Shown: positions 1 to 53,904 of the stretch, in pieces
Numbering within the stretch: the stretch's first letter is position 1
Layout of the letters: each line of letters opens with the position of its first letter
NCBI GenBank assembly: GCA_937951645.1
Contig: CALFBM010000096.1
Location: 1 to 53,904 of the forward strand
Direction: 5' to 3'
Source of the DNA: an uncultured Rhizobiaceae group bacterium
Lineage (GTDB): Bacteria; Pseudomonadota; Alphaproteobacteria; Rhizobiales; Rhizobiaceae
Length of the DNA: 53,904 nt
Translations under genes and position numbers: made by a program
Notes under the pieces: generated by a model
What the model was told of the DNA's origin: nothing
The model's database searches: none
What the model saw: only the letters and a program-made list of their open reading frames with translations

Positions 1-1
1 A

Positions 2-421
2 CTTATGGAAGATACTAATCGTACGATCATATTTCATTTTGCACGCTTTGATGTTGCAGTACTTGAGCATGGCTTGGGAATTGCCACCAACAATGTCTAT
101 TGTACCAAAATTGCTTCCAAAATGACGCGCACTTATACTGACCGCCATGGCTTGAAAGATTTGGTACGTGAATTTATTGGCGTTGATATCTCCAAACAAC
201 AACAAAGCTCTGACTGGGCAGCTGAAACCTTAAGTCAGGCACAATTGGAATATGCAGCCTCTGATGTGCTTCACTTGCATGAGTTAATGGCACATCTTGA
301 AAAACGTCTTGAACGCGAAGGACGCAGCGAACTTGCAAGGGAATGTTTCAAGTTTCTTCCCACGCGCTGCCGACTGGATTTGGCTGGCTGGCCAGAAACT
401 GACATATTTGCTCATAGTTAA
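2..421 (+). CDS. rnd: Ribonuclease D / 3'-5' exonuclease, C-terminal part (5' end outside window)
   Basis: Reading frame open to window edge; DEDD-exonuclease-like motifs (FHFARFDVAVLE, LEYAASDVLHLHEL). Confidence 0.8.
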   Translation, partial: LMEDTNRTIIFHFARFDVAVLEHGLGIATNNVYCTKIASKMTRTYTDRHGLKDLVREFIGVDISKQQQSSDWAAETLSQAQLEYAASDVLHLHELMAHLEKRLEREGRSELARECFKFLPTRCRLDLAGWPETDIFAHS

Positions 422-491
422 GCTATATCAAAGCCCTATTATGACCATGAAGCTGTTGTAACAAACTGCAAGATTAAGTGAGGCATATGTC

Positions 492-1226
492 TTGAGTAAC
501 CGGTTTCAAAATCAGGCGCAGGGACAATACATTCCTGTAGATGGTTCTACACAAGCACCTGTGTCCAATCTTGACTTCATTTCAACCGATAATCGTGAGA
601 ATGAATATAAAGAGGCTTTGAAACACTCAAGCAAGGTTCGGTTTTGGAAGATTGCTTTTCCAGTGATGGGCATCATCATGATCCTGGGCATCATGGGCGC
701 TTTGGTCGTTAGTTCCTTTAAAGCACCCAATGTGGCAATTGATAATATCAACCTTTCAGACGGCAAACTGGTTATGGAAAATCCTGAACTCAACGGATTT
801 GATAAAAACAACCGCCCTTACAACCTGACCGCAACCAAGGCTATACAGAACGCTGAAAATCCAAATCAGGTAGAATTGCATGACATTCTTGCCGACCTCC
901 CTATGGATGATACCATCAATGCTACAATCAAGGCTGGCAATGGTGTTTATGATGCCGATGCAAAAACGCTCGTTTTAACCCAGAACGTTAATCTGGTTAC
1001 TTCCAGCGGCATGGTTCTTAACTTGCAGGATGCCAATGTCGATATTGGCAATTCAATCATGCATACAAATAACCCCATCAACGCAACAAGTTCACAAGCA
1101 GATATCTCATCCAATACATTAATGGTGGAAGATGGTGGTAATAAAATAATCTTTGAAGGTCGCGTACGCATGACGCTACGCCCTGATGAATTAAAAAAGG
1201 CAAATTCAGATAATGACCAGAATTAA
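492..1226 (+). CDS. lptC: LPS export ABC transporter periplasmic protein LptC
   Basis: Single N-terminal TM plus LptC-like beta-rich region; directly upstream of lptA-lptB; TTG start. Confidence 0.8.
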   Translation: MSNRFQNQAQGQYIPVDGSTQAPVSNLDFISTDNRENEYKEALKHSSKVRFWKIAFPVMGIIMILGIMGALVVSSFKAPNVAIDNINLSDGKLVMENPELNGFDKNNRPYNLTATKAIQNAENPNQVELHDILADLPMDDTINATIKAGNGVYDADAKTLVLTQNVNLVTSSGMVLNLQDANVDIGNSIMHTNNPINATSSQADISSNTLMVEDGGNKIIFEGRVRMTLRPDELKKANSDNDQN

Positions 1227-1779
1227 ATCTTTTAAATATCTAGCTCTTACACTCTTTATTATGTTTTTTGCTGCCTTGGGAAGCCCAGTGCCGAGCTTTG
1301 CCCAATCTGCTGGTGGAGCCTTTAAGGGTATTGGCAATAATAATGATCCCATTCAAATTGAAGCTGACAAACTAGAGATCATCGATAATGAAAACACTGC
1401 TCTGCTAACCGGAAATGTTAGTGTCGTTCAAGGAACAACCTTAATGCAGGCAACTCGCATAAAGGTTTATTACGAACGCGCAAATGAAAAGGGCAAGACC
1501 AAAAGTGGCATTCGTCAAATTGAAGCCAGTGGCAAGGTTGCTGTACGCTCTGGTGAGAATGAAGTTTCTGCAGATCAAGCAACCATCAACATGATCTCTG
1601 AAACTGTTTTGATGACGGGCAATGTTATTGTTAGTCAGACAGGCAATGTACTTTCAGCATGTAAGGTAACCGTTGATCTTAAAACGAATGTTTCCAATGT
1701 TACGCCGTGCAATTCATCATCTGGTAATTCAAGTAATGGGCGTGTTAAAATTTTGCTAACACCAAAATCAGGAAATTAA
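1213..1779 (+). CDS. lptA: LPS transport periplasmic protein LptA (OstA-like)
   Basis: Signal peptide, 'PIQIEADKLEIIDNENTALLTGNVSVVQG' OstA motif; overlaps lptC end. Confidence 0.88.
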   Translation: MTRIKSFKYLALTLFIMFFAALGSPVPSFAQSAGGAFKGIGNNNDPIQIEADKLEIIDNENTALLTGNVSVVQGTTLMQATRIKVYYERANEKGKTKSGIRQIEASGKVAVRSGENEVSADQATINMISETVLMTGNVIVSQTGNVLSACKVTVDLKTNVSNVTPCNSSSGNSSNGRVKILLTPKSGN

Positions 1780-1868
1780 CGTCTTTGCATGCCAGTTTTT
1801 CTTCGTTAAAGAAAATTAACCGTAATTCATGTATTTGTAGCTAACAAAACGTTTATTGGATTTTTACT

Positions 1869-2759
1869 TTGGGTTTTCTCAAAAATATCTCTGGCTTGGT
1901 AAAAAAGCCCAAGGCTCGTAAAGTGAATTGGGCTGATACACCTCTGGAAAGCACAAACGCAGTTGGTACGGAAATCCGAGTAGCAGCAGCACCAATACAG
2001 CAGAGCCGGCAACCAACACATCAACCACAATCACGCGATGGTGTTTTGCTCGTTTCCGGCATTCAAAAAAGTTATAAAGGGCGCAAGGTTGTTGAGAATG
2101 TAAATCTTGGCGTGAGGCGCGGTGAGGCGGTCGGATTGCTTGGACCTAATGGCGCTGGCAAAACTACAAGTTTTTATATGATTACAGGTCTTGTACAGGC
2201 AGATGCTGGTAAAATTGAATTGAATGGGCATGATATTACGAAGACACCCATGTACCGCAGGGCCCGCCTTGGAATTGGGTACTTGCCCCAGGAAGCCAGT
2301 ATTTTCAGAGGCTTAAGTGTCGAAAATAATATTCGTGCAGTCCTTGAAGTTGTAGAACCCAATAAAAAAGAACGAGAACGCCAGCTTGACGCGTTGCTTG
2401 AAGAATTTTCAATTACGCACCTGCGAAAATCACCTTCAATTGCGCTTTCAGGTGGTGAGCGAAGACGCTGTGAAATTGCCCGCGCATTAGCAACCCGCCC
2501 TTCTTTTATGCTACTTGATGAACCTTTTGCCGGCATCGACCCAATTGCTGTTGGCGACATTCAAGATCTGGTGCGCCATCTGACACGTCGTGGTATTGGT
2601 GTTCTTATTACAGACCATAATGTGCGGGAGACTTTGGGGCTGATTGATAGAGCCTACATCATTCACGCAGGCAATGTACTAACCCATGGAAGTCCGAATG
2701 AGATTGTCCAAAATCCGGACGTGCGCCGACTTTACCTTGGTGAGCAATTTACTCTTTAG
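1869..2759 (+). CDS. lptB: LPS export ABC transporter ATP-binding protein LptB
   Basis: Walker A GPNGAGKTTSF, signature LSGGERRR, Walker B LLDEPFAGIDP; Q-loop and H-loop; TTG start assumed. Confidence 0.93.
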   Translation: MGFLKNISGLVKKPKARKVNWADTPLESTNAVGTEIRVAAAPIQQSRQPTHQPQSRDGVLLVSGIQKSYKGRKVVENVNLGVRRGEAVGLLGPNGAGKTTSFYMITGLVQADAGKIELNGHDITKTPMYRRARLGIGYLPQEASIFRGLSVENNIRAVLEVVEPNKKERERQLDALLEEFSITHLRKSPSIALSGGERRRCEIARALATRPSFMLLDEPFAGIDPIAVGDIQDLVRHLTRRGIGVLITDHNVRETLGLIDRAYIIHAGNVLTHGSPNEIVQNPDVRRLYLGEQFTL

Positions 2760-2838
2760 GAAGGAGTTTCTGTTATCCTGCATGCAATAAGCGAGCCAAA
2801 AACAAAAAAGAGCTCGTAAAAATTACAGGTAGGGAATA

Positions 2839-4341
2839 ATGGCTCTTTCAGTTCATTTACAACAAAAGCAATCGCAATCGCTTGTGATGACGCCTCAATT
2901 GGCGCAATCAATAAAGCTATTACAATATAGCCATCTTGAACTCTCGGAATTCATTCAGGGCGAAGTTGAAAAAAACCCTCTACTTGAACTTGGTTCTGAT
3001 ACCAGTATTTCTGCAGACGAAGTAGCAGACGCCAGTAGCGAGAACAAAGAAAATACAATCTCCAATGAAATGAAGCTTGATGCTGGTGAAAAGGCAAATG
3101 ATCTGGATGCTTCCTTTGAAAATGTCTATGATGAAGGTATTGCAGGTGCTGAAAAAGCAAATTCACAACCTTCATCTGCATCAATTTCCATATCTTCACA
3201 AGGTTCATCTTCCAACAGTAAAGACGATACTGACTTTCTGGCAAGTGTGGGAGAAACCGTTAGTTTAACCCAGTATTTAAACAGTCAGATTTGCCTGGCT
3301 TTTGGTGACAAAAAAGACCGCGAAATTGCAACTTATATCGCCCATGGTCTTACAGACGATGGGTATTATCAGGAAGATTTGCATGATCTTGCAATGCAGA
3401 CGGGTGTCAGTTTAAACCGTGTTGAAGATGTTTTGAAGGAATTTCAAACCCTCGAACCGGTGGGAATTGGTGCGCGTGATTTAAAAGAATGTCTTGGTAT
3501 TCAGTTAATCGAAAAGAACCGCTTTGATCCTGCAATGGTAATGCTTTTGGATAATTTGCCACTTTTGGCAAAACGTGAGTTTGAAAAACTTATGAAACTT
3601 TGCAGTGTTACCCGTGAAGATTTCAATGACATGATCCGCGAAATAAAGGAGCTTGATCCTAGGCCTGCTGCAAAATACGAACCCGTTTTGGCTCAAAATA
3701 TCGTGGCGGATGTGATTATTCGTCAGAAAACTGATGGCAGCTGGCTAATTGATCTTAATCCTGAAACTCTTCCAAAAGTTCTGATTAATTACGCTTATCA
3801 TAGCGAACTAACTTCAGCTGTTAAAACGCCTGATGGCAAAGAATTCATTGCCGAATCTATGGCTAACGCAAGCTGGCTAACAAAAAGCCTCGATCAACGC
3901 GCGCAAACCATTCTTAAAGTTGCTACTGAAATTGTTAAACAACAGGATATGTTCTTTGCGGAAGGTGTCGAGCATTTAAGGCCACTAAATCTCAAAACGG
4001 TAGCTAACGCGATTAAAATGCATGAATCAACCATTAGTCGTGTAACTTCAAACAAGTTCCTGATGTGTGATCAGGGTATCTTTGAGCTTAAATATTTTTT
4101 CTCATCCTCCATTACCTCCAGTGAGAGCGATGAAGGACATGCTTCCCAAAGTGTGAAGCATAAAATAAAGCAATTAGTGGATTTGGAAAACCCTGGAAAA
4201 GTGCTTTCAGATGATCAAATCGTAATGCAGCTTCAGGAAACAGGTATTGAAATAGCGCGGCGTACTGTTGCCAAATATCGTGAAGCAATGCGCATCCCTT
4301 CATCCGTACAACGTCGTCGTGAAAAGAAACAACAAGCCTGA
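2839..4341 (+). CDS. rpoN: RNA polymerase sigma-54 factor
   Basis: N-terminal 'QSQSLVMTPQLAQSIKLLQ', C-terminal RpoN box 'ARRTVAKYREAMRIPSS'. Confidence 0.96.
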   Translation: MALSVHLQQKQSQSLVMTPQLAQSIKLLQYSHLELSEFIQGEVEKNPLLELGSDTSISADEVADASSENKENTISNEMKLDAGEKANDLDASFENVYDEGIAGAEKANSQPSSASISISSQGSSSNSKDDTDFLASVGETVSLTQYLNSQICLAFGDKKDREIATYIAHGLTDDGYYQEDLHDLAMQTGVSLNRVEDVLKEFQTLEPVGIGARDLKECLGIQLIEKNRFDPAMVMLLDNLPLLAKREFEKLMKLCSVTREDFNDMIREIKELDPRPAAKYEPVLAQNIVADVIIRQKTDGSWLIDLNPETLPKVLINYAYHSELTSAVKTPDGKEFIAESMANASWLTKSLDQRAQTILKVATEIVKQQDMFFAEGVEHLRPLNLKTVANAIKMHESTISRVTSNKFLMCDQGIFELKYFFSSSITSSESDEGHASQSVKHKIKQLVDLENPGKVLSDDQIVMQLQETGIEIARRTVAKYREAMRIPSSVQRRREKKQQA

Positions 4342-4386
4342 TTTTAATAGGTTTGTAATATATATTTACGTTTGGGAATTGCCACG

Positions 4387-4422
4387 CTAGCCCTCATCGC
4401 GCTACGCTTGATTCTGGGCTAG
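4387..4422. repeat. Inverted repeat CTAGCCC-N22-GGGCTAG in rpoN-hpf intergenic region
   Basis: Arms read directly: CTAGCCC 4387-4393 and GGGCTAG 4416-4422. Confidence 0.5.
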
Positions 4423-4442
4423 AACAAAAGAGGAGACGCATA

Positions 4443-5003
4443 ATGAGCTTACAAATTTCAGGCAAACACATGAACGTTGGAGATACACTGACTGCTCGTA
4501 TCCAGGACCGCCTTGATGAAGCCGTTTCCAAATACTTTCCGGGAGCTTATCGCGGCCATGTAACGCTTGAGAAACAAGGTAACCGTTTTGCCTGTGAATG
4601 TATCATTCATCTTGATAGTAGTGCTGATTTACAAGGTACTGCCAATGAAATTGATCCAACAGTAGCTTTTGAGACCGCTGCTGACAAAATTGAAAAACGC
4701 CTGAGACGTTACAAGCGCCGCCTAAAAGATCATCACGGCAATGCTGCAAAGGCAGCACGAGCAGAAGCTGCATATGCAATTGTTGAAGCACCTGCTGCAG
4801 AAGAAGAGATGCCAGAGGAATATAACCCGGTTATTATTGCTGAATCACTCACCAGCGTTCAAACACAAAGTGTTGCCGAGGCTGTTATGAAACTTGATCT
4901 GATTGATACACCGGTTGTGGTCTTCACCAATGCCGGCAGCGGTAAAACAAATGTTGTTTACCGCCGGGAAGATGGCAATATTGGTTGGGTAGACCCTGCC
5001 TAA
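4443..5003 (+). CDS. hpf: Ribosome hibernation promoting factor, long form (HPF/RaiA)
   Basis: N-terminal RaiA domain (MSLQISGKHMNVGDTL) and C-terminal HPF dimerization domain (TPVVVFTNAGSGKTNVVYRREDGNIGWVDP). Confidence 0.93.
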   Translation: MSLQISGKHMNVGDTLTARIQDRLDEAVSKYFPGAYRGHVTLEKQGNRFACECIIHLDSSADLQGTANEIDPTVAFETAADKIEKRLRRYKRRLKDHHGNAAKAARAEAAYAIVEAPAAEEEMPEEYNPVIIAESLTSVQTQSVAEAVMKLDLIDTPVVVFTNAGSGKTNVVYRREDGNIGWVDPA

Positions 5004-5257
5004 TTAGGCATAACTGCCTTCAAGTTATTATAAAAGGCGGAAGACGCTATATCAACGCGCTCACTAGCGAGCATTAAAGGCTCGCCATCTGCACCGAATA
5101 AAGCCCAATAAGTTTGGCCTTTTTCAAGGTCTGGTGTGTCAGGAAAGGCGGTTTTGATCTTTTCAACCGTCATTTCACGCATGTATGCTATGGCATTGGT
5201 TCCCATTTGAGCAAGGTTCTGCGTTGTTTGATTACCTAGTTCAAAATCATGAAACAT
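5000..5257 (-). CDS. DUF1150 family protein
   Basis: Small protein 'YWALFGADGEPLMLASER' typical of DUF1150, next to hsp20. Confidence 0.75.
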   Translation of the reverse strand: MFHDFELGNQTTQNLAQMGTNAIAYMREMTVEKIKTAFPDTPDLEKGQTYWALFGADGEPLMLASERVDIASSAFYNNLKAVMPN

Positions 5258-5269
5258 GACAGTACTCCT

Positions 5270-5713
5270 TTAACTACTCTTTTTCGTGCCTGATTTAATC
5301 GAAATCTTGCGTATGATCCGCTCTGGCTGAATACGGATTAGATCTATTTCCAAGAGACCGTTTTGGAGGTTTGCGCCGCTAACCTCTATGCCTTCAGCCA
5401 ACACAAAAGCACGTTGAAACTGACGTGCTGCTATTCCACGATGCAGAAAACTACGTTCTTGGTCATCGACCTGTTTTCCAGAAATCGTTAACTGATTTTC
5501 TTCTATGCTTATATCAAGTTCTTCCTCTTTAAAGCCTGCTACAGCTAATGTAATTCGCAGAAGATCGCCTTTTTCGCCCGGTTGGGTTTGCAAGCGTTCA
5601 ATATTGTATGGCGGATAACCATCATTTGCGCTTTTTGTAGCGCGTGCCAAAACCCGCTCTAGTTCATCAAAACCCAATAACAAGGGGCTTGAAAATCCTG
5701 CAATACGTGACAT
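5270..5713 (-). CDS. Hsp20 family small heat shock protein (IbpA-like)
   Basis: Alpha-crystallin domain: 'YPPYNIERL...LAVAGFKEEELDISIEENQLTISGKQ...FLHRGIAARQFQRAFVLAEGIEV'. Confidence 0.92.
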   Translation of the reverse strand: MSRIAGFSSPLLLGFDELERVLARATKSANDGYPPYNIERLQTQPGEKGDLLRITLAVAGFKEEELDISIEENQLTISGKQVDDQERSFLHRGIAARQFQRAFVLAEGIEVSGANLQNGLLEIDLIRIQPERIIRKISIKSGTKKSS

Positions 5714-5740
5714 GAGCTTTTCCCATTTTTGTTATAAGAC

Positions 5741-5771
5741 ATATATGGGTATTACTGTCTGGAGGTTCAAT
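5741..5771 (-). promoter_or_regulatory. Putative heat-shock (sigma-32-like) promoter of hsp20
   Basis: Minus strand ATTGAAC - 15 nt - CCCATATAT, upstream of hsp20 start; pattern match by eye. Confidence 0.4.
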
Positions 5772-5793
5772 ATTGAGCAATATTTCAGTTAAT

Positions 5794-5828
5794 GAAACAT
5801 ATTATTTCCATTTTAGAAATAATGTTTC
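5794..5828. repeat. Inverted repeat GAAACATATTATTTC ... GAAATAATGTTTC upstream of glcB
   Basis: Arms 5794-5808 and 5816-5828 complementary apart from a 2-nt bulge. Confidence 0.6.
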
Positions 5829-5902
5829 TCACTTACTCCAAATTGACAATACTGCTGATTTTGGTAGCCAAGGATAACTAAACTTAACTTCAGGAGACAA
5901 TC

Positions 5903-8071
5903 ATGTCTGAACGTATAAATATTGGCGGTTTGAATGTCGATAGCGGGCTTTATGCCTTTGTAAATGAACAAGCCTTACCGGGAACCGGCATCGCTCAAGA
6001 CAGGTTTTGGGCTGATCTTGAAACACTTGTTACAGATCTTGCTCCAACTAATAAAGAATTGCTTCAAAAACGCGATGATTTACAGGCAAAAATTGATGCG
6101 TATTACACAGCAAACAGTACCAATTATAATCTAGAAGATTACAAAAAATTTCTGAGCGATATTGGTTATCTGGTTCCTGAAGGTGGAAAATTTGCTGTTG
6201 ATACATCCAATGTTGATCCTGAGATTGCCATGGTGGCGGGTCCGCAGTTGGTTGTTCCGATCATGAATGCTCGTTATGCGTTAAATGCAGCAAATGCACG
6301 CTGGGGCTCTTTATACGATGCGCTTTATGGAACAGATGCTATCTCTGAAGAAGGAGGTGCCGAAAAAGGCAAGGCCTATAATCCAAAACGTGGCGAAAAA
6401 GTAATCGCATGGGCACGTGACTTCCTGAATAAATCTGTCCCACTGGATGGCTCTTGGGCAGAGGCAACCAACCTAGCCATTGTTGATGGTGAGCTTCATA
6501 TCACGCTTGAAGATGGCAAGACTATCGGCCTTTCCAATCCTGCACAATTTGTTGGCTATCAAGGAGAAGCTTCGAACCCTACATCTGTACTTGTTAAACG
6601 TAATGGCTTGCATGCAGACATTATTATCAATCCGGACCATCCCATTGGCTCAACCGATAAAGCAGGTATTGCAGATATCGTTCTTGAGTCAGCCCTTACA
6701 ACCATTTGTGACTGCGAAGATTCTGTTGCCGCAGTAGACGGTGAAGACAAGACTTTGGCTTATGAAAACTGGCTCGGTCTCATGAAAGGTGATCTTTCAG
6801 AAAGTTTTGAAAAAGGCGGGACTACCATTACTCGTAAACTGAATCCGGACCGTAAGTATACTGCCGGAAACGGCAAAGGTGTAACACTTACCGGTCGATC
6901 TCTTCTCCTAGTTCGTAATGTAGGTCACTTGATGACAAATCCTGCAATCACTTTTGACGGTGGCAGGGAAATTCCTGAAGGCATTATGGATTGCATGATG
7001 ACTGCCATGATTGCACTTCATGATCTTGGTGAAAATGGCCGTCATGGTAATTCACGCGAAGGCTCAATGTATATTGTGAAACCAAAAATGCACGGCCCGG
7101 AAGAAGTTGCTTTTGCGGTTGAACTGTTCAGCCGTGTTGAGCAGGCACTTGGCATGAAACCCAATACCTTGAAAATGGGTATTATGGATGAAGAGCGTCG
7201 CACAACTGCAAATCTGAAAGAATGTATCCGCGCTGCAAAAGAACGCGTTGTTTTCATTAATACAGGTTTCCTTGATCGCACAGGTGACGAAATTCATACA
7301 TCCATGCTTGCAGGGCCGATGCTTCGCAAAGCTGACATGAAGGGTGCTGCCTGGATTTCCGCCTATGAAGACTGGAATGTTGACATTGGTCTTGAGTGTG
7401 GTCTTTCAGGGCATGCGCAAATTGGCAAAGGCATGTGGGCAATGCCTGATCTTATGGCTGATATGCTGGAGCAGAAAATTGGCCATCCAAAAGCTGGCGC
7501 AAACTGTGCCTGGGTTCCCTCGCCTACTGCTGCAACACTTCACTCAACACATTACCATCAGGTAAATGTTGCTGAAGAGCAATCAAAAATCTCAACACGC
7601 GGTCGTGCAAATATTGACGATATCCTGACCATTCCCGTTGCCATTCGCCCTAACTGGTCGCCAGAAGATATCCAAAACGAGCTTGATAATAATGCTCAGG
7701 GAATTCTTGGGTATATGGTTCGCTGGGTTGAACAAGGCGTTGGATGTTCAAAAGTGCCGGACATCAATAATGTTGGCTTAATGGAAGACCGTGCAACATT
7801 GCGCATCTCCACCCAGCATATAGCAAACTGGCTAAAACATGATGTGACTAACAAGGAACAAGTCATGGAAACACTTAAACGCATGGCTGGCGTTGTTGAT
7901 GGTCAAAATGCAGGAGATGCTGCCTACCGCAACATGTCGCCTGACTTTGATAATTCTGTTGCGTTCCAGGCAGCTTGTGAATTGGTATTTGAAGGTGATA
8001 TTCAACCTTCAGGCTACACAGAGCCAGTTCTTCATCGCAAACGTTTGGAATTTAAAGCAGCAAATACATAA
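5903..8071 (+). CDS. glcB: Malate synthase G
   Basis: Full-length 722 aa; characteristic MSG sequence ([56 protein letters not shown]). Confidence 0.97.
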
Positions 8072-8094
8072 AGCGTTTGTTCAATATAAAAAAT

Positions 8095-8126
8095 ACAAAA
8101 ACCCCGCTCAAAAGGCGGGGTTTTTT
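8095..8126 (+). terminator. Rho-independent terminator after glcB
   Basis: CCCCGC-TCAAAAG-GCGGGG followed by TTTTTT. Confidence 0.93.
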
Positions 8127-8147
8127 AATAATTCAATTACAAACAAT

Positions 8148-8774
8148 TTAAGTTTGTTTGACCACGACTTTTGCACCTGGCTTAACACGGGCATGAAGAT
8201 CAATAATATCCTGGTTCAACAATCTGATACACCCAGAAGATACAGCCTTGCCAATTGACCACCACTCAGGTGTGCCATGTAGACGATATAGTGTATCGCG
8301 ACCACCTTTAGTCAGATAAAGCGCACGAGGCCCAAGTGGATTTGTTAAACCCGGAGGCATGCCTTTGCGCCATTTCGCCAGATCTGGTCTACGTTTAATC
8401 ATTGGGCCAGGAGGGGTCCATGTTGGCCATTCTTTTTTCCAGCCAATTCTAGCATTGCCAGACCAGGCAAAGCCTTGCTTGCCAACACCAACACCGTAGC
8501 GAACGGCCTTGCCACCTGGCTGAACCAAATAAAGATGACGCGCTGGTACATCTACAACAATCGTGCCAACGCGCTCTTTTGTTTTGTAATCAACAATCTG
8601 GCGTAAAAATTCCTTGTCTATTTTTTTAACCGGAATGGCTGGAAGCTTGTACCCGCCATCTGCTCGCGCCGCATAATCTGCTCGGAATTCTCGTGTTGGG
8701 TCTCTTGAAATGGATGAGCAGCTTGCCAAAGCCACCGTTGATAGTAATGATAATGTGAATGCACGTCTGTTCAT
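8148..8774 (-). CDS. L,D-transpeptidase (YkuD domain), predicted lipoprotein
   Basis: YkuD motif 'HGTPEWWSIGKAVSSGCIRLLNQDIIDLH'; start placed at MNRRAFTLSLLSTVALASC (lipobox LASC) rather than the longer track ORF. Confidence 0.9.
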   Translation of the reverse strand: MNRRAFTLSLLSTVALASCSSISRDPTREFRADYAARADGGYKLPAIPVKKIDKEFLRQIVDYKTKERVGTIVVDVPARHLYLVQPGGKAVRYGVGVGKQGFAWSGNARIGWKKEWPTWTPPGPMIKRRPDLAKWRKGMPPGLTNPLGPRALYLTKGGRDTLYRLHGTPEWWSIGKAVSSGCIRLLNQDIIDLHARVKPGAKVVVKQT

Positions 8775-8942
8775 TTGTTTGCCTCGATCGGTCATTCTAC
8801 CTTGAAATTTGGGACGACAGGATAATTCTAGTAAACTTAGTTCTACAAAGTTCCTTGATTCGCAATGTAAATATTGGAACTTCTCAAGATGGCTCACAAA
8901 TTGTTGCCAGATTGCAACAATCATAAAAAGGCAAAAACAAGT

Positions 8943-9434
8943 ATGCCAATCATTTCTGCAGTTGAAGAAAACCCCGAGATAGACGGCCGACAGTCGGAAG
9001 CATCCATGCTTATCAGGCGCGGTATCATTAAAGGTATGGCTGCACATAACCTTGTTTTTCTTCCTGAGCTAACACTTTCGACTGGTCGAAGAGCTGATTT
9101 AATTGCCCTTGATCAAAAAGGCCTGATTATCATTTTTGAAGTCAAATCCTCTATTGCCGATTTTCAGTCAGACACAAAATGGCATGAATACAAGCCTTAT
9201 TGCGATAAATTCTATTTTGCCACACACCCGGACGTTCCCATGGAAATTTTTCCTGAAACGGAAGGATTTGTTCTGGCAGATAAATATGGTTGCGAAATCA
9301 TGCGCGAAGCAGAAGAAGACAAACTTAGTGCAGCAACACGAAAGGCGCTTACATTAAGATTTGCGAGAACTGCTGCGCGCCGCATAAAACGCCTAACCCT
9401 ACAGGAACAATACATTGAACCTACAGAAGATTAA
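8943..9434 (+). CDS. MmcB-family DNA repair protein (predicted nuclease-like fold)
   Basis: 'GRRADLIALDQKGLIIIFEVKSSIADFQSDTKWHEYKPYCDKFYFA' typical of MmcB family; start reassigned to ATG 8943. Confidence 0.82.
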   Translation: MPIISAVEENPEIDGRQSEASMLIRRGIIKGMAAHNLVFLPELTLSTGRRADLIALDQKGLIIIFEVKSSIADFQSDTKWHEYKPYCDKFYFATHPDVPMEIFPETEGFVLADKYGCEIMREAEEDKLSAATRKALTLRFARTAARRIKRLTLQEQYIEPTED

Positions 9435-9450
9435 GGCGTCCATGAATCAA

Positions 9451-10011
9451 CTATCTAGGCGCACGTTTTGCCAAGATACGCTGCAAGGTTCTGCGGTGCA
9501 TGTTTAAACGTCTTGCTGTTTCAGAAACATTACGGTCACAAAGTTCATAAACACGTTGAATATGTTCCCAGCGAACACGGTCAGCAGACATGGGGTTTTC
9601 AGGTGGATCAGCTTTTTCCGATGGCTTGCGCATTAAGGCAGTATAAACATCATCGGCATCTGCAGGTTTGGCAAGGTAATCTATTGCACCCATTTTTACA
9701 GCCGTTACAGCCGTTGCAATATTGCCGTATCCTGTAAGAATGATTGCCTTGCAATTAGGCTTCACATTGCGGATCCCTTCAATAACATCCAGACCATTAC
9801 CATCATTTAAGCGCATATCAACAACGGCAAAATCCGGCGCCCCGATTTTTATCTTTGCCATTCCCTCGGTAACACTTTCTGCTGTTTCAACTGCAAATCC
9901 ACGAGTTTCCATCGCACGTGCCAAACGTTGCAAAAATGGCCGATCATCATCGACGATTAGTAGATTATTGTTTTCACCGATAGTATCTTGAAATTGGTTT
10001 AAGTCTGTCAT
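9451..10011 (-). CDS. RegA/ActR/PrrA-type response regulator
   Basis: Receiver domain plus conserved HTH 'RVRWEHIQRVYELCDRNVSETARRLNMHRRTLQRILAKRAPR'. Confidence 0.93.
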   Translation of the reverse strand: MTDLNQFQDTIGENNNLLIVDDDRPFLQRLARAMETRGFAVETAESVTEGMAKIKIGAPDFAVVDMRLNDGNGLDVIEGIRNVKPNCKAIILTGYGNIATAVTAVKMGAIDYLAKPADADDVYTALMRKPSEKADPPENPMSADRVRWEHIQRVYELCDRNVSETARRLNMHRRTLQRILAKRAPR

Positions 10012-10096
10012 CTCAAAGTCTTCTTGATTGATTTAATCCTTATGTGGGTCACAAAATACCATTTGTCAAAGGCAGGCTGGGTGCAATTTAAAATCT

Positions 10097-11395
10097 TTAG
10101 CTCGCCTCAATGGCTGATCTAGGCCACTTAACCAGTACTGAGGCACCACTTGGCTGTTTTTTTAAATCATTTTTAAAAATCAAACTAGCACCACTGCGCT
10201 CAAGAAGTGTTTTTGCAATGAATAAACCAAGCCCAAGACCGCCACCTTGAGTAGACCGCGAACGCCTGGTAACGAATGGCTCACCAATTCTGGCAAGTAC
10301 TTCATCATCAAAACCACGACCATCATCATTAACCTCTACCCAAAGATTATTATCGTCCCAACCTGTTTCCAGCGTTACTTTCTCGTTAGCATAATCAACT
10401 GCATTTTCAACGATGTTTCCAAGCCCATAAAGAATGCCCGGATTTCTGAGACAATCAGGAACACGGCTCTTGTCACGTTTTTTGATTTCAACTGTAACAC
10501 CAAAATTACGATGCGGTTCTGCAATTTCTTCCATAAAAGCTGTAAAAGGCATCGTCCCAATATGTCGATCCCCTTCAGTTGAAAGTGATGTCAGTTTTTG
10601 CAAAATCTCCCGACATCTTTCAGCCTGGCTTCTTAAAAGTTTTGCATCCTCAAAAAGAGCAGAGCCTTTTTCCAGCTCCCTTGTCATCTCTTTGGAAACC
10701 AGGGCAATGGTTGCCAAGGGTGTGCCAAGCTCATGCGCCGCAGCAGCAGCCAGACCATCCAGGTTTGATAAATGTTGCTCGCGTTGCAAAACAAGTTCTG
10801 TTGCAGTTAGTGCATCTGATAGTTTTCGCGCTTCATCCGCAACACGAAATGCATAAATTGCCGTAAATGAAAGGCTTGAAATAATTGAAAACCACATACC
10901 ACCAATATAAATATTGGGTAGCTTCAAAGTGACACCCTCAAGCCATGGAAGTGGCAAATAAAATACTGCAAGTAATGTTGCACAAGTGATTCCTAAAATG
11001 CCCAGGAACAAAGTGTAATTGATTGAAAGTGCTGTTGCAGAAATCACCACTGGTACAAGCAATAAAAACGAGAACGGATTTTGCAAGCCACCCGTTAAAA
11101 ATAACAAAACGGCCAGCTGGATAATATCATAAGCAAGTAATGCTGCAGACGATCTTGATGATAATCTCTGGTTTGCCGGATACCTGAATGTAAGAAACAA
11201 ATTTACAAAGATTGAAACCGATATAAGTGCAAAACAAAATACCGGCTCAAAACTGAAGCCGAGCAAGAGCCATACTGCAAAAACTGCACTTGATTGCCCA
11301 ATCACTGCCAACCATCTGACATTGATCAAGGTCTTCAGTCGAAGATTGTGACTTGGACCTCTCTGATTTATTTCCGTAAGTTCTGCAAGCGCCAA
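10097..11395 (-). CDS. RegB/ActS/PrrB-type sensor histidine kinase
   Basis: N-terminal TM region with GGLQNPFSF, H-box 'AAAAHELGTPLATIALVSKEM', 'ERCREIL', N/G boxes; adjacent to RegA-type regulator. Confidence 0.92.
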   Translation of the reverse strand: MALAELTEINQRGPSHNLRLKTLINVRWLAVIGQSSAVFAVWLLLGFSFEPVFCFALISVSIFVNLFLTFRYPANQRLSSRSSAALLAYDIIQLAVLLFLTGGLQNPFSFLLLVPVVISATALSINYTLFLGILGITCATLLAVFYLPLPWLEGVTLKLPNIYIGGMWFSIISSLSFTAIYAFRVADEARKLSDALTATELVLQREQHLSNLDGLAAAAAHELGTPLATIALVSKEMTRELEKGSALFEDAKLLRSQAERCREILQKLTSLSTEGDRHIGTMPFTAFMEEIAEPHRNFGVTVEIKKRDKSRVPDCLRNPGILYGLGNIVENAVDYANEKVTLETGWDDNNLWVEVNDDGRGFDDEVLARIGEPFVTRRSRSTQGGGLGLGLFIAKTLLERSGASLIFKNDLKKQPSGASVLVKWPRSAIEAS

Positions 11396-11423
11396 TGGCA
11401 GCTCCTTACTTTACCTTAACAAC

Positions 11424-12419
11424 TCATGACTTCATATCGACAATAACACGTCCGCGCACCTTACCATCCACAATATCAGTTGCTGTTTGAATAATATCAT
11501 CAAAGCCGATTTCAGTTGTAAGTGCTGCAAGTTTGCCCATATCAAGATCTGTTGCAATTCTATCCCAAGCCTCTTTGCGAAGTTCTTTTGACGCCATAAC
11601 AGAGTCAACGCCAAGTAACGCGATGCCCCGCAAGATGAACGGCATAACCGTAGCAGGTAAATCAAACCCTTGTGCCAAACCACATGCAGCAATTGCACCA
11701 CCGTAATTTGTTTGTGCAAGTAAATTGGCAAGTGTATGAGAACCAACTGCATCAATACCGCCAGCCCAACGTTCTTTGCCCAATGGGCGACCAGCTTCTG
11801 AAAGTTCCGCACGGTCTATTATTTCATTTGCACCCAATTCCTTCAGGAAACCACTTTCATCAACGCGGCCTGTTGAGGCGATTACATGATAACCGAGCCT
11901 GGAAAGAATAGAGATTGCAACAGAACCAACACCGCCATTTGCACCCGTTACAACTATAGGGCCTGAAGCAGGTGTTATTCCATAACGCTCCAGTGCCATA
12001 ACACAAAGCATGGCTGTGTAACCCGCTGTTCCAACACCCATTGCCTGTTTTGGCTCAATGCCTGATGGCAGTCCAATAAGCCAATCTGATTTTAAGCGCG
12101 CGCGCTCTGCGTATCCACCCCAATGTACTTCGCCAACGCCAAATCCGTTTAGAAGCACTTTATCACCCTTACTGAATTCAGAAGAAGCTGATTCAAGCAC
12201 TGTACCTACAAGGTCGATACCCGGCACCATTGGCCAATGTCTGATAACCGGACTTTTGCCGGTAATTGCCAGACCATCCTTATAGTTTACAGTTGTTGCC
12301 TCGACGGCGATTGTAACATCGCCTTCCATTAAATCATCACTGGTTAGTTCAACCACATTGACCGATTGTTTCTTTTCTTCATCACGAGAAACCTGAATTG
12401 CCTTGAATGTATCAGCCAT
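11424..12419 (-). CDS. MDR family zinc-independent oxidoreductase, YhdH/AcuI-like (acryloyl-CoA reductase type)
   Basis: 'VNYKDGLAITGKSPVIRHWPMVPGIDLVGTV' and 'VTGANGGVGSVAISILSRLGYHVIASTGR'. Confidence 0.88.
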   Translation of the reverse strand: MADTFKAIQVSRDEEKKQSVNVVELTSDDLMEGDVTIAVEATTVNYKDGLAITGKSPVIRHWPMVPGIDLVGTVLESASSEFSKGDKVLLNGFGVGEVHWGGYAERARLKSDWLIGLPSGIEPKQAMGVGTAGYTAMLCVMALERYGITPASGPIVVTGANGGVGSVAISILSRLGYHVIASTGRVDESGFLKELGANEIIDRAELSEAGRPLGKERWAGGIDAVGSHTLANLLAQTNYGGAIAACGLAQGFDLPATVMPFILRGIALLGVDSVMASKELRKEAWDRIATDLDMGKLAALTTEIGFDDIIQTATDIVDGKVRGRVIVDMKS

Positions 12420-12921
12420 CTTGAACTTCCTTGTCTTGTTCTTTTTGAGCTTTGCGTGCTCTTTGCCAGATTAAAATCTCATCGAAAATAATAGCCATTG
12501 CACCAATTGTAATAAATGTATCTGCCAGATTAAAAACTGCAAACCTAAAATCCAAACTATCAATGTGAAATAATATCATATCGATAACCTTGCCGTACCA
12601 AGTGCGGTCAATCAAATTACCAATCGCACCCCCAATGACACAGGCATAGCCAAGTTCTGATAGAGCCCGACCCGCTTCAACGCTATGCCATAACCATATG
12701 ACAAATCCGATAATACAGATTGTCATGATAACCAATGGCCATTGCCCAAGGCTTTCCAGTAACGAAAACGCAACTCCGTAATTATACGTTCTGAACAAAC
12801 TTAAAAATGGAATTAGCTCAACTTGCTGCTGAAATGGCAACTTGGTTTCAACCATCCACTTGGATACCTGATCAATGACCACCAACAATACAACAAAGAG
12901 TGTCCAATAAACCCGCATCAA
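12412..12921 (-). CDS. lspA: Lipoprotein signal peptidase (signal peptidase II)
   Basis: Four TM segments; catalytic Asp motifs 'GGAIGNLIDR' and 'FNLADTFITIG'. Confidence 0.95.
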   Translation of the reverse strand: MMRVYWTLFVVLLVVIDQVSKWMVETKLPFQQQVELIPFLSLFRTYNYGVAFSLLESLGQWPLVIMTICIIGFVIWLWHSVEAGRALSELGYACVIGGAIGNLIDRTWYGKVIDMILFHIDSLDFRFAVFNLADTFITIGAMAIIFDEILIWQRARKAQKEQDKEVQDG

Positions 12922-12924
12922 AGT

Positions 12925-13767
12925 CTAACTTTCTATCGGTGGTAATTTCTTACCCATGTGGAAAAGCATTACGCCAGTTGCAATTGCAAGATTAAGAGAA
13001 TCAGCTGCGCCATGCATTGGAATTAGGGCAAGCTTATCACAAGTTGCCGCGAGATCGTCAGGCAAACCTTGCTGCTCATTGCCCATCAAAAGCAGAACAG
13101 ACTCTGATTGATAATCTATCGTACGAAAATCCGTTGCACCCTCAAGATGTGTACCAACGACCATACCTTCCCAGGAGATACGCCACTTCAAAAACTCAGG
13201 AACGCCCATGCGCACTAAAGGCACATTGAAAATGGAACCCATGCTGGCTCTGGTTGCTTCCAGTGAAAACGGGTCTGTTGTTTCACCTATCAGAATAATA
13301 CCTTCAGCACCTGCAGAATCTGCGGTACGAATAATGGTACCCAGATTTCCGGGGTCACGAACACGGTCAAGTGCAATCCAGACGCTTGATGGATTTTTGA
13401 TTTTTTCAGGAGCACGCTGCCAATTTTGGCGCATAACACCAACCACCATTTGCGGGTTGTCTCGCCGCGTAATGGAAGAGAGAACTTTTTCATTCACTTC
13501 CAGAATATCAGCACCAGCAACGCGAAGCTTTGCAGCCAATTCTGTGACTTGCGCGCTATCATTTGTTGTTGCTGCATAAATCAGCGTTTCAATCTCCCAG
13601 CCATTTTCAAAAGCATCACGGACAAGCTTCATGCCCTCAACCAGAAATACACCACCCTGATCACGGTTCTTTTTTTGTGCCAGTGCTTTAATCGACTTGA
13701 TACGCGGATTAGAGACAGCTGTTATCTCAAAAATGCGACCCGGCCTGTTTTCAATATTCTCACTCAT
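12925..13767 (-). CDS. TrmH/SpoU family RNA methyltransferase
   Basis: SPOUT motifs 'LDRVRDPGNLGTIIRTADSAGA', 'LLLMGNEQQGLP', 'IPMHGAADSLNLAIATGVMLF'. Confidence 0.94.
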   Translation of the reverse strand: MSENIENRPGRIFEITAVSNPRIKSIKALAQKKNRDQGGVFLVEGMKLVRDAFENGWEIETLIYAATTNDSAQVTELAAKLRVAGADILEVNEKVLSSITRRDNPQMVVGVMRQNWQRAPEKIKNPSSVWIALDRVRDPGNLGTIIRTADSAGAEGIILIGETTDPFSLEATRASMGSIFNVPLVRMGVPEFLKWRISWEGMVVGTHLEGATDFRTIDYQSESVLLLMGNEQQGLPDDLAATCDKLALIPMHGAADSLNLAIATGVMLFHMGKKLPPIES

Positions 13768-14764
13768 TTGCCACCCATCTGCTAAACATGGATGTTGATA
13801 GCAGGCGTTCGCTTTTTTCTGTTTTCAAAACCAGCTCACCAGACTGTAATTCACCGCTATAATCACCAAACTTCTCCTGCATGATTTCATGCATTGCATA
13901 AAATGATGCCCTGATCGCGTAAGAAGTCAGAACAACGAAAGATGATTTTTCATTTGTGATACCCCGTACCAAATCCAGCATATGAGGGAGGTCCTCAAAA
14001 AGTTGCCAGACCTCGCCCTTGGGCCCACGGCCATAGGCAGGTGGGTCGAGCAATATACCATCATAAGTATTTCCGCGTCGCACTTCACGTTCGCAAAAGC
14101 GTACTGCATCTTCACAAATCCAGCGGATTGGCTTATCGCCCAAATCTGCATCATCCTGATTTTCGCGCGCCCACAAAATTGCTTTCTTGGAGGCATCAAC
14201 ATGTGTCACATGAGCACCGCTACGTGCAGCAACAAGCGAGGCAAGCCCCGTATAGCCAAACAGGTTAAGTACTTTAAACTCTTTACCTAGAGAGGTTCGT
14301 TCCTTGATTTTTTCCTCCATGAACTTCCAATGCGTGGCTTGTTCGGGGAAAACGCCTACATGGCGAAACGAAGTAAATCGCCCCAAATAGTTGATACCAT
14401 CCCAGCTTAATGGCCAGGTTTCAGGTAATTGTTTTTTAGGAAATGCCCATCTTCCAGCACCTTCCTCTGTGGTATCACCTGTAAAAATGGCATCAACATC
14501 GTTCCATTCATTTGGTGAACGTGATGGTTGCCAAATGGCTTGCGCTTCCGGACGAACAATTTTGAGTTTTCCATAGCGTTCAAGCTTCAGACCATTTCCA
14601 CTATCAAGCAATCCATAATCACTGTTTGGCTGGTTTTCCAATACAAGTGGGCAAACATCTTTCAATCGCTTACGAGAAACAAAGACTGGTTTTGCTTTTG
14701 TTTCTTCCCTGACGCGTGGTGGTTCTGTAGGCTGACGTTTGTTTTTATGACCAGGTTTTGGCAA
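13760..14764 (-). CDS. Class I SAM-dependent methyltransferase (RlmI-like)
   Basis: 'VLNLFGYTGLASLVAARSGAHVTHVDASKKAILWARENQ', 'ILLDPPAYGRGPKGEVW'. Confidence 0.88.
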   Translation of the reverse strand: MPKPGHKNKRQPTEPPRVREETKAKPVFVSRKRLKDVCPLVLENQPNSDYGLLDSGNGLKLERYGKLKIVRPEAQAIWQPSRSPNEWNDVDAIFTGDTTEEGAGRWAFPKKQLPETWPLSWDGINYLGRFTSFRHVGVFPEQATHWKFMEEKIKERTSLGKEFKVLNLFGYTGLASLVAARSGAHVTHVDASKKAILWARENQDDADLGDKPIRWICEDAVRFCEREVRRGNTYDGILLDPPAYGRGPKGEVWQLFEDLPHMLDLVRGITNEKSSFVVLTSYAIRASFYAMHEIMQEKFGDYSGELQSGELVLKTEKSERLLSTSMFSRWVANE

Positions 14765-14897
14765 ACTCTTGCTACTCCAAAGGATTTTAGGCTAATTTAC
14801 CTATAGTAATCTTGTTTTTTATCGACTAAAAATGGGATAGCAGATGAAGGTGATATGCGAAAGTGTAAACCTGTTATAGAATTTTGGGAGAAAAATC

Positions 14898-14999
14898 ATG
14901 AATGAAGTTACACACTATGAGGACAATGCCTGGTCAGTCTTTTTTTGGGGGCTAATTATTTGTGTCGTTTTAGCATTTATAGTTTACCTTATTGGCTAA
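14898..14999 (+). CDS. Putative 33-aa single-pass membrane microprotein
   Basis: ATG...TAA: MNEVTHYEDNAWSVFFWGLIICVVLAFIVYLIG; upstream GGGAG; below the track's length cutoff. Confidence 0.45.
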   Translation: MNEVTHYEDNAWSVFFWGLIICVVLAFIVYLIG

Positions 15000-15739
15000 A
15001 CGCTAACAGCATGAAGTTTTGCGCCATGAGCGCGAAGCCAGGTCTTTTGAACATCAGTATCGGGACAAAGCGCTTTGGTTAGATTCCAAAACCTGTCAGA
15101 ATGATTCATTTCTTTTAAATGCGCTACCTCATGGGCCGCCAGATAGTTTAGAACCTCAGGCGGTGCCATAATGATGCGCCATGAAAAGGATAAAGTCCTT
15201 GTTGTTGAACACGATCCCCAACGGCTTGTTGTATCAGTAATACGAATTTGCTTTGGACGAATCCCTACTTTGCTTGCATGAATATTAACAGCCTTATCCA
15301 ATTCCTTGCGGGCTTCACGCTTCATGAAAGAAAGCAGTTTACGACTGGCCGCCGATGGTTCCCCTGGCACCAAAAGAACAGGCTGATCATTTCCTAGCTT
15401 AACCTGAACAAGCCCACGTAATTCTCCACTTGAAACAATGGTGTGTTCAACACCTTTAAACGGTATCGTTTCGCCGTGCACTAATTCCACGCGCTTTGGC
15501 AATCTGGCTATTCTGGTTGCAACCCAGTTACGATTGCGTCTGGCAAACTCTTCAATTTCATTATCGTCCACGTGGCCTGGCGTTGTAATCTTCAAGCCAT
15601 CACCTGCAGGTAGTAGCCTCAATGTAAGGCGCTTGGCACGGTCATTTTCAACTACTTTTACAGGTAGAATTTGCCCGTCGATTTCTATTTGAAAATCGCG
15701 ATCTCTTTTCTGTATCTGTCTGAAGAAAGAAAATGTCAT
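14996..15739 (-). CDS. YgjP/WLM-like M48-family metal-dependent hydrolase (DUF45)
   Basis: 'RWGSCSTTRTLSFSWRIIMAPPEVLNYLAAHEVAHLKEMNHSDRFW' HEXXH motif. Confidence 0.92.
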   Translation of the reverse strand: MTFSFFRQIQKRDRDFQIEIDGQILPVKVVENDRAKRLTLRLLPAGDGLKITTPGHVDDNEIEEFARRNRNWVATRIARLPKRVELVHGETIPFKGVEHTIVSSGELRGLVQVKLGNDQPVLLVPGEPSAASRKLLSFMKREARKELDKAVNIHASKVGIRPKQIRITDTTSRWGSCSTTRTLSFSWRIIMAPPEVLNYLAAHEVAHLKEMNHSDRFWNLTKALCPDTDVQKTWLRAHGAKLHAVSV

Positions 15740-15773
15740 AAAATACTAATAATTGATTCTTTTAAGATTAGAA

Positions 15774-15804
15774 AAACAAAAAAGCGGAGCATGCGAGCTC
15801 CGCT
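15774..15804 (-). terminator. Rho-independent terminator after the DUF2852 gene
   Basis: Minus strand AGCGGAGC-loop-GCTCCGCT followed by TTTTTTGTTTTT. Confidence 0.9.
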
Positions 15805-15828
15805 GTTAAAGTTTATGGATGATATTTT

Positions 15829-16260
15829 TTAAGTATCAATAGTGTCGCCACCAGATTTTTTTGATCGCGGCGCCGGTTTTCGTTTGCGGGAGTTTAGAAA
15901 ATCATCAAACTCATCCTTGTCCCTCGCCCTGCGCAGGTCACGTTGATATGCGTCAAATTCAGAAAGTGTATCATCGAGTTTTCTACGTTCTTCATCAAGC
16001 CTTGCAAGCTCAATCTCACGCCAATCATCAAAAGCTGTATTACCTGATTCTAGTGTATGTGATGAACGTTCGGCAGGTTTAAATGTATCAACAACCTTAT
16101 CAGTTGCACGGTTTACATCCTGCTTGAACCCCTTAAGACGGTCACCCCAAATAATATATGCAATCATTGCAAGACCCAATGGCCAGGCAATCATAAATCC
16201 TATCACCATCATACCTATTGTAACGGGCGTCCATGCCGAGCGTATAAGAGAATTCGTCAT
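15829..16260 (-). CDS. DUF2852 domain-containing membrane protein
   Basis: 'MTNSLIRSAWTPVTIGMMVIGFMIAWPLGLAMIAYIIWG' plus charged C-terminal coiled coil; start placed at ATG 16260, track ORF is longer. Confidence 0.78.
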   Translation of the reverse strand: MTNSLIRSAWTPVTIGMMVIGFMIAWPLGLAMIAYIIWGDRLKGFKQDVNRATDKVVDTFKPAERSSHTLESGNTAFDDWREIELARLDEERRKLDDTLSEFDAYQRDLRRARDKDEFDDFLNSRKRKPAPRSKKSGGDTIDT

Positions 16261-16369
16261 ATTTAACCCCTTAAATGAGTAAGGCAGCCACCATGGCATA
16301 ACCTTTATTAACCTAGAGGTAAGTATAAAATGGCTGATTTCAAGGGTATTGGCTGATATTACGAAAGCT

Positions 16370-17068
16370 TCACAAAGCAGAGGCAATCTCATCAATAACG
16401 CTTTGAGCCGCAGCTTTTGGATCTTGCGCAGCCGTAATCGGGCGTCCAACCACCAAATGCGTGGAACCTGCTGCAATTGCATCAGCTGGTGTCATAATCC
16501 GTTTTTGATCGCCAATATCAGAGCCTGCTGGCCTGATGCCTGGTGTTACAATTGCCATGTCAGACTTGATGGCCTTGCCAATCGCGCTTGCTTCCCTGGC
16601 TGAAGAAACAACCCCGCCCATACCCAATTGGCTGGCTTGTTTAGCACGTCTTATAACCAGATCTTGCGCTGCAAACGCATAACCTGCATCTGATAAATCA
16701 ACATCATCCATTGAGGTTAAAACGGTTACGCCAAGCAAGCAAAGATTAGAACCATTCGCGGCTTCAACAGCTGCTTTCATCGCATTTGGATAGGCATGAA
16801 CAGTAGTCATCTGCACATCCATTTTAACAATATTCTCAACCCCTTTTGCGATTGTATTATCAATATCCAATAGCTTCATATCGAGAAAAACCTGCTTGCC
16901 CATATCACGCAGCTCACGAACAAAATTCAATCCGCCTGCAAAAGCCAATTGGTGGCCAATTTTATAAAATGAGACAGTATCTCCCAAAGTATCGACAAGT
17001 TGTTCCGCATCCATCACTGTTGGCATATCAAGGGGAACAATCAGACGGTCTTTAGGGCTCATGTTCAT
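16370..17068 (-). CDS. pyrF: Orotidine 5'-phosphate decarboxylase
   Basis: '[21 protein letters not shown]', '[39 protein letters not shown]'. Confidence 0.96.
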
Positions 17069-17649
17069 ACTTTCAAAGTTGCTGCCTTGGTGGCAAGGGA
17101 TTTGGCTGCAGCTTTCAGGAATTGACTACTGCGCTCATCTGTTAATCTGTCCATATCATCAAAGGCATTAAAACCGTTACCAACCGCTACCTGCTCGCTA
17201 ACAACCAGTGAACCAAGACGTACCAGGATTTCACGCAAATGATAAAGCATAGCGATACCGCCCATTCCGCCAGGAGAACATGCACCAATTGCCGCTACCT
17301 TGTCTTTAAAAGGCACAGCCTGTTCAACTGGTACCCGCGTCATCCAGTCAATGGTATTTTTCATCAATGCTGACAATGAACCATTATATTCAGGGCAAGT
17401 AATAAAATAACCATCATGCGCTGCCATGAGTTTTGCAAGCTTAATTGCGTTTTCAGGGATGCCCTCTTTCTCTTCCAGATCACCATTATAAATTGGCAAT
17501 ATGTAATCTTCCAAAGAAATACGGGTTATTTCGCAATCAAGTGATGATAGCTCGCGAATCGCTGCATCCAGCAAACGTACATTAATTGAACCTGATCGTA
17601 TCGAACCAGAAAAGCACAATATTTGGGGGGGGATCATTAAAAATTCCAC
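17065..17649 (-). CDS. NAD(P)H-dependent FMN reductase family flavoprotein
   Basis: '[19 protein letters not shown]', '[24 protein letters not shown]'. Confidence 0.92.
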
Positions 17650-17677
17650 AGAGTTTAAATACTAATATTAGATAGTA

Positions 17678-18283
17678 CTATTGCACATCTCTACGGTATA
17701 TCCATATACCTGCTGGTGGAATATTTCTAAAAATCCGATCTGACTTTTCAACTGTAAACTTACCAGGAACAGCTGCTAATGGCGGTTTTGGTCCATAGCA
17801 AAGCTGGATAAACGGGCCATTAGGCGCAATAAGCTTCAAGCCTTCATTTATAATTTCTTCACGGTGCAGCTTTGGCATATTAAGAAGCGGAATTGCGCAA
17901 ATTACACCTGCATAAGTTTTATATTCAACGTCTTTAAGGGTTTTAGTCAAATCGAGCGCATCACCGTTTATGAAATTTACGCCTGGAATACTTGAAACAA
18001 GATAATTATAAAATTCTTTGCTGTATTCAATGCTTACGATCTTGTTTGGTTCAAGACCCCGTTTCAGAATTTCCTTTGTAATAACCCCGGTTCCTGGCCC
18101 CAACTCCAAAACAGGCAGTCCCGTATCAATAGGCAACAAACTTGCCATATAACGGGCTGCTATTTCTCCCGTGGGTTTGATTGAGCCTACAGAACCAGGA
18201 TTTTTAACCCAAGCCTTGATAAACCTGAAATCTTCCTTAAACCGAGCAACAATCTTCTTTCCGACCAAATAATCAGGCTTCAT
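17678..18283 (-). CDS. pmtA: PmtA-like phospholipid N-methyltransferase
   Basis: SAM motif 'VLELGPGTGVITKEIL' and rhizobial PmtA-like sequence; location between dnaJ and pyrF. Confidence 0.78.
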   Translation of the reverse strand: MKPDYLVGKKIVARFKEDFRFIKAWVKNPGSVGSIKPTGEIAARYMASLLPIDTGLPVLELGPGTGVITKEILKRGLEPNKIVSIEYSKEFYNYLVSSIPGVNFINGDALDLTKTLKDVEYKTYAGVICAIPLLNMPKLHREEIINEGLKLIAPNGPFIQLCYGPKPPLAAVPGKFTVEKSDRIFRNIPPAGIWIYRRDVQ

Positions 18284-18379
18284 TATATCTGTTATCCATC
18301 TACGCGAATATAAATACTATAATAATATTCTTGAAGTTTTTAAAAGCAATAATGATCTAAATATGTCGTAAAGATTAAA

Positions 18380-19528
18380 TTAATCACTCAAGCCATCAAG
18401 AAACTTTTTCATTCGCGTAAAAAAACCAGTCGACTCAGGGCTATTATCTTCTGATGAAATCTGCTCAAACTCTTCAAGTAACTCACGCTGACGTTTACTT
18501 AATTTTTGCGGTGTTTCAGTCACAACCTGAATATAAAGATCCCCAATATCACTGGAGCGCATAATTGGCATACCTTTGCCACGAAGGCGAAATTGTTTAC
18601 CTGTTTGCGTGCCTTCAGGAACCTTAACTCTGGACTTTGTGTTATCCAGGCAGGCAACTTCGAATTGGCCGCCAAGAGCTGCTGTTGCCATGGAAATTGG
18701 AATCTTGCAAAAAAGATCAGCCCCATCACGCTGGAAAAACTCATGGCTACGAATACTCAGGAAAATATATAAATCCCCTGGTGGTCCACCGCGTGAACCA
18801 GCTTCACCTTCACCACCAAGGCGAATGCGTACACCATCTTCAATGCCTGCAGGAATATCAACGCTTAGCGTGCGCTCCCTGGTAACGCGACCCTGTCCAG
18901 AACATTCATCACACGGATCAGAAATTACTTCGCCACGAGCCTGACATTCAGGACAAGTGCGCTCAACCGAGAAAAACCCTTGAGAAGCACGTACACGGCC
19001 CACACCGCCACACGTATTACAAGTAACAGGAGATGAACCAGGCTTTGCACCAGAACCCGAGCAAGTTTCACAGCCAACTGCAGTTGGAACGCTAATTTCA
19101 GCTGATTTTCCTGAATAAGCATCCTCCAGCGAGACTTCCATATTGTAACGAAGGTCTGAGCCGCGTTCACGTCCACCAGAACGTGCACCACCGCCACGAC
19201 GGCCTGCGCCACCGCCCATCATTTCACCAAAAATATCTTCGAAAATATCCGAGAAACCACCAGCACCACCACCGAAGCCGCCAGCGCCAAATCCGCCACC
19301 TTGTTCAAAGGCTGCATGCCCGTATTGATCATAGGCTGCACGTTTTTGCGGGTCTTTTAAAACTTCATAAGCTTCGTTGATCTCTTTGAATTTGGATTCA
19401 GCACCTGCATCATCCGGATTACGATCTGGATGATGCTTCATCGCCATTTTGCGAAAAGCACTTTTGAGTTCTTTTTCGTTGGCACCTTTGGAGGCACCTA
19501 GCAACTCATAATAATCAGCCTTGGACAT
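18380..19528 (-). CDS. dnaJ: Molecular chaperone DnaJ
   Basis: J domain with HPD, G/F region, four CxxCxGxG zinc motifs. Confidence 0.98.
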
Positions 19529-19549
19529 TTGGAGCCGATCCTATCTTTA

Positions 19550-19592
19550 TAAAAAAACCTTCGGCGCACAAATTTTCATGCACGCCAAAGGT
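19550..19592 (-). terminator. Hairpin plus U-tract between dnaK and dnaJ (terminator/attenuator)
   Basis: Minus strand ACCTTTGGCG...CGCCGAAGGT followed by TTTTTTT. Confidence 0.8.
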
Positions 19593-19610
19593 ATATTGAT
19601 ACAACCGAAC

Positions 19611-21533
19611 TTACGCAGACTTCTTGTCGTCGTCTTCGTCAATCTCTTCAAAGTCTGCATCAACCACGTCTTCATCTTCACGAGCAGCATCTGCTGCAGC
19701 ATCAGATTCTGCAGCTTCGTCTTGGGAAGCTTCATACATTGCTTGACCCAATTTCATGGATGCTGTTGCAAGGACTTCTGTTTTGGCCTTTATTTCTTCA
19801 GCGTCAGGATCATCTTGCTCAACAAGTTCCTTTAGGCCAGAAATTGCAAGCTCGATATCATTACGTTCTTCTTCAGAAACCTTGTCACCATATTCTTCAA
19901 GAGATTTCTCTGCAGAGTGGATTAAAGTTTCAGCCTGGTTTTTGGATTCAACAGCTTCACGACGCTCCTTGTCCGAATCAGCGTTGGCTTCTGCGTCTTT
20001 GACCATTTGTTCAATTTCATCATCTGACAGACCGCCCGATGCCTTGATTGAAATTTGTTGCTCCTTGCCTGTACCCTTGTCCTTGGCAGAAACATTCACA
20101 ATGCCGTTTGCATCAATATCAAAGGTAACTTCAACTTGTGGAACACCGCGTGGTGCAGGCGGAATGCCAACCAGATCAAACTGACCCAGCATTTTATTGT
20201 CAGCCGCCATTTCACGTTCACCTTGTGAAACACGAATGGTAACCGCGTTTTGGTTATCTTCAGCGGTTGAGAAAGTTTGAGACTTGTTAGTTGGAATGGT
20301 TGTGTTACGGTCGATAAGACGTGTAAACACACCACCCAAAGTCTCGATACCCAATGAAAGCGGTGTTACATCCAGAAGAAGAACGTCTTTCACATCACCT
20401 TGAAGAACACCCGCCTGAATAGCAGCACCCATGGCAACCACTTCATCAGGATTCACGCCCTTGTGTGGCTCTTTACCAAAGAATTCTTTTACCGTTTCCT
20501 GTACTTTCGGCATGCGTGTCATACCACCGACAAGAACCACTTCATCAATCTCGCCAGCTTTCATGCCGGCATCCTTGAGCGCGTCCTGCATTGGCTTGAC
20601 AGTCCGTTTTACCAGATCAGCAACAAGTGATTCAAACTTGGCGCGTGTCAACTTCATGGTCATGTGTTTTGGACCAGATGCATCTGCTGTAATAAATGGC
20701 AGGTTAATTTCTGTTTGGGCAGAAGATGACAATTCGATCTTTGCTTTTTCTGCAGCTTCTTTCAAACGCTGAAGTGCCATTTTATCTGTTTTCAGATCAA
20801 TTGAGTTTTCTTTTTTAAACTCAGAAGCCAAATAATCAACAAGCACCATGTCGAAGTCTTCACCACCCAGGAATGTATCACCATTGGTGGATTTTACTTC
20901 AAATACGCCATCGCCAATTTCAAGAATGGAAACATCGAAAGTACCGCCACCAAGGTCATAAACCGCGATTGTCTTGCCATCGTTTTTATCCATACCATAA
21001 GAAAGAGCGGCAGCTGTTGGCTCGTTGATGATACGCAGCACTTCAAGACCAGCGATCTTGCCTGCATCTTTTGTTGCCTGACGCTGGGCATCGTTGAAAT
21101 ATGCAGGTACTGTGATAACAGCTTGTGTTACTTTTTCACCAAGATAAGCCTCAGCGGTTTCCTTCATTTTTTGAAGGATCATGGCTGATACTTGTGATGG
21201 AGAGTATTTTTCGCCCTTTGCTTCTACCCAAGCATCGCCATTATCACCCTTGACGATTTCATATGGAACAAGCTTTTGGTCTTTCTTGACTGTTTTATCA
21301 TCAAAACGACGACCAATCAGACGTTTAACTGCAAACAATGTATCAGATGGGTTTGTGACAGCTTGGCGTTTTGCCGGCTGGCCCACAAGACGTTCGCCGT
21401 CATCACCAAAGGCAACCATTGAAGGTGTTGTACGCGCACCTTCTGCATTTTCAATTACTTTAGCTTCCTTGCCGTCCATGACAGCAACACATGAATTTGT
21501 TGTACCTAGATCGATACCAATAACTTTAGCCAT
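19611..21533 (-). CDS. dnaK: Molecular chaperone DnaK (Hsp70)
   Basis: '[17 protein letters not shown]', '[15 protein letters not shown]', '[14 protein letters not shown]'. Confidence 0.99.
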
Positions 21534-21710
21534 TTTACTCTCCTTGACCAGCAGACTGGATAGACCCTTGCGGCATCCACGGCAAATCAGTTGACTGCCA
21601 TATCCAGCGCCCGGTTAGACTGGAATTTTCTTAATTTTTTGCGATTTACCCATTTTGGCAAATACGGGACAAACCGCAGTTGATGGCTATATAAGAAGGG
21701 CTAACGACTT

Positions 21711-22391
21711 GTGCAAGGGATTGTATGCTCTAAATTAATGAAGATTGGCAAGATGAGTAAAAAAATGCAAATTCAAGACCTCCCAAACGGTGCAAAATGG
21801 GTACCAAAATACCTTGATAGAACTGAACAAGAAGCCTTGGTTGAAGAAATTCGCCAAATTGCTAAAGAATCACCTCTTTTTATTCCAAAAATGCCAAAAA
21901 CCGGAAAACCCATGTCTGTTCGCATGACAAATTGCGGACCGCTTGGCTGGGTTACAACAAAGGAACGAGGTTACCGCTATCAGGCAACGCATCCTGAAAC
22001 GGGAAAACCATGGCCTGAAATTCCAAAAGTCCTGTTGGATTTATGGAAAACTCTTGCAGATTATCCGCATCAGCCACAAGCATGTCTTGTGAATTTTTAT
22101 GAATCCTCTGCCAAAATGGGATTGCATCAAGACAAGGACGAGGAAGATTTTGCAGCGCCCGTTATTTCAATTTCACTAGGTGATACCTGTCTTTTCAGAA
22201 TTGGTGGAGAAAGCCGGAGAGACCCTACCAAGTCTTTCAAACTCGAAAGTGGAGATATTATGCTCCTTACAGGCAAATCGCGCATGGCTTTTCACGGTGT
22301 TGACAGGATTTACCCCGGAACCTCAACACTTTTAAAACAAGAAGGTAGAATTAACTTAACGCTTCGGCGGGTTGGCGGATCAGGAGTTTGA
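21711..22391 (+). CDS. alkB: AlkB-like 2OG-Fe(II) oxygenase (alkylated nucleic acid repair)
   Basis: 'CLVNFYESSAKMGLHQDKDEEDFAAPVISISLGDTCLFRIGG' HxD and downstream His/Arg motifs; true start may be a later ATG. Confidence 0.92.
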   Translation: MQGIVCSKLMKIGKMSKKMQIQDLPNGAKWVPKYLDRTEQEALVEEIRQIAKESPLFIPKMPKTGKPMSVRMTNCGPLGWVTTKERGYRYQATHPETGKPWPEIPKVLLDLWKTLADYPHQPQACLVNFYESSAKMGLHQDKDEEDFAAPVISISLGDTCLFRIGGESRRDPTKSFKLESGDIMLLTGKSRMAFHGVDRIYPGTSTLLKQEGRINLTLRRVGGSGV

Positions 22392-23289
22392 TTTTTGAAT
22401 TTAAAAAAAGATAACTCACAATACTTACTGTCAAACCTGTGACACCTGCTCCCATAATTATATCCACCAGATAATGATTACTATGAGAAACGGCCGATAC
22501 TGCCATCAAAATATTTAAAACAAGAAAAGGATATCGCAGAAATTTTACATCCCACATGGCCCATATAATTAAAAATGCTACGCCGGCATGAACTGAAGGG
22601 AATGTCAAGATTCCTGAAGCCACACCTAATGCCAAAACAAAAGGCTCGCCTGTTCTCACAGCATTGAAGCTTTCAAGGAAATGATAGGCGTATTGGACAT
22701 TGATGTTTTGAAAATTGGTTTGATCCATACCCATTATTGCGTATGTGCCAAGTGCAGGATACCAAATGGCAATAAAACTTGAAATATAACATAACAACCC
22801 ATAGCCCAAAATAAAGGCATATGCGCGATTAAACTTCTTAACTTTGACAAGCAGCAGCGGAACAATAAACATTTGATATCCAAATGTTATATAAGAAAAA
22901 TCAAGAACCTTGGCCAAAAGCGAAAATTGATCGACGGCATTTATAAAAGCATACCAGTTAAATCCAATAGCCTTGTCCATTGCCATCAACTCTTGATCTG
23001 CAAGTGGCATTCCAATTGACATGGCAAGATAAGTCGAAGCCAGAACTGGAATAAGCAGTAGCCATCCTGCAGCTATCATCTCGCACATAGCTGACAATGT
23101 TTTCTCATCTCGCCACAAATAATAATATGCTGCTACATATAAAATGACGGGTAAAACCAAGAGGGGAGCAAAAGATATAAAGTCGATATCTACCGGGCTT
23201 ATTAAAAGTAAAACCCCTATTAAAATCCATGACAGAAAAACAAAGGAAAATAACAACTTACTTTCACGTGCAAGATCATTCCAAATCAT
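22351..23289 (-). CDS. PAP2-family integral membrane phosphatase/phosphotransferase
   Basis: Multiple TM segments; 'FPSVHAGVAFLIIWAMW...SAVSHSNHYLVDIIMGAGVTG' PAP2 motifs. Confidence 0.85.
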   Translation of the reverse strand: MIWNDLARESKLLFSFVFLSWILIGVLLLISPVDIDFISFAPLLVLPVILYVAAYYYLWRDEKTLSAMCEMIAAGWLLLIPVLASTYLAMSIGMPLADQELMAMDKAIGFNWYAFINAVDQFSLLAKVLDFSYITFGYQMFIVPLLLVKVKKFNRAYAFILGYGLLCYISSFIAIWYPALGTYAIMGMDQTNFQNINVQYAYHFLESFNAVRTGEPFVLALGVASGILTFPSVHAGVAFLIIWAMWDVKFLRYPFLVLNILMAVSAVSHSNHYLVDIIMGAGVTGLTVSIVSYLFLNSKIKLLIRQPAEALS

Positions 23290-23441
23290 AAAACCCCACT
23301 TTGAATTTAATAAAATTATGAACTTTATATAGAAGACTCGTTAACTTTTTACTTCCATCAACGGGGGCCATTTATACCGATATTTAACGAATCAAAATTA
23401 TATATGGATTTGATAAATTTCTTCAAAAAGGCACTTTAATA

Positions 23442-25082
23442 ATGGCTGATAAAAGTGAACTCTTCTATCGTTTGATAAAAATACTCGCTATTTTACTCAT
23501 AGCCGTAGGTGTGGCCAATCTTTCGCGCCTCATTTTCTGGTTATCAAACAGCCATATGATGTTTGTCGCAATTGGCACGTTCATACCCTTGTATATCATC
23601 ACCTTGAAGAATGAATTGCCCACATCAAAAAGCTATTTCCTAATTTCATTTGTGCCACTTTTCCTGCTTGGTTTCTGGAGTTACTTTATCGGAGAATTTG
23701 GCATATTTGACTGGTCTTCAATTGTCTTCCATTTTTCTGCCGGTTTTGGAGATTCGGGTGCTGTTGATAGTTACATGGCAAAAGCAATAAATGCCTGTAT
23801 GGCCGTTTTCATGATCAGCATTGGCATGTTGATTATGAAGAATTTGATAAACTGGTTTGCCAAAATAGAAAAAATATTAGCTATAATAATCCTGGTGGCA
23901 AATCCGGCTGTGGTAAGCGCTGCCATGAATTTGGTCTCAGCAGACAATAACAAATCCAATAACTTACTTTTTAACAATTATAGCCCGCCGGAAATAACTG
24001 GGATTAAAACTCAAAAACTGAAGAATTTTATCCATATATTTCTGGAAAGTACTGAAGCAACATATAAAAATGAAGCGGTATTTGGTTCCATTATGCAACC
24101 TCTGGCACCCTATGAAAAGCAAGGGTTATCAGCTGAACAGATTTTACAAGCTACAGACACAGGCTGGTCTGCCGCTGGACTAACCGCATCTTATTGCGGC
24201 GTTCCACTTTCTCCAATGGGTTTAGCCACAGGCAATCATTTTGGTATAGTTAAGTCATTTATGCCACAAGCAAATTGTCTGGGAGATATTTTAACACAAG
24301 AAGGGTATAATCTTACCTATATCGCAGGCGAAGATATTAAAAATGCTGCATTTGACAATATCCTTGGCGAGCATGGCTTTGACAATTTTATGGATTTTAA
24401 AGAATTACTGAAGCTTTACCCTAAAAAAGCAAAGTCAATCATCAGGGATGGCAGAACTTCATTTGGTGCAAATGATAATATTACCTTTAAGGCAGCCTAC
24501 AAAACCCTGGAAGACAACAAAGCAAAAAATCAACCCTTTGGTATAACTATCATGACAAATGGAGGACATGCGCCCGCGGGGAATTTCTCTCAACCTTGCA
24601 AGAACAAGAATGAAATAAACCCATCTGCAACAAGCTCTCTTAAGGCAATACATTGCACTAATTTGCTCGCCCAGGATTTTATTAAAAATGCCGAAATGAA
24701 CGGACTTCTGGAAGATACCATCGTTATTGTTCAAAGCGATCATTACACTATGCGAAATGAAGTATTTAGTGAAATTCTTGACCTGGATAGATCCAACCTG
24801 TTTTTTGTTTTTGGCTCGGATATTGACCAAAAGATTAATGCAAAACCTGCAAGCATGTTTGACGTTTACCCAACTATTCTTGAAGCAATAGGTTATTCGC
24901 TCAAAGATAACCAGGCAGGTTTGGGGATATCTCTTTTCTCTGACAAACCAACACTATTGGAAAAACAAGGTTTGGAGAATCTAAACAATATGATCAGAAA
25001 TGACGGTAAGTTGCGGTATACTCTTTGGGCCGATAAATCGAATAATCTGGCTGATTATATTTCATCAGCTAATGAAAAATAG
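23442..25082 (+). CDS. Membrane-anchored sulfatase-fold enzyme, LtaS/OpgB-like (putative phosphoglycerol/phosphoethanolamine transferase)
   Basis: N-terminal TM segments, 'IHIFLESTEATY' nucleophile region, 'ILTQEGYNLTYIAGED', 'NGGHAP', 'VIVQSDH'. Confidence 0.8.
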   Translation: MADKSELFYRLIKILAILLIAVGVANLSRLIFWLSNSHMMFVAIGTFIPLYIITLKNELPTSKSYFLISFVPLFLLGFWSYFIGEFGIFDWSSIVFHFSAGFGDSGAVDSYMAKAINACMAVFMISIGMLIMKNLINWFAKIEKILAIIILVANPAVVSAAMNLVSADNNKSNNLLFNNYSPPEITGIKTQKLKNFIHIFLESTEATYKNEAVFGSIMQPLAPYEKQGLSAEQILQATDTGWSAAGLTASYCGVPLSPMGLATGNHFGIVKSFMPQANCLGDILTQEGYNLTYIAGEDIKNAAFDNILGEHGFDNFMDFKELLKLYPKKAKSIIRDGRTSFGANDNITFKAAYKTLEDNKAKNQPFGITIMTNGGHAPAGNFSQPCKNKNEINPSATSSLKAIHCTNLLAQDFIKNAEMNGLLEDTIVIVQSDHYTMRNEVFSEILDLDRSNLFFVFGSDIDQKINAKPASMFDVYPTILEAIGYSLKDNQAGLGISLFSDKPTLLEKQGLENLNNMIRNDGKLRYTLWADKSNNLADYISSANEK

Positions 25083-25089
25083 GTTCTAT

Positions 25090-26079
25090 TCAAAGTTTCC
25101 TGAGTGCGACTTTCTCAACCAGATGATCTCTTCCCTTTTTCAGGATTAAATCAGCACGCGGACGTGTCGGCAGAATATTTTCGTGAAGGTTTACAAGGTT
25201 GATGGTTTCCCAAAGTCTGTTTGCTTCTTTTAAAGCTTCTTCATCGCTTGTTGTTGAATAATGATGGAAGAACGAAGCAGGATCGCGGAAGGCTGTATCT
25301 CGCAATCCCATAAAACGGGTAACATACCAGTCTTCGATATCCTTTTCGTCTGCATCAATGTAAATCGAGAAATCAAAATAATCTGAGACCAACGGAATGC
25401 TGTCACCCTCACGCGGCATATCCCTGGATTGCAAAACATTTATACCTTCAAAAATCAAAATATCCGGACGGTCAATCTTGACGAATTGATCTGGCAGAAT
25501 ATCATAGCTAAAATGCGAGTAAACTGGCGCACTTACTGTTTCTACACCTGCCTTGATTGCAGATAAAAACCTTAAAACCCCGGCAACATCATAACTTTCG
25601 GGAAAGCCTTTTCGCTCCATCAAACCTTCTTGCTTGAGTTGGGTATTGGGCTTTAAAAACCCATCTGTGGTAATCAGATCAACCTTTGGACTTGAAGGCC
25701 AGCGCGCAAGAAGCTCTTTCAAAATACGCGCCGTTGTGGATTTACCCACCGCGACCGAGCCTGCAATACCAATCACAAAGGGCGTTTTCATTCCCGAAAA
25801 CTGCAAAAACTTACTGCGCAATTTAAAAAGCTGTTGCAGTGCTTCCACATGGGTTGATAGCAACCGCGACATGGAAAGATAAATTCGCTCCACTTCTTCC
25901 ATGGATATTGGATCATTTAGAGAACGCAATCTTGCGATTTCATCCTCGGATAGGGTCATCACCGTATCCGCCTTGAAGGCTTCCCAATCACTAACTGAAA
26001 AAAAACGATAGGGAGAGATTCGATCTTGGTCTTCGGGAAAATCGGCATACTGCCAGAATGTATCTTGGTTTGTCGTCAT
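25090..26079 (-). CDS. coaA: Pantothenate kinase, type I
   Basis: '[19 protein letters not shown]', '[13 protein letters not shown]'. Confidence 0.97.
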
Positions 26080-26084
26080 CTTGT

Positions 26085-26399
26085 TTATCGCAAAGCTTTT
26101 TCTTCAAGGCCCGATTGCGAGGTGCGTTTTTGCAGCTCCATCATGATGTCTTCAAGCATGATGCCTTCACTGCGCAGCATAACAAGCAGATGATAAAGCA
26201 CATCAGCCGTCTCCTTGACCAGTTCAGTCTTGTCGCCAGAGGTTGCCGCAATAACTGCTTCAATGGATTCTTCACCAAATTTTTTTGCACATTTTTCTGT
26301 ACCCGCAGAAAGAAGTGTACTTGTATAGGAGACGTCTGCGCCTTCCAGTGAGCGCGCAGCAATAATTTCGTTTAAATCTTGTAAGGTAAATTCTTTCAT
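26085..26399 (-). CDS. hisE: Phosphoribosyl-ATP diphosphatase
   Basis: '[37 protein letters not shown]'. Confidence 0.96.
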
Positions 26400-26425
26400 T
26401 GAGGTAAGCCCGACTTAAAAATAAA

Positions 26426-27205
26426 TTATGTATGCATTCTTACTGGAATTCCAGCCGCTTGCATATGGGCTTTGGCTTCGCCAATCGTATAAGTGCCAAA
26501 GTGAAAAATTGAAGCTGCTAAAACTGCACTTGCGCCTCCCTTGGTAACGCCTTCAACCAAATGATCCAAATTACCAACACCACCAGAAGCAATCACAGGA
26601 ACATGCACGGCATCTGCAATCGCACGGGTAAGTGGCAGATTATAACCCACTTGTGTTCCATCACGATCCATTGAAGTAAGCAGAATTTCACCAGCCCCTT
26701 TTGAAACAACCAATTGTGCAAATTCTATCGCATCAATACCGGTTTCCCTACGGCCGCCATGGGTGAAAATTTCCCAGCGATCTTCCTCGCCTTTGCTTGA
26801 GACTTTTTTCGCATCAATCGCCACGACGATGCATTGATCTCCAAACTTGTCTGAGGCTTCTGCTACAAAATCAGGATTTTTAACGGCAGTTGTATTAATC
26901 GAAACCTTGTCGGCGCCTGCTAAAAGAAGCTTTCGAATATCAGCTACTTCACGCACACCACCGCCAACTGTTAGTGGCATGAAACATTGTTCAGCTGTAC
27001 GCGCAATCATGTCAAAGGTAGCTGAACGCCCTTCAGAAGTTGCAGTAATATCCAGAAACGTAAGCTCATCCGCACCTGCCGCATCATAAGCAATTGCAGC
27101 CTGCACAGGATCTCCAGCATCAACCAAATCAACAAAATTCACACCCTTAACAACGCGGCCACAAGCTACGTCCAGGCAGGGGATTATTCGGACTTTCAGG
27201 GTCAT
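26426..27205 (-). CDS. hisF: Imidazole glycerol phosphate synthase cyclase subunit HisF
   Basis: '[29 protein letters not shown]'; full TIM barrel. Confidence 0.98.
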
Positions 27206-27933
27206 AATTGCAAAACTTTCAATGCTTCACCGGCATCCAGCCGTCCATCATAAAGTGCACGTCCTGTGATTGCGCCTTCAAGTTTTTTGCATTCTGGTGA
27301 GGCCAGTTTTTTTACGTCCTCGATGGAAGCCAATCCGCCTGATGCAATGACGGGAATGGAAACTGCGTCTGCCAGTTTGATTGTGGACGGCCAGTTTATG
27401 CCTGTAAGAATTCCGTCACGGTCTATGTCTGTATAAATAATCGCTGAAGCGCCTGCGCCTTCAAATTCTTGGGCAAGCTCTACAATGCCCAGTTCAGAGG
27501 CTTCTGCCCAGCCTTCAACAGCAACCTTGCCACCCTTGGCATCAATTCCAACCGCAATTTTACCAGAGAATTTTTTACAGGCCTGTTTTACCAATTCGGG
27601 GTCGCGTACTGCAATAGTTCCCAAAATTACCCGAGCAATGCCCTTGTCCAGCCAATGGGAAATATGATCAAGCGTTCTGATACCACCGCCCAATTGAACC
27701 GGATTTTTGGTATTGGCCAAAATTGCTTCAACTGCCTTGCCGTTTACGGTCTCACCTTCAAAGGCACCGTTAAGATCAACAACATGTAACCATTTGAAAC
27801 CCTCGTCTTCAAACGCCTTTGCTTGTGCGCCCGGGTCTTCATTATAAACGGTTGACTCATTCATATCACCAAGTTTAAGACGAACGCACTCGCCGTCTTT
27901 AAGATCAATAGCCGGGAACAATATTTTAGTCAT
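27202..27933 (-). CDS. hisA: Phosphoribosylformimino-5-aminoimidazole carboxamide ribotide isomerase HisA
   Basis: '[31 protein letters not shown]'; start placed at ATG 27933. Confidence 0.96.
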
Positions 27934-28037
27934 AGGCGAATGCTCTTTTTTATTTGTGTGTCCTCGAAGCTGCGCTTCTGCGGGCAACACGGGCTACCAT
28001 CTTTGAGATCTATGGCCGGGAAAAGAACTTTTAACAT
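27930..28037 (-). CDS. 35-aa ORF carrying a second, diverged HisA N-terminus ([35 protein letters not shown]); leader peptide or pseudogene remnant
   Basis: Start overlaps hisH stop (TGATG), stop overlaps hisA start (ATGA); 12/14 aa identity to HisA residues 1-14. Confidence 0.65.
27956..27990. repeat. Imperfect palindrome GTGTTGCCCGCAGAAGC-GCA-GCTTCGAGGACACAC inside the hisH-hisA insertion
   Basis: Core GAAGC/GCTTC and outer GTGT/ACAC arms visible; central part imperfect. Confidence 0.5.
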
Positions 28038-28690
28038 CAAGGTGCCCATTTCAAGAAATTACTGATTAAAGCCAAGCCCAGGCGTTGGCTTTTTTCCGGG
28101 TGAAATTGTGTACCAACCATGTTGTCTCGACCTGTGATTGCAGTCACAGCACCCCCATAGTTGGTTGTTGCAATGCACTCATCTGTATTGACGCATTCCA
28201 TGTGATATGAGTGTACAAAGTAAGCGTGCAATCCACCTTCACCTGTTTCAATACCTTCCAATAATGGATGTGGTTTTTGAACCTGAAGTGTATTCCAGCC
28301 AATTTGCGGAATTTTTAAATTCTTGTCTTTTGGTTGTAGTTGCACAACATCACCGGCAATCCAGCCAAGACCGTTGGTTGTTGCTTTTTCAAGCCCGCGA
28401 GATGCCATAAGTTGCATCCCGACGCAAATACCCAAAAAGGGCTTTGCCTGCTTGATGACAGCATCTTCCAATACTTCAACCATGCCTGAAACTGCATCCA
28501 GACCTGCGCGACAATCGGCATAGGCACCCACACCCGGTAAAACAATGCGATCTGCTTTGGATACCCAATCTGCATCACTTGTAAGTCTGATATCAGCAGA
28601 AATATCCGCTTCGCGGCTGGCTCGTTCAAATGCCTTTTGTGCGGAACGCAGGTTTCCGGAGCCATAATCTATAATTGCAATTTGCATCAT
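28037..28690 (-). CDS. hisH: Imidazole glycerol phosphate synthase glutamine amidotransferase HisH
   Basis: '[18 protein letters not shown]', '[12 protein letters not shown]', '[14 protein letters not shown]'. Confidence 0.97.
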
Positions 28691-29158
28691 CTATTCCGGA
28701 AAAAGGCTCATGTTATTTTTATTCGAACCAGAGCTTACTACATTTGGTTTATTATCATTACGAATTATTTGTCTCGATTTTATCAAACCTTCGCCCGCGT
28801 TTGCTAAAAACCTGATTTCTGCTTCATCGCGGTTTTCGCCTTCGACAATGCCTGCATAACGCCAACCCTTGTCTTCCAGATTTTTACGAACAAGTTGATA
28901 GCCTTCCAGTAAAAGATACAACCCCGGCAAAATAGAAAGATATGAAACCGCTATACCCGGATTTAAAAAAGCCAGGATAATAATTGCTGTAATTGCCACA
29001 AAATAAGCCATTAAAGGCAACCACAGTTTGTTCCAAATCAACCAAAATGGAGGAAAGAAAAGTGCCATGGTTGCCTTGGTATCCGGAACGAGAACAAAGC
29101 TATCCTCAGGATTTTCCAAACTGTCAACAGGAGGCAAATATACGGTGTATGTTGTCAT
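28691..29158 (-). CDS. DUF2628 domain-containing membrane protein
   Basis: Hydrophobic segments, 'PFWLIWNKLWLPLMAYF'; located between hisB and hisH. Confidence 0.78.
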   Translation of the reverse strand: MTTYTVYLPPVDSLENPEDSFVLVPDTKATMALFFPPFWLIWNKLWLPLMAYFVAITAIIILAFLNPGIAVSYLSILPGLYLLLEGYQLVRKNLEDKGWRYAGIVEGENRDEAEIRFLANAGEGLIKSRQIIRNDNKPNVVSSGSNKNNMSLFPE

Positions 29159-29207
29159 ACGTGTTGTTTAAACGCAGTTGGCGCTTAGAACAACACTTAC
29201 GGTAGAA

Positions 29208-29795
29208 TTAAAGTGAACCTTTTGTCGATGGGATGCGATCAGCCTGACGTGGGTCAATCTCCATCGCTGCACGAAGAACACGAGCAACAGCCTTAAAGCA
29301 GGTTTCGGCAATATGGTGATTATTATCGCCGTAGTGGTTTGTAATATGAAGCGTGATGCCTGCATGTTGCGAAAATGCCTGAAAAAACTCTTTGAAAAGC
29401 TCTGTGTCGTAGTCACCGACCTTTGGTGCAGAGAAATTCACATCCCAAATCAGGTAAGGTCTGCCAGATACATCAACGGCTGCACGTGTAAGCGTTTCAT
29501 CCATGGCCAAGTCAATGGATGCATAACGCGCAATGCCCTTGCGATCACCCAGCGCACTGGAAACAGCCTGCCCCAGGGCAATGCCTACATCTTCTGAAGT
29601 GTGATGTGCATCAATGTGCAAATCCCCATCACAGCGAATTTTCATATCAATTAAAGAATGGCGAGAAAGCTGATCCAGCATATGATCAAAAAAGCCAGCG
29701 CCTGTTTTTACATCATAGTCGCCTGTACCATCGAGGTTAATCTCAACAGAAATATCAGTTTCAGCAGTTTTTCGTGACAATTCAGCTTTACGCAT
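29208..29795 (-). CDS. hisB: Imidazoleglycerol-phosphate dehydratase
   Basis: '[19 protein letters not shown]', '[20 protein letters not shown]', '[18 protein letters not shown]'. Confidence 0.98.
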
Positions 29796-29956
29796 AACAA
29801 ATACTCTTATGTCAGTTAATTGATTTCATGCCTCATATACCAAGACAATCTTACAAAAGCTATAACATGTGTATTTACCATGAATTTACAGAATAAATTT
29901 GAAATGTGATTGAAACCTCTTACATTGTTGAAAACAAATCCATTCGAGGTTCATTA

Positions 29957-30511
29957 ATGTCAAAACTACCCTCCATGCACGCAACGACTATCGTAACGGT
30001 TCGCAAAGGCAATAAAGTTGTTATTGCTGGTGACGGGCAAGTGAGTCTTGGGCAAACAGTTATCAAGGGAAACGCGCGAAAAGTTCGCCGTATTGGCAAA
30101 GACCAGGATGTTATAACAGGATTTGCCGGTGCAACTGCGGATGCCTTTACACTCCTTGAACGTCTGGAAAAAAAGCTTGAGCAATATCCAGGTCAATTGA
30201 TGCGCGCCTGTGTTGAATTGGCGAAAGACTGGCGGACAGATAAATATCTGCGCAATCTTGAGGCCATGATGCTGGTTGCTGATAAAAATATTTCGCTTTG
30301 CGTAACCGGTAATGGCGATGTGCTTGAACCGGAAGATGGCATCATGGCGATTGGCTCTGGTGGCAACTATGCACTTGCTGCTGCGCGCGCACTTTCTGAC
30401 AGTAAATTATCAGCAGAAAAAATTGCCGAAAAAGCAATGAAAATTGCTGGTGAAATTTGCGTTTATACCAATCATAGTCTCATCATTGAATCACTTGATA
30501 CACAAGATTGA
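29957..30511 (+). CDS. hslV: ATP-dependent protease peptidase subunit HslV
   Basis: '[38 protein letters not shown]'; start reassigned to ATG 29957. Confidence 0.97.
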
Positions 30512-30559
30512 CTGGCAACTTGCAAATAAACTAGTTTCTCTCCTTTAAGGTAATTTTAT

Positions 30560-31867
30560 ATGACTGATTTTTCACCCCGCGAGATTGTTTCTGAACTTGA
30601 TCGTTTTATCATTGGCCAAAAAGACGCAAAACGCGCAGTTGCGATTGCACTTCGTAATCGCTGGCGCAGGCAGCAACTTGAAGGCATGATGAGAGAAGAA
30701 GTCATGCCCAAGAATATTCTCATGATCGGACCAACTGGCGTTGGCAAGACTGAAATTTCACGTCGCCTTGCCAAAATGGCTGGTGCGCCATTTTTAAAGG
30801 TCGAAGCTACCAAGTTTACTGAAGTTGGCTACGTAGGCCGTGATGTTGAACAGATTATCCGTGATTTGGTAGAGATTGGTATTAGCCTTGTGCGCGAAAA
30901 AAAGCGCGAGGCAGTTAAGGCAAAAGCTCATCTTGCGGCAGAAGAACGGGTACTTGCAGCACTTGTTGGTGAAACTGCAAGTCCTGCCACCAAAGACAGT
31001 TTCCGCAAAAAACTGCGTAATGGTGAGATGGATAACAAGGAAATCGAGATTGAAGTTGCTGATACCTCAAACCCTATGGGTGGAATGGATATTCCCGGAA
31101 TGCCGGGTGGTAGTGTCGGAGTTCTTAATCTTGGCGAAATGCTTGGCAAAGGTTTTGGAGGACGAACCAAAAAGAAAAAAACAACGGTAATAGAATCCTA
31201 TGAAGCGTTGATAGCAGATGAATCTGACAAAATGCTGGATGATGAAAGCATTGTTGCCGAGGCAATCGAAGCAGTAGAAAACAATGGTATCGTTTTTCTT
31301 GATGAGATTGATAAAATTGCTGTAAATGATCAACGATCAAGTGCAGGTGTTTCACGTGAAGGCGTACAACGTGATCTACTACCGCTGATTGAAGGTACGG
31401 TTGTTTCAACCAAACATGGGCAGGTTAAAACAGACCATATCCTGTTTGTTGCATCTGGCGCATTCCACGTTTCCAAACCTTCTGATTTATTACCAGAACT
31501 TCAAGGACGCCTTCCTATTCGGGTTGAATTGCGTGCACTTGAAAAAGATGACTTCAGACGCATTCTAACCGAGCCGGAAGCCAGCCTTGTAAAACAATAT
31601 ATTGCACTTTTGAAAACAGAAGGTGTTGAACTGGAGTTTACGGATGATGCAATTGATGAAATAGCCGATATTGCGGTTGATCTTAATTCAACCATTGAAA
31701 ACATCGGTGCTCGCAGATTACAAACTGTTATGGAACGCGTGCTTGACGAGATATCCTTCACCGCCCCTGATTTGAGCGAAGAGGGTGTCAAGGTTGATGC
31801 AAAATATGTGAAGAAACACCTTGGTGAACTGGCAAAGGATGTTGATCTTAGCCGCTATATTCTTTGA
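30560..31867 (+). CDS. hslU: ATP-dependent protease ATPase subunit HslU
   Basis: '[37 protein letters not shown]', Walker [11 protein letters not shown], Walker B VFLDEIDK. Confidence 0.98.
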
Positions 31868-32013
31868 TTTTAGCGTTTATTATTTCAAAACCGCTTCATG
31901 TTTTAGGTGACAAGCTTTAACCCTGCACGTAATCTCACAAAAATTTTGAAATCTTTCTATCGACTCCAATGTCAAAATTATGCAATTTGCAGAAATTGAC
32001 ATGAAGACGTGTC

Positions 32014-32982
32014 TTGTTTGTGGCTTTTGGAGGGTTTCCTGAATTGCTGGGTAAAGTTTCATCTATTCTGGCTATTGTCATGCTTGGGTTTGGCCTTGCG
32101 AGTCCTTCTTTTGCGCTTACCAAAGTTCCTCCGGGAAACCGTAGCGCAACGCAGCCAAAAATTCCATCGACTTCAGTTTCGCGCACACGCTCAACAAATA
32201 GCAGCTTTGAAGCCAAATATGAAAAAATCCGCGACTTGATCAAGTCGGACAAGAAACTTCAAGGCAAAATCAAAAGAGCAGCAAAACAATATGGTATAGC
32301 CCCTATACATATTGTTGGCGCACTCGTTGGCGAACATACATACAATGTCGATGCTCTTGATCATTTGCAAACTTACTATGTTAAAGCGATTTCATACTTT
32401 AAATCTGATGTTCAATTTTCATATGGTGATGAACCTGTTTCAGAATTCGTTAAGCGTCCTGAATTTTCAAAATGCAAAGCATCTCGCGACTCATATGACC
32501 TTTGGGCTTGCCGCGAAGATATCTGGAAAATTAAATTCAAGGGCAAAACTGTTGATGGCGTGAAATGGCCCAACGACCGTTTTGGCCGTGTTTTCTTTCA
32601 ACCATTTTATGCCGGGCAAACCTTTGGTCTTGGGCAGATTAACCCACTGACCGCTTTACAGGTAACAGACCTGGTTTCCAAAAAAAGCGGCAAGAAAAAA
32701 CTTTCGGCAAACAAGGCAAATGAAGTTTATAAAACCATTATGGAGCCGGATACGACGCTACAATATATGGCAGCCGTAATTCGTGTGTCGATAGATGCCT
32801 ATAAAGCAATTGGCGGGTTTGATATTGCCAATAACCCTGGTGTGACCTCAACACTTTATAATTTGGGCGATGTCAGAAACCGCGCGCGCATTACAAAGTC
32901 AAAAGGCGGTCTTCCAAAAGAAAATTATTACGGCTGGCTCGTAAATGAAAAGCGTACAGAACTTGAGGCTATTTTGAAATAG
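32014..32982 (+). CDS. DUF1402 family protein (putative secreted)
   Basis: Signal peptide; 'IAPIHIVGALVGEHTYNVDALDHLQTYYVKAI'; start codon uncertain. Confidence 0.82.
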   Translation: MFVAFGGFPELLGKVSSILAIVMLGFGLASPSFALTKVPPGNRSATQPKIPSTSVSRTRSTNSSFEAKYEKIRDLIKSDKKLQGKIKRAAKQYGIAPIHIVGALVGEHTYNVDALDHLQTYYVKAISYFKSDVQFSYGDEPVSEFVKRPEFSKCKASRDSYDLWACREDIWKIKFKGKTVDGVKWPNDRFGRVFFQPFYAGQTFGLGQINPLTALQVTDLVSKKSGKKKLSANKANEVYKTIMEPDTTLQYMAAVIRVSIDAYKAIGGFDIANNPGVTSTLYNLGDVRNRARITKSKGGLPKENYYGWLVNEKRTELEAILK

Positions 32983-33343
32983 GTTTGCTTGAGAACCTGA
33001 TAAGTCTCTTTGTCAGTTCATCGCATTCATCATCTGATAGTTTTGAAATTTCTCCTGCAAGGCAATTAGCAAGGTTGGTAGCGCTTGCTGAAAGATGTTC
33101 GGTATCAACCACAACACGCGTATGGGAAGTTGCTGCCAGTTTTTGAAGCTCTTCTGCCTCATCCCAAATAATATTAAAGTAACCAATTATACGCTGCAAA
33201 AACTGCCAGCTTGGCATACCTCGATGACCCCGTTCCAGGGCAGATAAATATGCGGCCGAAACTTTTAGACTCGTAGCCATTTGTTTTTGGTTCACGCCCT
33301 TGGCTCTGCGTAACTCTCTCATTTTTAAACCAAATGGAGTCAT
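32969..33343 (-). CDS. XRE-family helix-turn-helix transcriptional regulator
   Basis: 'MRELRRAKGVNQKQMATSLKVSAAYLSALERGHRGMPS'. Confidence 0.9.
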   Translation of the reverse strand: MTPFGLKMRELRRAKGVNQKQMATSLKVSAAYLSALERGHRGMPSWQFLQRIIGYFNIIWDEAEELQKLAATSHTRVVVDTEHLSASATNLANCLAGEISKLSDDECDELTKRLIRFSSKPISK

Positions 33344-33885
33344 CTACTTGTAGCCTTGAGCGGGTTTCTAATCCTTACGTAAAGAGCCCCGCCGCCGCCA
33401 TGGGTAACGTGGGCTTCATGATAGCCACTGGCATATTTTCTAAACTCCGGTTCTGATAACCATCGCGGAACTGCTTGCCTTAAAATACCTTCACCACGTC
33501 TGCCCTTGCCTGTGATAACAAGTATGGTTCGACGGCCAACCTGGTAAGAATTTTCCAAATATCTAAAAAGCCTGGAATGGGCTTCTGACTGAACCATACC
33601 ATGTAAATCAATACGCCCATCAATACCTGTTCGCCCTTTTATAATTTTACGGGTGACAGATTGATCCAGCAATGAAGGTTTGGGTGCCCGTGCAATACTT
33701 ACCGCAGGCTCTGGTGTATAAGGGCGGATAATACGAGGAACTGCCCTTACAGGCTGCGGCCTTGGGATATTCATTTCACCCATTTCGGCCTTAAATTCCA
33801 GACTTGCCCTATTGCTGTGAAGTGGCTTTGCAGTGCGTTTAACCCGCTCCCAAAGTTCTGAATCTTCCTTGCGCTTCTTTGACAT
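33340..33885 (-). CDS. Smr-domain (MutS2 C-terminal-like) protein
   Basis: 'RIDLHGMVQSEAHSRLFRYLENSYQVGRRTILVITGKGRRGEGILRQAVPRWL'. Confidence 0.9.
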   Translation of the reverse strand: MSKKRKEDSELWERVKRTAKPLHSNRASLEFKAEMGEMNIPRPQPVRAVPRIIRPYTPEPAVSIARAPKPSLLDQSVTRKIIKGRTGIDGRIDLHGMVQSEAHSRLFRYLENSYQVGRRTILVITGKGRRGEGILRQAVPRWLSEPEFRKYASGYHEAHVTHGGGGALYVRIRNPLKATSR

Positions 33886-33888
33886 GAA

Positions 33889-34968
33889 TCATATGCCTTT
33901 TGGATTTAAAACAATAAAATCCGTGTCATGCCGAACACTACCTGCAAGAGTACCAGCCTCTTTGCCCGAACCAATAAAAATATCGCCGCGCTGTTCACCA
34001 ACAATTGCAGAGCCTGTATCTTGTGCAATCATCAATCTTTGAAAAACACCTGATTGATCAGGAAATGGCTCATTTGTTGAAAGCCAAACAGGTGTTCCAT
34101 ATGCATGTTTGGCTTTATCAACTGCAAGGCTTCTTCCAGCGGTCAGTTGAACTCCCGCGGCAGCAATTGGGCCAAAATCAGGGTCGTGACCTTCAAGTTC
34201 TGTAAAGAAAATAAATGAGCGGTTTTCATGCAAGACTTTTCTGCCGCGTTCAAGATCACTTTCCAGCCAGGCACGTATATTGGTCATGTTTGCCTGATCA
34301 AGCGGCATGACTTCACGCTGTACCAGTAATTTTCCAATCGAAGTGTATGGATGTCCGGTTTTACCCGCATAAGAAACACGGGCAGATGTGCCATCACGAA
34401 ACAACAAACGTGCAGAGCCCTGAATATGAATGTAGAAACCTTCAATCACTGACTTGAGCCAGAAAAGCTCCAATCCACGGTTTTTTAATGCACCCTTGTC
34501 AATTTGACCTCGATCATAAAACTCAACAAGGCCATCATCTGTTTTACGTGCCCATTCAAGAGATAGGTCAAGATTTTTTGGCTTATTGTCTGGATCAAGT
34601 TTTACAAGGTCGTGTGGGCGCCGGTAAAGCGGATAAGAAAATTCTTCCGTTCTAACACGTGATGCTTCTACTTCAGGTTCAAAATAGGCAGTTACAAAGC
34701 CTTGCTTGTTTTTATAAGTGTGCGGGTCAAAGTGTTTTTCGAAAAACTGGCGGGCTTCTTTCTTGCTGATGCTTGAAATATCAAGCGCCAGTGCAAGTCT
34801 TGCTGTTTCCAAAAGTTCCGGTGATGGATTAACTGCAATGCGGCTTATAAATGAACGCTCGGCAAAGGCCCTTGCTGACATTCTAAAACAGCTCAGGGCA
34901 GCAATATGATCATCGTTTTTCCAACCCTTGATCATGTCAAAAGATATTTGCCGCCAACCTTCACGCAT
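33889..34968 (-). CDS. mltA: Murein transglycosylase A (MltA)
   Basis: 'VTAYFEPEVEASR', 'LAVDKAKHAYGTPVWL', 'LMIAQDTGSAIVGEQRGDIFIGSG'. Confidence 0.93.
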   Translation of the reverse strand: MREGWRQISFDMIKGWKNDDHIAALSCFRMSARAFAERSFISRIAVNPSPELLETARLALALDISSISKKEARQFFEKHFDPHTYKNKQGFVTAYFEPEVEASRVRTEEFSYPLYRRPHDLVKLDPDNKPKNLDLSLEWARKTDDGLVEFYDRGQIDKGALKNRGLELFWLKSVIEGFYIHIQGSARLLFRDGTSARVSYAGKTGHPYTSIGKLLVQREVMPLDQANMTNIRAWLESDLERGRKVLHENRSFIFFTELEGHDPDFGPIAAAGVQLTAGRSLAVDKAKHAYGTPVWLSTNEPFPDQSGVFQRLMIAQDTGSAIVGEQRGDIFIGSGKEAGTLAGSVRHDTDFIVLNPKGI

Positions 34969-34976
34969 AGCGATGG

Positions 34977-35723
34977 TTAAGCCCCCGCTTCAGTTGCAAC
35001 CAACTTCCAATTCGGGTCATTTGATCTTGTATCACGGGCAAAGGTCCAAATGTCTTTTACACGGGCGATATCCCTGTCATCACCCTCAATAATAACGCCA
35101 TCTTTATCCAGAGTTGCCGAAACAATCTGAGAAATAAACTTGATTGTGATATGTGCTTCGTGAGATTTGACTGCAGCAGAGTGTACTTCAGATCCATCTA
35201 TTCCGATAAAGGTGGATTTTACAGTTTCACCGCGAGATTCACGGTCATCAATAACCGATTTAAAACCGTCAAACACCTCTTTTGAGAGCAGGCTTCTCAG
35301 GCTTTTGGTATCCCCTTGCGCAAATGCATTTACGATCATTTCATAGGCCATATCAGCACCGGCCATAAATTCTTTGGGATTAAACCCTGGATCGGCTGCA
35401 AGGATTTCTTTTAGGCCTTTATTGATTTTGGTGCGTGGCTTGGCGATTTTATCAATCTGCGCCAATCGCGGGTCTTTTTCCTCTACATCCCCTTTGTCAT
35501 TTTGCGCTCTTGTAGGGAGCTTAACGACATTATCTGCTGAGGGACCATTCTCACGAGGGTTTTGGGATTGTCTTTTCTGTTTATCCTTATTGAACATATC
35601 AGACAGATCTTCATCGTGACCTGTCCGTTGGCCAAGGATTGAACGGAGTTTTAAAAGCACAACGATTGCTGCGACCAGAATTGCTATTGTGAATGGATCA
35701 AAGGATTGCATGTTTTTCGCCAA
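34977..35723 (-). CDS. Tim44/TimA-family putative adaptor protein
   Basis: 'QSFDPFTIAILVAAIVVLLKLRSILGQRTG' and C-terminal Tim44 domain ending 'DPNWKLVATEAG'. Confidence 0.9.
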   Translation of the reverse strand: MAKNMQSFDPFTIAILVAAIVVLLKLRSILGQRTGHDEDLSDMFNKDKQKRQSQNPRENGPSADNVVKLPTRAQNDKGDVEEKDPRLAQIDKIAKPRTKINKGLKEILAADPGFNPKEFMAGADMAYEMIVNAFAQGDTKSLRSLLSKEVFDGFKSVIDDRESRGETVKSTFIGIDGSEVHSAAVKSHEAHITIKFISQIVSATLDKDGVIIEGDDRDIARVKDIWTFARDTRSNDPNWKLVATEAGA

Positions 35724-35845
35724 TTAATTATTTACTACTATATAGTCCTTGAAAAAGAAGTTGCAAAGGTGGCTATTCAATTTCTCTTTCATCATTCCTA
35801 TATGATGGTAAACCAGAATAACCTTAACAATTTTGCGAACAACTC

Positions 35846-36352
35846 ATGCGCCTTGGCATTATTCCCTTCCTGCTTCTTTTTATTCCTATTCTGGAGATCA
35901 CTGTCTTTATCATGGTGGGGGGGCAAATTGGGGTTATTTCGACATTGGGAATGATTTTGGTTACGGCAATTTTGGGCTCTATTTTGCTGCGAATTCAAGG
36001 TTTTGCAACACTTGCTCGCATTCAAGAGCAATCAAGAAATGGCTCCATTCCGGGAAAAGAGCTTGTCAGTGGCGTCATGATCATGATTGCAGGCGTATTA
36101 CTCCTAACACCCGGGTTTGTGACAGATTCAATTGGTTTTCTGCTTTTCTTTCCGCCATTTAGACATTTCCTTTGGTCAAGCATTGCTTCAAAAGTGGTTG
36201 TTCAAACAAAAGGTGCTTTTCAGCAAGGTGGAAACCCATTTGGTAATCACCATGCAAATAAAAATGCCGAAGACGTCGTAGACCTTGATCCATCGGAGTT
36301 TTCAGAGAAATCGAATCCGGATAGTCCATGGAATAAGCTGGATGACAAATAA
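35846..36352 (+). CDS. FxsA family membrane protein
   Basis: 'PILEITVFIMVGGQIG', 'LLLTPGFVTDSIGFLLFFPPFR'. Confidence 0.9.
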   Translation: MRLGIIPFLLLFIPILEITVFIMVGGQIGVISTLGMILVTAILGSILLRIQGFATLARIQEQSRNGSIPGKELVSGVMIMIAGVLLLTPGFVTDSIGFLLFFPPFRHFLWSSIASKVVVQTKGAFQQGGNPFGNHHANKNAEDVVDLDPSEFSEKSNPDSPWNKLDDK

Positions 36353-36478
36353 TTGTCCTCAAGGCTCGCATTTTAGCATAGTTCTTGTCTCACTTATCGG
36401 TACGTGCTAGCCAGCACATTGAGAATGGTGCAAATTTATGTGCCAAACGAATTTAGATTGAACACTCAAGGTTTTGAC

Positions 36479-36973
36479 ATGGCTAAAAAAGCAGCACCTA
36501 AGACAAAAGAAGCAGTACCAAATGGGGAAGAAATGGCACCAGCCATGAACATTTTGGCACAATATGTAAAAGATTTTTCTTTTGAAAACCCACATGCTCC
36601 AGGCTCGCTTCGTCCACGCGATAAAGCCCCTGAAATTAATATCAACATTAATGTTAATCCAAATGCGATGTCAGAAACTGATTTCGAAGTTGAGTTGAAA
36701 CTGGATGCCAAGGCAACTGACGGCGACGAAGTACTTTTTAATGTTGAGTTGATTTATGCAGGTATTTTCCGCTTTTCCGGCATGCCACAAGAAATGTTAC
36801 AAATGGCTGTTTTGATTGAAGCACCTCGCTTGCTCTTCCCGTTTGCCCGCCAGATCATGGCTGATGCAACACGCAATGGCAGTTTCCCTCCTCTGATGAT
36901 TGATCCGGTTGACTTCGCCCAATTATTCCAACAGCGCATGCAACAACAACAAGCTGCTGAAGGCACTGCATAA
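36479..36973 (+). CDS. secB: Protein-export chaperone SecB
   Basis: '[16 protein letters not shown]', '[33 protein letters not shown]'; start reassigned to ATG 36479. Confidence 0.96.
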
Positions 36974-36984
36974 TATTATTGCCG

Positions 36985-37018
36985 ACTTCCCCTTTGATGG
37001 AGACATTAAAGGGGAAGT
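36985..37018. repeat. Strong hairpin between convergent secB and dnaQ ends, lacking a clear U-tract
   Basis: ACTTCCCCTTT ... AAAGGGGAAGT. Confidence 0.6.
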
Positions 37019-37743
37019 TAAAGACTACCCGTTTTCTTCCAGATTGAATTATCACCCAAAGTTTCCACAAAAGCCCGATGCTTTTCCAGATCTTCCTCGG
37101 TCAATGGTGAGACCAGGGGTTTGGGTCTGCTCATGATTTTGACAGATCTGTCTTCTTTCAGACTTGCCCCAGAATTTTTGTCTGCAGTATTTTCATGTTC
37201 AAGGCTAAATGATGCCTGGCGCCCACCCAATAACTCAATATAAACTTCAGCAAGAATTTCAGAATCAAGCAAAGCGCCATGCTTTTCGCGGCGAGAATTA
37301 TCAATTGAATAACGCGAACAAAGAGCATCGAGCGAGTTAGGCCCCATCGGATGTTTGCGGCGTGCAATCTGCAAGGTATCAATGACACGCTCATCATCCA
37401 GTCGCGGCTTGCCTAGTCTTTTTAACTCTGCATTCAAAAAACCGGTATCAAAAGAGGCATTGTGAGCAATCAGACTACCCGTTAAGAAAAACTCCAGAAA
37501 TTCATCAACAATTTCGGAAAACTTCGGCTTGTCATTCAAAAACTCATTACTGATGCCGTGAACCTTCAAGGCCTCAGGATGAACTTCCTTACCTTCCGGA
37601 TTTACGAACACATGGAAGGTTTTGCCACTGGGAAAGCGATTGATGAGTTCAACCGCACCAATTTCAATGACGCGATCTCCATCATTGGCCTTAAGACCCG
37701 TAGTTTCCGTATCGAAGATGATTTCGCGCAAGATTTCTGACAT
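37018..37743 (-). CDS. dnaQ: DNA polymerase III subunit epsilon
   Basis: 'IIFDTETTGLKANDGDRVIEIGAVEL', 'LIAHNASFDTGFLNAEL', 'REKHGALLDSEILAEVYI'. Confidence 0.97.
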   Translation of the reverse strand: MSEILREIIFDTETTGLKANDGDRVIEIGAVELINRFPSGKTFHVFVNPEGKEVHPEALKVHGISNEFLNDKPKFSEIVDEFLEFFLTGSLIAHNASFDTGFLNAELKRLGKPRLDDERVIDTLQIARRKHPMGPNSLDALCSRYSIDNSRREKHGALLDSEILAEVYIELLGGRQASFSLEHENTADKNSGASLKEDRSVKIMSRPKPLVSPLTEEDLEKHRAFVETLGDNSIWKKTGSL

Positions 37744-37805
37744 CTCATAAATCTAATGTCTGTATAATACTCTGTCACGCGCGTAGTGCACTCTTGTACA
37801 GATAT

Positions 37806-38387
37806 TTAAGCCAATTCTTTAATTATCTTGCAGACTTCGTTACGTGCAAATTCCAAACCCTGGTTTGTATCTATAATATAATCAGCTTTTTGACGTTTTT
37901 TGGCATCAGGAACCTGTCTTGCAAGAATGGCTTCAAATTTTTCTTCACTCATGCCGTCTCGTGCCAAAACACGTTTACGCTGCACTTCAGCGGGTGCTGT
38001 CACAACAATTATTTTATCAACGCGGTTTACACCCGCTGTTTCAAACAAGAGCGGGATATCAAGGACGACGAGCTTGTCGCCTCTTTCCTTAGCCTGCTTT
38101 AAAAATTCCTGTTCTTTTTGATGCACCAGCGGGTGGATGATGGCTTCCAGCTTTTTCATGTTTTCAGGCTTACCGATGACATATTCGCCGAGTTTGGTGC
38201 GGTCGACACTTCCATCCCTTGTTGTATTCGGAAAAGCTGCTTCGATTAGCGGTGTTGCTTCGCCTGAATAAAGTTCGTGCACGGTTGCATCTGCATCGTA
38301 AACGGCGATGCCCTCATCGCGGAACATTTGCGCGGTGGTAGATTTGCCCATACCGATTGAGCCTGTAAGACCTGCTCTTATCATCAT
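37806..38387 (-). CDS. coaE: Dephospho-CoA kinase
   Basis: '[20 protein letters not shown]', '[14 protein letters not shown]'; start at or near 38387, overlapping the aroE stop. Confidence 0.95.
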
Positions 38388-39205
38388 GTCAATCCCAAAA
38401 TATGCTGGCGCAATTCGTCTGTTACTTCCGGGCGAATGCCGAACCATTTTTCAAAACCTGGCACAGCCTGATGCAATAACATGCCGAGACCATCTACAGT
38501 TTCAAGACCCAAATCATTTGCAGATTTTAAGAAAGGTGTTTCAAGCGGCGTATAGACTATATCCGTCACAATTGCCGATTTTGGAAGCGTTGATAAATCA
38601 GGCATCATGGAAACATCACTTCCGGCCATGCCTATGGAAGTTGTGTTTATGATAAAATCGGTTTTTGGCATTAAATCCGGTATGGAAGTCCAACCATGAG
38701 CATGGCATTTATCACCAAATAGCCTTGCCAGGTTTTCTGCACGTTCAAGCGTACGATTAATGACATGAATTTCCTGATAACCTTTTTCAAGCAGGGAAAA
38801 AATAATGGCGCGTGATGCGCCGCCCGCGCCCAAAACAATAGCTGTTTTTCCATGTTCCCAATCAGGCGCAAATTGATCCATATTTGCTGAAAACCCATAA
38901 GTGTCGGTATTTCCACCGCATAGCCTCTGATTTTCCAGCCAAAGTGTATTGACTGCACCAATTGTCTTTGCCGCCTTATCCAGGTGATCAACATTTGCAA
39001 ATGCTGTTTCTTTATGGGGAATTGTAACATTACCACCTGAAAATCCACTTTTTGGCAGATTTTTTAGAAATTGTTGAAAATTCTCAGGTTCAACAGCAAC
39101 GGCCTCATAGCTTCCTTCAATGCCATATTGCTTTAACCAAAATCCGTGCAAATCGGGCGATTTTGAATGATGGATAGGCCAGCCTGTAACAAATGCTTTT
39201 TTCAT
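38384..39205 (-). CDS. aroE: Shikimate dehydrogenase
   Basis: '[17 protein letters not shown]', '[13 protein letters not shown]', '[11 protein letters not shown]'. Confidence 0.96.
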
Positions 39206-39799
39206 TTATTCTACAAGCCCGAGTTTGCGGAGCTCTGCCAGTAATGGCAAAACTGGAAGTCCAATAATTGAGAAATAATCGCCCTCCACCTTTTCAAATA
39301 ACTGAACCCCAAGCCCTTCAATTTGATAAGCTCCAACACTTGATAAAACCTTATCACCGGCATCTGACAAATGACGGCCAATAAAGCCTGGATCCAGTTT
39401 ACGAAATGTAATGGTTGCAACTTCAACATGGCTCCAAAGCACTTCGCCATTTTTTATGAGTGCAACAGCTGCATTGAGTTGATGTTTTTTACCAGAAAGG
39501 TTCAACAGTCTTTTTTGTGCTTCATGCATGTCCTTTACCTTATGAAGCAATTCCCCTTCAAAAGACAATGTTTGATCACACCCAATGACATAAGCATCCA
39601 CATTACCCTTTGATATATGCGTTGCTTTTGCAATTGCCAAAACTTCTGCAACATCTCGACCGCCAAGTCCTGCCTCAATTAAGGGGGTTTCAACTTCACG
39701 CTCGTTTATATCAGCAGATTGCGCAGTAAACCTAACACCTGCATTTTTAAGCAATTCACGACGATGGTTACTTTTTGAAGCCAGAATAATTTCAGACAT
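39206..39799 (-). CDS. maf: Maf-family nucleotide pyrophosphatase
   Basis: 'IILASKSNHRRELLKNAGVRF', 'VIGCDQTLSFEG', 'SVGAYQIEGLGVQLFEKVEGDYFSIIGLPVLPLL'. Confidence 0.94.
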   Translation of the reverse strand: MSEIILASKSNHRRELLKNAGVRFTAQSADINEREVETPLIEAGLGGRDVAEVLAIAKATHISKGNVDAYVIGCDQTLSFEGELLHKVKDMHEAQKRLLNLSGKKHQLNAAVALIKNGEVLWSHVEVATITFRKLDPGFIGRHLSDAGDKVLSSVGAYQIEGLGVQLFEKVEGDYFSIIGLPVLPLLAELRKLGLVE

Positions 39800-40646
39800 C
39801 TTTGTTTTCCTTGGCTTCAAGCTTCGCAATATGTTGAGCGTGTAATGCCAGAATTCTGGCAGATGCCTCCTCAATTGATTTTCTGGATACATCTACCATG
39901 GGCCAATCATGCTTTGCGCTTAGTTTTCTGGCATTAACCAGTTCTTCTGCAATAGAAGCCCGATCTGCATAAGAAGCACTATGAACACTGGCATTAAGTT
40001 CCAGCAGCCTGTTTTGCCGAACTTGCTGGATACGATCCGTTGAAGCAATTAAAGTTACAATCAACGGCCGTTTGGCATTAATAACCTTTTGTGGCAACTC
40101 CATTCCCGGTACCAGGGGAATATTTGCGGTTTTGACTCCCCTGTTTGCCAGATAAATACTGGTCGGTGTTTTTGATGTGCGTGAAATACCCAAAAGTATT
40201 ACATCAGCATCTTCTACATTTTGCGGGATAACACCATCATCGTGCAGCATCGTAAAGTTAAGTGCATCAATTCGGCTAAAATATTCACTATCAAGTGCAT
40301 GCTGGGCACCAACTATGCGTCTGGTGGGTTTTCCAAGATATGAGTGGAAGGATTGAAAAATCGGCTCCAGTACTGAAACAATCGGAACTCCTATTTCCTT
40401 GCATTTGGTTTCAAGATATTCACCTATTTCAAAATCGGAAATTGTATAGAGCACGATGCCTGGCTCTTTTGTAATTTCCTCTATGGCGTTTTCGAGTTTC
40501 TTTTGATTTCGCACCAATGGGTAAATATGTTCTATTGCCTGATTGGATTGATATTGGGATGTTACAGCTCGCGCTGCTGCAATCAGTGTTTCACCGGTAG
40601 AGTCAGATATTAAATGGAGATGAAATGAACTTGCTTGATCACTCAA
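39792..40646 (-). CDS. Pyruvate, phosphate dikinase / PEP synthase regulatory protein (DUF299 kinase-phosphorylase)
   Basis: 'HLHLISDSTGETLIAAARAVTSQY', 'VILLGISRTSKTPTSIYLANRGVKTANIPLVP'; TTG start. Confidence 0.94.
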   Translation of the reverse strand: MSDQASSFHLHLISDSTGETLIAAARAVTSQYQSNQAIEHIYPLVRNQKKLENAIEEITKEPGIVLYTISDFEIGEYLETKCKEIGVPIVSVLEPIFQSFHSYLGKPTRRIVGAQHALDSEYFSRIDALNFTMLHDDGVIPQNVEDADVILLGISRTSKTPTSIYLANRGVKTANIPLVPGMELPQKVINAKRPLIVTLIASTDRIQQVRQNRLLELNASVHSASYADRASIAEELVNARKLSAKHDWPMVDVSRKSIEEASARILALHAQHIAKLEAKENKDV

Positions 40647-41053
40647 TGGATTTTGCCTTCTTGTGGACAGCTGTTGATAATTTTTACGATTTTATTTTCA
40701 ACCCAGTTTTTTTGCCCGCTATGGCAAATCTCACTCACAATAACATCGTATGTATTATTTTGAAGGGAAAATGTTATTAACGTGGATAAATGGGATAACT
40801 TGAACTTCATATATCAATTTTTACGCTTGAGGAAATTAGATTAAATTTTAACATATTGAAATATAATATTAACTTTAACTGATCCCCGTAATTAACAATG
40901 TGCATTTCCGGTTAAAGTGAATTACACATATAAGTTCGTAATTTATAGATATCGTGTGAATATGAAAGAATTACCGCTATTCACAGACTCTAATAAGAAT
41001 CAAATAAACCGAAGGTAAAACTTCTTTTATAACGTAACTGTGGAGAGCTAAAA
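40647..41053. other. Candidate chromosomal replication origin (oriC) between ppsR-like gene and hemE
   Basis: 407-bp AT-rich divergent intergenic; DnaA-box-like 9-mers and two adjacent GANTC sites; conserved alphaproteobacterial hemE context. Confidence 0.65.
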
Positions 41054-42070
41054 TTGAGGAAAGTCCTAGAAGTATTGAAAGGGAAAAGTTTTGAAATCCC
41101 ACCAGTATGGCTAATGCGACAAGCAGGGAGGTATTTACCCGAATACAGGGAAACGCGTAAGAAGGCAGGTGGCTTTCTGAATTTGTGTTATAATCCAGAG
41201 TTGGCGATTGAAGTTACAATGCAACCGATCAGACGGTTTGGTTTTGATGCTTCCATTTTGTTTTCCGATATTTTGGTTATTCCCGATGCACTGGGTCGCA
41301 AGGTTGAATTCAAGGAAGGTGAAGGGCCTGTTCTGGAACCTATCAAGCTTGAAGAAATTGATAGATTGGAACTGGATGGGTTTTTGGATCATCTCAAACC
41401 TGTTTTGGAAACTGTTAGCGGATTAAGAAGTGAACTCCCTGATGAAACAACCTTAATTGGTTTTTGTGGGGCTCCATGGACTGTAGCGACTTACATGATT
41501 GCTGGGCATGGGACGACAGATCAAGCTCCTGCCAGGTTATTTGCCCATCAAAATCCTGAAGCTTTTCAAAAACTGATTGATACGCTTGTTGCTGCCTCTT
41601 CGAATTATTTGATTGCCCAGTTCAAGGCTGGTGCTGATATGGTTCAGGTTTTTGACAGCTGGGCTGGAATTCTGGGTGGTGGCCAGTTTGACCGTTGGTG
41701 TGTAAAACCCATGGCTCAAATTGTCAAAAATGTTCGTGCTGAAATTCCTGGTGCTCCTATTATCGGTTTTCCCAAAGGCGCAGGGTCCCAATACAATGGG
41801 TATCGCGAAGCTACAGATATTACGGGATTGGGGCTTGATTGGTCTGTTCCAATGCTTCAAGCCAAGGAATTACAAAAGGGCGGAGCTGTTCAAGGCTTGC
41901 TTGATCCTCTTCGTGTTATTGCCGGGGGCTCTGCGCTCGATGATGGTATCGATGAGATACTTGAAAATCTGGGTTCAGGTCCGTTGATTTTTAATCTTGG
42001 TCATGGGATTACTCCTCAGGCTCCGATTGCTCATGTTGAACAATTGTTAGCGCGGATTAGAGGAAGTTAA
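41054..42070 (+). CDS. hemE: Uroporphyrinogen decarboxylase
   Basis: '[66 protein letters not shown]'; TTG start. Confidence 0.98.
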
Positions 42071-42073
42071 TCC

Positions 42074-42496
42074 ATGTATGAATGGGTAAAAGTTGCGCAT
42101 ATTATTTCCATTATCAGCTGGATGGCAGGATTATTATATTTACCCAGATTGATGATTTATCATTTTGATGCGGAAATCGGCTCGGTTCAATCTGAAACTT
42201 TCAAAATCATGGAGCGCAGGCTTCTTAAGGCTATTATGACACCAGCGATGATAGCAAGCTGGGTATTTGGCCTTTGGCTTATGTCACTGATTGATGCACA
42301 TAAGGAGGGCTGGTTTGTTACAAAGTTCTTCTTGGTAATTTTAATGAGCGCCTTTCATATGTTTATGGCGCGATGGGTTCGGGAATTTTCGGAAGATAAA
42401 CGCTTACGCTCAACCAAATTTTATCGTGTTGCCAACGAGGGCCCTACTCTATTAATGATTTTAATTGTCATTTTAGTCATCGTTAAGCCTTTTTAA
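42074..42496 (+). CDS. hemJ: Protoporphyrinogen oxidase HemJ
   Basis: 'WVKVAHIISIISWMAGLLYLPRLMIYH', 'NEGPTLLMILIVILVIVKPF'. Confidence 0.94.
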   Translation: MYEWVKVAHIISIISWMAGLLYLPRLMIYHFDAEIGSVQSETFKIMERRLLKAIMTPAMIASWVFGLWLMSLIDAHKEGWFVTKFFLVILMSAFHMFMARWVREFSEDKRLRSTKFYRVANEGPTLLMILIVILVIVKPF

Positions 42497-42592
42497 GGCT
42501 GATATATCGATAAAATCTTTTCAAACGAGAATTTTCTTGAGTGAATCTCATTTTCGGGGTATTTAGTGTTCAACCTACCTATTTGCAGTGCG

Positions 42593-42621
42593 TTGAAAAT
42601 TATTCCCACATGCAATCTAAT
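42593..42621 (+). promoter_or_regulatory. Putative sigma-70-type promoter upstream of rho
   Basis: TTGAAA - 17 nt - TCTAAT read by eye. Confidence 0.35.
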
Positions 42622-42647
42622 TATACATTAATGGAAAGAGTGTCTTC

Positions 42648-43913
42648 ATGGAACAAATGAAGCTTCAAGAGTTAAACTCGAAAAGTCCTACTGAACTTAT
42701 CGCCTATGCTGAAGGTTTGGAAGTTGAAAACGCAAGTACGATGCGTAAGCAAGAACTTATGTTTGCTACGTTGAAAAGTCTTGCTGAACAGGATGTTGAA
42801 ATTATTGGTGAGGGCGTTGTTGAAATCCTTCAAGACGGATTTGGATTTTTACGCTCTGCAAGCGCTAACTATCTTCCTGGTCCTGACGATATTTATATTT
42901 CACCCTCACAAATTCGTCGTTTCTCCTTGAAAACAGGAGATACAGTGCAAGGACCTATCAGAAGTCCCAAAGACGGCGAAAGATATTTTGCACTTCTCAA
43001 GGTTGATACAATCAATTTTGAAGATCCGGATAAAATTCGTCACAAGATTCACTTTGACAATCTCACACCACTTTATCCTGATGAACGTTTCAATATGGAG
43101 ATTGATGATCCTACCAATAAGGATCTTTCTGGTCGTGTAATTGATCTTGTGGCACCTCTTGGCAAAGGACAACGTGGCTTGATTGTTGCTCCGCCTCGAA
43201 CGGGCAAGACGGTTCTTTTGCAAAACATCGCTCATTCAATTACAGCAAATCACCCTGAGAGTTATCTGATCGTTCTTTTGATTGATGAACGTCCTGAGGA
43301 AGTAACCGACATGCAGCGTTCTGTTCAAGGTGAAGTGGTTTCTTCCACGTTTGATGAGCCTGCCGTACGTCACGTACAAGTTGCAGAAATGGTAATTGAA
43401 AAAGCAAAGCGTCTGGTGGAACATGGACGCGATGTGGTTATTTTGCTTGACTCGATTACACGGTTGGGCCGTGCCTATAATACAGTGGTTCCATCATCAG
43501 GTAAGGTACTTACTGGTGGTGTTGATGCAAACGCACTTCAAAGACCCAAACGCTTCTTTGGTGCTGCTCGTAATATTGAGGAAGGTGGCTCTCTTACCAT
43601 TATTGCAACAGCCTTGATTGATACAGGCAGTCGTATGGATGAAGTCATCTTTGAAGAATTTAAAGGTACGGGTAACTCGGAAATTGTGCTTGATCGCAAG
43701 GTTTCAGATAAACGTGTTTATCCATCCATGGATATTCTTAAATCTGGTACCCGGAAAGAAGATCTTCTTATCAGTAAGGAAGACCTGCAAAAAGTCTTCG
43801 TACTGCGTCGTATTCTGTCTTCCATGGGTACAACGGATGCAATTGAATTCCTGATTGACAAGCTTAAACAGACAAAAAACAACGATGAATTCTTTGATAA
43901 TATGAATACATAA
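42648..43913 (+). CDS. rho: Transcription termination factor Rho
   Basis: '[29 protein letters not shown]', '[22 protein letters not shown]'. Confidence 0.99.
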
Positions 43914-44080
43914 ATACTTATTTATTATATTTATCAATAACTTATCTCTATTTCTAATTGATTCGGATGCGTTATCTATTCCATCGTTTAACGGATTTTA
44001 GTTTATTTTGATTCGGACTCGAAATATTTATCTTCAATTGCTTGATAAGCTATCTTAATAAGTGAATAGGGTTTATTGCA

Positions 44081-45385
44081 ATGAACGATAAAACAATTGT
44101 TGCACTTTCCAGTGGCAATCTACCCAGCGGTGTTGCTGTAATTAGGGTTTCCGGCCCCTCTTGTGCTGTCATTGCATCATTAATGGGTAATGGATTACCC
44201 AAGCCTCGAAGTATTGCTCTAAAAAACATCGTTAATCCTCAGACTCAAGAAGAACTCGATCGTGGGTTGCTCTTGTGGTTTCCAGGACCTACGAGTTTTA
44301 CGGGTGAGGATTGCCTTGAATTTCATTTACACGGTGGGCGGGCAGTTGTTGAAGCAGTCCTTGATGCGCTTTGCACTTTTGATGATGTAAGATTGGCTGA
44401 AGCCGGAGAGTTTTCCAGACGTGCCTTTGAGAACGGGAAACTTGATCTTACTGAAATTGAAGGCATTGCAGATCTCGTTGCCAGTGAAACTGAAGCACAA
44501 CGCAAGCAGGCATTGGCACAAAGTCGCGGTGATTTGCGCAATACTTATGACGATTGGCGAAAACGGCTTGTTCATATGCGGGCAATGATTGAAGCTGAAC
44601 TGGATTTTAGTGAAGAAGAAGATATTCCGGAAGAAATTTCCAAAGAGGGATTTGCCCAAGTTGTTGCCTTAAAAAATGAGATTAAAACTTATTTGGAAGA
44701 TGACAGAGCAGGTGAGATAATCCGCGATGGGTTTAAAATAGCTCTTATGGGTAAGCCAAATGCCGGTAAATCCAGTCTTCTTAATGCACTCGCAAAGCGT
44801 GATGTTGCTATTGTTACAAATGAACCTGGTACTACACGTGACATATTGGATGTTCATTTGGATTTGAATGGCTATGCTGTAATAGTTTCTGACACTGCAG
44901 GTTTACGTGAATCTGATAGCATTGTTGAAGTTGAGGGTGTTAGAAGAGCTCAATTACGAGGTTCAGAAGCGGATCTCGTTATTTGGCTTACTGATATTGA
45001 TGATATTGAAGAAGCTCCTGAATTAAACTTTGAGGATATCTTGTATATTAAATCTAAGGACGATAACCATCTGTTTGATAATAAAATGTCCATATCAACG
45101 CTGACAGATAAAGGGTTGGACGGTTTACTTAATTTAATTAAAGAACGTATTGTAGGTAAGCTTAATAATAGAGAAACACGCTTGATTAGCAGAGTACGCT
45201 ATCGCGAAGCTTTATCAGATTGTGTAACACATTTAGATTTTGTGCTTGAAAACCAAGTTTCTGATATTGAACTTAAAGCAGAAACACTACGTTATGCTTC
45301 TGATTGTATTGGTCGTATAATTGGTAAAATTGATGTAGAAGACTTACTTGATGTAATTTTTTCCGAGTTTTGTGTAGGTAAATGA
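44081..45385 (+). CDS. mnmE: tRNA uridine-5-carboxymethylaminomethyl modification GTPase MnmE
   Basis: 'MGKPNAGKSSLLNALAKRDVAIVTNEPGTTRDILDV', C-terminal 'FCVGK'. Confidence 0.97.
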   Translation: MNDKTIVALSSGNLPSGVAVIRVSGPSCAVIASLMGNGLPKPRSIALKNIVNPQTQEELDRGLLLWFPGPTSFTGEDCLEFHLHGGRAVVEAVLDALCTFDDVRLAEAGEFSRRAFENGKLDLTEIEGIADLVASETEAQRKQALAQSRGDLRNTYDDWRKRLVHMRAMIEAELDFSEEEDIPEEISKEGFAQVVALKNEIKTYLEDDRAGEIIRDGFKIALMGKPNAGKSSLLNALAKRDVAIVTNEPGTTRDILDVHLDLNGYAVIVSDTAGLRESDSIVEVEGVRRAQLRGSEADLVIWLTDIDDIEEAPELNFEDILYIKSKDDNHLFDNKMSISTLTDKGLDGLLNLIKERIVGKLNNRETRLISRVRYREALSDCVTHLDFVLENQVSDIELKAETLRYASDCIGRIIGKIDVEDLLDVIFSEFCVGK

Positions 45386-45398
45386 TTCACGTGAAACA
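45383..45398. promoter_or_regulatory. parS-like site 1 (TGATTCACGTGAAACA), overlapping the mnmE stop codon
   Basis: One mismatch to the canonical TGTTTCACGTGAAACA. Confidence 0.8.
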
Positions 45399-45426
45399 CA
45401 CTTGAAGACGCAAATTGTATTTACCC

Positions 45427-45442
45427 TGTTTCACGTGAAACA
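45427..45442. promoter_or_regulatory. parS site 2 (TGTTTCACGTGAAACA, perfect palindrome)
   Basis: Exact match to canonical ParB-binding parS 16-mer. Confidence 0.95.
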
Positions 45443-45486
45443 TTTTTATTGATGATTTATGTCGCTTTCTCTTTGACCTTCAACAA

Positions 45487-47382
45487 ATGAACAGCTATTG
45501 GACTCGAATGATGAATAAAACTCAATATGATGTAATTGTTGTGGGCGGTGGACATGCTGGTACGGAAGCTGCCAGTGCTTCTGCTCGTGCTGGCGCCAAA
45601 ACTGCATTAATTACTCATAAACGTGATACAATTGGAGTTATGTCGTGTAATCCAGCAATTGGTGGGCTGGGAAAAGGTCATCTAGTGCGCGAAATTGATG
45701 CCCTGGACGGCCTCATGGGTCGTGTGGCTGATCGTGGAGGCATACAATTCAGGCTTCTTAACAGAAGAAAGGGGCCTGCTGTTCGTGGCCCCAGAACCCA
45801 GGCTGATCGCAAGCTATATCGTGAAGCGATGCAGGAAGAGATCTTTAATATTGAAGGACTTGATATTATTGAAGCTGCTGTCGAGGACATAGAACTCGAC
45901 GGGAATATAACTCAAGGCGTTATTTTGGCAGATGGCAGTATCGTTAAATGCCGTGCGGTTGTGTTAACAACAGGGACATTTCTTCGTGGACTCATTCATA
46001 TTGGTGAAAAAATGATTCCTGCGGGGCGTATGGGCGAAGATCCAAGCGTGGGTCTGTCTGGTACTCTTGAAAAGGCCGGATTTACGCTTGCAAGACTGAA
46101 AACGGGTACACCGCCACGACTTGATACGAGAACGATTGATTGGAATAGTCTGGAAAAACAAGGTGCAGATGAAGTACCCGTGCCTTTCTCAAGTATGACA
46201 AAGGTAATTACAAATCCTCAGGTTGAGTGCGGAATTACACGAACAACGCCTGCAACTCATGAAATTATTCGTGATAACGTTAAGCGCTCTGCAATGTACT
46301 CTGGTCAAATTGATGGCATAGGCCCTAGATATTGCCCTTCAATTGAAGACAAGATTGTTAAATTTGGAGAACGTGACGGGCATCAAATATTTATTGAACC
46401 AGAAGGGCTGGATGATATCAATGTCTATCCAAACGGGATTTCTACCTCGATGCCCGAGTGGGTTCAGGAAGCATTTCTGAAAACCATACTGGGACTTGAA
46501 AAAGCAATAATCCTTCAACCAGGGTATGCAATTGAATACGACCATGTAGACCCTCGAGAGCTGAAACCAACACTTGAAACGCGAAAGATTCAGGGGTTTT
46601 TCCTTGCTGGCCAGATTAATGGAACGACCGGTTATGAAGAGGCAGGCGCACAAGGACTTGTTGCCGGATTGAATGCTGCAAGACTGGCTGGTGATCAGGA
46701 TGAGATTACGTTTAGCCGTACACAAAGTTATATAGGTGTGATGATTGATGATTTGGTCACACGAGGTGTAAGTGAACCTTATCGTATGTTTACATCTCGT
46801 GCCGAATACAGACTTTCATTACGCTCTGATAATGCGGATCAACGCTTGACACCCCTTGGTATTGAAGCGGGTATTGTTTCTACTAAACGTCAGGAATTCT
46901 TTGAGAATCAACAGAATGCCTATAATTCAGGTCGTGAATTGCTTAAATCCCTTACTTTAACGCCTAATGAAGCTGCTAAGGCCGGATTAAAGGTCAAAGA
47001 GGACGGGGTTCGCCGTTCAGCTTATGATCTTTTATCATTTAATGATATTGATTTCAAAAGACTTAAAGATATTTGGCCTGAGTTGAATACCATCGACGAA
47101 AAAGCGATTGAACCCCTGGAAATTGAAGCTGGCTATGCGGTTTATTTGGCTCGTCAGGAGTCTGACGCATCTATTGTGCGAAAAGATGAGAAACGTATTA
47201 TTCCCAAGGATTTTGATTACTCCAATTTATCGGGGCTATCAATTGAGTTGCAGCAGAAGCTTGAGAGAGTTTGCCCTGCCAATATAGGACAGGCTTCGCG
47301 CATAGAAGGCATGACTCCAGCAGCACTTACTTTACTGCTCGCTCACATTACGAAGCCTGCTGTGAGAAAAAAAGCATCATGA
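45487..47382 (+). CDS. mnmG: tRNA uridine-5-carboxymethylaminomethyl modification enzyme MnmG (GidA)
   Basis: '[31 protein letters not shown]', '[26 protein letters not shown]'; start may be 45511 or 45514. Confidence 0.98.
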
Positions 47383-48026
47383 GCGGAGATGTTATACTTT
47401 CCGAGCTTTCCCGAATTCACCCTGTTTCACGTGAAACTTTTGCACGATTGAAGATCCTGGTAGCGCGCATCGAAGAATGGCAAAAGAAAACCAATCTTGT
47501 AGCACCATCAACACTAAATGATATCTGGAATAGGCATATAGCAGATAGTCTTCAGTGTATTAGCCTGAAGCCAGAAGCAAGGTCGTGGGTAGATATTGGT
47601 AGTGGCGGTGGATTTCCAGGCCTGGTGATTGCAGCAATCATGGCTGATTATGAAGATTCTTCTGTTAGTCTTGTTGAAAGCATTCAAAAAAAATGCTCTT
47701 TTCTTCGCCAGGTAAACAGACAAATGCAGACACGTGCCCAAGTATATTGTGGTCGAATTGAGGATATTAATTCATTTGTTTCTCAGCCTGAGATTGTGAC
47801 TGCTCGCGCCTTGGCTGCTTTACCCTTGTTATTAAAACTTGCCTCACCATGGTTGTTAAATGGTGCAACGGCGCTCTTCCACAAAGGCCGTGAATTTGAA
47901 GCGGAATTGGCAGATTGTGATGGTTTGTGGGAGTTTGATCTGGTAAACCATAGAAGTGCTATTTCAACAGATTCTGTGATTCTGGAAATACGAAATTTAA
48001 AGCAGATTAAAACAAATGCGGAATAG
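47379..48026 (+). CDS. rsmG: 16S rRNA (guanine527-N7)-methyltransferase RsmG (GidB)
   Basis: '[19 protein letters not shown]', ATGA overlap with mnmG stop; start reassigned to ATG 47379. Confidence 0.96.
47423..47438. promoter_or_regulatory. parS-like site 3 (TGTTTCACGTGAAACT) inside rsmG coding sequence
   Basis: 15/16 match to canonical parS; encodes part of '(P)VSRET'. Confidence 0.85.
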
Positions 48027-48034
48027 AGGAAATT

Positions 48035-48823
48035 ATGCCAAGAGTTATTACAGTGGCAAACCAAAAGGGTGGCGTTGGTAAAACAACGACCGCAATAAAC
48101 CTTGCTACGGCCTTGGCTGCGATAGAACAGACGGCACTGGTAATTGACCTGGATCCCCAAGGTAATGCCAGCACTGGTCTTGGGATTGATCGCGATGATC
48201 GTAAAGTGTCCACGTATGATTTGTTGACCGGCGGTGCTACACTTGAAGAGACTATTACTCCGACAGCTGTGCCTGGTTTGTATGTTTCACCCTCGACACT
48301 TGATCTTTTGGGTGTGGAAATGGAAATTTCCGGGCAGACAGATCGTGCCTTTAAACTCAAAACAGCAATAAAGGAATATAATCCTAATGAAATTCCAATT
48401 GATTATATTTTGATTGATTGTCCACCGTCACTTAACTTACTCACGTTAAATGCAATGGCAGCCGCTGATTCTGTTTTAGTACCACTACAATGCGAGTTTT
48501 TTGCTCTTGAGGGCTTAAGTCAGTTGTTGCAAACCGTAGAGCAGGTCAAAGAGACAATTAATCCTGAAATAATCATTCATGGTATCGTGATGACCATGTT
48601 TGACAAGCGTAACAATCTTGCCATGCAGGTCGTTGACGATGTTCGCGAGTTTCTCGGTGACAAGGTTTATAAGACAATTATTCCGCGCAATGTTCGGGTT
48701 TCTGAAGCACCTTCGCATGGTAAACCAGTTCTTTTGTACGATCTTAACTGCGCAGGCAGCCAGGCATATTTGCAATTGGCCTCTGAGGTTATAAAACGTG
48801 AAAAGCAGCTTATTGCTGCATAA
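48035..48823 (+). CDS. parA: Chromosome partitioning ATPase ParA (Soj)
   Basis: 'ITVANQKGGVGKTTTAINLATALAAI' deviant Walker A, 'LIDLDPQGNASTGLG'. Confidence 0.98.
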   Translation: MPRVITVANQKGGVGKTTTAINLATALAAIEQTALVIDLDPQGNASTGLGIDRDDRKVSTYDLLTGGATLEETITPTAVPGLYVSPSTLDLLGVEMEISGQTDRAFKLKTAIKEYNPNEIPIDYILIDCPPSLNLLTLNAMAAADSVLVPLQCEFFALEGLSQLLQTVEQVKETINPEIIIHGIVMTMFDKRNNLAMQVVDDVREFLGDKVYKTIIPRNVRVSEAPSHGKPVLLYDLNCAGSQAYLQLASEVIKREKQLIAA

Positions 48824-48871
48824 CATTTGATTCATATCCGTAATGAACCGGATATTATTAGGGTAATTAGA

Positions 48872-49813
48872 ATGTCAGATGATAATTCAAAAAAACGTCT
48901 TGGTCGTGGTTTGGCCGCCCTTATGGGAGATTTGGATCAACCAATCGCTTCATCAAAAACCTTGGAGAAGACGCAGACAGAAGCACCTGTTATCAAGCAA
49001 GGTGAACGTATGGTTCCCATTGAGCATATTCGTGCCAACGCCAATAACCCGCGTAAATTCTTTGCTGACAATGAATTACTGGATTTATCGAATTCAATTC
49101 AGGAACATGGCATTGTTCAACCAATTTTGGTTCGCCCCGCCAAAGGCGAAGACTTAGGGGGTGCCCAATATGAGATTATTGCGGGTGAACGTCGCTGGAG
49201 AGCTGCCCAAAAAGCAGGCCTTCATGACGTTCCAATTATCATTCGCGATGTTGAAGACAAACAGGCACTTGAACTTGCCATCATTGAAAATGTTCAACGA
49301 GCAGATTTAAACTCAGTTGAAGAGGCACAGGGCTATCAGCAATTGATAGATGAGTATGATTATAGTCAAAATGAACTTGCTCAAGTCATCGGCAAAAGTC
49401 GTTCGCATGTAGCTAATACGCTGCGCCTCTTGAAATTGCCCAAGGATGTTCAGCAATTTGTTCGTGATGGCAGTTTGTCTGCAGGCCATGCACGAACACT
49501 CGTTACAGCAGATAATCCCCAGGCGCTTGCCAAGAGAATTGTTGAAGAGGGACTTTCCGTTCGTCAGGCAGAAATGCTTGCCCAAGAAAAACTGGAAACA
49601 AAATCAAGTGAGGGAAGGCAGGGTAAACCCAAAACTACGGAAAAGCCTGCTGATATACGTGCGCTAGAGCAAACACTTGAAGATAATCTCGGGTTAAAAA
49701 TTGATCTTCGGCACGGTAATAACGAAAAGGGTGAATTGCGGATTAAATATTCCAACCTTGATCAGTTAGACGAAGTTTGCAGACGCCTGCAAAATGGATT
49801 GCTTGGTTCTTAG
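48872..49813 (+). CDS. parB: Chromosome partitioning protein ParB (Spo0J)
   Basis: 'KRLGRGLAALMGD', 'IIAGERRWRAAQKAGLHDVPIIIRD', HTH 'AQVIGKSRSHVANTLRLLKLP'; start reassigned to ATG 48872. Confidence 0.97.
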   Translation: MSDDNSKKRLGRGLAALMGDLDQPIASSKTLEKTQTEAPVIKQGERMVPIEHIRANANNPRKFFADNELLDLSNSIQEHGIVQPILVRPAKGEDLGGAQYEIIAGERRWRAAQKAGLHDVPIIIRDVEDKQALELAIIENVQRADLNSVEEAQGYQQLIDEYDYSQNELAQVIGKSRSHVANTLRLLKLPKDVQQFVRDGSLSAGHARTLVTADNPQALAKRIVEEGLSVRQAEMLAQEKLETKSSEGRQGKPKTTEKPADIRALEQTLEDNLGLKIDLRHGNNEKGELRIKYSNLDQLDEVCRRLQNGLLGS

Positions 49814-49837
49814 TTTCCAGAGCTGGAGTTTCAGGAA

Positions 49838-50878
49838 CTAGCGCTTTTTTAAAGCACCAGCTTCCAGACTTAATGCAAGAAGTGTCGTACTGCACAAGGC
49901 CTTGGCCATTCCACTTTTTTGGCGGCATTCAAGCATTGCTTTATCAAGACGAACCAATGCCCTTGTCAGTCTTTCAAGCGTCCAAATATTTACGGCAGAA
50001 GTGACCGCATTTTTTCTGGCAAAATGAACAGGTGGTCTTAGTCCTCCAATTACGTTTGAAGCTGGTTGTCGTTGTAACTCGACTTTATTTCGCACGTTTT
50101 GCAACATTTGAAAATGACGTAGCAAGCCCAATAAAATAATATCGGGTGCATTGCCTGCCTCTATGGCCTTGGGAAGAACAACTTGCAGCTTTGCTGCATC
50201 GCCTGTTGCAGTTGCATCAATAACATCATCCATAACAAGTTTGGATGCATCGCCAACGATTTCATGAATTTCATCGGCCGTTACGGTCTCCTTGCCTTCA
50301 CAATAAATTGCCAACTTGGAAAGTTCACCCCTTGAAACCATACGGTTATCGCCAAGCATGGATTTTAAGAGTAAACGTGTTTCACGATCAATCTTTAAGC
50401 CTTTTGCTGTAATCTCCTCATCAATTAATTGTTCGATTGCAGCATCTGTATCCTGATAACACGGGACGCAAAGGCTGGCTGGATTTGCTTCAAGTTGCTT
50501 TCGCAGTCCTGCGGTTTTCTTGAGATCTCCTGCCTCAATTAAAATTATTGCGTCCTGTGGTGGGGTTTCCAAAACAGGCTTTACTGCCTTGGCGAGATCC
50601 CGTCGTGTATTTCCGGAAATTCGAATTAATCTTTTTCCACCAAACATGCCGATCGTATGTGCTTCATCAGCAATACGCGCCGTATCGCTTGCGGCATCAT
50701 CAGCATTCATACGAATTAGGCAAAAGGGATCTGATAAATCAACACCGGATTTTTGAGCCAACATATCGGCTCGCTCACTAACAAGACCTGCATCTGGTCC
50801 ATAAAGCAGGATTACAGCTCTGGAAAAGTCAGGCTTTTTTAAAAAAGGTTCGATATCTCTAGGCTTGAGGGAAGCCAT
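49838..50878 (-). CDS. holA: DNA polymerase III subunit delta
   Basis: 'AVILLYGPDAGLVSERADMLAQ', 'IRISGNTRRDLAKAVKPVLE'. Confidence 0.93.
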   Translation of the reverse strand: MASLKPRDIEPFLKKPDFSRAVILLYGPDAGLVSERADMLAQKSGVDLSDPFCLIRMNADDAASDTARIADEAHTIGMFGGKRLIRISGNTRRDLAKAVKPVLETPPQDAIILIEAGDLKKTAGLRKQLEANPASLCVPCYQDTDAAIEQLIDEEITAKGLKIDRETRLLLKSMLGDNRMVSRGELSKLAIYCEGKETVTADEIHEIVGDASKLVMDDVIDATATGDAAKLQVVLPKAIEAGNAPDIILLGLLRHFQMLQNVRNKVELQRQPASNVIGGLRPPVHFARKNAVTSAVNIWTLERLTRALVRLDKAMLECRQKSGMAKALCSTTLLALSLEAGALKKR

Positions 50879-50884
50879 AAGATT

Positions 50885-51403
50885 TTAAAGTTTACTAATG
50901 TGTGAAGCAATTGCCAGACGCAGTACTTCAGCGGCTTCTTTTGCAGCGCGATTTTCAGCGTCACGTGTTGCTCTATTGTTGGCGAGAACCTGCCCTGTTC
51001 TATCGTAGGAAGCGGTTGCATCGCGTGAACCACTTGCAATAATTTCGTTTGTTGCGAGATCAACAAGATCATAACTTACATTAACGGTAACTGTACCAGC
51101 TGTTGAGTCTGCGACACTTGGAAGTGATGCAGATAATATATTGTTATAGCTTACACGAAGCCTGGCTTCATGGGTTTTTTCACTTGAAGCAAATCCGCCG
51201 TTTAAAAGAAACAAAAGATGATTTCTAACCTGTTGACCAACACGACTATCAACGGAGGCAACACCAACCTGTTCAAGTCCACCGCCTTGTCCAGGTGTAC
51301 GCTCACCATAAAGCGGCTGAAATTGGCAGGCAGATAAAAACAGCACCGCAAAAATAGCGATACAGGAACGGCTAATTTTAGTAATTTGACTAAACAACAA
51401 CAT
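50885..51403 (-). CDS. lptE: LPS assembly lipoprotein LptE
   Basis: Lipobox '[14 protein letters not shown]', located between leuS and holA. Confidence 0.9.
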
Positions 51404-53904
51404 TCACAATTCTCTTTGGTACGACAATAATTTTCTTGGGCGATTGCCCGTTCAATTGCTTTATTACCACATCTAGAGCCAAAGTTGCATCCTCTATTTC
51501 TTGTGAAGTGGCGTCTGGCTTGACTTCAAGGTCAGCACGTTTTTTGCCATTGATTTGAACTGGCAAAATAATGGTATCATCAACCGCCAGTGCATCATCA
51601 TGGACTGGCCAGGATTGTTCGGAAACCAAGCCATCAAACTCAAGCTCTTCCCAACATGTTTCAGCCAAGTGAGGCATGACAGGAGCAAAGCATTGAATGA
51701 GGAAAGACAAACCTTCCTTCATGGCGCTATCCAAATCAGGATTACTTTTCTTGACATTGCCTGCAGAAGAAAGCGTGTTTACATATTCATACAATCTTGC
51801 AATCGCGCGATTGAAACCAAGACGTTCGATATCATCACCAATGGCTTTCAAGGTTTTATGTGAAGCCTTACGGACTTCATTTGCTTTAGTGTCTTGAAGG
51901 TCGTTTGGCATATCAGCTGATTTGACATTTTCAGACCATGTTTGAACCAAACGCCAAATTCTTTGTACAAAACGATGTGCGCCTTCTGCACCTGCATCGG
52001 TCCATTCAACATCACGTTCTGGTGGTGAATCTGACAACATGAACCAGCGAGCGGTATCAGCGCCATAAGTTTGCATAATGTCATCCGGGTCAATTGTATT
52101 GCGTTTTGATTTCGACATTTTTTCAATGCCGCCAATTCTTACATCTTCACCCGTTTTTGCATGGACTGCCTTGCGGTCCTTGCCTTCACCAGAAAGAATT
52201 ATCTCTGAAGGTTGTAGCCACGCGCCATCCTTGTCGCGGTAGCTCTCATGGACAACCATGCCTTGAGTGAATAATCCCTTGAATGGTTCCTTGATATCCA
52301 TATGGCCAGTAATTGACATGGCTCTTGCAAAGAACCTTGAATAAAGCAAATGCAAAATAGCATGCTCGATACCACCAATATATTGATCTACGGGCAACCA
52401 ATGGTTTGCACCAGCGTGATCCGTTGGGTTTTTTCCCTTGGGTGTTATAAAGCGCGCAAAATACCAGGATGAATCAACAAAAGTGTCCATCGTATCTGTT
52501 TCACGAAGTGCCGCTTTACCACATGAAGGACAATTTGTATTACGCCAGGTTGGGTGACGATCCAGCGGGTTACCGGGGACGTCAAATGTGACATCTTCTG
52601 GTAGTTCAATTGGAAGGTTTCCCTTTTTTTCAGGCACAACGCCACAGTCATCGCAATGAACAACCGGGATTGGGCAACCCCAATAGCGTTGACGTGAAAT
52701 TCCCCAGTCGCGCAGGCGGAAGTTAATCTCTTCTTGCGCAAGACCACGTTCAGCCAAAACATCAATGGCTGTATTAATTGCCTGCTCTTTGCGTTGACCA
52801 GACATTGGGCCTGAATTTACCAAGATACCATCATCAATGTAGGCAACATCAGTTATTTCAACAGGACTATCAGGACTGTCATGAGTAGCAACAACAGAAG
52901 TTACTTCCAAATTGTATTTTCGTGCAAAATCCAGATCGCGCTGATCATGGGCAGGACAACCAAAAACGGCTCCTGTACCATAATCCATCAAGACAAAATT
53001 AGCAGCATATACAGGTAAGGTCTTTCCTGCGATGAAGGGGTGTGCAACGGTTAGACCTAAGTCAAAACCTTGCTTTTCTGCAGTTTCAATATCTGCAGCA
53101 GATGTTCCCATCTTTCGGCATTCCTTGATGAAGCCTTCAAGCTCTGGATTGAACTTTGCCATCTCCAATGCAATTGGATGTTCTGCTGCAATTGCCATAA
53201 AGCTTGCACCATAGAGTGTGTCCGGTCTGGTTGAAAAACAGATTAATTCAGTCTCATTGGTTCCATTTTTTCCAACCAATGGAAATTTGATTTTTGCACC
53301 ACGTGAACGACCAATCCAGTTGGACTGCATCAGCTTTACCTTTGCAGGCCATTCATCAAGACCGTCAATTGCTTCCAAAAGTTCGTCTGCATAGTCTGAG
53401 ATTTTGAAGAACCACTGTGTTAGCTCACGTTGTTCAACCTCTGCACCTGAGCGCCAGCCTTTACCGTCAATGACCTGTTCATTCGCAAGCACGGTCATGT
53501 CAACCGGATCCCAATTTACTTTTGCATTTTTACGGTAAACCAGATCATGCTTTAGAAAATCAAGGAATAATGCCTGTTGTTGTGCGTAATATTCCACATC
53601 ACAGGTTGCAAATTCGCGCGACCAATCAATTGACAACCCCATGCTTTTAAGTTGCGTGCGCATGGAGGCAATATTATCATACGTCCAGCCCTTTGGATGG
53701 GTATTGTTTTGCATCGCAGCATTTTCAGCAGGCATGCCAAATGCATCCCAACCCATTGGGTGTAGAACTTCATATCCTTTGGCTCTTTTGTAGCGAGCCA
53801 CAACATCACCCATCGTATAATTTCGAACATGCCCCATGTGAATGCGGCCTGATGGGTATGGAAACATTTCCAGCACATAGTAAGGTTCTTTACCACTCTT
53901 TACA
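51390..53904 (-). CDS. leuS: Leucyl-tRNA synthetase (N-terminus outside window)
   Basis: '[21 protein letters not shown]' HIGH-type motif, '[16 protein letters not shown]' KMSKS; open to the window edge. Confidence 0.98.

What the first reader, a model, noticed from the sequence alone, without database searches (positions are those of the whole stretch)
27930..28037. Second diverged copy of the HisA N-terminus as a 35-codon ORF coupled between hisH and hisA
The minus strand reads [35 protein letters not shown] right after hisH (TGATG overlap), and its stop overlaps the real hisA start ([23 protein letters not shown]). The two copies share 12/14 amino acids but only about 30/42 nucleotides. 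Six of the differing codons are synonymous (CTT/TTG, GCC/GCT, ATA/ATT, CTC/CTT, GAT/GAC, GGT/GGC). A recent tandem slip would not give this pattern. Options: (a) an old duplication whose peptide stayed under selection (leader/coupling peptide), (b) the remnant of a divergent hisA allele left by recombination, (c) element insertion into the original hisA start followed by start regeneration. I know of no described hisH-hisA leader of this type.
Basis: partly seen in the sequence, partly recalled or inferred. Interest (0 to 1): 0.72.

Follow-up and report, generated by a model that had tools for sequence, protein, structure and literature searches.

The report
Tiny gene-end-rebuilding insertion element
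The odd second copy of the hisA start is the displaced original gene start, left behind where a ~100-base mobile-looking DNA element inserted itself and supplied the gene with a new start; the same element family does this at the ends of many conserved genes and tRNAs in Rhizobiales, and I found no description of it.

Summary
The 35-codon ORF is not a leader peptide but half of an insertion unit. Between hisH and hisA lie the native hisA start (A, 27996-28037), a 40-nt hairpin tail (27953-27992), a 9-nt stretch complementary to the target across the junction (27935-27943), and the functional rebuilt start (A', 27892-27933). The tail is a conserved, strongly covarying structure, matches no Rfam family, and occurs at 1-5 copies per genome in Rhizobiales and a few other Alphaproteobacteria. 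Wherever its context could be read it sits beside a duplicated end of a conserved gene: hisA, hisF, glyS and cimA 5' ends, mmsA, ilvC and sdhB 3' ends, and tRNA-Ile, tRNA-Gln and tRNA-fMet. Presence is polymorphic among close relatives; A equals the local native start while A' is differently coded; independent elements stack at one site; and the complementary stretch changes with each target (0 of 5000 permutations). Best reading: a tiny, non-autonomous, site-specific element that rebuilds the gene end it breaks and keeps 5' targets expressed by stop/start overlap. The mobilising enzyme is unknown; Y1, RT and IS110 show no association.

The parts
28037..28690 (-). hisH; its stop overlaps the start of displaced copy A (TGATG)
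27996..28037 (-). A: displaced native hisA start, 14 codons, still in its native position behind hisH
   Evidence: in Mesorhizobium glyS the equivalent copy equals element-free starts
27953..27992 (-). Structured tail: outer stem GTG(U)UG/CACAC, inner stem with triloop, GCCCGCAG...CGAGGAC...CAAA
   Evidence: model match 27953-27992, E 6e-12 (this sequence was among those the model was built from); covariation of the family; fold
27935..27943 (-). Target-complementary stretch GCATTCGCC, pairs with GGCGAGTGC at 27886-27894 (9 bp, one G.U)
27892..27933 (-). A': rebuilt, functional hisA start (ATG at 27933), overlapping the A-ORF stop (ATGA)
27886..27894 (-). Target junction GGCGAGTGC, paired by the complementary stretch
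27930..28037 (-).
27202..27933 (-). hisA, intact

Best explanation
This is a tiny (~104 bp), non-autonomous, site-specific insertion element of an undescribed family. It entered hisA after codon 14. The order is native start A, structured 40-nt tail, short spacer with a 9-nt stretch complementary to the target across the insertion point, then A', an element-borne copy of the gene's first 14 codons that restores hisA. The displaced A is still translated behind hisH; its ORF runs through the tail and stops on the new hisA ATG, so hisA is expressed by termination-reinitiation. Shown from sequence: the anatomy, the recurrence at many targets, presence/absence polymorphism, tail structure, target-matching complementarity, stop/start overlap. 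Inferred: that the unit moves as DNA or RNA, that the complementary stretch helps choose or engage the target, that an enzyme supplied in trans recognises the tail, and that A is translated. The enzyme is not identified.
For: Same tail at unrelated targets, with gene body always on the same side and a copied gene end across the tail: hisA, hisF, glyS, cimA 5'; mmsA, ilvC, sdhB 3'; tRNA-Ile, tRNA-Gln, tRNA-fMet. Tail structure: 98.1% of cells paired, 66 double-sided changes, 0/500 shuffles as good; 95.6% in the second subtype. Empty sites in close relatives. In Mesorhizobium glyS A is native-type, A' recoded with the same amino acids; A-A pN/pS 0.02. The copied block starts at the start/stop codon or tRNA CCA end in most cases. 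Complementary stretch: own site mean 8.8 vs 5.1 for other sites, 0/5000 permutations; it differs for two positions in cimA and for two elements stacked in hisF of L151; in arrays mostly only the last unit matches the real flank. A-ORF stop within -3..+10 nt of A' start in 67 of 68 5'-end units. Only 1-4 core copies per genome, so not a dispersed REP.
Against: No movement observed; no enzyme or autonomous version found; Y1 transposase, reverse transcriptase and IS110 are absent from many carriers. Units at one site are related across genera, so vertical inheritance with losses explains part of the pattern. In Mesorhizobium A' diverges about as fast as the gene body, which does not fit a very recent sweep. 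Scans of viral contigs gave no answer.
Confidence: 0.72

Rival explanations
1. Leader or coupling peptide: the A-ORF and hairpin are a conserved regulatory leader whose peptide is selected.
For: A-ORF stays open and ends on the true start in 67/68 units; at 5' targets A vs A' differences are mostly synonymous (glyS 91:7 codons) but not at mmsA/ilvC 3' ends (16:22, 14:22); A-A pN/pS 0.02 in Mesorhizobium.
Against: Same unit at 3' ends and tRNAs; four unrelated proteins' N-termini; tail read in different frames; absent in close relatives; A decays in several hisF/hisA cases. Low pN/pS is also expected if A was the native start until recently, and A equals element-free starts.
Confidence: 0.1
2. 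A is still used: the segment tail-to-A' is skipped (translational bypass, RNA splicing or frequent precise excision), so both A and A' make the same protein.
For: Purifying pattern on A only where the element is in sense orientation; junction sequence repeated on both sides; structured RNA between.
Against: A' alone suffices; no splicing family in Rfam matches; the codon of A next to the tail is often changed in hisF.
Confidence: 0.07
3. Replication template switching (snap-back) produced the copy and the inverted stretch; the tail was copied along.
For: An inverted stretch next to a direct repeat is typical of template switching (general knowledge).
Against: Conserved covarying 40-nt tail shared by unrelated genes; the copied block mostly stops at gene boundaries; A' in Mesorhizobium is not copied from the local A.
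Confidence: 0.08
4. Plain remnant of a divergent hisA allele left by homologous recombination.
For: A and A' differ mainly at synonymous sites.
Against: Does not explain the tail, the complementary stretch, or the same layout at other genes and tRNAs.
Confidence: 0.03

Closest known systems
Integrative elements and prophages that enter a gene or tRNA end and restore it with a carried copy (tyrosine-recombinase islands)
   Same: Displaced original end plus element-borne restored end, copied block ending at the gene boundary, tandem arrays, site preference for conserved genes and tRNAs
   Different: About 100-150 bp, no cargo, no integrase, one structured tail shared by all targets, a target-complementary stretch
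REP / CGTC-tagged palindromic repeats of Alphaproteobacteria (PMC3733652)
   Same: Short hairpin elements, alphaproteobacterial, no dedicated transposase known for the CGTC type
   Different: CGTC repeats have 8-9 bp stems, 4-5 nt loops and mostly CCA tails; here two short stems, a triloop, only a few copies per genome and a rebuilt gene end
Rickettsia palindromic elements (RPE)
   Same: Short elements that enter reading frames and stay translatable
   Different: RPEs sit inside proteins in frame (PMC3733652); here the protein is rebuilt and the element stays outside it
MITEs
   Same: Small, non-autonomous
   Different: No fixed terminal inverted repeats and no short target duplication; the inverted stretch changes with the target
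Integron attC sites; group II introns; IS110 bridge RNA; IS200/IS605 guides (from general knowledge)
   Same: Folded single strands or base-paired guides choose the site
   Different: No sequence match to Rfam families; no linked recombinase, RT or transposase found

Membership tests
Integrative element restoring its target gene end | Displaced native end on one side, element-borne restored end on the other | tested here: met
Integrative element restoring its target gene end | Encodes or is linked to a site-specific integrase | tested here: not met
   the unit is ~104-136 bp with no room for such an ORF; no longer version seen among the units examined
REP / CGTC REP | GTAG or CGTC tag with a single 8-9 bp palindrome (CGTC type) and CCA tail, many copies | tested here: not met
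   structure, 1-4 copies, definition in PMC3733652
REP mobilised by RAYT (Y1 transposase) | Y1 transposase in carrier genomes | tested here: not met
   33 of 40 genomes have none, including most carriers
MITE | Constant terminal inverted repeats and short target duplication | tested here: not met
   complementary stretch differs by target; copied block about 10-50 bp, usually ending at gene boundaries
Group II intron, riboswitch or ribozyme known to Rfam | Covariance model match | tested here: not met
   no match at E<=1 for 6 loci including the window's
IS110-guided or RT-mobilised element | IS110 recombinase or RT in carriers | tested here: not met
   absent from several well-assembled carriers such as G250; mobilisation in trans from elsewhere not excluded
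Leader-peptide / attenuator | Located upstream of the regulated gene only | tested here: not met
   also at 3' ends and tRNA ends
Integron cassette / attC | attC boxes and integron integrase nearby | not tested
   no integrase search was made

The most novel reading that the evidence does not exclude
A new class of minimal mobile DNA: ~100-nt elements made of a structured scaffold, a short guide complementary to the target, and a recoded gene-end patch, so that insertion into essential genes is harmless; moved by an unknown enzyme acting on the folded strand or its RNA, and retargetable by changing guide and patch together.
Probability: 0.4. Interest if true: 0.92.

Novelty: new variant of a known kind. 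Interest (0 to 1): 0.76.

Why it matters
It would be among the smallest elements known to repair the gene they break, and its target-complementary stretch suggests guided insertion without a known guide system. It also explains a set of puzzling short ORFs and duplicated starts before hisA, hisF, glyS and cimA in Rhizobiales, where start-site annotation can easily pick the displaced copy. The polymorphic, low-copy sites in cultured Mesorhizobium make the movement directly testable.

Tried and rejected
Genome-wide repeat in the host genome: the tail was found only twice there (hisA, glyS). Known RNA family: none. Literature: tail strings and several term searches found nothing relevant except REP surveys, but the library is open-access only. 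Plasmids: two weak hits, uninformative. Y1, RT, IS110 association: none. Viral contig scans: no answer from the server. I first took the low pN/pS of copy A as proof that its peptide is selected; finding that A equals element-free native starts removed that inference but did not disprove it.

Full report
Observation. On the minus strand hisH ends at 28037 in TGATG, a 35-codon ORF runs 28037-27930, and its stop overlaps the hisA ATG (27933). The first 14 codons repeat the hisA start with 12/14 amino acids and 30/42 nucleotides identical. All reader statements check out.

The junction in relatives. In the same genus G001 and G011 have hisH joined directly to hisA, while G004, G005, G006 and G010 carry an upstream hisA-start copy followed by the same 40-nt sequence. 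G031 (Zhengella, another genus) has a G+C-rich version. So the insert is shared, patchy, and not an assembly fault.

The insert is a repeat family. A pattern for the part after the copy hit 38 of 398 genomes of the family and, in 85,462 species genomes, 75 stretches, mostly Rhizobiales apart from some chance matches. Every true hit whose context could be read lay beside a conserved gene or tRNA, almost always with part of its end copied on the far side: hisF, hisA, glyS and cimA starts; mmsA, ilvC and sdhB ends (reverse orientation); tRNA-Ile and tRNA-Gln 3' ends; tRNA-fMet 5' end, where the copy can be only ~10-20 nt. Gene names rest on recognising the translated ends, not on a family search. 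The gene body always lies on the same side of the tail. The host genome has a second unit at glyS.

Structure of the tail. Two short stems, a triloop, and near-invariant GCCCGCA / GAGGAC. With 36 distinct sequences 98.1% of cells pair, 66 cells have changes on both sides, against 19.6 in shuffles, and slid controls fall to 16-43% paired. The second subtype, without the bulge, gives 95.6%. In the window C-G pairs became U-A at two places of the outer stem. Single-sequence folding agrees but is not by itself significant. No Rfam family matches.

Target-complementary stretch. Between the tail and the rebuilt gene end lies an 8-11 nt stretch complementary to the target at the insertion point. For 16 representatives of about ten genes the match to the own site averages 8.8 against 5.1 for other sites, and none of 5000 permutations reaches the observed sum. 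Two insertion positions in cimA have two different stretches, each matching its own position (the second only weakly), and two different elements stacked in hisF of L151 have different stretches that both match. In tandem arrays mostly only the last unit, which touches the real gene flank, matches well. In hisA the stretch changes with the target: GCATTCGCC/GGCGAATGC, GCACTGGCC/GGCCAGTGC, GCATTGGCC/GGCCAATGC.

Which copy is native. In Mesorhizobium about 20 of 120 genomes carry the unit at glyS. Element-free strains are interspersed with carriers in the tree of the gene body. The displaced copy A has the codons of element-free strains, up to 45/45 identical, while A' has a different codon set for the same amino acids. 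Among 18 carriers pN/pS is 0.02 for A, 0.05 for A' and 0.13 for the body. A therefore was, until recently or still, a working gene start. Tail plus spacer is 94-99% identical between many strains whose gene bodies are 85-94% identical, which fits either horizontal spread or constraint. I could not separate these.

Expression. In 67 of 68 5'-end unit records (related by descent, some redundant) the A-ORF remains open and stops between -3 and +10 nt of the A' start, mostly as ATGA, TTGA or TGATG (the exception contains a run of N). This keeps the downstream gene coupled. At 3' targets, where A is not translated, A decays without synonymous bias (mmsA 16:22, ilvC 14:22 codons), unlike glyS (91:7).

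Mechanism. The displaced native end, the carried restored end, the gene-boundary limits and the repeated insertion at one site are the hallmarks of site-specific integrative elements (general knowledge). What is unusual is the size, the common structured tail, and the complementary stretch. I infer movement of the folded strand or its RNA by an enzyme in trans. Y1 transposase, reverse transcriptase and IS110 recombinase do not track the units. No autonomous version was found.

Verdict. Ordinary tandem slippage, an allele remnant alone, an artefact, and a dedicated hisA leader are not adequate. The family appears undescribed in the open-access literature searched.

Noticed in passing
G000:C77:11618-11657 (-), locus L153: Second unit in the host genome, at the start of glyS, with its own tail (covarying outer stem GCAT/ATGC).
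   Followed up: yes
L151 (G287:C91) 2600-2830: Two different elements stacked in hisF with different tails and different complementary stretches, both matching the same site.
   Followed up: partly
L087/L034 (Ahrensia marina) sdhB end: Three units in a row; the middle one has a different hairpin and spacer from the outer two.
   Followed up: partly
L106, L110, L129, L131, L245: Units next to tRNA-Ile or tRNA-fMet in what look like ribosomal RNA operon spacers.
   Followed up: partly
L246 (G634) around 1100: A tail inside what looks like an Rhs/YD-repeat gene.
   Followed up: no
L111 and L245: Two tails only ~47 bp apart without a gene copy between them.
   Followed up: no
L249 (G684), L247 (G813/G891): Related core hairpin GCCCGCAG..CGAGGAC in other Alphaproteobacteria without the outer stem; in L249 two copies 184 bp apart.
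   Followed up: no
G004:C242 and G004:C57: Two hisA genes in one draft genome, both with the unit; could be strain mixture.
   Followed up: no
G005:C136 end (L152 near 3484): Contig ends in an inverted copy of the hisA start; probably an assembly end effect.
   Followed up: no
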